Shown: positions 1 to 51,608 of the stretch, piece after piece | How the letters are laid out: each line of letters starts with the position of its first letter | Numbering within the stretch: position 1 is the stretch's first letter | DNA from: a virus | Direction: 5' to 3' (one strand) | Length of the DNA: 51,608 nt | IMG/VR virus record: IMGVR_UViG_3300030329_006107 | Coordinates: 36,309-87,916 of that record | Notes under the pieces: generated by a model | Told to the model about the DNA's origin: nothing | Database searches by the model: none | The model's input: the letters and a program-made list of their open reading frames with translations, nothing else | Made by a program: the position numbers and the translations under genes

Positions 1-2528
1 TAGAAGTCTTCTATAATTTAAATGAAGACAACAAAGACACAGACATTTTGAGCCCTTCAAGTGCAAATCCTGGAGTGGCCGCTTTACTAGCAGAATACGC
101 ACCACATTCTGATAATATTAATATTTCTATGCAGGGTAGTGAAGGATTATATTGGGAATCTACAGGAGTAAAAATGTATGGTTATTATTGGGGCTCATAT
201 CTTGCGTGGACACCAGGGTACCATACTTTTTCTGGACTTGTCGATGGTCATAACATACCAGACCAGGGGCCCGCAGGTAGTTTAGAGCCATCACAAATAT
301 GGGTTAAGAACGCCAACAGTATTGATTTTAGAGAATTGGCTAATAAAAAAACTGACTATCTCCTAGAAAGATCTGGTTTTATGCCGCCTTATTATGCTGG
401 ATACAAAGAGCCTCTTTCCTTGGGATTTGGCGTTGAAAAAGAATTTCCAATTTTCGATGCAGTAAGTCATACATACAAAGATCAAGATGCTGACGATGCA
501 GGCATTCAATCGAAGTCTTCAATGGTAGAAGTTTTGCGTTCTGATACTGATGTGTATATTGATGACATGTCAGGAAATTGGCACGACAATGAAAATATTA
601 AAGATCTTCCTAAGACACCATCTGATCGCCTTAAATATCCACGTTCTAAACTAGATGTATGGAGAATGATAATAAAGAAGCCTTTTGGCCAAGATTTTGG
701 ACCAAATGCTGAGCCTACAGAAGAAGATATTTTTTCCGGAAATGTTAGAGTTAAGACTAGCAAATATGTTAAAACTCCGAACGGCGAGGTAAAAAAAGTT
801 GTAGATGACAAAGAATTAAAAATTAATGAAGACATGCTGATGTCATATCAGAATGATATGTTCCGCATATCTAACGACCCCAATAACGATCCAGCTTATC
901 CAAAATTAGAAGATCAAACCCCTCTATTTTTAGATGATGATAATACATGGGGAGGAGATGTATATGTTGGCTTATTCCCAGATCAAAATGATTTACAAAA
1001 ATTAAAACAATTGTTTCAAGGCTTACATGTTTACAAGGGATCCAAATTAATAAAAGATATTTTAGGAGATACATTTAATATTAATCCAGGCTCCAAAAAG
1101 CTTAATGACTGGGTAGAGGTCGACTTGGTTACTAATGCATTAGATGATTGGGATGACTCCGGCGCCGGCGCCGTCATTGCTAAAGAGCTTAAAAGTATGT
1201 TAGTTGGTGATGCCATGAATGACTATTCCTATCAAGCTTCAAAAAGCCTTATTAATCCTTTTATTATAAATGAACCAACTCAGTTGAATCCCCTGGCCGG
1301 AAACAAGTGGTCAAAAGCTACGAAAGAATTCTTAAGTAATCTTTCATCCGTACAAGATTTATTAAAACTATCTGATTTATATTATATATCAGCCGGACTT
1401 TTCAACGATCCGGTAAGTTCGGGCCTATATGAAGCCGGCCCACCGTTGGACAACAACTCTTTGGCCGGGCACTTGTACACGGGCGAATATGAGAACCTGC
1501 CCCCAGCTCTAAAACAATTTTATACTAAGACAGTGTCGGATGATCAACTAATAAACGGCAAAGCAGCTATTGAATTAAAAGTAAAAATGAAAAAAACTGA
1601 TTATATGACATACTCAGGCGATCCACTTTACGAAAATCTGTATTTCGATACGCTTCCCGACGACAAAGGACTAATAAGTTTCAATATTAAATTATATCAA
1701 GTTAGATTAAGATCAGCGAATGTTTTAAAACTTGGCGACATTGAATTTGGTTCTAAAATGCAAATTGAAGAGATTATCCAAGAGAATGACTCGTCAGTTT
1801 TTATAAGAGAATTTTTTGTTGGAGATATAGGAAAAAAACAACAACAAGAAAAGGCCGGTAATTTTGGAGAAATCACAAGCATATACGATTATTTGAAAGA
1901 TAAAATGATTAATGGACCAGATGGGAACGGATCAAAACAATTCCAACTTTTATTCAATTACATTTTTCCAATAAAACAATATGCATCATTTGTTGCTGTT
2001 TATACAATGTTTTATAGTTTATACAAAAAGGGTACTGCATTTGACACAAATGAAAAGATGAAACATTTATTTACTAATACAAAAATCGATTTGTTTGATT
2101 TGTTTCATCTTCTAACCGCCGGAGGAGATCCTTATAAAAGATTTGGATTAAGCAATTTAGAACAAACTGTGTTAAGTGAACGACAAGCAGAAACATTTAA
2201 ACAGTTTGGATCAAAAGGATTAACAGCTCTTCAAGAAAAGCAAAAACAAATTTTAGATCAAATAAGAGCAGAAGGATTGGAGCCCGGCTTTTTTGCTCCT
2301 TTTACACAAAAAGACCACTCTGGCTTAGCTCATGACAATATTAGAATGATTTTTGAGATTCTCGCAGAGATGGTGGATCCCGGCTTTGACACCTTCCCAA
2401 TAACTCCCTTTGGTTGGATTGCGCTATTATTAAGACGACAGTCAAGAAGTTTAGCCGGCAAAGAACCTGATCTAATTGCTGGTGAGTTTATTGATCCCAC
2501 TGACCCGGATCTGTGTAAAGATGAATAA
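1..2528 (+). CDS. large virion structural protein, 5' end missing
   Basis: The reading frame is open from the first bases of the window (first full codon at base 3) to the TAA at 2526-2528, so the true start lies upstream and about 840 residues are visible. A TTG at 48 can be read as a start but has no convincing ribosome binding site and the frame continues above it. The protein is acidic, rich in Asp, Asn and Tyr, with no signal peptide and no motif that I recognise; a hydrophobic aromatic stretch lies near bases 1960-2030. It sits immediately upstream of the gp25-like and gp6-like baseplate genes, so a baseplate or tail role is inferred from position only. Function is otherwise unknown. 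Confidence 0.7.
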   Translation, partial: EVFYNLNEDNKDTDILSPSSANPGVAALLAEYAPHSDNINISMQGSEGLYWESTGVKMYGYYWGSYLAWTPGYHTFSGLVDGHNIPDQGPAGSLEPSQIWVKNANSIDFRELANKKTDYLLERSGFMPPYYAGYKEPLSLGFGVEKEFPIFDAVSHTYKDQDADDAGIQSKSSMVEVLRSDTDVYIDDMSGNWHDNENIKDLPKTPSDRLKYPRSKLDVWRMIIKKPFGQDFGPNAEPTEEDIFSGNVRVKTSKYVKTPNGEVKKVVDDKELKINEDMLMSYQNDMFRISNDPNNDPAYPKLEDQTPLFLDDDNTWGGDVYVGLFPDQNDLQKLKQLFQGLHVYKGSKLIKDILGDTFNINPGSKKLNDWVEVDLVTNALDDWDDSGAGAVIAKELKSMLVGDAMNDYSYQASKSLINPFIINEPTQLNPLAGNKWSKATKEFLSNLSSVQDLLKLSDLYYISAGLFNDPVSSGLYEAGPPLDNNSLAGHLYTGEYENLPPALKQFYTKTVSDDQLINGKAAIELKVKMKKTDYMTYSGDPLYENLYFDTLPDDKGLISFNIKLYQVRLRSANVLKLGDIEFGSKMQIEEIIQENDSSVFIREFFVGDIGKKQQQEKAGNFGEITSIYDYLKDKMINGPDGNGSKQFQLLFNYIFPIKQYASFVAVYTMFYSLYKKGTAFDTNEKMKHLFTNTKIDLFDLFHLLTAGGDPYKRFGLSNLEQTVLSERQAETFKQFGSKGLTALQEKQKQILDQIRAEGLEPGFFAPFTQKDHSGLAHDNIRMIFEILAEMVDPGFDTFPITPFGWIALLLRRQSRSLAGKEPDLIAGEFIDPTDPDLCKDE

Positions 2529-2578
2529 AAAATGTCAATATTTGAGTAAAAATATAATTACGTATAAGGAGTTACATT

Positions 2579-3013
2579 ATGTCTAAAATTGGTTATTCTC
2601 CATCATTGCCGTTAGTTTACACAAATGAAAGTGGTCCATACGACATGCTGAACACATTGAGCGGCATTATAAAACAAAATCTTAAAATGCTTTTGTTGAC
2701 CTCACCAGGAGAAAGAATTATGATGCCAGATTATGGTGTGGGCTTAAAAGATTATCTTTTTGAGCACAACACCCTGACAACAATAGATGACATTAAAAAT
2801 AAAATTATACAACAAGTTGATATTTTTATGCCTTTTTTAGAAAATATTGATATTTCTGTACAAAATGGTAACCCCGAAGAATCAAATAATATTTCTGTAA
2901 TTGTTTCTTATTTCGTCGGGCCCATAGAAAAACAAGGGTATGTTGAATTAGTGTTAAGTCCGAGCATCAGCACTTCGGGTGAAATAAACTCTATATTAGA
3001 TCAAAAAATTTAG
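2579..3013 (+). CDS. 25: baseplate wedge subunit, gp25-like
   Basis: A 144-residue protein of the gp25/IraD-like family, the lysozyme-like-named component that joins the baseplate wedge to the tail sheath region in contractile tails. The diagnostic stretch is seen around residues 40-65: TSPGERIMMPDYGVGLKDYL, matching the family's conserved 'T-x-x-G-E-R-x-x-x-P-x-x-G' loop and the following Leu-Phe-Glu. Length agrees with the T4 protein (about 130 residues). It starts at an ATG seven bases after an AAGGAG ribosome site. The next gene (gp6-like) follows after 13 bases, as expected since both proteins are wedge parts. The 50-base gap upstream is AT-rich and may hold a promoter, but I cannot assign one. 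Confidence 0.9.
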   Translation: MSKIGYSPSLPLVYTNESGPYDMLNTLSGIIKQNLKMLLLTSPGERIMMPDYGVGLKDYLFEHNTLTTIDDIKNKIIQQVDIFMPFLENIDISVQNGNPEESNNISVIVSYFVGPIEKQGYVELVLSPSISTSGEINSILDQKI

Positions 3014-3026
3014 GTGGGACTAGAAA

Positions 3027-4826
3027 ATGCCAAGTGGAAAAAATTTAAGTATAAAATATACTAATCGCGAATTCGATTCAATTAAAGATGATTTGATTAG
3101 TTATGCAAAAAAGTATTATCCTGATCAATTTAAGGACTTTAATGAGGGATCGTTTGGTTCGTTAATGGTTGATCTAGTATCTTATATTGGTGACTCTCTT
3201 TCATTTGCTTTAGATTACCATGTTAATGAAAGCTTTCTAGAGAATTCCTTTGAACTTAAAAACGTTCTTAGACATGCCAGAAGTCTAGGCTATAAACACA
3301 AGCCAGTGGCTAATTCTTTTGGTGTTGTTGATTTATATGTTCTCGTCCGTGCGAATACAGCCACTCACGCCCCAATCACAGATTATTTGCCAACAGTTAA
3401 AAGAGGTACTGTCTTTTCAACTCCTGGAGGCAAGAATTTTACTTTGGCAGAAGATGTTAATTTTGCATCATCAAATACAATATATAAAGTTGCTAAAACA
3501 GATACCAATAAAATTCCAACTTACTTTGTTTTGAAAAATTCAGGACAAGTTATATCTGGAGATATTGTTGTTAAAAAATATGAAGTAGGAGAATTTATAC
3601 GTTTTCATAAAATATCTTTAGGGGATGAAAATATAACTGAGATTCTTTCTGTAATTGACACAGAGGGAAATGAATATTTTGAAGTTGATTATTTGTCGCA
3701 AGATGTAGTATACCGCACTACGAATAATTCAGACCCTTCTACCGAACTAGACGCCCCTTCAGTACTCAAGCCGATGACAGTACCACGACGATTTTCCGTC
3801 GAGCGCGATGAATTTAATGTCCCATTCATGCAATTCGGAACAGTTTCTAACAACGATGTACTAAATAAAGATTTTGTTGATCCAAATGAAGTCGTAATGC
3901 AATTGCATGCAAAAGATTATATATCTGATAATTCATATGATCCAAATAATATGTTTTCTAACGACAAATTTGGTATCGGGCCATCGGACACAACATTAAC
4001 AGTTGTGTATAGGACAACAAATGTCGATAACGTCAACGCTTCTGCAAATTCTATTACACAAATTGTAGATGCAGAGATAACTTTCAAAAATGAAGTGACG
4101 ATTCCATCATCGACTAGAATTGAAATTATTTCCAGTTTAGAGGTAGACAATCCATCGCCCATCATCGGAGACGTTTCAGAAATTGAAATTGCTGAAGCAA
4201 AAACACTAGCTTATGATAGTTATGCTACTCAAAATCGAGCTGTTACAAAAAATGATTATATTAGCTTAATTTATAGAATGCCCCGATCCCTCGGCGCGAT
4301 TAAAAGAACAAACGTATTCCAAGATAACGATGCATTCAAAAGAAATATCAATGTGTATGTTTTGTCTGAAGACACATCAGATAACTTGATAAGAACTCCT
4401 GCGATTATTAAGAAAAATTTAAAATCTTATTTAAATTTAAATAAAATGATAAATGACTCAATTGATATTTTGGATGCGCACGTAGTAAATATTGGTATAG
4501 ATTTTACAATTTTAGCACAAGAAAATGTTGACAAACATGATGCTCTCGTCGCTGCTTTATCTTCTCTGAAGAATGAAATAATGGTTCCAAAAATGAATAT
4601 TGGTGAACCATTTTATATTACAGAAGTTTATAGAATATTGAAAGAGGTTGATGAAGTTTTGGATGTGGTTGACGTAAAAATCAACAATAAAACATCTTCA
4701 AATCATTCGGGAGTTTATTACAATATTAAACAAAACACTAGTTCTGATGGTAGAATTGTCAATTCAAAAGAAAACATATGTTTTGAAATTAAGTTTGGTG
4801 ATGATATTAAGGGAGCGGTTATATAA
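3027..4826 (+). CDS. 6: baseplate wedge subunit, gp6-like (baseplate J family)
   Basis: A 599-residue protein, somewhat shorter than T4 gp6 (about 660). gp6 forms the continuous ring that ties baseplate wedges together. The N-terminus (residues 1-90) has the typical pattern of a Tyr/Asp-rich helix followed by a helical segment containing 'GDSLSFALDYHVNESFLENS'. Residues about 385-435 contain 'TQNRAVTKNDYISLIYRMP', a conserved feature of baseplate-J proteins (residues lining up on a non-contiguous core). The last 110 residues show the family's terminal alpha/beta domain, in which a strand 'VVNIGIDFTIL' precedes a helix, a 'GEPFYITEVYRIL' helix and a final strand. It ends in TAATG, so its stop overlaps the next start by one base, suggesting translational coupling. 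Confidence 0.85.
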   Translation: MPSGKNLSIKYTNREFDSIKDDLISYAKKYYPDQFKDFNEGSFGSLMVDLVSYIGDSLSFALDYHVNESFLENSFELKNVLRHARSLGYKHKPVANSFGVVDLYVLVRANTATHAPITDYLPTVKRGTVFSTPGGKNFTLAEDVNFASSNTIYKVAKTDTNKIPTYFVLKNSGQVISGDIVVKKYEVGEFIRFHKISLGDENITEILSVIDTEGNEYFEVDYLSQDVVYRTTNNSDPSTELDAPSVLKPMTVPRRFSVERDEFNVPFMQFGTVSNNDVLNKDFVDPNEVVMQLHAKDYISDNSYDPNNMFSNDKFGIGPSDTTLTVVYRTTNVDNVNASANSITQIVDAEITFKNEVTIPSSTRIEIISSLEVDNPSPIIGDVSEIEIAEAKTLAYDSYATQNRAVTKNDYISLIYRMPRSLGAIKRTNVFQDNDAFKRNINVYVLSEDTSDNLIRTPAIIKKNLKSYLNLNKMINDSIDILDAHVVNIGIDFTILAQENVDKHDALVAALSSLKNEIMVPKMNIGEPFYITEVYRILKEVDEVLDVVDVKINNKTSSNHSGVYYNIKQNTSSDGRIVNSKENICFEIKFGDDIKGAVI

Positions 4827-6406
4827 TGGGAATTAAAAGATACAAGGCATCAGAAGACAACACAATAACAAATGCCTTCAAGCACAGCCTAACTTCTCGT
4901 GGTTACGATGCAAATATGGGAGCATCAGATATATTAGAAGTATTCTCTATTTACGGACAAGCCACAACAAGTTCAGCCGAGGCAGCAAGGATGTTGGTTC
5001 GGTTTCCTATCACAGATATTACAACAGACAGAACTGCCGGCACAGTACCAGCATCTGGCAACGTCAATTTCTATTTAAGAATGTACAACGCTAAGCATTC
5101 ACAAACTCTTCCACGCGACTACAAGCTAGTCTTTCTTCCTATATCTCAATCGTGGGATGAAGGTGGCGGAGTCGATATGGACGAGTACAAGGACAAGGGA
5201 TTTCCAACAATTACTGGTTCAACATGGATGACAGCATCGTACACAAATCGATGGCACACTCCTGGTGGAGATTTTTATGTAAAACCAGTTTATACTCAAA
5301 CTTTTAAAGACGGACCAGAAGATATAGAAGTTAATATTACATCAATGGTAGAAGAATGGATGGCCGGTACAAAACCTAACTATGGAGTTGGCATATTCTT
5401 AACTGGATCACAAGAAGCTTATGTTGAAGTAGTCGATAAATCAGATAAAAGCCCAGCACCTTCGGTTCCCGTTAACGCAGCAGGTGCGAAGCGATCTTAC
5501 TACACTAAAAAATTCCATGGAAGAACGAGTGAGTTTTTCTTTAAACGACCTGTTATTGAGGCTCGCTGGGACGGACATCTTACAGATGACAGATCTAATT
5601 TCTACTACAGTAGCTCCTTGGGAGATATTGAAGATAACAGGAATACTCTATACTTATATAATTTTGTAAGAGGTAGATTAAAGAATATTAAAGGAATTGG
5701 CAAAAAAGTAGCGATCTATGTAAGTTTGTACTCTGGAAGTATTGATAACAGTTTTCCCACAGGTAGCAAATTGTCAGCTTCAGGCGATAGCAAAAACATA
5801 AGTCAGACAATTATGACAAATATTACTGGAGGATACGCTTGGCAAGGCACTGGTATATACACCGCTAGTTTCGCTCTCACGGGCAACACAGAAGGAATAC
5901 TTACAAAGGTATTCGATGTGTGGCACAATGCGTCAGGATCGGTATTAAACGCTGGTACAGTGCAATATGCCACAGGCGCCTTTAATCCAATGTTCCTGTC
6001 AGCTTCCATAGCAAGTCCAAATACTAAATATATTGTTTCAATGCCAGATCTGCAAAGTTCATATGACGCAAACGAAACAGTTAGGTTTAGAGTTAATAAT
6101 AGAATGAAGCATTGGCAACCAAACAATTATACTGTTGCTTCGTCTCCTGCACAAAATATGATTATTGAAAGTGGTTCTTACAAAGTTTATAGAGTTAAAG
6201 ACGACTTAGAAATTATTAGGCACTGCACAGGTTCATCAGACGGCGAAACACTTATGTCGTATGACAGCAACGGCAACTTTTTTGATTTGGATATGAAATT
6301 GCTCAAGCCAGATGTGGCCTATGGAATTGAATATTCCTATTATGACGGTGATAAATGGGTGGTTCAAAAAGATAGATTTAAATTTAGAGTTGAGAAGAAA
6401 GAGTAA
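4826..6406 (+). CDS. virion protein with DNRLRE-like N-terminal domain
   Basis: A 526-residue protein starting on the base that ends the gp6-like gene. The first 200 residues look like a DNRLRE/CBM96-type beta-sandwich: a run of strands with 'RMLVRFPITDI', followed by 'SQSWDEGGG' and a 'NITSMVEEWMAGTKPNYGVG' motif, which resembles the family's 'V-x-x-W-x-x-G-x-x-N-Y-G' signature. The remainder (residues 250-526) is beta-rich without a motif I know. In bacteria such domains occur in extracellular carbohydrate-associated proteins; here, between baseplate and a giant LamG protein, it is probably a tail or baseplate surface component. The domain assignment is by eye and tentative; the structural role is inferred from context. 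Confidence 0.7.
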   Translation: MGIKRYKASEDNTITNAFKHSLTSRGYDANMGASDILEVFSIYGQATTSSAEAARMLVRFPITDITTDRTAGTVPASGNVNFYLRMYNAKHSQTLPRDYKLVFLPISQSWDEGGGVDMDEYKDKGFPTITGSTWMTASYTNRWHTPGGDFYVKPVYTQTFKDGPEDIEVNITSMVEEWMAGTKPNYGVGIFLTGSQEAYVEVVDKSDKSPAPSVPVNAAGAKRSYYTKKFHGRTSEFFFKRPVIEARWDGHLTDDRSNFYYSSSLGDIEDNRNTLYLYNFVRGRLKNIKGIGKKVAIYVSLYSGSIDNSFPTGSKLSASGDSKNISQTIMTNITGGYAWQGTGIYTASFALTGNTEGILTKVFDVWHNASGSVLNAGTVQYATGAFNPMFLSASIASPNTKYIVSMPDLQSSYDANETVRFRVNNRMKHWQPNNYTVASSPAQNMIIESGSYKVYRVKDDLEIIRHCTGSSDGETLMSYDSNGNFFDLDMKLLKPDVAYGIEYSYYDGDKWVVQKDRFKFRVEKKE

Positions 6407-6418
6407 TTGGTCTGATGT

Positions 6419-9400
6419 ATGTCTTACAATAGTTTAAAAAATTTGTTTGAGAAGAATTCGCAGAAAATAATCGCGCAGACTTCTAGTTTAGGTACTTTGG
6501 GCAATAAAACAGAGTCCGAAGGATATCTAAAGGCTTATAAAATATACAAAGAGAGAGTAACACCTCAGATTGACTTTTCTAAGCCTAAGAACTGGGTGCG
6601 CTACGGCTCTGCAGAACAATATTATGTCGACGCAGCGGCCAATATATATGATTCTTATCCTTATGACGGGTCTGAAAAAGAAAAAATAGAGTGGCACAAC
6701 AGCTCGTCGTACTTTGAAAACTATGTTTTTGAAGATGAATATCCTAGAACAAATGGACATATTGTTTTAAACAATATACGACCGTCTCCGGGCTCTGGAA
6801 GCTATGGTTCTGGTGGAGACCTACAATACATTTTAACAACTGGCTCAATGGCCAAAGACAATGTATATGATTTGTCTAAAAACAGAGCAGAAAATCTTTT
6901 TGTTGATATGTCAAAAGATGGAGCAACAGTAGAATTTTGGCTAAAAAAGAACGGATTTCTTGGCTCTCTGAAAACAAAAAGAGAAGTTATCTATGATTTA
7001 TGGAATCACGAGCCAGTTTCCAGCACAGCATACGGCCGATTACGAATTGAAATGGATTCGACAAGAGCAGATACGGTGTTTTTATTAACAGCATTCTCTG
7101 GTACTGCTGGCGTAAAATTGGCTACAATCGGAACAACAGGTTCTCACGGAGCTGGCTTTACAACTTCTAAAGTTGGCGATGATAAGTGGCAACACTATGC
7201 ATTTACTTTTAAGAATGCTACAACAAATAATATTGAATGTGAGATGTATCACAATGGCAAGTACATAGAAACAATTGTTACTGGTTCAAACATAAATGCT
7301 ATTTCCGGCGCCATATCTTGGTCACAAAATAAGCCAATAGTTTCTACAATTGGTGCTCTTGCCCATAGAACTTCTTATGCCTTAGATTCGATTGCAAAAT
7401 TAGGTCACGGATCTTTAAGTGCGTCGATAGATGAGTTTAGATTTTGGAAAACACGCAGAACTGCAAAAGAAATTGGAACTAACTGGTTTGGACAAGTTGG
7501 CGGTGGATCTAACACTGATGACGCAAACACAAAATTGGGCTTGTATTATAAGTTTAATGAAGGGATTACCACTACATCAACCATCGATGAAATTATATTA
7601 GATTACTCTGGTCGCGTATCAAATGGTAAATTTGTTGGATACAGCGCTGCTAGTAATCACAGAGCAACCGGATCAGCTATGTTGAATTCTGGATATGCTA
7701 AATTTGAGTTTAAAGATCCTATTATTTATGATGAACATCCAGATGTAAGCGCATATATAACTCAGAAAAAACTTACAGGCTCAATGTATGATGATACAAA
7801 TCCTTCATATTTGTACTACACGTTCCCTCAATGGGTTATTGAAGACGACGAAAAAGGACAGCTTCATAAATTAACTCAGATTATGGCCAGCTACTTTGAT
7901 TCTCTTCACTTGCAAATTTCTCAAATACACAAACTTAAGAGTGTCAACTATCCAAGCGGAAGCCAAAAGCCTTATCCGTTTATGAATCAACTTCTCAAGG
8001 ACAAGGGTTTTTATATATCTGAGCTTTTTAATAATTCTGACTTGATAGAGACCTATAGCAACCAAACAGAAGATTTTGTTATCAAAGACAAACTTCATGA
8101 TATTAAGAATAGAATCTATCAAAACATATATAATAACTTGACTTACATTTATAAAACAAAAGGTACTGAGCAATCTGTTACTGCTCTCTTGCGATGTCTT
8201 GGATTGGGCGATGATCTAGTAAAAGTAAATTATTATGGCAATAACAATGAGTATCTTTTCAGAGAGAATTTTAAAAATGCAACTGTAAAGAAAAGATTTC
8301 TCAATATGTCCGATTCTAATTTTACTGGAACGGTATATCAGAGCACAGGATCTTTTGGGCATGCTTCAAAAACGGCTTTCTATAATGCCCACGCAGCTTC
8401 GCATCTCCAAGGCGGAGAAAGCTTATACGACATACCAATGACTTTGGAAACTAATGTATTTTTTCCAAAGAATGTGGAAGGTTCAAATAATTTCAGTACT
8501 GAAATGACGTCCTCTATTGTTGGTATGCATACAGTCGACACGTCAGGTGATTTTGGTTCGCATTCAAATACATGGTCAAAAGAGGGATTCAACACCCCAG
8601 GTTCATTCGAGGACGCAGCAAATTTACATATTCTTGCTGAGAAGCATCCACAATTTAAACATCATGTTCGTTTTCACATATCAGGTTCCTATCGTGGAGC
8701 AATTGCAATGTCCAGCTCGTGGGTTAAAAACGTTTATGATAATGAACATTGGAATTTAAGTGCCCGTATTCGTCCCAAAAACCATGAACAATTCTATACT
8801 TACACAAATTTAGGCAAGGTTGGCGCCGCAGCCACAGCTATGTATACTAGTGCCTCATACGAATTGATTTTTCATGGCGCCCATGCTAATTTAGGTACAA
8901 TAGAGAAAGAGTTTACTTTAAGTAAGGACTTAACATTTAATCAAGCTACGGCTTTCTTAACAAGCTCTAAGAAGATTTATGTTGGTTCACACAGAATCAA
9001 CTACACAGGTAGTGTTATCAGCAAAAGTGACGTTGACGTGACTTCTGTAAGATTTTGGCACAACAATTTAACAGACCAAGAACTTCAGTCTCACATAAAA
9101 GACATAACAAATTATGGTGTTTCGGCGCCTTATGGTAATTCACTTATATCACTATCAGGAAACGCTCCTCATAATGATCAAAAATACATGAACACTTTAT
9201 CAGGAGCTTATGTCCCTAATTATAAGACACTGGCTCTTCATTGGAACTTTGAAAATATCTCTGGCTCCGGCCCGATTGGTGGTTTTGACGTCTTTGACTT
9301 TTCTTCGGCGTCAATGCCTTCGCCAGCCGACGCATATAACGATTTCACACCGTTTATTGAAAAATATAATTCTGGTGTTGGTCTAGGATTTAAGCCAAAT

Positions 9401-12400
9401 AGCACCAAAACTGTTGTTGAAAATTTTGTTTTTACTTCCAAACAGCAAGCTCCAGAAGTTTTAAACAGTTCCGATCAGATTGAAATTAAAAACTTTGATC
9501 AAGACGTCTTATCGAAAACACAAAGGCCAACAACTTATTTTGCGGCTATTGAAAAGAGTCCGTATCAAATTGTTTCTGATCAAATGTTGAACATGTTTTC
9601 TACAGTATTAGAGTTTAATAATATTATTGGACACCCTGTTCATAGATATCGTTTAGAATATAAACAATTAAATAAATTGAGGAATATATTCTTTCAAAGA
9701 GTTGGTAAATCCGTTGATTTTGATAGGTTTTTAGAATTTTATAAGTGGGTTGATTTTACAATCAACAAGATGTTAGAAAGTATTGTACCTGTATCAGCCA
9801 ATGTTTCTGGTGATATTAGAACAACTGTCGAGAGCCACCTTCTTGAAAGAAATAAATATAAGCATCCGTTTGTTAGATATATTGACGTTAATTTTGAACC
9901 GGAATATAAACCACTCCCGCCGCATCATGGTACCAACATGATTATTGGCGACACACCCCCAGGGTATAAAAAGTATTCTAAACAAACTCAGGGGGGCGCC
10001 GCAGACCCAACGACAGAGACTTCTAGGCATGCCTTCTTAGCACCAGCCGACGGCCCAATCAATCAGACAACAAATTATTTTGTTAACCCCGATAAAGGCG
10101 CCAAAACACTTAGAAATCATGAAATTAGTGCTAGGAACAAAAATACTATAGGCAACTCTATTGTAGATGCTAACAGAGAGGTATTGAGAAAAAATATCAT
10201 TTCTTCACTTTATAACAGAAGATTATCTCCTGGTATTTCCGCCGGCGTCGTGTTTCCAATCGAACAAGGCAACAATCAATATAAAAACAAAAAAATTAAT
10301 TTTGAAAAAGACGTTTTGCCGTTTAGAGGATCGTCTGAAACTAATAGTGACTATATTAAAGTTGATGTGACGGAATTAAATTCAGAATATGGATTGCAAG
10401 ATACAATCCCTCATCGACAAGAAAAGGAAAGGTTTAGTGGACAAGCTAGAGTATTCCAAAAAAATGAAGCTGGTAGCTTTATTGAGGAGGAAAATGTTTC
10501 AAAAATAGACACCGTGGCGCCATTTACAATTTATAAACAAAAAAATGATACAAACAGTCCAGTAAGTACAAATTTTAAAGCCAGTTATGAATTTACCAAT
10601 TTGCACCATGACAGTTATAATTCTGAAGTTCCCATGCAGGGCCCTTTTACCAATGAACATGTTGGGGGGCTTAGTTATCGTCACACACCAATTAACGTTG
10701 TCAATACAATAAAAACTAGTACTGATAACGAGTTAACTAGAGCTGAGGGGTGGAGAATACGTTTTACAGATGAAGTTGCCGCCACCGCGACATTCACATT
10801 TACTGATAAACCAAACGAAACTACCACAATAACATTGACCGACACGGAAGGCACATCGGTAGTATTCGAAGTTGATAATGACGGCGACGGCGCCGCCGGC
10901 ACAAATACGGCTATGGATCCTCCTACCAATAACGCCGCAGGAATGGCTTCAATCCTCATTAGTAGTGTTAATGCATCATCCCTAAATATTACCGCAACAT
11001 CCGGCGGCGGAGCCACTGGTGAAGTGCTTTTAACTCAAGACGTTAAAGGAGAGGCAGGAAACTCAGCCATAGTGCTTAGCAACTATAGTAACTGGAATGC
11101 CAATACAACAGCTACTTTCCCAACGAACTTTACCGGTGGTATAAATAAAGCAGCAAAAATTCACGGCCCTGGTGGGAATGGTTTCCACAAAGCCAGATCT
11201 TCATTTTACCGCGAAGAATTAGTTAAAAGACCTGTCAACATTAAAAATATCAAAACAGTCACGTCATCATTTAACGGACTAAGAATACTTGGAAACTATC
11301 ATCACAATTATGAACTTGTACAGACTGTTGGTTCTGATGTTAACAATCTTTGGTTTGTACATCATACAGGCAATCTTCCAAGTTCTGGATCCGATTCTAA
11401 ATCTATTGTTTTCAGTGACTTGCAAGATTACAAAGTAGACGAAAGAACTACGCTAAGAGATCTTTCAACAAGACAGAAAACTGTTATTAATGATAGATTT
11501 TCAGCTCCTGGCGGTCCCGAAGTCAATTCTCTTGGCTTCTTGGATGAAGCTTCTAGAACATACAGTGTATATAATAACTTAAACTACAGGAATTTGTCGG
11601 TCAGACAGCCCCTAAAAACGCTTCTAAGCGAAGCCGAAGGCAAATACATAGGTAACCCTGGCTTTAACCTTCGAAGGGCAGGAACAGCATCTTTTCATGA
11701 CATACACAATAATCATATATTATTACTAAAAAGACCAGGATCTACAGTATTAACATCATCAGTTTATAATAATGGTTTTGTGATTACACCGATTCCTTCT
11801 TCTGATCGTCAATATTCATGGATCACTTCATCATTAAATACACACCCTATAGGCGATTCCGCTCCACTAAGGCATGCGCACCCAAGTGGTGAAGAAAGAA
11901 AAGCAAAATCAAATGGTTACATCTATACTCCATCGATCACAACTATTAGTTCAAGTGAAATTAGTAGTTATATTGCTTCCGGCGCCAGAACATTTGGGGC
12001 CTATGATCAAAATAAGAAACCATCAGGCTTTGCAGCCGGCTCCCGGTGGGTGACAGATTTCGTCGGACTAAATACACATATTGTTTCTGCCGTTACAGCT
12101 AGCGAAAATTTCTTAAGCGGCTCTGGTTTTAATACAAAACTAATGACAACCACTGTCAACGCCGGAAGAGATGTTTTAAATACATATTTGCTTAAACACA
12201 ACGGGCCCTATCATTATCCGTCATTTAAACAAACAAGAGCTGGAGAACATCCGGTTGCCCGTCACATGCGCGCAAACAACAGAATATGTATTCAAAAACC
12301 CGCGCGCCTGTTCACAGATGACAATGGCAATTATTATAAAGAAATGCGCTCACCACATTTCAGATCTTTTACGGAACCAGTAGTTACTTCGCGATATAAG

Positions 12401-15400
12401 CCATTAAGACATAGGTTCTTATACAAGCCAGATGATCTAAACGCGGTCGACGACGCCCGCGCTGGACAAGGCATTCAAAACGAAGTAAAAAGAGATCCGA
12501 ATCAATTAGTGGCGGATTTAATTACTCTAGAACATTCATATGGCAATAAATTAGCTAGTTTTAGTAGAAATGAAATTGATACATTAATGAATGTTAATGT
12601 CAATACAGAAGATCTTCCTTACGAAGATTTAACTGCGATTTATTTATATAATGGTTTAGCCGGCGACACCACCCCGGTTGAAAAATTTGTTTCATTAAAT
12701 TACAAAGAAAGAGTTTGGCCAAGAGAAAAAAATGAATATCTTTCGAAAACATACACAAGAAAAAACTATTTTATTTCGTTCTGGCGTGAAAATAGAAACA
12801 ATAGGATTATTAAAAATCCAATACCTCACGAGTCGTGGACAAACGGAAGCGCAAAAGGGTTCATAAACTCATTTGGAAAATCATGGACGACAAAAGATCA
12901 AGGCGGTGGCTCTACTGCGGTAAGACCTTGTATTGGGGACACGGGAAGCATGTGGCCGCTCGATGCAAGAACTGCTGATAATTTAGGAAATACGTCTTTC
13001 GAAACCTCTATTACAATTAATGGTTTGGGATCCACCGGTACTGCTCACGGCACCGGCGCCATCGCCCCAATGATTTCCGGCGGATTAGGTGAATTGTGGA
13101 GTATGTATCCACAATGGAACACTATTGACTCAGCTAAAAGTTCTGGCGGTGTTTCTAAAGGTCGTGGCGCCCAAATGAGTCCAATATATGCTCGCCGAGC
13201 GATTGAAAATGTTTGGATTCCTACCGGCGGAACCAAAACTTTGACGTATATGTTGGCCGGCGACACAAAATGGGAGGCTGGTCAGCAGTCTGGTAAACAA
13301 CCCTTCCCACAAGGTACATACGAAAATTGGGCTGAAGATTTGCGCCGCCAAGGTAAAGATTTCTCGTTATTACCAGAATTTAGAATTAGTGAACATATGG
13401 ATTATTATGTGAATACTAAAGCATCCGACTTTTTAGCAGATAACGAAGGATTTTTGACACTAACAGGCACGGCTGAATTAAATAGTACAAATGATAGCTT
13501 CTACAAGGATTATGCTCATAGTGATTTCCTTAAGCATTTTAACATAGTAGAGGAGCATCGTAACACAACATTTAGTAATGGTACTAAAATACAAAGAGCA
13601 GAAGACACATCACTTACTTTAAAATGCAAGGCTCTCATGAAGTTTTTGCCTTATAGTGGGTTTTATCCCGTTTTAAGAACACTTGATCTAGCTAGCTTAT
13701 TCTCAGCGTCATTTTTCGATACAGCTTTGGTACCGGGTATAGCAAAACAATTAGCAGATAATGAGTTAGGATATAAAAGAGCTATTACGGCGCCATATTT
13801 TGCACCAGGTATTGTATATAATACAATAAAATCTGGTATAGCCGTTGACTACCCAGTGCATACTTTTGATTTTTCTGGACTTTTGCCAACTGTTTCAGCC
13901 AGTTACGAGTCATCAGCCTCTTTTAAAACTACTCAGGGTATAAATGATTATGGATTTCGCTTAAATCGTGATTTTTCAAAAAGATTACAATTCGAAAGTG
14001 TTTTAGATCCATCAGAATTTTATAGAGGTTTGCGAATGCGAGATTCTGAACCACATCCATCAGCATCTAACGTAGCTACGGATGTTGGCGCAGCCTTTAA
14101 TTCAACAAAAGATAAGAGGTATAAGTTAGCAATGCACAATTTCTTGGCGGAAACAATGCACTTTTTTGTCGACAAAGCGCCTATTAAATCAGAATTTGGC
14201 GATCTCGATCCCAGATTTGGACAAATGTCAGGTACGGTACCATATGAGATGTTCATCATAATCAAAAAAACAGGCTCTTTTTCAATGTATGATAAGCCGC
14301 ATGCATTTGGCCCACCGGTTGCAAACGCTTTTACACAATCAACATCGATGCCAACGACTCTTTTTACAAATGAAGTTTTTGGTTCTCCTAGCAACTCTGG
14401 TAGAGGAAAGGCTACTGGGTACGCGCCATTCACACCTCCTTATTATGATTTAGATTACGATTATGGATATCAACAACCTCATAGTGGTTCATTGGTCAAG
14501 ATCGAATTTGATCCTGTAAAACATGATCCTACATTAGATAATTCTAGATTTGATTTGTTGACAATTCTTTCTGGCTCAACGATAACATATGCAAGAAATG
14601 GGGTTATACCTGATTCTGCTAGAATTGGTATGGTCGGACGCACAATCGCAGCAAAAAATGCTATGCAAATTAGTGCTTCAATTAACTTCACAGAAACATT
14701 ATTTGATTTTGAAAAAACAGCCAAAGAAACCCGAGACGGATTAAAATTCGGGGCCCCTGTGCTTGATTTTGATAAAGCAAGCCGAAAATTAATTATTGAA
14801 ACGAAATTTGAAACACCGATGCTTAATTTTAAAAATGTATCGGCAACGTTGCCTAAGTACGGTTCTGGCTCAATAGCCAAAGGAATGTGGCACCAATATG
14901 GAGTTTTGCCCTCTAACCCGGAAGAAGGCGTTGTTATTGAGGTTGCAGATGGCTACAATAAGCCATCGCTCGCCGACGCTATGGGTATTAAGAAGGGAAA
15001 TCATAAAGTGGGTAAAGTACCCAGCAAGAAGAAAGTCAAAGAAGCAATTATTGCAATACCATTTAGACTTATCAAAAACAAGAAAGTTTTATTCTCTGTT
15101 AACAGAGAGAGGATTGACGCAGCTATTGCTTATGATAGAGAACCAAGCGAGTCTGAACGAGAAAGATTATTAACAATTGCAGGACAAGATGTTGTTAATA
15201 TGATTAAAAAAATGAGAACTTATGTATTGCCTCCTAAATTTGATTTCTTAACATTCCATGGGAAATTTAATACACCAGAGGTCAAACCTTTTGCAATGTA
15301 TATATTTGAATTTGAGCATGAGTTTAGTCAGCAAGATTTAGTAGATATGTGGCAAAATCTCCCACCAGATTTGGGAGCGAATATTAAGGAGCCTAGAGAA

Positions 15401-15946
15401 AGCACATCAACCATATCACATCCTTTGTTATCACAGGCACTAAGAGAGGAATCAGAAGAAATAGATGAGAATAATAATAAATTTGGTTTTGTTTCTTTAC
15501 ATAAAGATTTAAGGTGGCTTGTTTTTAAAGTCAAGCAAAAAGCGGAATGGAACTATTATAAATCATTAAGAAAAACTAGAGGTGATTTATTATTACAAAT
15601 TGAAGAAAATCAAAAACTAGATATTGCTTCTGGTAAACTTGATCCAAAAGAAGCGGTACAATTAAGTTCGAGAGAAGTTGAGCCATTATATAGTTATAAT
15701 TGGCCATATGATTTCTTTTCTATGGTTGAGCTAGCACAACTTGAGGCAGATGTGAAAATAACACCACATACAGTTGAAGAGACAGAAGAAGAACTCCCTG
15801 CTCCAGCGCGCATGATTGGCGAAGCCCTCGCCCGCGTAGCAGAGAAAGAGGACAACGATCGTCCGAATACAAGAAAACGTCGCAGTACAAAAACCCCATC
15901 AGTTAAAAAATTAAATGAAAAAGGTAATAATAGAACAAAAAGGTAA
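6419..15946 (+). CDS. giant 3175-residue LamG-domain virion protein
   Basis: The longest gene of the window. Residues about 165-345 form a LamG/concanavalin-like sandwich, visible as 'VEFWLKKNG', 'KWQHYAFTFKN', 'HNGKYIETIVTGS' and 'ASIDEFRFWKTRRTAKEI'; a second LamG-like copy spans about 665-900, ending in 'VTSVRFWHNNLTDQELQ'. Such domains bind glycans or proteins, so a host-contacting tail fibre or baseplate role is likely. Residues about 1450-1578 are a Thr/Ala/Gly-rich beta module that differs from its surroundings in base composition. The last 45 residues are very basic. The region between is Tyr/Asn-rich and unrecognised. Its ribosome site is weak (the ATG at 6419 follows a poor purine run), which is odd for so large a structural gene. 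It lies between a DNRLRE-like gene and further virion genes. Confidence 0.8.
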   Translation: MSYNSLKNLFEKNSQKIIAQTSSLGTLGNKTESEGYLKAYKIYKERVTPQIDFSKPKNWVRYGSAEQYYVDAAANIYDSYPYDGSEKEKIEWHNSSSYFENYVFEDEYPRTNGHIVLNNIRPSPGSGSYGSGGDLQYILTTGSMAKDNVYDLSKNRAENLFVDMSKDGATVEFWLKKNGFLGSLKTKREVIYDLWNHEPVSSTAYGRLRIEMDSTRADTVFLLTAFSGTAGVKLATIGTTGSHGAGFTTSKVGDDKWQHYAFTFKNATTNNIECEMYHNGKYIETIVTGSNINAISGAISWSQNKPIVSTIGALAHRTSYALDSIAKLGHGSLSASIDEFRFWKTRRTAKEIGTNWFGQVGGGSNTDDANTKLGLYYKFNEGITTTSTIDEIILDYSGRVSNGKFVGYSAASNHRATGSAMLNSGYAKFEFKDPIIYDEHPDVSAYITQKKLTGSMYDDTNPSYLYYTFPQWVIEDDEKGQLHKLTQIMASYFDSLHLQISQIHKLKSVNYPSGSQKPYPFMNQLLKDKGFYISELFNNSDLIETYSNQTEDFVIKDKLHDIKNRIYQNIYNNLTYIYKTKGTEQSVTALLRCLGLGDDLVKVNYYGNNNEYLFRENFKNATVKKRFLNMSDSNFTGTVYQSTGSFGHASKTAFYNAHAASHLQGGESLYDIPMTLETNVFFPKNVEGSNNFSTEMTSSIVGMHTVDTSGDFGSHSNTWSKEGFNTPGSFEDAANLHILAEKHPQFKHHVRFHISGSYRGAIAMSSSWVKNVYDNEHWNLSARIRPKNHEQFYTYTNLGKVGAAATAMYTSASYELIFHGAHANLGTIEKEFTLSKDLTFNQATAFLTSSKKIYVGSHRINYTGSVISKSDVDVTSVRFWHNNLTDQELQSHIKDITNYGVSAPYGNSLISLSGNAPHNDQKYMNTLSGAYVPNYKTLALHWNFENISGSGPIGGFDVFDFSSASMPSPADAYNDFTPFIEKYNSGVGLGFKPNSTKTVVENFVFTSKQQAPEVLNSSDQIEIKNFDQDVLSKTQRPTTYFAAIEKSPYQIVSDQMLNMFSTVLEFNNIIGHPVHRYRLEYKQLNKLRNIFFQRVGKSVDFDRFLEFYKWVDFTINKMLESIVPVSANVSGDIRTTVESHLLERNKYKHPFVRYIDVNFEPEYKPLPPHHGTNMIIGDTPPGYKKYSKQTQGGAADPTTETSRHAFLAPADGPINQTTNYFVNPDKGAKTLRNHEISARNKNTIGNSIVDANREVLRKNIISSLYNRRLSPGISAGVVFPIEQGNNQYKNKKINFEKDVLPFRGSSETNSDYIKVDVTELNSEYGLQDTIPHRQEKERFSGQARVFQKNEAGSFIEEENVSKIDTVAPFTIYKQKNDTNSPVSTNFKASYEFTNLHHDSYNSEVPMQGPFTNEHVGGLSYRHTPINVVNTIKTSTDNELTRAEGWRIRFTDEVAATATFTFTDKPNETTTITLTDTEGTSVVFEVDNDGDGAAGTNTAMDPPTNNAAGMASILISSVNASSLNITATSGGGATGEVLLTQDVKGEAGNSAIVLSNYSNWNANTTATFPTNFTGGINKAAKIHGPGGNGFHKARSSFYREELVKRPVNIKNIKTVTSSFNGLRILGNYHHNYELVQTVGSDVNNLWFVHHTGNLPSSGSDSKSIVFSDLQDYKVDERTTLRDLSTRQKTVINDRFSAPGGPEVNSLGFLDEASRTYSVYNNLNYRNLSVRQPLKTLLSEAEGKYIGNPGFNLRRAGTASFHDIHNNHILLLKRPGSTVLTSSVYNNGFVITPIPSSDRQYSWITSSLNTHPIGDSAPLRHAHPSGEERKAKSNGYIYTPSITTISSSEISSYIASGARTFGAYDQNKKPSGFAAGSRWVTDFVGLNTHIVSAVTASENFLSGSGFNTKLMTTTVNAGRDVLNTYLLKHNGPYHYPSFKQTRAGEHPVARHMRANNRICIQKPARLFTDDNGNYYKEMRSPHFRSFTEPVVTSRYKPLRHRFLYKPDDLNAVDDARAGQGIQNEVKRDPNQLVADLITLEHSYGNKLASFSRNEIDTLMNVNVNTEDLPYEDLTAIYLYNGLAGDTTPVEKFVSLNYKERVWPREKNEYLSKTYTRKNYFISFWRENRNNRIIKNPIPHESWTNGSAKGFINSFGKSWTTKDQGGGSTAVRPCIGDTGSMWPLDARTADNLGNTSFETSITINGLGSTGTAHGTGAIAPMISGGLGELWSMYPQWNTIDSAKSSGGVSKGRGAQMSPIYARRAIENVWIPTGGTKTLTYMLAGDTKWEAGQQSGKQPFPQGTYENWAEDLRRQGKDFSLLPEFRISEHMDYYVNTKASDFLADNEGFLTLTGTAELNSTNDSFYKDYAHSDFLKHFNIVEEHRNTTFSNGTKIQRAEDTSLTLKCKALMKFLPYSGFYPVLRTLDLASLFSASFFDTALVPGIAKQLADNELGYKRAITAPYFAPGIVYNTIKSGIAVDYPVHTFDFSGLLPTVSASYESSASFKTTQGINDYGFRLNRDFSKRLQFESVLDPSEFYRGLRMRDSEPHPSASNVATDVGAAFNSTKDKRYKLAMHNFLAETMHFFVDKAPIKSEFGDLDPRFGQMSGTVPYEMFIIIKKTGSFSMYDKPHAFGPPVANAFTQSTSMPTTLFTNEVFGSPSNSGRGKATGYAPFTPPYYDLDYDYGYQQPHSGSLVKIEFDPVKHDPTLDNSRFDLLTILSGSTITYARNGVIPDSARIGMVGRTIAAKNAMQISASINFTETLFDFEKTAKETRDGLKFGAPVLDFDKASRKLIIETKFETPMLNFKNVSATLPKYGSGSIAKGMWHQYGVLPSNPEEGVVIEVADGYNKPSLADAMGIKKGNHKVGKVPSKKKVKEAIIAIPFRLIKNKKVLFSVNRERIDAAIAYDREPSESERERLLTIAGQDVVNMIKKMRTYVLPPKFDFLTFHGKFNTPEVKPFAMYIFEFEHEFSQQDLVDMWQNLPPDLGANIKEPRESTSTISHPLLSQALREESEEIDENNNKFGFVSLHKDLRWLVFKVKQKAEWNYYKSLRKTRGDLLLQIEENQKLDIASGKLDPKEAVQLSSREVEPLYSYNWPYDFFSMVELAQLEADVKITPHTVEETEEELPAPARMIGEALARVAEKEDNDRPNTRKRRSTKTPSVKKLNEKGNNRTKR

Positions 15947-15951
15947 TATAA

Positions 15952-17157
15952 ATGTCATTTTTTGATCAAAAACAAGAAGTATTTGATATACAGTTAACTT
16001 CTCATGGCAAGAAGCTTCTAGCTCAAGGAAAACTAGAGCCAGAATATTATGCTTTTTTTGACGAGGATATTTTATATGATGCTCGTTATGCCGGATCACC
16101 GGATGAAGAACAGAACTATATTACTAAAAGAATTAAAGAAGAGACGCCAAGATTAAAAGCTCAATATAATTTTACACGATTGGAGAAAAAAGATAGAACT
16201 AATCTCGCAGGCGCCAATCTTTTTTTTAAAGCCGGCTCAGGATTAGTTAGCTTCGAAGATTTGGGCTTTAGTCCAGATTTCTATGATGCAAAGATTCATG
16301 AACAATGGTTGCAATATTTTTCTGAAAAAGATATGATTAATGCCGTCGCGCCTGATATCCCGGCCGAATTGGCAGAATGGGTTAAGTTCCATTTATCAAC
16401 CACCTATAATTACAACAACGAATTTGGTATCCTTAACAATTATATTATGCAAGAACCAATCGGGACTTCAGACTTGGGCAATCAGTATGCTCCTTCATGG
16501 GACGTGCAGTGCTATAAAGGACAGATTAGTAGTTCTGTTGAGCAACTTTATACGAATCGCTTTCCTACGTTGAAGATACCTCAAATTGAAATAGAATGTA
16601 AATTTACCACTGTGGAAAAATATAATATAGACTTTGCTAAAGACATCACTAGTGCAATAGCAGTTAACAACGCACTAACACATGTTGGAGCTGATGAAAT
16701 TGTTCCATTTGAAGACGGAATGTATTATGAAGTTAAGAGAGGTGAAATTTTACTAGAAATAGAAGAAGATAATGTGCCCTATGGAAAAGACAATTATGAA
16801 GTAGAGGCTTTTCTTATAGAAGATTCAGGACTAGACGTCGAGCGATGGATTAAATTATATTTTAATCCTGAAGCAAAAACAGAAAATGCGTTTTACGCTC
16901 CTTATATCAACGATGAAGACCGGAAAAAAGTTTATTTGCCGCCTAAAATGGAAAATATTCTTGCTAATTTTTTAGAGATTACTTTTGACGAAGAAATTTC
17001 TGAAGAGGTGATATGTAATACAAGAGCAGAATTAAAGAAGAAAAACTTGTTTTCCGATATTGAAATTAACTGTGCAGACGTTGAGATTTTCTCTACAGAT
17101 GTGAATAGTGCCGACTTATATGGCGATGTACTGGAAGATACGGGAGAAATTTGTTAA
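15952..17157 (+). CDS. virion protein with 'LTxxG' N-terminal module
   Basis: A 401-residue acidic protein, begun five bases after the giant gene. Residues 10-42 contain 'FDIQLTSHGKKLLAQG' followed by 'YYAFFDEDI'. The same pattern (Leu-Thr-x-x-Gly-basic, then Ala-x-Gly, then an aromatic strand and an Asp/Glu-Asp-Ile) occurs at the start of the protein encoded at 24025-25020, so the two share an N-terminal module. The remainder is alternating strands and acidic helices with no motif I recognise. Its TAA overlaps the ATG of the next gene by one base, implying coupled translation and assembly into the same structure. A tail or baseplate accessory role is inferred from position; biochemical function is unknown. 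Confidence 0.75.
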   Translation: MSFFDQKQEVFDIQLTSHGKKLLAQGKLEPEYYAFFDEDILYDARYAGSPDEEQNYITKRIKEETPRLKAQYNFTRLEKKDRTNLAGANLFFKAGSGLVSFEDLGFSPDFYDAKIHEQWLQYFSEKDMINAVAPDIPAELAEWVKFHLSTTYNYNNEFGILNNYIMQEPIGTSDLGNQYAPSWDVQCYKGQISSSVEQLYTNRFPTLKIPQIEIECKFTTVEKYNIDFAKDITSAIAVNNALTHVGADEIVPFEDGMYYEVKRGEILLEIEEDNVPYGKDNYEVEAFLIEDSGLDVERWIKLYFNPEAKTENAFYAPYINDEDRKKVYLPPKMENILANFLEITFDEEISEEVICNTRAELKKKNLFSDIEINCADVEIFSTDVNSADLYGDVLEDTGEIC

Positions 17158-20100
17158 TGAGTATTGTAGCAAATAGATTCGGACAATCTGTGCCTGATGT
17201 GTTTATAGGCAGTATAAAAATATCAAAAGGCTATGATTCTCTAAAGGAGAGAGAAAATACTCGCAACAGTAGAGTTTCAAAAGACCATAGAACGCTTGAT
17301 AGATACAACGATGATTACTCTTCTAGAGTTCAAGGCGGTTCAGGCGCCCAATTAATTGTAACAGTAAATCTATATGTAAAAGAAGTTGTGGATTCTTCAA
17401 ACCACAAAGCATGGCTTAATAATTCTAAAGTTAATAAAAATATTAAAATAAGAGTAGTACAGAGTTTATCTCAGGGCGCCACGAGGGAGATATCTCGAAG
17501 CCCAATTCAAATGTTTCCCGGAGGATATTATGATAAAATATCTCAAACGTCCGCCGAAGGGGCTGCCACAAGCGTTATATGTAGAGATATTGATTTACAA
17601 AAGTTAGATAGTTTTGAAATTAAAAATTATTTGACAACACGAACAAGTGAATATAAAGTGTATGATATTCCATACCAAATAATATTTTCAATACCGAATG
17701 ATAATCCGTCGCATTTAACATATTTTGCAGCTTGTTATTATGATCCAAATATGGATATGTTGCATCGCGAGAAAAGGAGTCGCTTGCCATTAATTTCTTC
17801 TTTGGGTAAGGTTGCTGCAGAACAAGTTATAAGAAATAAGAAAACATTAAAAACATCAAAATATTATTCTCTTGAAGATACCGGTGATCCATTTTTTGGT
17901 CCAATATATCATAGAGATACAGGTGAAGCCTATACTGGACTAACAAAAAATATAGGCCGTGATGAAAAATTGGCTTCATCTACTATCCCAAATATCAAAA
18001 TTGCCGACTACAGAGTGTTTGATAGATTTAAAAAAGTAGATATATCTTTTAAAGAAAATGAGAAAGATATGATTAAGGCTTCAAATACAATTAAATCTAA
18101 AATCAATTATAATAAAAAAAATGATGATGTTTTCTTTACAGACTTATATCTTAATAGAAACCGCAACGGCGTGGTAAATTTACTTTTTGGTATAAAAACA
18201 GAAAAAATATTTAAGAATTATAGTCATTACGCTAAATTATATAACAATCCGGATGATGCTATAGTTCATGACTTGTTGTCCGCTTCCAAAATAAGAAAGC
18301 TTCGAATTATAAGGCGCCGTGTTGATGAGAACAAAACTAGTTTCGATCGTCTTCGAGGTAAGAAAATTAAATCATTTACAAATCCAGATGGATCATACGA
18401 TGACCATGTCGTTGTAGAAACATTTGATGTGCCCATCATTAAAACAGGCTCTTCAAAATTTAAAGCATCGAAAAAAGATAAATATACTGAAGAAGAGATT
18501 GGTAGTATTAATAATATAGATTTGTCTTTGGGCAATACCGGCGATATTATTTTTCTTCAAGTTAGTGACAAACAAATTGCTAAAGTGACAGAGGGGCATT
18601 TTCAATACGGCATCGAGCTAGAGATAGAAGACAGAACGCAGAATTTTTTAATCAGCAAACTTTCTAATTTTGAAAGGTCAATTAAAAACTATGAAAGGGT
18701 CGCAAACATTGCACGAAGAGCCGGGTATAATCAATATAATAAAAAATATACAGAAAACTTTATGTCGCTCACCACAGTGTTAAATTTTAGCTCCGGGCCC
18801 AGAACTCCATGGTCGAGCTTGCTGATGCAGTTTATTAAAACTATTAATATGTTTATGGGGCATAACCCACAGCTCAATGAGGAGCTGCAGGCTGATATGG
18901 CTAGAACATTATTTTCATTAACATGTCCAATAAGTAATAATCCAAAAGATATGGATTTTGTAAGGACGACGATGTTAGAGCTTGCAAGCAAAATTAGAAA
19001 TAAATTGACTTTTGATTCGAGCTTGAACAATAGAAAAAAAATAACTCATGCTTTACATTCTAAAAATGAGTCAACACCGCGTATGTCTGTTTTTAAATTA
19101 GAAAAATATTTTGGCAATTCATATAAAGGGTACAGCAATAACAACATAACATCCGAAATAGTTAATGCATCGATTGATCCAAATTATGGTTATGAATATT
19201 TTGACACAGGTGAAGCTGTAGAAGGGTTAAAAACATACAACGCTTCTGATATAATGAAGAGAACAAAAATTGAAACATTAAGGTATTACAGTAATGAAAA
19301 CCCAACGCTTTCTTTAAAAGTTGACGAGAAAGTTTATACAAATAAAGGCTTTACACTAGCAAACAAACACAGATATTATGCACCTTCACATGTTACATTG
19401 GGTGGTGATAAAACAGTTAATTTAATTGATGAAGAGGAAAACATATTTAATAAAAATAAAAATGTAGCTCTTCTTTTGGATATCATGGGTTATAACATGT
19501 CACAAATAGAAAACAACATGACAGACTACACAAAGCATTCTTATTCTGAAAAAATTAATTCGTATTTAGCATTTAGAGATGTTAATAGAATTGTAAACAA
19601 CAGAGCGGAATCGGAATTAGAAAAACAAAATTATGCAATTGCGGACAATTATTTTGGAAAAACAACTAAATTTATTGTTAATAAAGAGGTTACAGATGAT
19701 CAAGAATTGATTGACATGATTAATAAAGAAAGTAACAGCCGGTACAAATCTAAAAATAAAAATCTTCGAAGAGTTGTTGAAACAAATACTGCCGGCAACG
19801 GGGTTATGTTGTCACTCCTCGGCGCACATTATTTAAAAACACTTGAGCCCATTAAAGATCTAGAAAAATGGAATCTAAGAAATCCGGATAATGTGATTGC
19901 ATTTTTAGATGGAGTCAAAAGCGAAGATACCATTAGAAATGAAGCTGTTGATATAAGAACTACCCCGGCAATGAAACAACGCCCAGCAAATCAAATTTCA
20001 CCCGAAAAGCAAAAAATCATAAAAGAAATGCCGATGCAATTAAAATCTTTACTTCATCATGGTATTAACAATGTTGTTAAAAACAATTTCCGGAAAGAGT

Positions 20101-20699
20101 TATTTAGCTCTAATTTTAATCCACTTCAAGACACAAGCAAGTTTATAATGTTTTGGCTTATGCATGGACAACTGGTGGAGTTACAAGCCTATGTCGGGCA
20201 TAATACAATAAACAATGATACCAATATAAAAAGCCCATTGTGGCAACCAATAACTCCAGATTCGTGGAATAATATTGTAAATAGAAAACTTACGTTATGT
20301 AGAGTTGTCAGGTATAAAAATCCGACACTATTGGGAACATACCCAGAGTCGTTAGACCTTCCAATATATAATGAGTATTTTTTAATTAAAGGAAACTCGA
20401 CCTCCCCCGGCAGAGATACTAAATTAAAAACAAGAATTTCTCAAAAAGTAGAAAAAATTATTAGCAACTCTGAACGAGCTTACGCCCGAGGAATTCAGCC
20501 AGAGTATTTATTTAATGCGCAAGTTGCTACAGGTCGCTCCAATGTTGAAAGGCCAGTTCGCCCAAGACCACAAGGACCCCTCGACCGCGGAGGACAGGTG
20601 GGCCGCACGCAAGCCGCTCAGGCATCTGCACCAACTGTCGCGACCCAAACTCCCGCCGTCATGAATCCTGGCAATACAGGCGGTAGTGGAGGTTACTGA
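17157..20699 (+). CDS. large virion structural protein of unknown function
   Basis: An 1180-residue protein. The frame can be opened two codons earlier at a TTG (17151), but the ATG at 17157 overlaps the preceding stop as TAATG, the same arrangement used by the neighbouring genes, so I chose it. The protein is Lys/Asn/Asp-rich and largely soluble; no transmembrane segment is visible. The C-terminal 60 residues are a flexible Pro/Gly/Gln/Ala tail (for example 'RPVRPRPQGPLDRGG'), unlike the rest of the protein. No family is recognised. Its position in an unbroken chain of one-base overlaps, between two other virion proteins, indicates a tail-associated structural role (inference). Confidence 0.7.
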   Translation: MSIVANRFGQSVPDVFIGSIKISKGYDSLKERENTRNSRVSKDHRTLDRYNDDYSSRVQGGSGAQLIVTVNLYVKEVVDSSNHKAWLNNSKVNKNIKIRVVQSLSQGATREISRSPIQMFPGGYYDKISQTSAEGAATSVICRDIDLQKLDSFEIKNYLTTRTSEYKVYDIPYQIIFSIPNDNPSHLTYFAACYYDPNMDMLHREKRSRLPLISSLGKVAAEQVIRNKKTLKTSKYYSLEDTGDPFFGPIYHRDTGEAYTGLTKNIGRDEKLASSTIPNIKIADYRVFDRFKKVDISFKENEKDMIKASNTIKSKINYNKKNDDVFFTDLYLNRNRNGVVNLLFGIKTEKIFKNYSHYAKLYNNPDDAIVHDLLSASKIRKLRIIRRRVDENKTSFDRLRGKKIKSFTNPDGSYDDHVVVETFDVPIIKTGSSKFKASKKDKYTEEEIGSINNIDLSLGNTGDIIFLQVSDKQIAKVTEGHFQYGIELEIEDRTQNFLISKLSNFERSIKNYERVANIARRAGYNQYNKKYTENFMSLTTVLNFSSGPRTPWSSLLMQFIKTINMFMGHNPQLNEELQADMARTLFSLTCPISNNPKDMDFVRTTMLELASKIRNKLTFDSSLNNRKKITHALHSKNESTPRMSVFKLEKYFGNSYKGYSNNNITSEIVNASIDPNYGYEYFDTGEAVEGLKTYNASDIMKRTKIETLRYYSNENPTLSLKVDEKVYTNKGFTLANKHRYYAPSHVTLGGDKTVNLIDEEENIFNKNKNVALLLDIMGYNMSQIENNMTDYTKHSYSEKINSYLAFRDVNRIVNNRAESELEKQNYAIADNYFGKTTKFIVNKEVTDDQELIDMINKESNSRYKSKNKNLRRVVETNTAGNGVMLSLLGAHYLKTLEPIKDLEKWNLRNPDNVIAFLDGVKSEDTIRNEAVDIRTTPAMKQRPANQISPEKQKIIKEMPMQLKSLLHHGINNVVKNNFRKELFSSNFNPLQDTSKFIMFWLMHGQLVELQAYVGHNTINNDTNIKSPLWQPITPDSWNNIVNRKLTLCRVVRYKNPTLLGTYPESLDLPIYNEYFLIKGNSTSPGRDTKLKTRISQKVEKIISNSERAYARGIQPEYLFNAQVATGRSNVERPVRPRPQGPLDRGGQVGRTQAAQASAPTVATQTPAVMNPGNTGGSGGY

Positions 20700-23600
20700 T
20701 GTCTATAGAGAGAAATTATATAAGTACTAATCTGTTCGGACAACAGGGCAATCCTCCTTACGCCGGCGACAATCTAGCCAACAATAGAGGGTATTATTAT
20801 AATTTAAGTAACCTCGGCGGACCTACTGACGGGGAATTTATTAAAAAGCCCCCTTCTAAGGTCAAAATTGATGTATTGTTTGGGGAAGCTTCATTGCAGG
20901 ATGAAGACCTTGGAGGATGTTTTGATTTCAACGACATATACAGAATCTATCCGGTGAAAATCAGGTCTGAAGTATTTATGAAAGATCAAGTTGGTAAAGA
21001 CCATGATGAACCTCATACAGCTGATAATAAAAATATTGTATTGTGGACAGACATGATTTTTGGTGAGGGTGCTGAAAAGCAAATAGAACCCTTAATTGAA
21101 GTTGAAACACCAAATGGCACACAGCTAATACCGTATGGGTCGGATGGTTTGATACCAAAAAGACTTTTCAATACAAGATATTACGACCACTCTTTTAAAC
21201 AAATTCTGCCCGCACCACCCTCGATCGCAGTTAAAAACCAAGATGCTTTAGGAAATACTAGCCCTTCTAAAGATTTGTCTTCTTTATATTCTTTTTTCAT
21301 TCCAGAATATGAAAGCTTTGCAGCAAACAACCCAGGTAATTATAATGAAACTGCATTTCCATACATATATAATTTTATTGACGAAATCCATAATTCAAAT
21401 TTGAACGACCTGTTTTCTTCTTTAGACCAAACAAAAATGTTTTTTTGGAATGATCCAAAATGTAATATATTTTTAGGGGGAAGCAACACTCCTTCAATGC
21501 AAACTAAAACACAAGAAGGATTGTATTGGATTCAAAATAGAAATTTGCAAAACCAGTTTGTTAACTATGCTCCTTCAATAAAAGAGCCATTTAATGACAT
21601 CGCGCAATTTGAAAAAAGAATGTTGGGCTCTCTTTTAGGCGACGGAGAGGGAAGCGGAATTGATACATTATACGAGGGTCAATACAAAAAATCCAAAGAC
21701 AGCGCTTTAAAAAAATATTTTATGAAATGGTCCATAGAGGCCACTGGTCCTTCCGAGCCTGTGGTTATGGAAGAACTGAAGCCCTCGACGCAGCCATATA
21801 CCGTTGAGATGACGAAAGATATAAGAAAAAATTTAGAACATAAGTATAAAAATATTTTCTTTAGACAATCTGAATTAATGGATTATTCACATACTCAAAA
21901 AATATTTCCAATGAGCACCAGAATTAAAATTGAAAATATTCCAAACATTAATTCTGGTGTCGGATGGCAAAAGTGTGTACATGTTGGTAATAGTTTTAAA
22001 AGGCTGTTTAAAGAATACAATTTTTATGAGAATATTTTTGATAAACTAGCAGATACAACAGCACAGCCCTTTTACAAATCTACCTGGATGAACCTACCCG
22101 ATAAAGCAATAAAAGAAACAGAATTTGGTTATAATCCAGAACACTTGTATCCTAGAGTTTTAGATAAAGATGAAGAATATTATGATTCTATAACAAATTT
22201 TACACCGGTTGATTACAACAAGACGACTGATAAAAAAACACTGGAACTACCATTTAACGCAAAGGTCATCGACTTTAAAGAATTTATTAAAGAATTTAAA
22301 GACCCATCAGGTGATTTTATTTATCATGAAGATGATGGTTATAAGGGCTACCTTGGTGATCAAAAAGAAATACGCCAGGCTATAGTGGGTGTTAACAAAG
22401 AGATGGGCGCCGGCGACGAATTTATCGAAGGGATTATAACAAATCCTGCTGCAGTCTTGGACGAGATTGATCCAAATTACTCGCCAACCAATCCTCTTTT
22501 AGCCGACTATTTCTCACAAGATATATATGATTTTGTGCGTCATATATTTAATCTTACGGTAATGCAACAATTTCAAATGCCCGACGGCCAACCAGTTATT
22601 TTATCAGATGATCCCCACGCACAATTTAAAGCATATAATGAAGTGATAGGGGTAAGACTTTCTAAGCACGAGCTAGACGAAACGACCGGCATGCCAAAAG
22701 AGAAACCAATTCAAAACATATATTTCCCCAACAGTTCAGATCTGAACGACCCGCGGTATCCTTGGTCAATTGACTATATTGATACTCATGTAAAATATGG
22801 TAAAAAATATTTCTATAAAGCTCATTTAATAACAGTGGTTGTGGGCAAGAAATATTTTTATAGAAACTTGACAGCTCCAGAAGTTGTAGACGCAGGAAAC
22901 AAAAAATATTTTGAATCTACTATGGAAATGGTAACAGAACCTTCTGTTATTATTACAGAAGTCCCTTATTCTGAATTGGGCACAACTTTGGTTCTTTCAC
23001 CCCCACCGCTACCTCCAATAGCAGAATTTATAGCATCTGGCCAGAATCCTGGATTTGTAAAAATATTACTTTTAAATGATAACAATAGCGGGCTCAGAGT
23101 TCCCATTCCGATTGAGGAGGCAGATAAAGAATATTATGCTAGTGTTTTACAATCACAAAATCCGAAAGAAGAGAACGCCGGGAAAATTTATTTTAAAAGC
23201 GACGACGATGTTGCTGGTTACAGAATTTATAAATTGGACGTAAAGCCTACTGTTTTGAGTGATTTTGCCAATGCGTATACTAATTTAAGCACAGATTTGG
23301 ACGCAACTCATTACAATGATGTTTTGCTATTAAATCAAAAATACTATTATATTTTTCGAACCATTGACGCTCATGGCGGACCATCTAATCCATCTCATAT
23401 ATATGAAATAGAATTGGTTTCCTTATCCGATGGTACATCGGATGTGGCCATTTATCCTGTGATAAAAGTTTATTCAATAGATGAATTTTTTAAAGGAGAG
23501 GCGTTCCCAAATAAAAAGAGTTTCAGGAGATATATCCATATAAAACCATCTAGAAATCAATCTGATCTTTCAAGTCTAGAAAAGCTATTATCAGATGATT

Positions 23601-23929
23601 CTTATAAATTAAATTTTACTGATCCGGATACTGGAGAAATGTTAAAAGAATTCAAAGATGAATGGAATAAATATTCTGAAAATTATTCAATTAAGAAAAA
23701 TGAATTTCCAACTTTTGGATCTTATGCGCCTGAAAGCAGATTCATTATTGGGTCTAAAATCGGTCCTGATGTATCTACACTTAAAAATAGAAAAATTAAA
23801 ATTAGGTTAACATCTAAGTCAACTGGGCGTAAAATAGACTTGAACTTAAATTTCAAACACACACATTTTCCGTTTGATCCATCGCATGCGGATAAAAATG
23901 AAAATGTTCCCGATCAAGACGATAATTAA
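20699..23929 (+). CDS. large virion protein with fibronectin-III-like segments
   Basis: A 1076-residue protein whose ATG overlaps the upstream TGA (TGATG). Residues roughly 665-730 and 835-910 look like fibronectin type III folds: 'YGKKYFYKAHLITVV' and 'QKYYYIFRTIDAHGGPSNPS' show the usual Tyr-rich strand followed by a loop with Gly/Ser/Asn and Pro-Ser before the last strand. FN3 modules are common in phage tail and fibre proteins, where they mediate weak surface contacts. The N-terminal 600 residues are unrecognised and contain a cluster of Asp and Asn. It ends the long co-translated tail block; a 95-base gap with a late-promoter candidate follows. The FN3 call is by eye. Confidence 0.7.
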   Translation: MSIERNYISTNLFGQQGNPPYAGDNLANNRGYYYNLSNLGGPTDGEFIKKPPSKVKIDVLFGEASLQDEDLGGCFDFNDIYRIYPVKIRSEVFMKDQVGKDHDEPHTADNKNIVLWTDMIFGEGAEKQIEPLIEVETPNGTQLIPYGSDGLIPKRLFNTRYYDHSFKQILPAPPSIAVKNQDALGNTSPSKDLSSLYSFFIPEYESFAANNPGNYNETAFPYIYNFIDEIHNSNLNDLFSSLDQTKMFFWNDPKCNIFLGGSNTPSMQTKTQEGLYWIQNRNLQNQFVNYAPSIKEPFNDIAQFEKRMLGSLLGDGEGSGIDTLYEGQYKKSKDSALKKYFMKWSIEATGPSEPVVMEELKPSTQPYTVEMTKDIRKNLEHKYKNIFFRQSELMDYSHTQKIFPMSTRIKIENIPNINSGVGWQKCVHVGNSFKRLFKEYNFYENIFDKLADTTAQPFYKSTWMNLPDKAIKETEFGYNPEHLYPRVLDKDEEYYDSITNFTPVDYNKTTDKKTLELPFNAKVIDFKEFIKEFKDPSGDFIYHEDDGYKGYLGDQKEIRQAIVGVNKEMGAGDEFIEGIITNPAAVLDEIDPNYSPTNPLLADYFSQDIYDFVRHIFNLTVMQQFQMPDGQPVILSDDPHAQFKAYNEVIGVRLSKHELDETTGMPKEKPIQNIYFPNSSDLNDPRYPWSIDYIDTHVKYGKKYFYKAHLITVVVGKKYFYRNLTAPEVVDAGNKKYFESTMEMVTEPSVIITEVPYSELGTTLVLSPPPLPPIAEFIASGQNPGFVKILLLNDNNSGLRVPIPIEEADKEYYASVLQSQNPKEENAGKIYFKSDDDVAGYRIYKLDVKPTVLSDFANAYTNLSTDLDATHYNDVLLLNQKYYYIFRTIDAHGGPSNPSHIYEIELVSLSDGTSDVAIYPVIKVYSIDEFFKGEAFPNKKSFRRYIHIKPSRNQSDLSSLEKLLSDDSYKLNFTDPDTGEMLKEFKDEWNKYSENYSIKKNEFPTFGSYAPESRFIIGSKIGPDVSTLKNRKIKIRLTSKSTGRKIDLNLNFKHTHFPFDPSHADKNENVPDQDDN

Positions 23930-23961
23930 TCAAAATCGATGGTAACGTTTTGTTAATACAC

Positions 23962-23984
23962 TATTTATAAATACAAATAAATAT
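23962..23984 (+). promoter_or_regulatory. candidate T4-type late promoter
   Basis: The gap between two virion genes contains TATAAATA at 23966-23973, identical to the T4 late-promoter -10 consensus, inside the perfect 12-base palindrome TATTTATAAATA (23962-23973). A second ATAAATA follows at 23977-23983. It lies about 50 bases upstream of the next ATG and of its AGGAGT ribosome site. In T4 such sites are used by the gp55 sigma factor; no gp55 gene is in this window, so use is inferred. Confidence 0.5.
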
Positions 23985-24024
23985 TTGAAACTAATTAATT
24001 ATTAGCGAATATAGGAGTTACATA

Positions 24025-25020
24025 ATGGCATTCTTGGACAATTCTGGTGATATAATTTTAGATGCTGTGCTTACCGACGCGGGTAGGCTAGCAATGGCAA
24101 GGGGCGACGGCACCTTTAAAATCGTGTCCTTTGCACTATCTGATGATGAAATTGATTATGGTCTTTACAATAAAAACCACCCATCAGGATCTGCATACTA
24201 CGACTTAGAAATCTTACAAACTCCTGTTTTAGAAGCTATAACCAATAATTCAGTTAGCTTGAAATCAAAATTGGTTTCGTATTCGGATCCCAACATTCTT
24301 TATATGCCCGTCTTAAAGAAAAATACTGTTGCCGATGGAAAAAATACAAAATTATCTACGGACTCCGCAACACCCGGACTGTATGTAATTGCTGCAGACC
24401 AAACGACAATGAACAAGATTGGAACAGTTAATGCTCAACCTGGCGTCCTAAACGGTGTAAACCCAGCTCGCAGAGCTTCTTATGTTCGTATCGATCAAGG
24501 ATTAGATACAACAGAACTTCCTAAAGATAGGAGACTGTCCCCAGATCAGCTTGAAACTCAGTATACGATTGAGATGGACAATCGATTGGGCTTTCCTGTA
24601 AGTTTAAATGGTAACCAGCGCCCTAATTTAAGATTTGTTGACGATGATAATATTGCAACATACCTCCTATCAAGTACAAGAGATAGGGGTGGTACACTAA
24701 CCTCTACGGGAGGATTTGTAAGTGATATTGTAGGACAATCACGTGAAGAAATTTTAACTCAAGCTACTGACACAGAAAGCGTCTTGGCAGGACCTCCCGG
24801 TTCCAAAATACAATTTAAACTAGCAACAACTCTTGATTTACAATCAGATACGAATTATTTCTTGTTTAAGAGATTGGGGGGGACGAGCACCTTTACCGAT
24901 TCGGCCGGTGCAGCATTTAATGTTAGGCATATTGATACGTTGGTCCGAGTCACTGCGCTCACAACTGGCTATTCAATTGATGTGCCTGTGAGATTTATTA
25001 AATATGATTCTTCGCTGTAA
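24025..25020 (+). CDS. virion protein, shared 'LTxxG' N-terminal module
   Basis: A 331-residue protein preceded by an AGGAGT ribosome site and a late-promoter candidate. Residues 8-45 read 'GDIILDAVLTDAGRLAMARG' and then a strand with 'FALSDDEIDY'. This matches the N-terminal module of the 401-residue protein at 15952-17157, and is distantly reminiscent of the N-terminal motif of tail-collar fibre proteins ('T-x-x-G-x-x-x-x-A', then 'x-x-G-D/D-x'). The C-terminal half is beta-rich. Being separately promoted and codon-friendly, it may be made in larger amounts than its neighbours. A tail or fibre-attachment role is inferred; the precise function is unknown. Confidence 0.75.
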   Translation: MAFLDNSGDIILDAVLTDAGRLAMARGDGTFKIVSFALSDDEIDYGLYNKNHPSGSAYYDLEILQTPVLEAITNNSVSLKSKLVSYSDPNILYMPVLKKNTVADGKNTKLSTDSATPGLYVIAADQTTMNKIGTVNAQPGVLNGVNPARRASYVRIDQGLDTTELPKDRRLSPDQLETQYTIEMDNRLGFPVSLNGNQRPNLRFVDDDNIATYLLSSTRDRGGTLTSTGGFVSDIVGQSREEILTQATDTESVLAGPPGSKIQFKLATTLDLQSDTNYFLFKRLGGTSTFTDSAGAAFNVRHIDTLVRVTALTTGYSIDVPVRFIKYDSSL

Positions 25021-25021
25021 A

Positions 25022-25036
25022 ATAAATATGGAGATT
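25022..25036 (+). promoter_or_regulatory. ATAAATA and ribosome site before the first paralogue
   Basis: The 20-base gap contains ATAAATA (25022-25028) running directly into a TGGAG ribosome site. It could be a late promoter giving a very short leader or just an AT-rich spacer. Weak evidence. Confidence 0.25.
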
Positions 25037-25040
25037 TAAG

Positions 25041-26222
25041 ATGGCATCTACTTTTAAAACTTTTGGAAATGGAGATATCCAAAACACAAGAACTTTATTA
25101 CATGAATCGATTCCGATTACTGGATCGATTGTATCGGGCACTTATTTACCTAGTTACCCTGTTGAGGGAAATATTAAAAACTATTCTCATAATATGTTTC
25201 AGTCTGTATACGACTACCCATATTTGAGTTCCTCTGCGAACCATTTGTTTGATGTATCATTAGGATATTCATCTCAATCTCCAGTTTCTTCGTCGAGCAA
25301 TAAACATAATGCTAAGAAAATTAATATCTACAATACTTTTGCACAACAACTAGTTGGGTATGAAGCAACTGGCTCTGCGAGAATAATTAAAAGATTTGAT
25401 GCAGATGGTGATGAAACCACAACAACCGATAAAATCAATGAAGCTTATTTTCTCACATTCAGTAGATTATTAGTAAAAGACGAAATCAAGAAAGGATCTT
25501 TTAAATTAGATCTTGGTGTTAGCGGTAATTTTTGGAAGCCTTTCCGGAAAGCTCGAATTAGAATTGACGATGCACACGCCGCCGGAACCGATGGTAATTT
25601 TAAAATTAATTCACCAGCGGGAGAGTACGCAATTTTAAAAGCTAGAAACCTTACAACAAACGCCGGCGGAGCCGGAGGCCCGATTAACCACAACTCTGGT
25701 AATTCTGATAAGAATGGTGTTAGTGTTGGATTGATTTATTATCAAGCTGGTATTGTAGTGCTTACTGCATCTATTTTTCAATCAATCGGTGGTTCTGGAG
25801 CATTGCTAAGCGCTTCTGTTGATGATTCAACACGAGGAATTGACCTAGTTGGATCTGGCACTGCTGCCAACGCCGGCCCGCACATGAAAGCTCACCTCAC
25901 TGGTACAACTATTTCGGGCGCCGCTGATGCTTTTAGAAATAGAGTTTACAACGTTCAGTTTAATAATACAACAGAGCTTCATTCAACGCTTTACTTCTGT
26001 CGTATTAACAATACTGACTTTAACTACAGTACAAATCCGACATATGTATCTTCTAGTAAAGTCGTTGTCAAAGAGGGCGCAACTGATCAGTCTGTTTCAT
26101 ATGTAACAACTGTCGGTCTCTACGGCGCCAATAATGAACTGCTAGCAGTAGGAAAACTTTCAGAACCTCTTAAGAAAACTCCAAGTAATGAGATGACCTT
26201 GAGAGTGAGATTAGATTATTAA
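25041..26222 (+). CDS. virion protein, first of two tandem paralogues
   Basis: A 393-residue Ser/Thr/Asn-rich beta protein starting after a GGAG site. It is related to the next gene: near the C-terminus it has 'VTTVGLYGANNELLAVGKL' where the neighbour has 'ISKIGIYDKDKNLIGVAKL', and both end in alternating charged and hydrophobic residues (RVRLDY against KIKLDI). A middle strand also matches: 'VGLIYYQAGIVVLTAS' against 'AGVVLYNEGVLLLTAS'. No known family is recognised. Both copies lie in the tail block downstream of fibre-like proteins, so they are probably repeated building blocks of a tail, collar or fibre structure (inference). A GC-rich Ala/Gly loop lies around residues 210-230. Confidence 0.75.
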   Translation: MASTFKTFGNGDIQNTRTLLHESIPITGSIVSGTYLPSYPVEGNIKNYSHNMFQSVYDYPYLSSSANHLFDVSLGYSSQSPVSSSSNKHNAKKINIYNTFAQQLVGYEATGSARIIKRFDADGDETTTTDKINEAYFLTFSRLLVKDEIKKGSFKLDLGVSGNFWKPFRKARIRIDDAHAAGTDGNFKINSPAGEYAILKARNLTTNAGGAGGPINHNSGNSDKNGVSVGLIYYQAGIVVLTASIFQSIGGSGALLSASVDDSTRGIDLVGSGTAANAGPHMKAHLTGTTISGAADAFRNRVYNVQFNNTTELHSTLYFCRINNTDFNYSTNPTYVSSSKVVVKEGATDQSVSYVTTVGLYGANNELLAVGKLSEPLKKTPSNEMTLRVRLDY

Positions 26223-26242
26223 AGAAGAAGAAGAATGAAAAC

Positions 26243-27919
26243 ATGCCTTTCTATAAGTTTGAAAAAAATGATAAATTCTTTAACATAGTCAAAGCTCATC
26301 CTAAAAATACATTTTCTATTTGGAGCGGTTCTGTTTTCTATAATAACCAAAGTGCTTCCGTCCCTCGGCGCGGAGCCTTGTCGGACCCTGGTGGTGTAAC
26401 AGCCGCCCGCCCTGATCAAAAAAGTGGGTATCTTAACCTTTTTGAGGCAAACGTCAATCGTCGTTATGGACAAGGCACAAACGCAGACGGCACAGATAAA
26501 TCATTAATCGTTCCTTTTCGAATTAAAGATGTCGGAGATCTTGTATCATTTAAAAACATCGGACAAGATAAGTATTTCAAAGATTATAATCAAGGAGATA
26601 CTCTTGTTGGCAGCTATCCTTTGACGTCTAGCATAACCAGAATCTTTTATAACTACGGAGGGAACGATTATAGAAGTACTGGTGGGCATGAGCCAGGCGA
26701 TTTCCCTATCATTACTGACACAGGAGGTAGAGCAAATCGTCTGCCAAATGACACATATACACAGATTGTTATGTCTGGTACAAACGATGGGCGCAATCCT
26801 TTGAAGCCAGGAACTTCTGAAAATCCTTTTTCTTTATATAAGACTATTTTTAACGGAACTTCAGGCAAGGGTGTTAAAAACGTTTTCTTTTCTGGTTCTG
26901 TATGGTATAACAATGAAAATGACTACCCACACGGCGCCCCCGCCGACGGCACAAATTTAATATATAACTCTAAGGGGCGCCGCCGCAGACACCTAGAAGC
27001 ACTTAAAAACACGCTAAATTATTATTCATATCTAAGTCCTCACTATAAATATATTTCCCATGTAAGAAAAGATGGTGAGAGAAATTTTGGTAAAGTTCGT
27101 CTCAATATGATCAGTGTTCCATCTATTTTCTATGGTTCGTCAATTAAAAAAGGTACTGTGTTTCTTAAATATTATGTGACAGGTACTCTAGTCGGCGAAC
27201 TTGGAGATATTAAGAGAAACGGAGAGCTAATTCAGGTTGGGCCCACAGGAAGCAATGGCAGCGGCTCAGTAGCCGGCGTCGTTCTCTACAACGAAGGTGT
27301 TTTGCTTCTTACAGCTAGTCACGATTTGACTAAAAATAATACAAAAATGGGACCTTCTCATACAGAAAAATATATTGCCGAGGCCGCCACCGTTGCGTCC
27401 GACTATGCTAGCTGGTTATATTGGGGCGCGTCCATGAGAGAAAGTACAATATATAATTCAGGATCTGCACCATCGGTTGCTGACTCTGCTGCAATGAGTG
27501 GGTCTTATGGTACGTGGTTAACACAACCAGTATTTTGCCCTTCATCTAGTTTCTCAATAGACTTTGAGGGCACCAACCATGTTAATACTATGACGATGTT
27601 TGCTCATGCACCAAAGGGCGTTCTTAACCACTCTAATAATTTAACTTACTTGGATTACCAAAGCAGCCTGACAGGAAGTTCACAAAAAGGACCAGAGACA
27701 AGCAAAAGAAGATATATTGAATACGAGAAGGTAAAAATTAAAAATACAACAAAAAGTCAGTTTAAAAATTATCAAGAAGATTTTGAAAAACAGGTTTACA
27801 TTTCTAAGATAGGCATATATGATAAGGATAAGAACTTGATTGGTGTTGCGAAATTAGCAAATCCAGTAAAGAAAAAAGAAGATAGAGACTTCACTTTTAA
27901 AATAAAGCTTGATATATGA
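26243..27919 (+). CDS. virion protein, second of two tandem paralogues
   Basis: A 558-residue protein related to the one encoded just upstream through its middle and C-terminal strands (for example 'AGVVLYNEGVLLLTAS' and 'IGIYDKDKNLIGVAKL'), but with about 165 more residues, mostly in the N-terminal half. It is rich in Gly, Ser, Asn and Tyr, with no signal peptide. The ribosome site is only a run of AAG repeats. The stop codon overlaps the start of the RuvC-like gene as ATGA, so a virion protein is translationally coupled to a DNA-repair enzyme. Structural role inferred; not matched to a named family. Confidence 0.75.
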   Translation: MPFYKFEKNDKFFNIVKAHPKNTFSIWSGSVFYNNQSASVPRRGALSDPGGVTAARPDQKSGYLNLFEANVNRRYGQGTNADGTDKSLIVPFRIKDVGDLVSFKNIGQDKYFKDYNQGDTLVGSYPLTSSITRIFYNYGGNDYRSTGGHEPGDFPIITDTGGRANRLPNDTYTQIVMSGTNDGRNPLKPGTSENPFSLYKTIFNGTSGKGVKNVFFSGSVWYNNENDYPHGAPADGTNLIYNSKGRRRRHLEALKNTLNYYSYLSPHYKYISHVRKDGERNFGKVRLNMISVPSIFYGSSIKKGTVFLKYYVTGTLVGELGDIKRNGELIQVGPTGSNGSGSVAGVVLYNEGVLLLTASHDLTKNNTKMGPSHTEKYIAEAATVASDYASWLYWGASMRESTIYNSGSAPSVADSAAMSGSYGTWLTQPVFCPSSSFSIDFEGTNHVNTMTMFAHAPKGVLNHSNNLTYLDYQSSLTGSSQKGPETSKRRYIEYEKVKIKNTTKSQFKNYQEDFEKQVYISKIGIYDKDKNLIGVAKLANPVKKKEDRDFTFKIKLDI

Positions 27920-28443
27920 TTTTAGGACTAGATGTGAGCACGAGCATTACTGGCGCTACAGTGCTTGATAAAGAAGGTAATATTGTTTACAATGAAGCCT
28001 GGGATACAAGAAAATTTAAAAACTTTTTCGAAAAGGTAGAACATGTTGAGAAACGTATTGAAAAGCTTCGTAACGACGGCTTTGGAATCAAAAGAGTATA
28101 TATCGAGCAATCTCTCCAGAGTTTCAGATCTGGATTCTCGTCGGCAAAAACTTTGTCAACTCTCTCTCGCTTTAATGGGGTGGTGTCATGGTTGGTATAT
28201 AGAATATTGCAGGCGGAACCAGAATACATAGCAGCAACCAGCGCAAGAAAAACTTGTGGATTAACAGTTTCTAAGGGGCAAAAAGGAAAAGAAGTTGCTA
28301 TGAAATATGTCCTTGACAATATTCCAGATGTTACTATAACTTATACGAGGAATAATAATATTCGGCCTGAATGTTATGACAAAGTTGACAGTTGGGTAAT
28401 TGCAAAAGCTGGGTTTAATCTGTGTCAGAAGGAAAAAAATTAG
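27916..28443 (+). CDS. RuvC-fold Holliday junction resolvase-like nuclease
   Basis: A 175-residue protein with the RuvC arrangement of acidic residues: Asp6 in 'ILGLDVSTSITG' (strand 1, metal ligand), Glu64 in 'VYIEQ' (strand 4) and Asp155/Asp158 in 'YDKVDSWVIAKAG' (last helix). Length fits RuvC (about 170). The enzyme would cut branched DNA in a metal-dependent way, resolving recombination intermediates so that concatemers can be packaged; T4 uses the unrelated endonuclease VII (gp49) for this. The start overlaps the upstream tail gene (ATGA), and its own 3' end overlaps the primase gene by 22 bases. A phage-type RuvC-like nuclease is well supported; the exact substrate is inferred. Confidence 0.85.
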   Translation: MILGLDVSTSITGATVLDKEGNIVYNEAWDTRKFKNFFEKVEHVEKRIEKLRNDGFGIKRVYIEQSLQSFRSGFSSAKTLSTLSRFNGVVSWLVYRILQAEPEYIAATSARKTCGLTVSKGQKGKEVAMKYVLDNIPDVTITYTRNNNIRPECYDKVDSWVIAKAGFNLCQKEKN

Positions 28444-29366
28444 CTATCTTACGTAGGGTTTTAGGAAACTTCTATTTAAGCAGCTCTGAACACCTCTTCT
28501 TTTGTCCAAAGTGTAATCATCATAAAAGAAAGATGTCCGTCAACATTGACAAAGACGTTTTTAAATGTTGGATTTGTGATTACCATGGCATCTCGATTAG
28601 AAAATTAATTAGAAACCATGGCACATTTAAGGATCTGTCAGCTTGGTCTGAACTAACAAATGAAGTTGACATCTCTTCTTTTGGCGAGGATTTATTTGGT
28701 GAAGAGCTTGTTGAAGAAGAGCAAAAAATTCCTTTACCAGAAGAATATATTTCCTTGGCCAATAAAAATTCTTCCATGTCTTCTTTAAGGGCTAGAAATT
28801 ATTTAGCTTCCCGTGGGTTGACAAAGAAAGATTTCGTAAGATGGAAAATTGGATACTGTGAATCAGGAGAATATGCAGGTCGCATTATTATTCCTTCTTT
28901 TGGTAAAACAGGTTACGCAAACTATTTCATTGCCAGGACATATACTGATGATTGGAAAAAATATATGAACCCTCCAGCAAAACGTGATATTATTTTTAAC
29001 GAACTTTATCTAGATTTTGATAAAGACCTTGTTATCGTCGAGGGCGCCTTCGACGCTATCGTCGCAGGTCCAAATTCTGTTCCCATATTGGGGTCAACAT
29101 TGCGAGAACAATCCAAACTATTTCAGGAAATTATCAAAAATGATTCGACAGTTTATATTGCTCTTGATCCTGACGCTGAAAAAAAGGCAACGTTCCTAAT
29201 CAAGAATCTTTTAAAGTACGGCATAGAAATATATAAAACAGACATCGCGCCATATGGAGATGTTGGAGAAATGTCAAAGAAAGAATTTCAAAATAGGAAA
29301 GCCGAATCTAAACGCATAACATCAGAAGATTATTTGCTTTTGCGCCTGCATAGCTTGTTAGGATAA
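28422..29366 (+). CDS. DnaG/gp61-type DNA primase
   Basis: A 314-residue primase. Residues 28-52 form a zinc ribbon: 'FFCPKC' (Cys28, Cys31) and 'FKCWIC' (Cys49, Cys52), with His33/His34 between. A TOPRIM domain follows: 'LVIVEGAFDAI' (Glu207) and 'YIALDPDAEKKA' (Asp249, Asp251) carry the metal-binding acidic residues. Length is close to T4 gp61 (about 340). It makes the RNA primers for lagging-strand synthesis; the matching gp41 helicase is not in the window. It starts with GTG inside the RuvC-like gene, 22 bases before that gene's end; no better in-frame start lies between. The 66-base gap after it ends the replication pair. Confidence 0.88.
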   Translation: MSEGKKLAILRRVLGNFYLSSSEHLFFCPKCNHHKRKMSVNIDKDVFKCWICDYHGISIRKLIRNHGTFKDLSAWSELTNEVDISSFGEDLFGEELVEEEQKIPLPEEYISLANKNSSMSSLRARNYLASRGLTKKDFVRWKIGYCESGEYAGRIIIPSFGKTGYANYFIARTYTDDWKKYMNPPAKRDIIFNELYLDFDKDLVIVEGAFDAIVAGPNSVPILGSTLREQSKLFQEIIKNDSTVYIALDPDAEKKATFLIKNLLKYGIEIYKTDIAPYGDVGEMSKKEFQNRKAESKRITSEDYLLLRLHSLLG

Positions 29367-29394
29367 GTGTTTTCGTCTTTACTTCTTAAATGAA

Positions 29395-29425
29395 CTATTT
29401 ATTAATAACAGCATTTTATGGAGGA
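29395..29425 (+). promoter_or_regulatory. CTATTTAT motif and strong ribosome site
   Basis: The gap after the primase gene holds CTATTTATTAATAAC (29395-29409) followed by a GGAGG ribosome site (29420-29424). CTATTTAT also occurs in two other gaps of the window, at 23961 and 49185, each time upstream of a gene for a presumed late protein. Function is inferred from recurrence only. Confidence 0.35.
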
Positions 29426-29432
29426 AAATAAA

Positions 29433-29522
29433 ATGAAAAGTTTACTTGCACTCGTTAAAAAAAATTGGTTACTCGTCACCGGCGCAGTTCTTGTTTTGCT
29501 CGTGGTCGTGAGAGGCTGCTAA
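29433..29522 (+). CDS. 29-residue single-span membrane peptide
   Basis: A very short gene: ATG at 29433, TAA at 29520-29522, product of 29 residues. It has a basic start (Met-Lys-Ser, later Lys-Lys), one hydrophobic segment of about 16 residues rich in Leu and Val, and ends in Arg-Gly-Cys. A strong GGAGG ribosome site lies eight bases upstream and the next gene begins on the base after its stop, so it is very likely translated. Such peptides may act as holin-like, regulatory or membrane-anchoring proteins; nothing in the sequence decides between these. Confidence 0.55.
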   Translation: MKSLLALVKKNWLLVTGAVLVLLVVVRGC

Positions 29523-31202
29523 ATGCCTTATAAGAAGAAAGGTAAATGTGTTTATAAAAAAGACAATGGTAAAAAAGTTGGGTGCACGGTCGGTCCTGTA
29601 GATGATTACTTGGCCGCTTTGCATGCCAACGTAGAGGAAACAAATATGAAATTCACAAAAGAACAAATTGAACAAATAATTAAAGAAGAGCTTGAGGGCT
29701 TGCTCAATGAGATGATATTACATGAAGCCCCCGTCGTCGCACCAGAATTTCTTCCAAAAAACCAAACACCGGCCTCGGGCCCCCGCCGGCGCGCCTCTAC
29801 AACGATTATTGAAGATCCGCTCGACCTTGAGAGGGTGGGTCAACAAAGAAAACAAATGATGTCTCGCATGAGATCAGGCGCCCCCACTCCAACGAGACCA
29901 ATTACTCGAACACCTGGCGCCACGCCTACTCCAACGAGACCAGTCGCTCGAAGACCTGGCGCCGCACCCACTCCAACGAGAAAGGTCCCCAAACGCGCCG
30001 GCACTACGATTATTGAAGATCCGGTCGACCTTGAGAGAATGAGCCAACAAAGAAAACAAATGTTAGACCGTTTACGCCAAGGCGGCGCCACTCCGACGAG
30101 AACAATTCCTCGAACAAAAAGCGGTCGACTCCCTGCTCCTGCTCCAACTCGTCGTGTCGGTGGCGCCCGTGGAAAGGTTGCAGACGAGGCCACTAGACAG
30201 ATGCTTCAAGCTTTCCGAGAAGTTGGAATTAAGCCACCAAAAGGTTTGGACCTTGACTCTCGCGCAGGCCGAAAATGGATGACGGACGCAACTTCTAGAG
30301 CTGTTCAACGAAATCGTGCAAGAGGAAAATTGAAAGGAGGCATAGGTACCGGCGCGCGAGGACGCCTCCGAGGCGCAGGTCCTTTAGGTGCAGCCGCGGC
30401 CGGCCTCACCGTCGTTGACCTCATTGATGGAGGATTCATGGGGATCCCCGGACTGCGGCAAATATTAAGAAACGCCGGCGTCGACCTCTCTTCGAGAGAG
30501 GAATTAGCCGGATACCAGCGCGTTGTACCAGGAAAAGTAAAAGACACAGCACTCGATACACATACTGGTAAACTTCGGCGCACAAAGGGCGGTGTCGGCT
30601 TCGGTAAGCTTTCAGCTACTGATAAAGCCTTAATCAGACAAGCTGCATTCTTAAAAAAGCATGGACCAAACTCAAGACGTGGTAAAAAGTTCAGAGCAAA
30701 ATTATCTGACGAAGGGAAAGAACTAGCTTATCTTATAGACCAAGGAATTGTTCGGGGAATCCCAAAACGACGTCAAGGTGAATCAACTCAAGAGTTTAAG
30801 AAAAGATTATACGCTCAGCGAATCAAGGCGCTCCAACCAAAAGATAAGTATGGTCGACCCGGTCGACGCTATGATGTCGCAGGTGGCCCTCATAGACGAG
30901 GCTCCTCGGTTTTTCAAGAGTCCAACGTAGAAATTAAGAGAGCAAGATTAAAGCAAATTATAAAAGAAGAAGTAGCCCGCCTGGATCGATTGCTTGAAGG
31001 AAAATTAGCTGATCAGGTATACGAAGACAGTACTGGTCGCCGCGGAACAGTTTTATCTCAAACCCTCTGCGAAGCCGGAACCGTAACACATTATGATGTA
31101 GAATTTGATGACGAGATTATATTAAACCTTCCAACAGAAGAACTAACAGTCATTACAGAAAAGACACAAAATACAAAATCCTCTAAAGGAAGTGAAAAAT
31201 GA
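29523..31202 (+). CDS. basic, tag-bearing protein, possible internal head protein
   Basis: A 559-residue, strongly Arg/Lys-rich protein. Residues 1-38 are a small module with Cys9 and Cys21 ('GKCVYKKDNGKKVGC'). Residues 42-63 read 'MKFTKEQIEQIIKEELEG' plus 'LLNE': an amphipathic tag also seen at the start of the next gene and at 47561. Residue 42 is itself a Met, with a GAGGA ribosome site seven bases before it (ATG at 29646), so a second start is possible. Residues 92-205 carry repeated 'TTIIEDP-x-DLER' and 'PTPTR' units. Residues about 290-310 are Ala/Gly-rich. A second 'ARLKQIIKEEVARL' tag lies near residue 480. Possible protease sites: 'LHE|A' at residue 68, 'LLE|G' near 495. A packaged, DNA-binding head protein is plausible but unproven. 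Confidence 0.7.
   Translation: MPYKKKGKCVYKKDNGKKVGCTVGPVDDYLAALHANVEETNMKFTKEQIEQIIKEELEGLLNEMILHEAPVVAPEFLPKNQTPASGPRRRASTTIIEDPLDLERVGQQRKQMMSRMRSGAPTPTRPITRTPGATPTPTRPVARRPGAAPTPTRKVPKRAGTTIIEDPVDLERMSQQRKQMLDRLRQGGATPTRTIPRTKSGRLPAPAPTRRVGGARGKVADEATRQMLQAFREVGIKPPKGLDLDSRAGRKWMTDATSRAVQRNRARGKLKGGIGTGARGRLRGAGPLGAAAAGLTVVDLIDGGFMGIPGLRQILRNAGVDLSSREELAGYQRVVPGKVKDTALDTHTGKLRRTKGGVGFGKLSATDKALIRQAAFLKKHGPNSRRGKKFRAKLSDEGKELAYLIDQGIVRGIPKRRQGESTQEFKKRLYAQRIKALQPKDKYGRPGRRYDVAGGPHRRGSSVFQESNVEIKRARLKQIIKEEVARLDRLLEGKLADQVYEDSTGRRGTVLSQTLCEAGTVTHYDVEFDDEIILNLPTEELTVITEKTQNTKSSKGSEK
29799..30120 (+). repeat. coding tandem repeats (14-residue unit and 68-residue unit)
   Basis: Within the basic protein gene, a unit of about 42 bases encoding 'PTPTRP-x-x-R-x-PG' is repeated with variation about three to four times between 29880 and 30110. 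A longer unit, beginning with 'TTIIEDP' and running through 'QQRKQM' and a second Arg-rich segment, starts at 29799 and again at 30003. The repeats are in frame and GC-richer than the surroundings. They look like expanded linker sequence. Confidence 0.75.
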
Positions 31203-31585
31203 AAATTTCAAAACAAAGACTTGTTGAATTAATAAACGAAGAGCTAGAAAAAGATGCTCAAGAGGTGTTAAACGAATATGGCGCTTACACTGCTATTTCA
31301 TCTGGGGTTGGTGACAATCCAGCTTTGCGAAACAGTACTCATCCAGACCCAGTTAATGATCTAAAGTCTCTAGAAGTAGGACAATTAGATGATATAGCTA
31401 CAACTGGACTAGACGGATTATTCAACAATGTTCAGATTGCATCAAGAATTATAGAAGATCTTCCTTTCGAAGAAATCTCTAATTCAAATATTGCAGACAT
31501 GCTTGTTGATGCAGCAGAATTAATCCGAGCAGCCTTGGACAATATCGCTATGGAACGCGAACGTGAAGAAAAGGGATATATTTAA
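31199..31585 (+). CDS. small acidic protein with N-terminal 'INEEL'-type tag
   Basis: A 128-residue acidic protein whose start overlaps the upstream stop as ATGA. The first 26 residues ('MKISKQRLVELINEELEKDA', then 'QEVLNE') form a Lys/Glu amphipathic helix like the tag in the upstream protein and in the protein at 47561-47965, ending in Leu-Asn-Glu, a possible gp21-type cleavage site. The rest is predicted helical, with an acidic C-terminus rich in Arg-Glu. It looks like a small virion or internal protein rather than an enzyme. No family recognised. The 73-base gap after it holds a candidate promoter for the gp46/47 gene. Confidence 0.7.
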   Translation: MKISKQRLVELINEELEKDAQEVLNEYGAYTAISSGVGDNPALRNSTHPDPVNDLKSLEVGQLDDIATTGLDGLFNNVQIASRIIEDLPFEEISNSNIADMLVDAAELIRAALDNIAMEREREEKGYI

Positions 31586-31603
31586 TTTACCTTTTTAAGA
31601 AGT

Positions 31604-31634
31604 GTTACTATGTTTATAGCAACATGCTTATAAT
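31604..31634 (+). promoter_or_regulatory. candidate host-type promoter before the gp47-gp46 gene
   Basis: A perfect -10 hexamer, TATAAT (31629-31634), is placed 25 bases before the ATG at 31659, with a poor -35 (TTACTA, 31605-31610) 18 bases upstream. A small imperfect hairpin (GTTACTAT against ATAGCAAC, 31604-31623) overlaps the -35. This would allow expression of a replication gene independent of late transcription. Confidence 0.4.
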
Positions 31635-31658
31635 CACGCAAGCGAGACTGGAGAATTT

Positions 31659-34600
31659 ATGCGATTTGCTCATATAGCGGACACTCATATCCGCAATTTG
31701 AAATACCACAAAGAATATCGTGCAGTATTTCAACAACTATATAAAAAACTTGAAGAATTAGATGTTGATTACATCGTTCATTGCGGCGATATAGCCCATA
31801 CAAAGACACAAATAAGTCCAGAGTTCGTTGACCTGTGCAGTGATTTTTTTAGGAACTTGGCGAATATAGCTCCTACATACATAATATTGGGGAATCATGA
31901 TGGCAACTTAAGAAATTCATATCGACAAGACGCACTAACACCGATTGTTAATGCGTTGGATAATCCGAATTTAAAGTTGATTAAAAACTCCGGGGAGGTT
32001 AATCTCGATGATACTTTTACGCTTAATGTCTTATCTGTGTTTGATACTGATAATTGGACGAATCCATCCGACAGCACCAAAGTTAATATTGCTCTTTATC
32101 ACGGCTCCATATCAAATTGTCAAACTGACGCTGGCTGGATTATGGAATATGGGGAAAATGATATATCTATTTTTGATAGATTCGATTATGCTTTTCTCGG
32201 AGACATTCATAAAACTAACCAACAGCTTGATAAAGAAGGCCGAATCCGATATTGTGGATCTACTGTACAACAGAATCACGGAGAAACAGACGACAAAGGC
32301 TTTCTTATATGGGACATCGAAGACAAAGAGACGTTCTCAGTAAAACATTACGTACTGACTAATCCTAAGCCGTTTAAGACGATTGTTCTCACTCCGAAGG
32401 GTAGGATGCCAAAGGGCACAGAAATCCCGTCTAAGGCACGTTTACGGCTGGTTTCTGAGAATACACTACCTTTGGATGTAATTCGCAAAGCAATTGATGT
32501 AGCTAAGGTTCGTTTTAAGCCCGAGGCCATAACATACTTGTGTCGATCTGATGGGCACTCTGGATTAGATAGTTCTGTTAATTCTCTTGTACAAGAAGAT
32601 TTGCGAGATATTGCAGTACAAGAGGGACTGATTGAGGAGTACATAAAAGACTATCAGGTTGATGAAGATGTTATACAGAAAGTTTTTGATCTGAATAAAA
32701 AATATAATACTCTTGTTGAAGAGGAGGAAGAGGTAAGCAGGAACGTCAACTGGAAACTTAAACGTATTGAGTGGGATAATTTATTCAACTATGATGAAGG
32801 AAATAGTGTTGATTTTTATGATCTTAATGGCGTTGTTGGCATTTTAGGGAAAAACTTTTCTGGCAAGTCAAGCATTATTGATAGTCTTTTATATACCTTA
32901 TACAATACAACTTCAAAAAACAACAGAAGAAATTATAACGTTATTAACCAAAATAAGGAAGAATGCAGAGGACTTGTGCAAATTGACATTGGTACAAAAA
33001 CATATTCAATTGAAAGAACCAGTAAAAAATATGTCAAAAAATTAAAAGGTAAAATTACTAACGAAGCCAAGACGGACGTTGAGTTCACTGTTCACGACAA
33101 CGCTACAGGAGTTGAACAAGAATTAAACGGCACTAGTAGGATAGAGACTGATAAGAATATTAGAAAAATATTTGGAACTGTTGACGATTTTTTGATGACG
33201 TCGATGGCTTCGCAGCTAGGTTCTTTGAGTTATATTAGTGAAGGCTCGACAAAAAGAAAAGAAATTCTTGCTAAATTTCTTGACTTAGAAATATTTGATA
33301 AGAAATTTAAGATGGCCAAAGAGGATTCTTCTGATATCAAAGCGATGATCCGAAAAATGTCACAACGTGATTTTATTCAAGAGGCAAAACTTGCAAGAAC
33401 AGATTTGGCTAGAAGTGAAGCTGAAACCTCTTTAAAACAGAAGGAATGCAAAAAGTTAGCCAATAAAATAAATAAGTTAAATTCTGACTTGGTTGAATGT
33501 GAAAAACTGATTTCATCAATCCCGGCAGAAATAATTGATATTACTATGGTTAATCATAGGCTGCAAGATTTGATTAACAAGATAGATATTTTAAAATCAG
33601 ACAACGCTGGATATGAACAACAACTAAAAGAAAAACAACAGTTTTATGAAAAGATAGTTGCATTTGTAGATGTATTTGACGTTGATTCGCTCAAAGAAAA
33701 GCAAGACCTGATCAGATCAAGCCAAGAGAAGATTGTTGCTTTCGAGTCAGAGATAGAAACTGAGAGTACTAGAATAGGATTGTTAAAGAAGAAAGTTAAG
33801 TTATTGGATGAAGTACCATGTGGAGAAGAGTTTTCTCACTGTAAATTCATTAAAGATGCATATACAGCAAAGAACAAAATCATACCAGTGCAAGACATTA
33901 TTGACAAACTTAATTCAAAAGTTGGCAAAGTATCGAAAGATATTAATGATTTAAATCCGGATCAATTGCAAGATCATTTCGAAAAGTTTCAGAAAATAAC
34001 CAAAAAGAAAAACGATACTCTTAATGAAATCAATGAGTTAAAGCTTGAAATAGAGAAAACAAAGACTCATGTTTTAAGATTTGGTCAAGAAAGAAGTATA
34101 CTTGAAATTAAGAGAGAAGAATACGAAAACAACAAAGAGGCGATTGAAAATCTTGAAAGTTTGCTGGAACAAAAAACGAACCATGAAGACGAGATAAAGG
34201 ATTATAAAAGAAAGTATGAAAGATGCCAAAAAGAATCCATGGAGCTGTACAAACAAAATGGGTTTTTAGAACAAAAGTTGGAACAAATAAGCCTGGATGA
34301 ACAAGAGTATGAAAATTTAAATGCTCAGTTTACAGCTTATGACTTGTTCCAGAGATGTATGCATTCAAACGGTATTTCATATGACATTATTAAAAAGAGG
34401 CTTCCAATAATCAATGAGGAGATATCAAAGATCTTAACAAACATTGTTGATTTTGATACTCTATTTGATAATGAGGAAAATAAATTAGATATCTTAATTA
34501 AACATCCTCGCTTTGAGCCACGACCAATTGAGATGGGCTCCGGAGCCGAGAAAACAATATGCGCTATGGCCATTCGTTTAGCTCTTTTAAATGTTTCGAC

Positions 34601-34808
34601 ACTGCCAAAAGGCGACATCTTTATCTTAGATGAGCCCGGAACGGCTTTAGATGAAGATAATATGGAAGGGTTCGTAAGAATCTTAGATATGATCAGTACA
34701 CAATTTAAGACTGTTTTATTAATTTCGCATCTAGATAGTCTTAAGGATACGGTCGAACAACAAATTACAATTGACAAAATTGATGGCTACGCACATGTCA
34801 ACCATTAA
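31659..34808 (+). CDS. fused SbcD-SbcC (gp47-gp46) recombination nuclease/ATPase
   Basis: A 1049-residue single chain combining two normally separate proteins. Residues 1-300 are a Mre11/SbcD/gp47 calcineurin-like nuclease: 'HIADTHIR' (4-11), 'HCGDIAH' (~41), 'LGNHDG' (~76), 'LYHGS' (~146), 'LGDIHK' (~185), all metal-binding motifs intact. Residues ~362-1045 are Rad50/SbcC/gp46: Walker A 'GKNFSGKSS' (~397), two coiled-coil arms with a hook at Cys721-x6-Cys728 ('CGEEFSHC'), signature 'MGSGAEKTICAMAIRLAL' (959), Walker B 'FILDEPGTALDE' with Asp991/Glu992. In T4, gp46 and gp47 form a complex that resects DNA ends for recombination-dependent replication. Here the linker (~320-362) is short and no stop or internal start with a ribosome site is evident. 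It starts after a TGGAG site and may have its own host-type promoter. Confidence 0.92.
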   Translation: MRFAHIADTHIRNLKYHKEYRAVFQQLYKKLEELDVDYIVHCGDIAHTKTQISPEFVDLCSDFFRNLANIAPTYIILGNHDGNLRNSYRQDALTPIVNALDNPNLKLIKNSGEVNLDDTFTLNVLSVFDTDNWTNPSDSTKVNIALYHGSISNCQTDAGWIMEYGENDISIFDRFDYAFLGDIHKTNQQLDKEGRIRYCGSTVQQNHGETDDKGFLIWDIEDKETFSVKHYVLTNPKPFKTIVLTPKGRMPKGTEIPSKARLRLVSENTLPLDVIRKAIDVAKVRFKPEAITYLCRSDGHSGLDSSVNSLVQEDLRDIAVQEGLIEEYIKDYQVDEDVIQKVFDLNKKYNTLVEEEEEVSRNVNWKLKRIEWDNLFNYDEGNSVDFYDLNGVVGILGKNFSGKSSIIDSLLYTLYNTTSKNNRRNYNVINQNKEECRGLVQIDIGTKTYSIERTSKKYVKKLKGKITNEAKTDVEFTVHDNATGVEQELNGTSRIETDKNIRKIFGTVDDFLMTSMASQLGSLSYISEGSTKRKEILAKFLDLEIFDKKFKMAKEDSSDIKAMIRKMSQRDFIQEAKLARTDLARSEAETSLKQKECKKLANKINKLNSDLVECEKLISSIPAEIIDITMVNHRLQDLINKIDILKSDNAGYEQQLKEKQQFYEKIVAFVDVFDVDSLKEKQDLIRSSQEKIVAFESEIETESTRIGLLKKKVKLLDEVPCGEEFSHCKFIKDAYTAKNKIIPVQDIIDKLNSKVGKVSKDINDLNPDQLQDHFEKFQKITKKKNDTLNEINELKLEIEKTKTHVLRFGQERSILEIKREEYENNKEAIENLESLLEQKTNHEDEIKDYKRKYERCQKESMELYKQNGFLEQKLEQISLDEQEYENLNAQFTAYDLFQRCMHSNGISYDIIKKRLPIINEEISKILTNIVDFDTLFDNEENKLDILIKHPRFEPRPIEMGSGAEKTICAMAIRLALLNVSTLPKGDIFILDEPGTALDEDNMEGFVRILDMISTQFKTVLLISHLDSLKDTVEQQITIDKIDGYAHVNH

Positions 34809-34819
34809 GGAGAAATAAA

Positions 34820-35017
34820 ATGGAAAAAGTAAAAGCATTATTAGATAAGATGACAGAAAAAGTTATTAGCCGCAAGTTTCTTGCGTGGATTACTGCAACA
34901 GTATTATCTGCCTATAATCATATCGATTCAGAAGACTGGGTCGCAGTAACGGTCATGTACATAGGTTCCGAGGCTCTTGTTGATTTAGCAGCGCGCTGGA
35001 AGCACGGAAGCAACTAA
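34820..35017 (+). CDS. small two-segment membrane protein, holin-like
   Basis: A 65-residue protein with a good AAGGAG ribosome site. A basic N-terminal helix is followed by a hydrophobic segment around 'FLAWITATVLSAY' and a second around 'WVAVTVMYIGSEALVDLA', with a basic C-terminal end. The 'SRK-F' start and 'YIGSEALVDLA' ending resemble small phage proteins often annotated as holins. It is followed after one base by an i-spanin-like protein and then by a signal-peptide/C-terminal-anchor protein, which makes a lysis role likely. No endolysin is seen here. The holin call rests on size, hydrophobicity and neighbours. Confidence 0.6.
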   Translation: MEKVKALLDKMTEKVISRKFLAWITATVLSAYNHIDSEDWVAVTVMYIGSEALVDLAARWKHGSN

Positions 35018-35018
35018 A

Positions 35019-35405
35019 GTGTTGTTTTTAAAAAAAGCTTGGGCCTGGCTAAAGACTCATTGGTATTTACCAATCTTGCTTATCCTTTTAGCAATTACTT
35101 ATTTTTCAGGTAGAGCAAGAGTAAATAAGGTTCTTAAAATGTTTGAAGCATCGAAAGAAAGCTACGAGAAACAGATTAAAGTAATTAATGAATCTCACGA
35201 GCAAGAGCTTAAGAAACAAGAAGAGCTTTATAATACTTACTTAAACACTCTGAAGAAGCTAGAGACAGAGCATGACGTCAATTTAAATTCTTTAGAAGAG
35301 AAGAAGAAGATTGAGCTTGATAAGATGGTAAAAAAATATAAAGGTACTCCTAAAGAACTAGAGCAAGAGCTAGCTGCTATGTTCGGAATAAATGTGTGGG
35401 ATTAA
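35019..35405 (+). CDS. membrane-anchored coiled-coil protein, i-spanin-like
   Basis: A 128-residue protein beginning with GTG one base after the holin-like gene's stop (a GGAAG site lies upstream; a TTG follows as the second codon). Residues about 15-30 are a single hydrophobic span 'YLPILLILLAITYF', with positive charges on the N-terminal side. Residues 35-115 are a long Lys/Glu-rich coiled coil. This N-in/C-out anchor plus periplasmic coiled coil is the architecture of inner-membrane spanins (Rz-like), which join inner and outer membranes at the end of lysis in Gram-negative hosts. No family-specific motif is present; the call depends on topology and neighbours. Confidence 0.6.
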   Translation: MLFLKKAWAWLKTHWYLPILLILLAITYFSGRARVNKVLKMFEASKESYEKQIKVINESHEQELKKQEELYNTYLNTLKKLETEHDVNLNSLEEKKKIELDKMVKKYKGTPKELEQELAAMFGINVWD

Positions 35406-35406
35406 T

Positions 35407-35889
35407 ATGAAAAATAAAATATTAGTAATTATGTTAAGTATGTTGATGGTTTTGTTACCATTTCAATCATTTGCAGGACAACAAGACCCGGACGATTCAT
35501 TAAATGTCAATGGGCGCCTGCTTTATGTTGGAAAGGGTGAGAAAACTCCATTTGCAGGAATTTTGTTTGATATCCCTGCAGCAACAAAATTAAAAATAGA
35601 TAAACAATTTATGGTCCTCAAATTTAAGCTTGAAATGGATTTCCTAAAAAAGAAGCTAAATGCAGAACATTCTTTGGTATTATCCAAGCTCAAGCTTAAG
35701 TATGATACATTACAGTCCAGATCCGATTCTTTATTAAAAATAAAAACTGAAGAGATAAACCGTTTACAGACCCTAATTAAGAAAGATACAAGAAGCTATT
35801 CGCATTGGTGGTTCGTGGGGGGTATTATAGCAGGATGTCTGCTTTCTATTGGTATTTACTACGCTGCCGTCGAAGTTAATAGGAATTAG
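35407..35889 (+). CDS. exported coiled-coil protein with C-terminal membrane anchor
   Basis: I start this 160-residue protein at the ATG at 35407, directly after the preceding TAA; an earlier GTG at 35392 in the same frame would put five residues before the signal peptide. The N-terminus is a typical signal peptide ('MKNKILVIMLSMLMVLLPF', then 'QSFAG'), with a likely signal-peptidase I cut and no lipobox Cys. Residues ~60-125 are a Lys/Leu-rich coiled coil, and residues ~131-153 form a second hydrophobic span 'WWFVGGIIAGCLLSIGIYY'. Export signal plus C-terminal anchor resembles unimolecular spanins, but those carry a lipobox. It is probably the partner of the upstream coiled-coil protein in lysis. 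Confidence 0.6.
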   Translation: MKNKILVIMLSMLMVLLPFQSFAGQQDPDDSLNVNGRLLYVGKGEKTPFAGILFDIPAATKLKIDKQFMVLKFKLEMDFLKKKLNAEHSLVLSKLKLKYDTLQSRSDSLLKIKTEEINRLQTLIKKDTRSYSHWWFVGGIIAGCLLSIGIYYAAVEVNRN

Positions 35890-35904
35890 TAAGGATGTTA
35901 ATAA

Positions 35905-36687
35905 ATGGCAAGAGGAATAAGAAGAAGCGCAACTAACAGCGGGGGCTTTTCCCTTAAAAAGCTCAAACGCCATATTAAGAAACATTCTGCTGCGAATTTA
36001 GAGTTTGTGTTGGAAGACGCCGACGGAACAGAAGTAACTATTGGCAAAAATAAAGAGGTTAAATATCTTTCAGGTGGTGGTATAAATATCAATTGGACGG
36101 ATACCTCACCCGGTTCCGATAGTGACCCTTACGATCTAACTTTAACGATTGATCCAACTGATGCAACCGCAGTCAACGTCGCCGCTGCTGATTTGATTCT
36201 GATTGCTGATGCATCAGATAGTAATAATTTAAAGAAAGCGGAAATTGGATATGCCTGGAATGGTACTAGTTTTTATATTGATGGAAAAGTTGGCGTCGGA
36301 GTCGTTTCTCCTACCTATGCTATTGATCTCCCCAACTCTAGTAATGTCGCTGGCCAAGCCAGAGCCAATGCATTTGTGACGTATTCCTCTAGAGAGTTGA
36401 AAAAAAATATTAATCAAATTAAAGAACCTTTAAATATTGTTAGCAATCTCACGGGCGTGACATTCGACTGGAAAGATACGGACAGGCGAGAGATAGGATT
36501 AATAGCAGAAGATGTGCAAAAAGTGCTCCCGGAAATTGTGGCATGTCAAAATAACCGACCAGCTGCTCTGGATTATCCGAAACTAACAGCCCTTTTAATA
36601 GAGTGTGTAAAGGAATTGCAAGTTAAAATTGATTTTTTAGAAAAAAAAGTTTTTTTGCATGATGTTGATATTAAAAAAGAAACTTAG
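35905..36687 (+). CDS. short fibre protein with C-terminal S74 self-cleaving chaperone
   Basis: A 260-residue protein. The last 100 residues are a Peptidase_S74/intramolecular chaperone domain: 'TYSSRELKKNI' with the Ser161-Lys166 catalytic pair in the 'S-x-x-x-L-K-x-N-I' pattern, then 'GVTFDWKD', 'EIGLIAEDVQKVLPEIV' and a terminal coiled-coil helix. This domain trimerises fibre ends and is then cut off at its own N-terminus. The N-terminus is basic; residues 75-115 ('LTLTIDPTDATAVN' and 'LILIADASDSNNLKK') are nearly the same as a segment in the next fibre gene, so the two genes share modules. It is followed by a hairpin and a possible promoter. Confidence 0.85.
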   Translation: MARGIRRSATNSGGFSLKKLKRHIKKHSAANLEFVLEDADGTEVTIGKNKEVKYLSGGGININWTDTSPGSDSDPYDLTLTIDPTDATAVNVAAADLILIADASDSNNLKKAEIGYAWNGTSFYIDGKVGVGVVSPTYAIDLPNSSNVAGQARANAFVTYSSRELKKNINQIKEPLNIVSNLTGVTFDWKDTDRREIGLIAEDVQKVLPEIVACQNNRPAALDYPKLTALLIECVKELQVKIDFLEKKVFLHDVDIKKET

Positions 36688-36747
36688 ATAAGTAGTTTTT
36701 TTTATTCTAAACGACGTCCTAAATGGTATTTTCTATACTACTTACAT

Positions 36748-36780
36748 GCGGATGAGGGTACCCGTGTGTCTTCATCCCGC
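36748..36780 (+). other. imperfect hairpin between the two fibre genes
   Basis: GCGGATGAG (36748-36756) pairs with CTTCATCCCGC (36770-36780) with one bulge; the loop includes the palindrome GGGTACCC. No T-run follows, so it is not a textbook terminator. It may protect or terminate the shorter fibre message or stabilise the following one. It is followed by a TATAAAATAAATAC stretch. Confidence 0.4.
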
Positions 36781-36806
36781 TATAAAATAAATACATAAAT
36801 GGAGGG
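36781..36806 (+). promoter_or_regulatory. late-promoter candidate and ribosome site before the repeat fibre gene
   Basis: TATAAAATA (36781-36789) and ATAAATAC (36787-36794) precede a GGAGGG ribosome site (36801-36806), which lies eight bases from the ATG at 36815. ATAAATAC is also found at 23967-23974 before another virion gene. The spacing between motif and ribosome site is short, so the leader would be only a few bases. Confidence 0.4.
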
Positions 36807-36814
36807 TTTAAAAT

Positions 36815-39800
36815 ATGGCTACAACATACGGACAATACGCGGAGATAGAGAAAACTCTTGTTAATAATCTACCAACTGGTGGACAAGACAAGGTTTATCT
36901 TTATACTTCCGGTTCGGCCGCTAACTCGCGGCTTTACGTAAAGGCAGGTGCTGACACTCAGCGTCCGCTTCTTACAAACGAGTTCAATCTTCAGGACGCT
37001 ACCAACGGTGGTCTTGCTGACTTCACTTACGATAGTACAGCTAATGTGACACTAAGCGTTGATCCTACTAACGCTACTGCTATTACTGCAGTTGCTGATG
37101 GCGACTTAGTTCTCGTTGCCGATGCATCTGATAGTAATGCTCTTAAGAAGATTACTCGTGCTCACTTTATTGAATCTGCTGCTCTTGATTCAATCAACAT
37201 CGACGGTGGTGCAATCGATGGGACACCAATTGGTGCTTCTTCGGCAGCTGCTGGTACTTTTACTGCGGTCGTCGCCGCCTCGTTAAGTGCTTCTGCTAAC
37301 CTCAATGTCGTCGGACGTGCTGACGTGGAAGGCGCACTCGGAGTGAGTGGATCTGCTACACTTGGTAGTTCCGCGGCACGTGACACAATCACGGTTACAG
37401 GCCGCTTCGCTTCGGATCTTGTTCCAAGTTCTGACGGTGCCCGTGATCTTGGTACTTCGGCTTTGGAGTGGAAAGATCTTTACCTCGATGGTGTTGCTTA
37501 CATTGACGATCTACGCGCCGATGCTCTCGGAGCTGCTATGAACTGCGCAAGTCAAGCTATGACCAACATCAATGTCGACTCTGGCGCCATCGATGGCGTT
37601 ACTCTTGGTGGCAACGCTCAGGTTACTATAACCGACGCCGACATGAACGGCGGATCGATCGACGGTGTGCCAATCGGCGCCGCCTCTGCCGCAGCCGGTA
37701 CATTCACAGCCATCAAAGGAACAACAATCAGTGGTTCTGGAGATCTTAACATTGGTGGTGCTGCCTATTTTGAAGGCGCCGTTAACGTCACTGGTACAGT
37801 AAAAGTCGTTGGTGACCTCGAAGTTCAAGGTAATCTTAATAGTGTTACTGTTACACAGAACACGCTAGAAGTTACTGACAAACTTATTGTTGCTGGCGCT
37901 TCTGGTTCCTCTGCCAATATCGATGGCGGTGGACTGATGTTTGGTGGTAGTGATCTTGCTAATGACGAAGTCGCTGCAATCCTTTGGGATCACAGTAACA
38001 CCGCACTCGATTTCAACATTGGTACTACTACTGAAATCAGACTTCAAAATGGTGTTTTTCGTCCAGAAACGGATGACGACGTCGATTTGGGAGCCTCTGG
38101 TGCGCAATGGAAAGATCTTTACATCGATGGCGTTGCTTACATTGATACTCTCAATGCAGACGCTCTTGGTGCAAACTTAGACCACGCTAACTTCAACTCA
38201 ACAAATGTTGACATTGACTCAGGCGCAATCGACGGCACTGTTATCGGTGCATCTTCTGCAGCCGCCGGTACTTTTACCGCAGTCGTCGCTGCTTCATTAA
38301 GTGCTTCTGCTAATCTCAATGTCGTCGGACGTGCTGACGTGGAAGGTGCCTTCGGCGTATCCGGTTCATCGGCCTTCGCAGGTGACGTTGATCTTGGTAA
38401 TGCCACGAGTGACACAATTACTGCAACTGGCCGGTTCGACTCTGATTTAGTACCAAGTTCTGACGGTGCCCGTGATCTTGGTACTTCGACTTTGGAGTGG
38501 AAAGACCTTTATCTCGATGGTGTTGCATACATTGATGACCTTCGTGCAGATGCACTCGGCGCAGCAATGAACTGTGCTTCTCAAGCTATGACTAATATCA
38601 ACGTTGACTCTGGTGCAATTGACGGTGTTACCCTTGGTGGAAACGCTCAGGTTACTATAACCGATGCTGACATGAACGGTGGTTCTATTGATGGTGTGCC
38701 AATCGGTGCTGCTTCCGCTGCAGCTGGTACATTCACTACAGTTGTTGCAACTTCACTGAGTTCCTCTGCCAACCTTAATGTTGTCGGACGAGCTGACGTC
38801 GAAGGTGCACTCGGAGTGAGTGGATCTGCTACACTTGGTAATGCAGACTCTGATGTTGTCACCGTCACGGCTCAGCTCACTGCTTCTGAGGGACTTGCTC
38901 TTGGAGTCCGACCAAATGTCGACATGACTGCTGGCGCTTGTGGGTTCTTATTGAAAGATAACACGGCCGCGGCCATGGAAATTAAAGAAGGGTCCAGCAC
39001 TTACATGGCTTTTAGAACTACTAACAGCCAAGAAGCTATTGTTCTTGGTAGCAACACATGCTCTGATGCTATTCCATCTGTTAACAATTCTATGACTCTT
39101 GGTAACGCTAGTTACGCATTCGCTAACTTGTTCGTTAACGCCATCGACCTTCAGGGTAATGGTAGTATCAGCATGGGCGGTTCGGGTCGAATTGACCTCG
39201 ATGCCGACGATGATACTTCTATTCGTGCTTCTGCCGATGATGTTATTACCTTCGAAGCCGGCGGTACAGACAGGTTCCAAATGGACGCAAGTATGTTTGG
39301 ACCATCTTCAGCCGACGGAGCTGCTCTTGGTGGAGCTAGCAATGAGTGGTCGGACTTGTATCTTGCTGACTCAAGCGTTATTTACTTCGGTGCTGATCAA
39401 GATATTCAACTGCTCCACGATGCTGACGCTGGATTGACTTTATCGCAAAACACTGATGCGACTGGAGAGCCAGTGCTCACACTTAAGACTCTTGGTGATT
39501 TGGCGTCTGGTGCCGAACTCAAGTTTGTTCTTGATAACGGCGCCGGAGAAGGTGACGACGATCAGCTTGGTTCAATTACATTCTACGGAGATGACTCCGG
39601 CGATGCTGCGACAAAGTACGCACAAATCAAAGTCTTAGCTGAAGATGTAACTGATACTGAAGAAGACGGTAGTATTACCCTCTCTGCTTTGGTTGCAGGC
39701 ACAATGCGTGACATCATGGTTATTGGTAACGGCGCTGGTGTTGTTTTGCCCAGCGATAGTACTTATGGTACTGTGAAGGCTCACTCTTTCGTGACATATT

Positions 39801-40087
39801 CTGATGAAAATCTTAAGACAAATATTCAACCGATGGAAAATGCTCTTGCTAAAGTCCAGAGTTTGAAAGGTGTGACTTATGATTGGAAGAACGATGGCTC
39901 AAAAGACATCGGCTTCATCGCTCAGGATGTTGAAAAAGTATTGCCACAGATCGTCAGGTCTACAGATCAAGAAGGAAGTTACTCGATGAACTATTCACGA
40001 GTTACGGCCCTCTTGGTGGAAGGTATTAAAGAACAGCAAGCTCAGATTGAGAATTTGAAAAAAGCTCTTGCTAGCATCAAAAAATAA
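36815..40087 (+). CDS. repeat-rich long fibre protein with C-terminal S74 domain
   Basis: A 1090-residue protein with low charge and high Ala/Gly/Ser/Asp, typical of beta-helical or triple-stranded fibres. Residues ~75-115 share 'DPTNATAI' and 'LVLVADASDSNALKK' with the short fibre upstream. Residues ~124-640 consist of repeated blocks: 'IDGGAIDGTPIG', 'ASSAAAGTFTAVVAASLSAS', 'NLNVVGRADVEGA', 'DGARDLGTS', 'LEWKDLYLDGVAYIDDLRAD', in two long copies plus a more diverged one. The C-terminus (from Ser996) is an S74 self-cleaving chaperone with 'YSDENLKTNI' (Ser996, Lys1001) and 'DIGFIAQDVEKVLPQIV'. It is likely a receptor-binding or decoration fibre. Base composition and codon use are more GC-rich than the surrounding genes, similar to the major capsid gene. 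A strong ribosome site and the terminator that follows suggest high, independent expression. Confidence 0.85.
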   Translation: MATTYGQYAEIEKTLVNNLPTGGQDKVYLYTSGSAANSRLYVKAGADTQRPLLTNEFNLQDATNGGLADFTYDSTANVTLSVDPTNATAITAVADGDLVLVADASDSNALKKITRAHFIESAALDSINIDGGAIDGTPIGASSAAAGTFTAVVAASLSASANLNVVGRADVEGALGVSGSATLGSSAARDTITVTGRFASDLVPSSDGARDLGTSALEWKDLYLDGVAYIDDLRADALGAAMNCASQAMTNINVDSGAIDGVTLGGNAQVTITDADMNGGSIDGVPIGAASAAAGTFTAIKGTTISGSGDLNIGGAAYFEGAVNVTGTVKVVGDLEVQGNLNSVTVTQNTLEVTDKLIVAGASGSSANIDGGGLMFGGSDLANDEVAAILWDHSNTALDFNIGTTTEIRLQNGVFRPETDDDVDLGASGAQWKDLYIDGVAYIDTLNADALGANLDHANFNSTNVDIDSGAIDGTVIGASSAAAGTFTAVVAASLSASANLNVVGRADVEGAFGVSGSSAFAGDVDLGNATSDTITATGRFDSDLVPSSDGARDLGTSTLEWKDLYLDGVAYIDDLRADALGAAMNCASQAMTNINVDSGAIDGVTLGGNAQVTITDADMNGGSIDGVPIGAASAAAGTFTTVVATSLSSSANLNVVGRADVEGALGVSGSATLGNADSDVVTVTAQLTASEGLALGVRPNVDMTAGACGFLLKDNTAAAMEIKEGSSTYMAFRTTNSQEAIVLGSNTCSDAIPSVNNSMTLGNASYAFANLFVNAIDLQGNGSISMGGSGRIDLDADDDTSIRASADDVITFEAGGTDRFQMDASMFGPSSADGAALGGASNEWSDLYLADSSVIYFGADQDIQLLHDADAGLTLSQNTDATGEPVLTLKTLGDLASGAELKFVLDNGAGEGDDDQLGSITFYGDDSGDAATKYAQIKVLAEDVTDTEEDGSITLSALVAGTMRDIMVIGNGAGVVLPSDSTYGTVKAHSFVTYSDENLKTNIQPMENALAKVQSLKGVTYDWKNDGSKDIGFIAQDVEKVLPQIVRSTDQEGSYSMNYSRVTALLVEGIKEQQAQIENLKKALASIKK
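37186..38860 (+). repeat. long coding repeats in the fibre gene
   Basis: The block 37463-37708 (82 codons) recurs at 38492-38737 with identical protein but 40 of 82 codons changed synonymously (my codon-by-codon comparison). Flanking units ('SANLNVVGRADVEGA') occur three times near 37290, 38310 and 38770, with 37302 and 38322 almost identical in DNA. A more diverged third copy of the 82-residue block starts near 38074. Repeat spacing between the first two is 1029 bases (343 codons). Confidence 0.85.
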
Positions 40088-40107
40088 TGTTGTTCTAGTT
40101 TTTTAAT

Positions 40108-40141
40108 GAAGAGGTCGGTAGCATTAGCTGCCGGCCTCTTC
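40108..40141 (+). terminator. strong rho-independent-type terminator after the fibre gene
   Basis: A 15-base-pair stem, GAAGAGGTCGGTAGC (40108-40122) with GCTGCCGGCCTCTTC (40127-40141), closes a four-base ATTA loop, with only G-T wobbles as imperfections. The following bases are CTATTTACT, moderately T-rich. It separates the fibre block from the packaging block. Confidence 0.8.
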
Positions 40142-40160
40142 TATTTACTATAAAGGGTGG
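40141..40160 (+). promoter_or_regulatory. possible promoter at the start of the packaging block
   Basis: Immediately after the terminator comes CTATTTACTATAAAGGGTGG; CTATTTA resembles the CTATTTAT motif of three other gaps and TATAAA could serve as a -10. The AAGGGTGG is the ribosome site for the next gene, so leader and promoter would almost coincide. Tentative. Confidence 0.3.
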
Positions 40161-40166
40161 TATATT

Positions 40167-40433
40167 TTGTCTCTTAAGGAAAAAAATAGAGAACTCATTT
40201 TGAGTGTGATAAAGCAATCCGATCCAAATTATAAGATAAAAGATAATGTTTATTATATTGGTTCAAAAGCATTTGTAGCTAATTCCGTCATTCAGTGGAT
40301 ACTGGAAAGAATAGATAATGGAGACTTACAATCAGAAAGTGCACAATTTTACATTGATGCGGTTAACAAATACATCGTTGGTGAGGTAAACTTACGTTGG
40401 GAGAACGGTGATTTAATAATAGAGGGACTATGA
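40167..40433 (+). CDS. small protein of unknown function, TTG start
   Basis: An 88-residue protein. The likely start is the TTG at 40167, seven bases after an AAGGGTGG ribosome site; the next Met is absent, so TTG is the only good choice. It is a mixed helix/strand protein ending in 'NLRWENGDLIIEGL'. It opens the packaging block and overlaps the next gene by four bases (ATGA). No motif recognised; possibly a small packaging or regulatory factor, by position only. Confidence 0.65.
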   Translation: MSLKEKNRELILSVIKQSDPNYKIKDNVYYIGSKAFVANSVIQWILERIDNGDLQSESAQFYIDAVNKYIVGEVNLRWENGDLIIEGL

Positions 40434-40816
40434 AAGAAAAAGATTGGGATTACATAGCAAAAGTTGAAAAAGCTATAGCAAAGAAATATGGCAAAGAAAC
40501 TGTGCAAAATCCAAAAGCTTCCTGGGATGAAGAAAAAGAAAAGGAATATATTGAACAGCTTAAAGAAATGGTTATTAAAGAACAGATATCTGAAGAGTCT
40601 GCTGAAAAGGCTGAAATCAATGGTTTTTTAGTTACCAAAAAACTACTTACTAAGGAAACAAACAGAAAATGTCCTGTATGCGACAATTTTTCATTTAAGA
40701 TTAAAGATGATGTATATATGTTAAAATTTGAATGCTGCTTCAATTGTTATATAAAACATGTCGAAGGTAGAGAAAAACGATGGTTTTCTGGTTGGAGACC
40801 AAAAGGAGATAAATAA
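40430..40816 (+). CDS. zinc-ribbon protein upstream of the terminase
   Basis: A 128-residue protein starting in an ATGA overlap. The first 75 residues are a Lys/Glu-rich helix; residues 81-106 carry Cys81-x-x-Cys84 ('RKCPVC') and a Cys102-Cys103-x-x-Cys106 cluster ('ECCFNC'), which would bind one zinc ion. The C-terminus is basic and Trp-rich ('REKRWFSGWRPK'). Its neighbours are head and packaging genes, so it could be a small terminase-associated or nucleic-acid-binding protein, but that is inference. No family assigned. Confidence 0.65.
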   Translation: MKEKDWDYIAKVEKAIAKKYGKETVQNPKASWDEEKEKEYIEQLKEMVIKEQISEESAEKAEINGFLVTKKLLTKETNRKCPVCDNFSFKIKDDVYMLKFECCFNCYIKHVEGREKRWFSGWRPKGDK

Positions 40817-41380
40817 ATGTCACAAGCAAACTTAGAAATTATACGTGGTGTCGCCCAAGCTGCATCAAATTGTTACGACGGCGCCCTTGACGACGAAGGG
40901 CAACCAATTAAGATTGGGCTGAAAAGAGAAGAGGGGAATCCTATTTTAAATTCTAGAAACGTCGATGGCTTTAAAGTTAAATTTCACGGAGACAAATTAA
41001 TGTGCACTTATCAGTCGGATATTAAATTAAAAGACGTTTATAAGGGCAACTTAGAAAATGAAATGGAACAAACAATGAATGACGTTGTTAATCATCTTAA
41101 AAAGCAGTATAAAAAAATTACAGGAAATACACTATCATTAACGCCCGAAGGAGAGGTTGATTGCTTGGTTCAATCTACTTCAAGAGTTAGAGTATTTGTG
41201 ACAGCTAAAAAGACTTATAAAGTAGGTGGGCTTGATTCTGTGGAGGCTGCAAAAAATGATTCTAAAGACAAGCTTGACTCTTCGTTTAGAAGCTTCCTTG
41301 ATAAAGGCGGGTTTGGCAGCCCTCCTGCAAATAAAAATCAAAAAGGCGGACAAGGTAAAGACAGTCAGAAGGATGGTTGA
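40817..41380 (+). CDS. unknown protein upstream of the large terminase
   Basis: A 187-residue protein immediately after the zinc-ribbon gene, with an AAGGAG site. Residues 1-60 include a strand-rich domain with 'GFKVKFHGDKLMCTYQSDI'; residues ~85-140 are helix and strand; the last 40 are low-complexity Gly/Lys/Ser. It sits in the place where many T4-like phages carry the small terminase subunit, but I see no coiled-coil ring-forming pattern or helix-turn-helix like that of gp16, so I do not name it so. Confidence 0.6.
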   Translation: MSQANLEIIRGVAQAASNCYDGALDDEGQPIKIGLKREEGNPILNSRNVDGFKVKFHGDKLMCTYQSDIKLKDVYKGNLENEMEQTMNDVVNHLKKQYKKITGNTLSLTPEGEVDCLVQSTSRVRVFVTAKKTYKVGGLDSVEAAKNDSKDKLDSSFRSFLDKGGFGSPPANKNQKGGQGKDSQKDG

Positions 41381-41385
41381 TACTT

Positions 41386-42969
41386 ATGAGTTATCAACTT
41401 TCGAAAGAAGAAGTTGTTAAAGAAATAGTTAAATGCGGGAAAGACGCAGCTTATTTTATTAATAATTATGCAAAGATATCTCACCCCCTTTTGGGATTGA
41501 TTCCATTCAATACTTATGATTTTCAAGATGATTTGATAAAAGATTTTAATGAACACCGCTTTAATCTTATTTTAAAGGCTCGACAGTTGGGAATCTCAAC
41601 AATCACAGCAGCTTACGTGGCATGGTTAATGATGTTCCGCAGAGACAAAAACGTTTTAGTTATGGCCACTAAATTTGGCACGGCATCAAATTTAGTTAAA
41701 AAGGTTAAAAGCATCCACAGAAATTTACCTAGTTGGATGAAGATTGCTAAAATTGTAATTGACAACAGGACTTCGTTTGAGCTTTCTAACGGATCACAAA
41801 TTAAAGCATCATCAACTTCTGCAGATGCAGGACGTTCTGAGGCGCTATCTTTGCTTGTTATAGACGAGGCAGCGCACGTTGAGGGCCTCGACGAGCTTTG
41901 GACGGGCCTATACCCCACCTTGTCGACAGGAGGGCGCTGTATAGCTCTTTCTACTCCAAATGGTGTAGGAAACTGGTTTCATCAATCATGTGTCGATGCA
42001 CAGACTTCTAAAAATGATTTTAAAATTACAACTTTACCATGGGATGTACATCCAGACCGCGACCAGGAGTGGTTTGAAAACGAAACTAAAAACATGTCCC
42101 GTCGTCAAATCGCCCAAGAATTAGAGTGTAATTTCAATATGTCAGGCGAGACAGTGTTCCATCCAGAGGATATGATTTTTTTGGAGGCGAACATTAAGGA
42201 TCCTAAATACAGGACTGGTTTTGATAGAAATTTTTGGATATGGGAGGAACACGATCCTAAATTTACCTATCTTTTATCTGCAGATGTCGCTCGCGGCGAT
42301 GGAAACGACCACTCAGCTTTTCATATCTTCAAAATAGAAACAATGGAAATAATAGCCGACTATCAAGGTAAAGCAACGCCAGATATATTTTCTAATTTAA
42401 TAGAAAACGCCGGACGAGAGTACGGAAATTGTATGATTGCAGTTGAAAACAACTCTGTGGGCTTCGCTGTTCTTGAGAAATTAAGAGATAAGGGATATCC
42501 AAACATATATTATTCTTATAAATCGTCACATGAGTATGCTGACCCCGTTTCGGCAGAATATTCTAGTAGTACTGTCGCAGGATTTTCTACGACTCAAAAG
42601 ACCCGTCCTCTTATCGTTGCTAAGATGGAAGAATTTATACGCAACAAACTAATTAAGATATATTCCAGTAGGTTATATAATGAAATGAAAACTTTTATAT
42701 GGCACAATGGTCGCCCACAAGCGATGAAGAAGTACAATGATGATTTGATCATGTCTTGTGCAATTGGTTGCTGGGTCAAAGATATAGCCTTCACAGTTAA
42801 CCAAAGAGACTTACAATATAAAAAAGCTTTCTTAAATTCTATGACAAAATCTGATAATATACTTAATACTGCAATAAAAGGTATGGAAGGTCACAAAACC
42901 AACAGTACCAAAGAATTAGAGAAGAAAAAGAAAAAGCAGGATAAATATATTTGGCTTCTAAAAGGATAA
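41386..42969 (+). CDS. 17: large terminase subunit (gp17-like packaging ATPase-nuclease)
   Basis: A 527-residue protein. I start at the ATG at 41386, 12 bases after an AAGGA site; an upstream TTG (41377) is only three bases from that site. ATPase domain: 'KARQLGIST' (64-72) is a deviant Walker A lacking the usual Gly-Lys-Ser/Thr lysine, as in several phage terminases, and 'LLVIDEAAH' (156-164) holds Asp160/Glu161 (Walker B and catalytic Glu); a 'LSTPNG' coupling motif follows. Nuclease domain (RNase H fold): Asp300 in 'ADVARGDG', Glu354 in 'AVENNS', Asp452/Asp453 in 'YNDDLIMSC'. It cuts and pumps concatemeric DNA into proheads through the portal encoded next. T4's tail sheath and tube genes, usually between 17 and 20, are absent here. 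Confidence 0.92.
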   Translation: MSYQLSKEEVVKEIVKCGKDAAYFINNYAKISHPLLGLIPFNTYDFQDDLIKDFNEHRFNLILKARQLGISTITAAYVAWLMMFRRDKNVLVMATKFGTASNLVKKVKSIHRNLPSWMKIAKIVIDNRTSFELSNGSQIKASSTSADAGRSEALSLLVIDEAAHVEGLDELWTGLYPTLSTGGRCIALSTPNGVGNWFHQSCVDAQTSKNDFKITTLPWDVHPDRDQEWFENETKNMSRRQIAQELECNFNMSGETVFHPEDMIFLEANIKDPKYRTGFDRNFWIWEEHDPKFTYLLSADVARGDGNDHSAFHIFKIETMEIIADYQGKATPDIFSNLIENAGREYGNCMIAVENNSVGFAVLEKLRDKGYPNIYYSYKSSHEYADPVSAEYSSSTVAGFSTTQKTRPLIVAKMEEFIRNKLIKIYSSRLYNEMKTFIWHNGRPQAMKKYNDDLIMSCAIGCWVKDIAFTVNQRDLQYKKAFLNSMTKSDNILNTAIKGMEGHKTNSTKELEKKKKKQDKYIWLLKG

Positions 42970-42975
42970 TAAAAA

Positions 42976-44928
42976 ATGGCCGACAATAAAAGAAACCCTA
43001 GAAATAAAGAAAGTACATTATTCAGACAATTAACACGATTGTTTTCTGGACCAATTATCAATTACAGAAAGCAAATCCCGCGGCAACTTAAAAGAAGGCA
43101 ATTAGACAGCTACAAATTTAGATCGGCTAGCGGCCAAAACTTTAAAAAGTCCGGTTATAGCCCTTACGACAAATTACAAGCTAATTTTTTCGCCGCGCAA
43201 GCAAGAGCAGACAGGTATGTTGATTTTGACCAAATGGAATACACACCAGAAATTGCTTCTGCATTAGATATATATGCAGATGAAATGACAACTGCAACAG
43301 CTCTTCGTCCAATGATGGATATTAAATGTAACAACGAAGAGATCAAATCAGTCTTGGATGCTTTATACGGAAATGTATTAAATTTAGACTCTAATTTATT
43401 TGGTTGGTGTCGAACTATGTGTAAATACGGAGATTTCTTTTTGTATCTTGATATCGATGATAAACAAGGTATCAAACATGCCACCGGACTTCCCTCCACA
43501 GAAGTCGAAAGATTAGAAGCAGAAGATAAGACAAATCCAAATTATGTACAGTTTCAGTGGAACTCCGGAGGAATCACATTTGAAAATTGGCAAATTGGTC
43601 ATTTTAGAATCTTAGGTAACGACAAATATTCTCCATATGGAACTTCAGTTTTAGAGCCAGCCCGCCGAATCTGGCGTCAATTGACTCTTATAGAAGATGC
43701 GATGATGGCTTACAGGATTGTCCGCTCTCCAGAGAGAAGAGTGTTTTATGTTGATGTGGGTAATATAGCTCCAGAAGACGTCGAGCAGTATGTGCAGAAA
43801 GTTATGACTCAAATGAAGCGGAATCAAATTGTTGATATTGATTCTGGCCGCGTCGATCTTCGTTATAATCCCATGAGTGTCGAAGAAGATTATTTTATTC
43901 CTGTTAGAGGAAATCAGTCTTCCAGAGTTGAAAGCCTTCCAGGTGGAACTTATACTGGTGATATCGATGACGTCAAATATTTGAGAGATAAATTGTTTGC
44001 CGCACTTAAAATTCCTGCTTCTTATTTATCAAGGGCCGAGGGCGCAGAAGAAGATAAAACGACTCTTGCACAAAAAGATATTCGTTTTGCTAGAACAGTT
44101 CAGAGACTTCAAAGAGCTGTTGTTGCCGAACTAGAAAAGATTGGTATCATTCACTTATTTACTTTAGGTTATCGTGGAGCAGACTTGCTTTCGTTTAAGC
44201 TCAAGCTTAACAATCCTTCTAAAATTGCAGAATTACAAGAGTTGGAGCATTGGAGAACTAAATTCGACGTCGCTGCAGCAGCAACAGAAGGCTTCTTTAG
44301 TAAACACTGGATCGCTGATAATATCTTTGGTATGTCAGAAGAATCACTGCTAAAAATACAGAGAGAGATGTATCATGATAAGAAATTTGAAGCCTCTCTT
44401 TCAAAAGCTATTGAAGCTATGGCTTCGGCTCCCCCTCCAGGAATGGATTCCCCCGCAGGCGCCGGCGGACTTCCACCTATGCCTGGAGCTGAAGGGGCCC
44501 CCGGTGAACCGCCGCCCCCTGGACCCGGTGAACCACCCGCGGCCCCACCCGCCGAGGCCGGGGAAGAGAGTCCGTTGTTGGTCGCTCCTCCGGGCGAACC
44601 GACAGCAGCACCCGGTGACGCCGAAGCAGCCCCTCCCGCACCTCCGCCACCAGCAAAAAGAGATGATGGCAGTTATTTAACTCCAGGAGCAAATGGAAAG
44701 TGGTATAAGAAAAAGACACATTCCGACCACTATCGCGGCCGACGTCAGGTATCAATGCAATCCCAAGGCACCCCTGGTTATAAAGATTTAAAATCACTTT
44801 CTAGGGGAATATATGAGAATTTAGATTCTACTTATATTATAGAAGAGCAAAAGATTATTCAAAGTTCAAAAGAAATCAAAGATTTAATTGAGAGGATGGA
44901 ATTAAAAAATAATGAAGTACAAACATAA
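42976..44928 (+). CDS. 20: portal protein, gp20-like
   Basis: A 650-residue portal vertex subunit, longer than T4 gp20 (about 520). The N-terminal 'DFDQMEYTPEIASALDIYAD' and the following 'CRTMCKYGDFFLYLDI' are conserved portal elements; the stem and crown follow to about residue 470. An extra segment (about residues 475-570) is a Pro/Ala/Gly-rich, GC-rich low-complexity stretch, and the last 60 residues return to normal charged sequence. Twelve portals form the ring through which DNA passes and on which the head is initiated. It starts six bases after the terminase stop and overlaps the next gene by 17 bases, so its expression is coupled both ways. Confidence 0.92.
   Translation: MADNKRNPRNKESTLFRQLTRLFSGPIINYRKQIPRQLKRRQLDSYKFRSASGQNFKKSGYSPYDKLQANFFAAQARADRYVDFDQMEYTPEIASALDIYADEMTTATALRPMMDIKCNNEEIKSVLDALYGNVLNLDSNLFGWCRTMCKYGDFFLYLDIDDKQGIKHATGLPSTEVERLEAEDKTNPNYVQFQWNSGGITFENWQIGHFRILGNDKYSPYGTSVLEPARRIWRQLTLIEDAMMAYRIVRSPERRVFYVDVGNIAPEDVEQYVQKVMTQMKRNQIVDIDSGRVDLRYNPMSVEEDYFIPVRGNQSSRVESLPGGTYTGDIDDVKYLRDKLFAALKIPASYLSRAEGAEEDKTTLAQKDIRFARTVQRLQRAVVAELEKIGIIHLFTLGYRGADLLSFKLKLNNPSKIAELQELEHWRTKFDVAAAATEGFFSKHWIADNIFGMSEESLLKIQREMYHDKKFEASLSKAIEAMASAPPPGMDSPAGAGGLPPMPGAEGAPGEPPPPGPGEPPAAPPAEAGEESPLLVAPPGEPTAAPGDAEAAPPAPPPPAKRDDGSYLTPGANGKWYKKKTHSDHYRGRRQVSMQSQGTPGYKDLKSLSRGIYENLDSTYIIEEQKIIQSSKEIKDLIERMELKNNEVQT
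44400..44660 (+). repeat. Pro/Ala/Gly-rich low-complexity insert in the portal gene
   Basis: A GC-rich tract coding for Pro-Ala-Gly-Glu runs such as 'PPPPGPGEPPAAPPAEAG'. Its composition differs sharply from the AT-rich rest of the gene. It probably forms a flexible loop or crown extension. Two GCC-GGC type palindromes lie at its start (44458-44466). Confidence 0.7.
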
Positions 44929-45742
44929 TAAAAAAAGGAATACTGCATTCTTGTTTGAGGCTCTTATAAGAGAATTAACAAAATCTGTTATTGATAACAA
45001 TATTAAAAGAAAGAAAATTGTTCTTTCTATAGTAAAAGAACATTTTGCCAAAAACACTGCACTTTCTAGAGAATTAGAACTTTATAAAGCACTCTATAAA
45101 AATGACGAACTTACATTAGATTTTGCGGAAAAGCTCTTAAGAGAAGTAAAAAGTGAATATAAAAGTTTAGATCAAAAAAAGATCTTTGAAGAACAATCTA
45201 AACTTATAAGGAAAATCAACAAAAGACTGACAAGTAAAGTATTTGGTAATTTTGTGCCTGATTATAAAAATCTGGCAACTATCCAGCAAATTTTTAATGT
45301 AAAAAATCAAAATCCTCGCACTAGAGTGCTTCTGGAACAAGATTATATCAAAGTGCTGGCCTCTAAATCAATTTTGAACGAAAACAAGCTTAAGCCTGTT
45401 GATAAGTTAACTTTTAAAACATTTATTAGCAAATTTAATGACAGATATTCATCTGGATTGTTAAATGAACAAAAATCTCTTTTAAAATATTACGTGACTT
45501 CCTTTACAGACAGGGGTTTGGAATTAAATATTTTTTTAAATGAAGAAATTGGAAGACTCAAAACAAAGCTTAATAAAATTATCCTATCAGAAGAAATTCA
45601 AAATGACAAAATTATGCTTAATAAAACTAAAAAAGTTTTAAATATTGTTGAGCAATTCAAAAACAGAGAAGTTGATGATAAAATGATTGAGATCATTTTA
45701 AAAATTCAAGAACTCGTAAACGAGACAAAAGAAGATGGCTAA
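44912..45742 (+). CDS. basic helical protein between portal and protease
   Basis: A 276-residue Lys/Glu/Leu-rich protein, almost all helical by pattern, starting 17 bases inside the portal gene. The opening 'NKKRNTAFLFEALIRELTKS' is a striking motif repeated in spirit among phage head-region proteins I have seen, but I cannot give a family name. Position between portal and prohead protease corresponds to T4 genes 67 and 68 (prohead core), though no sequence similarity is claimed. It may be a prohead core component or a chaperone of portal assembly (inference). Its stop overlaps the next start by eight bases. Confidence 0.7.
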   Translation: MKYKHNKKRNTAFLFEALIRELTKSVIDNNIKRKKIVLSIVKEHFAKNTALSRELELYKALYKNDELTLDFAEKLLREVKSEYKSLDQKKIFEEQSKLIRKINKRLTSKVFGNFVPDYKNLATIQQIFNVKNQNPRTRVLLEQDYIKVLASKSILNENKLKPVDKLTFKTFISKFNDRYSSGLLNEQKSLLKYYVTSFTDRGLELNIFLNEEIGRLKTKLNKIILSEEIQNDKIMLNKTKKVLNIVEQFKNREVDDKMIEIILKIQELVNETKEDG

Positions 45743-46337
45743 GAAAAAATTAGTAATTACAATTAGGAAAGGGGTTTCCTCACCCAGTGTACCCGAACGC
45801 CCTACGGCCCCTCCTGTGGAGATGAAACCAGAGAAAAAGCCCCAAGCTCAAGTGTCTTTAAAAATTAGAAAGACGCTAGATGGTAATTACATAGTTTCTG
45901 ACCACACAGATGTTGAAATTGTTATTTCTCCTAGTCAAAATAAAGTCATTGCTTTTGCAAAAGATACTTTTGATGATTATGTTTACGAAATTCAAGATAA
46001 ATTGTTTAAATTTCTTGTAAAGAAGGGTATAATAGATCCCAATACGGTGCAAGGTGGTAATGTTTTTATGTCCATGGAAGGAACTATAGTCACTCCCAAA
46101 GATTCATCTCATAATGCTATACAAATGACAATATTAAATATTGGCAGGTTTATTGAGAACGAGCGCCCGAAATATCTATTACGCAAAGCCTATGAAGAAG
46201 AAGACGAAAGAAGACTTACTGAGCCTGGACCAAAAGATTCAACTGAATTTGATCCCGAAAAGCTGCATAAGGCTCAGAAAGGTGCTCACAGACCCATCAT
46301 GCGCCCCTACGGTATCAGTTCAATTTACCGAGTTTAA
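45735..46337 (+). CDS. head-region protein of unknown function
   Basis: A 200-residue protein with a Lys/Pro-rich flexible start ('PSVPERPTAPPVEMKPEKKP') and a folded domain at residues ~40-160 containing a 'VSLKIRKTLDGNYIVSDHTD' strand pair and a helix-rich part, then a charged tail. It overlaps the previous gene by eight bases. No motif recognised. As part of the head block it may be a core or assembly protein. Confidence 0.65.
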   Translation: MAKKKLVITIRKGVSSPSVPERPTAPPVEMKPEKKPQAQVSLKIRKTLDGNYIVSDHTDVEIVISPSQNKVIAFAKDTFDDYVYEIQDKLFKFLVKKGIIDPNTVQGGNVFMSMEGTIVTPKDSSHNAIQMTILNIGRFIENERPKYLLRKAYEEEDERRLTEPGPKDSTEFDPEKLHKAQKGAHRPIMRPYGISSIYRV

Positions 46338-46356
46338 TAATCAATAAGAGGTCGCA

Positions 46357-46692
46357 GTGGATTTAGTATATTTTGTTTTAATAGCGTATGGTATGACGCA
46401 AGTTATTGTTAGTGGTACCATTTTTGATAAGATTCGCCCAGCTAAAGAATCATTTCGTGGTTATGGACAATTATTTCATTGTGCATTGTGCATGGGCTTT
46501 TGGGTTGGTGTATTTTTGTGGAGTGTTAATGGGTTAACAGAACTATTTAGCTTTGAATATAATTTAATTAATCCACTATTGCTTGGCTGCTTATCATCAG
46601 GCACTTCATACTTGCTTTATGCGATTATGGGTGATTTCGGAATTCGTTCCGAGCAAATAACAAATATTTTTCATAGACAAAAAGGAAGGTAA
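46357..46692 (+). CDS. small membrane protein with CxxC motif (DUF1360-like)
   Basis: A 111-residue protein starting at a GTG after an AGAGGT site. It has hydrophobic segments at about residues 3-20, 47-60 and 72-92 and a 'FHCALCMGFWVGV' motif (Cys42, Cys45), which resembles the 'C-x-x-C-x-G-F-W' pattern of DUF1360-type phage and bacterial membrane proteins. It is odd as a membrane gene inside the head assembly block. Function unknown; perhaps related to membrane-associated head assembly or a regulatory role. Confidence 0.65.
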   Translation: MDLVYFVLIAYGMTQVIVSGTIFDKIRPAKESFRGYGQLFHCALCMGFWVGVFLWSVNGLTELFSFEYNLINPLLLGCLSSGTSYLLYAIMGDFGIRSEQITNIFHRQKGR

Positions 46693-46694
46693 AA

Positions 46695-46772
46695 ATGAGA
46701 AGACAAAACATAGCAGAAGTAAGACGCTGTTGCAAAGGTAGCATAATCGTGCAGGGGCGAGCCCTGCTTTAA
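46695..46772 (+). CDS. 25-residue peptide, possible leader
   Basis: A short ORF, ATG at 46695 and TAA at 46770-46772, right after a GGAAGG ribosome site that lies inside the end of the previous gene. The product is basic (starts Met-Arg-Arg, with Cys-Cys in the middle). Its last seven codons form the arms of a terminator hairpin, so ribosomes reaching the stop would melt it: the architecture of a leader peptide for attenuation. It could also be a fortuitous ORF. Confidence 0.4.
   Translation: MRRQNIAEVRRCCKGSIIVQGRALL
46751..46770 (+). terminator. hairpin terminator inside the short ORF
   Basis: GCAGGG (46751-46756), loop GCGAG, CCCTGC (46762-46767), then TTT and an AT-rich stretch. A compact G/C stem with T residues directly after it is a classical intrinsic terminator, placed upstream of the prohead protease pair. 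Confidence 0.65.
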
Positions 46773-46788
46773 TTTATTGGAAATAAAT

Positions 46789-46899
46789 ATGAAAAAAGAA
46801 ATAAAAAACAATCCAGCTTCATATGTTTGGGGCGTTAAGAATCCTACAAAAGTGGCCAACAAATATAATGGATTTGGAGTGAAAAAGAATAAGCAATGA
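46789..46899 (+). CDS. 36-residue peptide coupled to the prohead protease
   Basis: An ATG at 46789 opens a 36-residue ORF ('MKKEIKNNPASYVWGVKNPT' plus a basic tail) that ends TGA at 46897-46899 and overlaps the protease start as ATGA. The overlap suggests it is translated and couples the protease to it. The ribosome site is weak (ATTGGAAATAA). The product is very basic and has no known motif; it could be a small head protein. Confidence 0.5.
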   Translation: MKKEIKNNPASYVWGVKNPTKVANKYNGFGVKKNKQ

Positions 46900-47549
46900 C
46901 TAAGAAACTTTTAACAGAATATTTTGAATTATGTCCGGACGGCAATTGTGTCCTCGACGTTCTTACTGAGGGCGAAAAGAAATCTTTTCAAGAAGGAGCA
47001 GTGTTTTTGGTTGGTGTTTGCCAAAGAGCCGGCGTAAAAAATGGCAATGGTAGAATATATCGCAAAGACACACTTCAACGAGAAGTCGAGAATTATCAAA
47101 AACTTGTGAAAGAGAGAAGAGCGCTTGGAGAACTCGATCACCCAGATGATTCTGTTATTAATTTAAAAAATACGTCTCATTTGATTACAAAGATGTGGTG
47201 GAATGGTGATGACGTCATGTGCAAATTGGAAGTTTTATCTACTCCAAGTGGATTAGTGCTTAAAGAACTTATTAAATCTGGCGTTAAATTGGGTATCTCT
47301 TCTAGGGGTTTAGGCTCTGTTAAAAATCAAAATGGACAGACAATCGTAGAAGATGATTTTAAATTAATTGGTTTTGATATGGTTTCGGATCCTTCTACCC
47401 CTGGGGCCTTCGTGGGTCCTGAAAAGACAATAAGCTCAAGTCCTGAATTGGCTGACTTTTTGTCAAAAGTGTCAGAAAGCAAGACAATCACAGAGGGCAC
47501 CAGGAATGATAAATTTAATAGTGCTCTAGATGACATACTGAAAAGTTAG
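46896..47549 (+). CDS. 21: prohead maturation protease, gp21-like
   Basis: A 217-residue serine protease of the gp21/herpes assemblin fold, close to T4 gp21 (about 210). The catalytic His82 lies in 'GELDHPDD' and the Ser in 'LGISSRGLG' (Ser135, with Ser136 next to it), the two characteristic motifs of this family. After prohead assembly it cuts capsid and core proteins, typically after Leu/Ile-x-Glu, and destroys itself. It is followed by a tag-bearing protein and the bS21 homologue, then scaffold and capsid, matching the T4 order 21-22-23. Start: ATG overlapping the short upstream ORF. Confidence 0.92.
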   Translation: MTKKLLTEYFELCPDGNCVLDVLTEGEKKSFQEGAVFLVGVCQRAGVKNGNGRIYRKDTLQREVENYQKLVKERRALGELDHPDDSVINLKNTSHLITKMWWNGDDVMCKLEVLSTPSGLVLKELIKSGVKLGISSRGLGSVKNQNGQTIVEDDFKLIGFDMVSDPSTPGAFVGPEKTISSSPELADFLSKVSESKTITEGTRNDKFNSALDDILKS

Positions 47550-47560
47550 AGAAGTGATAA

Positions 47561-47965
47561 ATGAAAAAAAATGAAATTAAAAAAATTATTAAACCAATTG
47601 TAAAAGAGTGCATTAATGAGATTTTATTGCAGAAAGAAGGCGTACTTGCTTCTGTTGTATCTGAAGTTGCTCGTGGGCTACAACAAACCACTAGCCCAAT
47701 TGTTGAAAACAAAACAAATGCTCAGGATGAAGCAGAAGCACGAGAACTAGAAAGAAAATACGAGCAAGATAGACAAGAAAGAATTAAGAGACTAAACGAA
47801 TCAGTTGGTGCCGATTTTTTTAAAGGAACGGCCCCCGCTCCCGCGGCAACTCCCGAGTCCTCCATTCCAGGACCTTTATCCGGAGTAGCCGCTCATGACG
47901 CCGGCGTAGATATTAGAGGCTTGATGTCCGTCGCCGGCAAAAGATGGAAGAAACATACAAAGTAA
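47561..47965 (+). CDS. small protein with N-terminal 'KKIIK' tag
   Basis: A 134-residue protein beginning 'MKKNEIKKIIKPIVKECINE' and going on 'ILLQKEG': a Lys/Glu amphipathic stretch like the tags at 29646 and 31199, ending in candidate Glu cleavage positions. The middle is a charged helix ('AEARELERKYEQDRQERIKR') and the C-terminal part is Pro/Ala/Gly-rich. Its place directly downstream of the protease fits a prohead core or internal head protein processed by that protease (inference). It overlaps the bS21 gene's possible longer form. Confidence 0.65.
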   Translation: MKKNEIKKIIKPIVKECINEILLQKEGVLASVVSEVARGLQQTTSPIVENKTNAQDEAEARELERKYEQDRQERIKRLNESVGADFFKGTAPAPAATPESSIPGPLSGVAAHDAGVDIRGLMSVAGKRWKKHTK

Positions 47966-47970
47966 AAACA

Positions 47971-48213
47971 ATGAGTAGAAAAAGACCTGTCAATGTTGAA
48001 GTAAAACTACGACATGCTAAAGATGATCCCAATAAACTGATTAGAAAGTTTATAAAAAAGGTTAAAAAACAAAAAATTTTAGAGGAAGTTCGGGAACGAA
48101 GGTATTACGAAAAGCCTACAACAAAAAGAAGAAAAGCTAAAATTAAAAAATTAAAGAATGCAAGAAAAAGTCAAGCAGAGAGAGATAAAAAAGTAAAACT
48201 GCGATCTAGATAA
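47971..48213 (+). CDS. bacterial ribosomal protein bS21 homologue
   Basis: An 80-residue, very basic protein matching bS21, a small ribosomal subunit protein near the mRNA exit and the anti-Shine-Dalgarno. Seen: a short strand ('PVNVEVKLR'), then 'LIRKFIKKVKKQKILEEVRE' and 'RRYYEKPTTKRRKAK', which parallel the bS21 pattern of two helices with 'R-R-x-x-Y-E-K-P-(T/S)' near the middle. I start at ATG 47971; an in-frame ATG at 47944 would add nine residues but has no ribosome site and lies inside the upstream gene. Phage bS21 homologues are known in some marine and jumbo phages; here it is placed in the late head operon, between protease and scaffold. It may replace or supplement host bS21 (inference). 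Confidence 0.85.
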   Translation: MSRKRPVNVEVKLRHAKDDPNKLIRKFIKKVKKQKILEEVRERRYYEKPTTKRRKAKIKKLKNARKSQAERDKKVKLRSR

Positions 48214-48227
48214 AAAAGAGGTAATAA

Positions 48228-48701
48228 ATGGCGTCGAAAATAAAAAAAGGAACATTAACGGTGAGAGTGTCTGAAGATATCGTTCTCAACGGGCAACAGC
48301 AAGGCGGAACAAACATTCTTACCATCCCTAGTATCAACGAGATATCAAAAAGAATTTTGACAGTAACAACGTCTAAACACGATGTGATGAGCTTCTCTAG
48401 TATTGTCGGCAAAGGCAACTATAGCTTAGCTGATATGAGGTATATAAGATTTACGAATCTTGATGATACCAACCACTTATTCTTGATTTTTAAAAATGAA
48501 GACAACGATGAATTTATTGTTAAGTTAGACAAGGGACAGTCTTTTATTTATAATGGCGACCTTGCAGGCGGTACTAACGATACTATGGAAGCATTAACCG
48601 CAGGAACAGCCAGCGTGAGCAACGTTGGATATCTTCTGAGTGTTTCCGCTCAAGCAGATACTGCTTCATGTGATTTGGAACTATTTATAGCTTCAGCATA
48701 A
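48228..48701 (+). CDS. small virion-like protein, possible head decoration
   Basis: A 157-residue protein, beta-rich, with residues 1-40 'KIKKGTLTVRVSEDIVLNGQ', a middle 'RYIRFTNLDDTNHLFLIFKN' strand set and a Ser/Ala/Asp-rich end. It has a good GAGGT ribosome site and codon use like a well-expressed gene. It lies between the bS21 homologue and the scaffold, with another small beta protein next. A decoration, vertex or portal-associated protein is plausible, but no family is recognised. Confidence 0.65.
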   Translation: MASKIKKGTLTVRVSEDIVLNGQQQGGTNILTIPSINEISKRILTVTTSKHDVMSFSSIVGKGNYSLADMRYIRFTNLDDTNHLFLIFKNEDNDEFIVKLDKGQSFIYNGDLAGGTNDTMEALTAGTASVSNVGYLLSVSAQADTASCDLELFIASA

Positions 48702-48710
48702 AAAGGATTT

Positions 48711-48730
48711 TTTAGTTATAAGAAACTAAA
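48711..48730 (+). other. AT-rich stem-loop after the small virion gene
   Basis: TTTAGTT (48711-48717) pairs with AACTAAA (48724-48730), loop of six. It is weak in energy and has no T-run; it might be part of a processing site. The rest of the 60-base gap is AT-rich with a GGAG ribosome site for the next gene. Confidence 0.25.
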
Positions 48731-48761
48731 TATTAATAGCAAATAATTTTGGAGAATTAGA

Positions 48762-49154
48762 ATGGTACATAGATATACAAGCTGGGGAAGAACTAGAGGC
48801 CCGAAAAATTTAGCAGGGGCCCATGGGACAGAAGTGGCTAGCGCCACGTCAGCACCCACGGTCACTGACGCCACCGCAGGATATCCAACTGAAAATCAAA
48901 GGTTTTTGCACATTTTACTTGATACCGCCACGTCTGGAGAGAATAGAACAATTACTGTTTTAGCATATACTCATGCTACAGGCAGATGGGCACCTTTAAC
49001 CGATATTAGAGGAAACGCTGTTACAACTGGCGCAGTGAATAATACATCGGTACACAAGGTTTTTGAGATATCTGGCGTTGATAGAGTATTCTTTTTCGCC
49101 AGTGGCGCAATTGCCGCCAACGATTTCCTCTTGGCCGCCTGCAGTACCTTTTAA
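48762..49154 (+). CDS. small virion-like protein of unknown function
   Basis: A 130-residue protein, beta-rich with Thr, Ala and Gly ('SGENRTITVLAYTHATGRW') and a C-terminal hydrophobic strand pair ('VFFFASGAIAANDFLLAAC'). It follows a TTTTGGAGAA ribosome site. Together with the previous gene it makes a pair of small, compact proteins between protease and scaffold, where T4 has no counterparts. Head decoration or fibre-tip function would fit; no homology claimed. Confidence 0.65.
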   Translation: MVHRYTSWGRTRGPKNLAGAHGTEVASATSAPTVTDATAGYPTENQRFLHILLDTATSGENRTITVLAYTHATGRWAPLTDIRGNAVTTGAVNNTSVHKVFEISGVDRVFFFASGAIAANDFLLAACSTF

Positions 49155-49170
49155 AATCAAAATGGATTTT

Positions 49171-49200
49171 GTGATAAATAATCACTATTTATTAACAGTA
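49171..49200 (+). promoter_or_regulatory. inverted-repeat late-promoter candidate before the scaffold
   Basis: GTGATAAATAATCAC (49171-49185) is a perfect inverted repeat with ATAAATA (49174-49180) in the middle, and ATAAATA is again mirrored by TATTTAT (49186-49192), part of CTATTTAT. The ATG of the scaffold gene is 41 bases downstream of CTATTTAT. Late transcription of scaffold and capsid would fit. Confidence 0.45.
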
Positions 49201-49225
49201 CGTACTGAATCAGGAGTAAATATTA

Positions 49226-50425
49226 ATGTCTTCAATGTTAGAACAAGCGATCGTTGACGCAAATGCGTTAAGAGAAGTAGCGATAAAAACGGCCGAATCA
49301 AATTTGATAGAAAAGTATTCAGGTCAAATCAAAGAAGCAGTTGAAACTTTATTGGAACAACCGCTACCAGACGATGAGGAAGGTCCTCTTGCCGGTCTCG
49401 ATCCTGCAGCCATTGCTCCTCCTGGCCCTATGCTCGACGAACCTGCAGAAGAAGATGAGATCGACGCACCGTTAGCTGCAACTGAGGGCGAAAAATTATG
49501 TCCTTGTCCTGACGAAGATCAGGTTGTTGTTGTTAATCTGGATGACTTGATTAAACAAGCTGAAGAAGAGGGTGTGGAAGACGAAGAAGGAATTTCCCCA
49601 GAGGAAGTTGAAGATCTTGGAGAGCCTGTTGAAGGCGAGGAAGAGATGGCGGATGACATGGAAGAGGAAGAAGAATTAATGGAGGCTCATTGCGGCAAGG
49701 ACGACGACGATGAGGATGACGAGGATGACGACGACGAAGATCTTAGTGAATCAATTGAGCTTGAAGAAGACGACTTGATTGATCTCCTGGAAACACTTAA
49801 AGTTGACGTTAGTCCTGATTCTGTCCGTTCCGGCTGGGCTGGTATGCCAAGTGCTTATCTAGATGAAGCAGAAGAGCTTGAACTAGCCCGCCGACGCGAT
49901 GACGAAGTCTCAGAAGATTTAGAAGAACTATTATCTGCAGTGGAAGACCTGCAGGAATCAAACGAACATTATGAGAGCATGCTACTTGAAGCTAAGAAAT
50001 ATATTGAGAGCCTTGAAAAGAAAAATCAAGAGAAACTTGATCAGGCCGCTCATACCTTACAAGAAGTGAAAGAAGTAGCATATGCTCTTAAAAATAGATT
50101 AGACGAAGCAAACATATCGAATGCTCGTCTTTTATATACGAACAAAGTATTATCAAACAACTCGTTGAATGGGCGACAAAAAAATCAAATTGTCGAAGCT
50201 TTGATTAATACTAATTCTGTTGAAGAAGCAAAAACAATATATGAGACGCTTCAAAGCGCAGTGGGCAGCACCAGTACATCAACTAAAAGACAGCCAAAAT
50301 CACTGAGCGAGGTGGTAAATAATTCTTCAGCCCCAATGTTACCTCGATTGAATGAGGGACAACAAAACAAGCAAGATACATCGGCCACCAATCGATGGCA
50401 AATCTTAGCTGGTATTAAAAATTAA
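49226..50425 (+). CDS. 22: prohead scaffold/core protein, gp22-like
   Basis: A 399-residue, very acidic protein. Residues ~157-190 are an Asp/Glu cluster ('DDDDEDDEDDDDEDL'), and residues ~225-340 form a long coiled coil, with the ending 'NARLLYTNKVLSNNSL' and 'VEEAKTIYETLQSAVGS', a pattern I associate with the C-terminal part of gp22-like core proteins of marine T4-like phages. The scaffold fills the prohead, is cut to peptides by the gp21-type protease and is removed before packaging. Potential cuts after Leu-x-Glu occur, for example 'LLE|A' near residue 253. It directly precedes the capsid gene as in T4. Confidence 0.8.
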   Translation: MSSMLEQAIVDANALREVAIKTAESNLIEKYSGQIKEAVETLLEQPLPDDEEGPLAGLDPAAIAPPGPMLDEPAEEDEIDAPLAATEGEKLCPCPDEDQVVVVNLDDLIKQAEEEGVEDEEGISPEEVEDLGEPVEGEEEMADDMEEEEELMEAHCGKDDDDEDDEDDDDEDLSESIELEEDDLIDLLETLKVDVSPDSVRSGWAGMPSAYLDEAEELELARRRDDEVSEDLEELLSAVEDLQESNEHYESMLLEAKKYIESLEKKNQEKLDQAAHTLQEVKEVAYALKNRLDEANISNARLLYTNKVLSNNSLNGRQKNQIVEALINTNSVEEAKTIYETLQSAVGSTSTSTKRQPKSLSEVVNNSSAPMLPRLNEGQQNKQDTSATNRWQILAGIKN

Positions 50426-50454
50426 TAAAGACAAATAAATTTCAATTATATAAG

Positions 50455-50467
50455 GAGGAAAATTAAA
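50455..50467 (+). promoter_or_regulatory. strong ribosome site for the major capsid gene
   Basis: AGGAGGAAAATTAAA lies just before the ATG at 50468, an almost perfect Shine-Dalgarno consistent with very high translation. The 42-base gap upstream is AT-rich with no strong promoter motif. Confidence 0.7.
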
Positions 50468-51608
50468 ATGTCTGTTTTACAAAAGTTGACTGAAGGTCTC
50501 GTCAAGCGCGATCTCCAGAAGGAAGGTGCTGCTCTCATGGATAAATGGGAAGCCACAGGTCTTCTTGAGGGTCTTGACAGTGACCACAATAAAAATACAA
50601 TGGCTCGCTTGCTTGAAAACCAAGCATCTGAGCTTCTTAGAGAGGCCAGCTCAATGGCAGCTGGTGACGTCGAAGGTTTTGCTTCCGTAGCATTCCCTAT
50701 CGTTCGTCGTGTTTTTGGCGGACTTATCGCCAATGATCTTGTTTCGGTCCAGCCGATGAGCTTGCCTTCGGGACTCATCTTCTTCTTGGACTTCACATAC
50801 ACCGATGGAAAAGCTGGTGTCGACGCTGGAGATTCCCTCTTCGGTGGCGGAGTTGTTGGTAAAGCCATCATTAGTGGTACTTCGGACATCACTGAAGAAG
50901 GCGGCGGATTCTACAATCTTGCTAATAATTACTCTTCAACCACTGGTAGTGCTAACGTTACGCTAGCTGCCGGTTCCGTTGTCGGCGGCGCGACTCCTGT
51001 TGCTATTTCTGCTCTGACAGAAGCTCAAAAGAAAGATCTTCGTTTCGACCCAGATCTTCTAGCCAGCACTTCAACTTACCAAGTTGCCGAGTTAACATGT
51101 GATGCCACATCCTTAACAGGATTGAATCACAATGCTCTCGGAGGAATCGATGTTTGGGGTGGTGGTACCGCACTCGTCGATGCTGGTAACACTAGCATCA
51201 TCCGTCGATTGACCAAGTACGTTCCATCGACAGGTAAGATCCACATCTACACTTTAGATACTTCCGCTGGTACAGACGATAACACTGGTGCTCGTGGACT
51301 TCAATGGCCACAGAAAGACACCTTTGTCAAAGGACCCGATGGTCTTGGTAACGTTGTTGGTTCAACCCCATGGGGACTTGAAGCTGCTGATCACAACCAC
51401 AATCAATCAGATTATGCTGGTTGGGATCCTAATGCTGATAATGGAGACAAGAACAGAATTCCTGAGATCGACATCAAAGTTGACAGCACACCTGTCACCG
51501 CGATGACCAAAAAGCTCAAAGCTAAGTGGACTCCGGAACTCGGTCAAGACCTCAATGCTTACCACAACCTCGACGCTGAAGTTGAACTTACCTCGATTCT
51601 TTCCGAGC
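50468..51608 (+). CDS. 23: major capsid protein, gp23-like, 3' end missing
   Basis: The first 380 codons of the major head protein; the gene runs off the window. The mature-domain start 'VEGFASVAFPIVRRVFGGLI' with 'ANDLVSVQPMSLPSGLIFFL' is the hallmark sequence of T4-superfamily major capsid proteins. The N-terminal 59 residues ('LLREASSMAA' at the boundary) form the propeptide; Leu-Arg-Glu59|Ala60 fits the gp21 cleavage consensus. Synonymous codon choice is strongly biased towards C-ending Leu, Asn, Asp and Phe codons compared with its neighbours, as expected of the most abundant protein. Confidence 0.95.
   Translation, partial: MSVLQKLTEGLVKRDLQKEGAALMDKWEATGLLEGLDSDHNKNTMARLLENQASELLREASSMAAGDVEGFASVAFPIVRRVFGGLIANDLVSVQPMSLPSGLIFFLDFTYTDGKAGVDAGDSLFGGGVVGKAIISGTSDITEEGGGFYNLANNYSSTTGSANVTLAAGSVVGGATPVAISALTEAQKKDLRFDPDLLASTSTYQVAELTCDATSLTGLNHNALGGIDVWGGGTALVDAGNTSIIRRLTKYVPSTGKIHIYTLDTSAGTDDNTGARGLQWPQKDTFVKGPDGLGNVVGSTPWGLEAADHNHNQSDYAGWDPNADNGDKNRIPEIDIKVDSTPVTAMTKKLKAKWTPELGQDLNAYHNLDAEVELTSILSE

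Follow-up and report, generated by a model that had tools for sequence, protein, structure and literature searches.

A widespread Lys/Glu-rich N-terminal helix of phage proteins as a candidate capsid-targeting sequence

Could short segments rich in lysine and glutamate direct otherwise unrelated proteins into the head of an uncultured phage, to be removed there by the prohead protease? The question is raised by the window, a stretch of 51,608 nucleotides (bases 36309-87916 of an 87.9-kb IMG/VR virus record), which is T4-like and encodes the portal protein, an S77 prohead protease, an acidic scaffold-like protein and gp23, in that order. The initial annotation had proposed that three of its proteins carry a similar segment, at 29646, 31199 and 47561, with a second copy in the first protein. 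The peptides MKFTKEQIEQIIKEEL, VEIKRARLKQIIKEEV, MKISKQRLVELINEEL and MKKNEIKKIIKPIVKE were all located in the sequence where it had placed them. The features of the first two proteins are as follows; a bar within a site marks the putative cut.

29523..31202, + strand: protein 1, 559 aa (open reading frame and translation), made up of a KGKCVYKK module, tag copy 1, a Pro/Arg-rich body, tag copy 2 and a HYDVEFDD module.
29646..29693, + strand: tag copy 1, MKFTKEQIEQIIKEEL, with an internal ATG after GAGG; 20.3 bits with the tag profile; matches the tag pattern, with 0 matches in shuffles.
29703..29711, + strand: LNE|M, a putative prohead-protease site following tag copy 1; its E is tag residue 22, where [LI]xE sites peak in the population.
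29718..29726, + strand: putative prohead-protease site LHE|A, read from the sequence with the consensus L/I-X-E (PMC9026906).
30927..30974, + strand: tag copy 2, VEIKRARLKQIIKEEV, internal; 16.8 bits; in relative L008 the homologous copy opens a protein of its own.
30990..30998, + strand: LLE|G, a putative site following tag copy 2, read from the sequence; LFE|G in the translation of relative L007.
31199..31585, + strand: protein 2, 128 aa, tagged (open reading frame; three relatives aligned).
31199..31246, + strand: tag of protein 2, MKISKQRLVELINEEL; 26.1 bits; conserved in relatives L007 and L003.
31268..31276, + strand: putative site LNE|Y, invariant in the three aligned relatives, though the residues directly before it vary.

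The tag reads as a short Lys/Glu-rich helix of about 16 residues with the motif MK(I/L)(T/S)KxxLxx(I/L)IxEE(L/I). In the window, the tag pattern gave 2 matches against 0 in 100 shuffles. Across the whole record, a profile of the tag found exactly three copies of at least 8 bits, starting at 29646, 30927 and 31199, while 369 kb of control loci yielded none at this level, their noise reaching a maximum of 7.1 bits. Of the three proteins put forward, those tagged at 29646 and 31199 are clear carriers; the third is not, and is taken up below.

Protein 1 is not a simple N-terminally tagged protein. Tag copy 1 occupies codons 42-57 of the 559-aa frame and so does not stand at its first codon; because it has its own ATG preceded by GAGG, an internal start at this copy is possible. 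The LHE|A site claimed behind it is present, and LNE|M precedes it. The second copy reported near the C-terminus is likewise in place. In the L007 counterpart, the KGKCVYKK module runs directly into the second tag and the HYDVEFDD module, relatives being without the ~380-aa middle part of protein 1, and in L008 the second tag opens a separate 166-aa protein (9032-9532). Since the region belongs to much shorter proteins in these relatives, the frame 29523-31202 is a fusion, whose second copy corresponds to the N-terminal tag of another gene in L008. Pfam and PHROG gave no match for protein 1. A near-duplicate stretch (TTIIEDPLDLERVGQQRKQMMSRMRSG / TTIIEDPVDLERMSQQRKQMLDRLRQG) and Pro/Thr/Arg-rich repeats also occur in it, within the part that relatives lack.

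Protein 2 begins with the tag, and the expected L/I-x-E site follows it as LNE|Y. Neither Pfam nor PHROG indicated a function, and the predicted structure, helical and of low confidence (pLDDT 47), was too poor to use. Further downstream, a 1049-aa open reading frame (31659-34808), read from its sequence, resembles a fusion of an Mre11-like nuclease (gp47) and a Rad50-like ATPase (gp46).

The third protein lies in the head cluster, where the following features are placed.

46896..47549, + strand: prohead protease, Peptidase_S77 (T4 gp21 type); PF03420, E 9e-33; phrog_207, E 6e-57; aligned with cultured relatives.
47561..47965, + strand: protein 3, 134 aa, conserved head-cluster protein with a variant N-terminal helix; tag score 3.7 bits, 6-12.8 in several orthologues.
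50468..51608, + strand: major capsid protein gp23, an open-ended frame that runs off the window, homologous to gp23 of cultured phages.
50636..50644, + strand: probable gp23 maturation site LRE|A, from position and conservation among the gp23 N-termini of 15 phages.

The third gene does adjoin the protease gene, as had been noted. Its N-terminal peptide MKKNEIKKIIKPIVKE (47561-47608) reaches only 3.7 bits where control noise goes up to 7.1, so that its own sequence does not support a similarity to the tag, and as a plain member of the family it was rejected; it was readmitted as a variant through its orthologues only. Seventeen orthologues lie directly 3' of the protease in the head cluster of tag phages, several of them, MKKSELKNIIKECVREVIFEEG included, scoring 6-12.8 bits with the tag profile, and conservation is strongest over their N-terminal ~40 residues. 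The predicted structure has a helix at residues 3-24 (pLDDT about 86) and the model found no PDB match; Pfam and PHROG again gave no function. We regard protein 3 as a probable core head protein bearing a variant tag. Behind it in the head cluster lies a gene for ribosomal protein S21 (47944-48213), in the same place as in the cultured Microcystis phage Mel-JY01, and the acidic scaffold-like protein of that phage (L146, 8842-9942) has a tag-like stretch, MKKEKLVQLVKEE, inside it (9.3 bits).

What the initial annotation treated as a new tag type turns up far beyond this phage. A search of IMG/VR with a degenerate DNA pattern for M-K-phi-x-K-x-x-[LIM]-x-x-[LIM]-[IV]-x-E-E-phi gave at least 120 matches, compared with 1 for the same pattern shifted one base out of register, 7, mainly out of frame, for a residue-scrambled pattern of equal content, and 34 for a Lys/Glu-rich non-amphipathic one. 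A completed scan of 84,980 cellular genomes (257 Gb) gave 34 matches to the tag pattern, most of them out of frame, very short (a few codons) or on likely phage contigs; the clear ones are mainly on metagenome-assembled contigs, some with many tags. Two cellular genomes have an S77 gene and a tag on one contig (G112:C7, G117:C5), and a third (G111) has tags and protease on separate contigs. Two contigs may be mis-binned phages: PBIO01000025.1 (L236, L245, L248; filed as a Halobacteriovorax MAG) with 14 tags, and NHDW01000006.1 (L254; filed as a Methylococcaceae MAG) with 11. In the 120 loci listed from IMG/VR, the profile had 262 matches, 251 of which stand at a start codon. These sequence comparisons establish the tag as a genuine N-terminal element, widespread and specific to phages.

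Searching other phages found the tag widely, including in the cultured Flavobacterium phage vB_FspM_immuto. This phage encodes an S77 protease (E 7e-36) and carries the tag on proteins at 102250, 102836 and 113144 (QQO92331.1, QQO92332.1, QQO92346.1; tag peptide MKKSELVKLIKEEL); a virion proteome for it was absent from the open-access literature searched. A tblastn search of cultured phages and plasmids with short tag peptides returned almost no matches, for which the low-complexity filter may account; because tags were found in a cultured phage by another route, we do not read this result as absence. In the 484 kb uncultured phage LR756508 (L150-L155), arrays of tagged genes occur, some directly 5' of an S77 protease gene.

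T4 gp21 cleaves behind L/I-X-E (PMC9026906). Among 222 distinct tag proteins, 108 have [LI]xE with its Glu 3-12 residues past the core Glu, against 42.6 (sd 5.2) in shuffles, and 47 have [LI]xE[AGSN] in the same interval, against 11.4 (sd 2.9), an enrichment of about fourfold. Neither [LI]xD nor [LI]xQ is enriched behind the tag, and [LI]xK is so only mildly. Untagged genes of the same loci have these sites less often (18% versus 49% of tag proteins for [LI]xE, p 1e-20; 7.0% versus 21% for [LI]xE[AGSN], p 1e-9). Of the [LI]xE sites, 35 of 112 near the tag are followed by Ala or Gly, compared with 28 of 232 within bodies. Conserved LTE|G, LLE|G and LRE|A, the same kind of site as behind the tag, occur in gp23 propeptides from tag phages, and by analogy with T4 we infer that they are cut. 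In the window, LRE|A is the probable gp23 maturation site, judged by its position and its conservation in relatives, and would be homologous to the T4 cut; relatives mostly have L-R/K-E|A/S/T at this position, others ISE|A, VSE|A or IDE|S.

The distribution of the protease points in the same direction. PF03420 occurs in 41 of the 69 tag records (28/48 plus 13/21) but in 3 of the 26 controls (Fisher p 2e-5), which differ from the tag records in habitat and length, and two of the three control matches are weak. Nine of the ten tag contigs of at least 119 kb have S77, and the long near relative G058 has S77 together with 7 tags. For 28 of the 69 tag records no S77 gene was found; many of these are fragments, and only four are evidently cut at the head cluster, three of them stopping at the portal gene and the fourth starting within gp23. 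The 135-kb tag contig G028 remains as an exception. An HK97-type S78 protease, considered as a substitute, was not found in the S77-less tag contigs.

We put at roughly 60% the probability that the tag targets proteins to the capsid from their N-terminus, as a longer and Lys/Glu-rich variant of the T4 sequence, and that the prohead protease removes it. The amphipathic tag helix would dock a newly made protein through its hydrophobic stripe on the scaffold or core of the growing prohead. The S77 protease would then cut [LI]xE within the helix core (IxE|E/A) or just past it (LxE|A/G/S/N, 3-12 residues on); after the cut the body would stay inside the head, and ejection into the next host could follow. 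What the sequences themselves show is the tag, its position at the N-terminus, the unrelated bodies behind it, its association with S77 phages and the enriched site; the steps from docking and cutting to packaging and ejection are inferred. The capsid-targeting proposal of the initial annotation survives in its recurrent modular tag, its link to S77 phages, the [LI]xE[AGSN] enrichment and a T4-like spacing, and loses ground in protein 3, which has only a variant of the tag, and in protein 1, a fusion with the tag inside the frame. We also count against it the S77-less records, the half of tag proteins without a site, the lack of a profile match to T4 and the one internal tag in the window.

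The main rival is docking without cleavage: here the tag would serve as a helix for docking or oligomerisation, assembling small phage proteins on one shared partner (scaffold, portal, tail or host factor), uncut and not necessarily in the head. An amphipathic helix is indeed predicted, about half of the tag proteins are without [LI]xE in the 3-12 interval, and internal and C-terminal copies occur. Certain proteins carry two tags, and in L071, L093 and L116 tag-like segments were seen at the extreme C-terminus of certain proteins; T4 Alt is reportedly cut at its C-terminus as well (PMC9026906). An uncut helix leaves unaccounted for why the enrichment is specific to [LI]xE with A/G/S/N after it, rather than [LI]xD or [LI]xQ, and why the tag is associated with S77 genes, and we hold it unlikely.

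It is quite improbable that the tag has no targeting role, being shared by fast-evolving paralogues alike only at their N-terminus or kept as a start region for translation. Tandem arrays are frequent, with 72 adjacent tag-tag gene pairs in the 120 loci listed, as paralogues would give. But the tagged bodies in these loci comprise 242 distinct, unrelated ones; Pfam and PHROG searches found little function among them, and the rare matches include distinct folds (one GNAT acetyltransferase, one pentapeptide-repeat and one FliG-like protein). Furthermore, tags within one genome are separated by synonymous changes, which implies that the peptide rather than the DNA is kept, and in different proteins the tag stands before, between and behind shared modules. 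That the helix serves membrane targeting or some other localisation (the inner membrane, say, as the site of T4 prohead assembly, or a replication compartment) is very improbable, since the starting Lys, the hydrophobic stripe and a moderate hydrophobic moment (0.29-0.38 in N-terminal copies) are set against the two or three Glu that end the helix, a moment no higher than the 0.44 of the T4 signal, and the [LI]xE[AGSN] enrichment left unexplained.

Returning to capsid targeting with cleavage, a broader form of it is possible but doubtful: the tag may mark a large undescribed class of head-packaged, probably injected proteins in uncultured S77 phages that range from the size of T4 to a huge 484 kb, among them multi-module polyproteins with internal tags, which the prohead protease would split in the head. 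The head cargo of many uncultured phages would then be readable from sequence, with about 240 candidates in 120 loci, nearly all without known function. T4 internal proteins include IPI, an inhibitor of host restriction (PMC9026906), so lists of tagged cargo would be a natural place to look for proteins of first host contact. If true, the tag would also provide a new packaging signal for loading proteins into phage heads; as a sequence marker, it would point out phage contigs mis-binned into bacterial genomes.

The closest known system is the T4 capsid-targeting sequence (CTS), which gp21 removes from IPI, IPII, IPIII and Alt. Both elements are short, N-terminal and borne by unrelated small proteins, in phages with an [LI]xE site and an S77 protease. 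The N-terminus of IPII and IPIII is MKTYQEFIAE|A, and its Y4-F7-I8-E10 has the same spacing as L8-I11-I12-E14 of the tag (phi-x-x-phi-I-x-E). In T4 IPIII, mutations show that residues 4 and 7 mainly govern targeting and residues 8 and 10 processing, and packaging of a foreign protein into heads by the signal has been addressed with a fusion experiment (PMC9026906). Only tags found without the pattern bear on conservation, because the pattern forced L/I8, I11, I12, E14 and E15; in 73 such tags, percentages that are biased by a profile trained on other tags are 100% for L/I8 (L8 94%), 67% for I11, 100% for I/V/L12 (I12 93%) and 88% for E14, followed by E15 (58%) or A15 (16%). Unlike the CTS, the tag has about 16 residues, is Lys/Glu-rich, usually has a second site past the helix, and occurs in internal and C-terminal copies. 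The tag profile did not match T4 IPI, IPII or IPIII (MKTYQEFIAE / MKTFKEFTST), and we therefore say that the tag works like the T4 signal, not that it is that signal. The tag family, unlike the CTS, is unnamed in the open-access papers searched, where no phage paper contained the tag strings, a result that falls short of showing the tag to be undescribed.

Kyanoviridae offer a second comparison. Their T4-type N-termini (MKKFSAFLNEA of the ACG-2014a cytidylyltransferase; MKKFKQYIDEG of phage C48C1), CTS-like in our reading rather than by annotation, resemble the tag in standing on small accessory proteins and share some body modules with tagged proteins, but are Phe/Tyr-based. A strict T4-type pattern matched 4 of 121 genes in Kyanoviridae loci and 0 of 1554 in tag loci. 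In C48C1, a 105-aa protein combines the MKKFKQYIDEG start with a module AEYQGKKVTLNKP...RHNCANPGPKWKARYWSCRNW (RHNC), and the same AEYQGKKVTLNKP module lies behind the tag MKIAKSQLLEIIREEI in L119. Hence a T4-type signal and the tag precede one module in different phages; the module is no proof of head packaging by itself, because it also occurs in podophages. The head propeptides of the giant phages phiKZ and SPN3US are mostly longer than 100 residues, with an S/A-x-E site and a distantly related protease; as is proposed for the tag, they are cut by the prohead protease, are thought to target proteins to the head, and place identical N-termini on diverged paralogues (PMC5694885).
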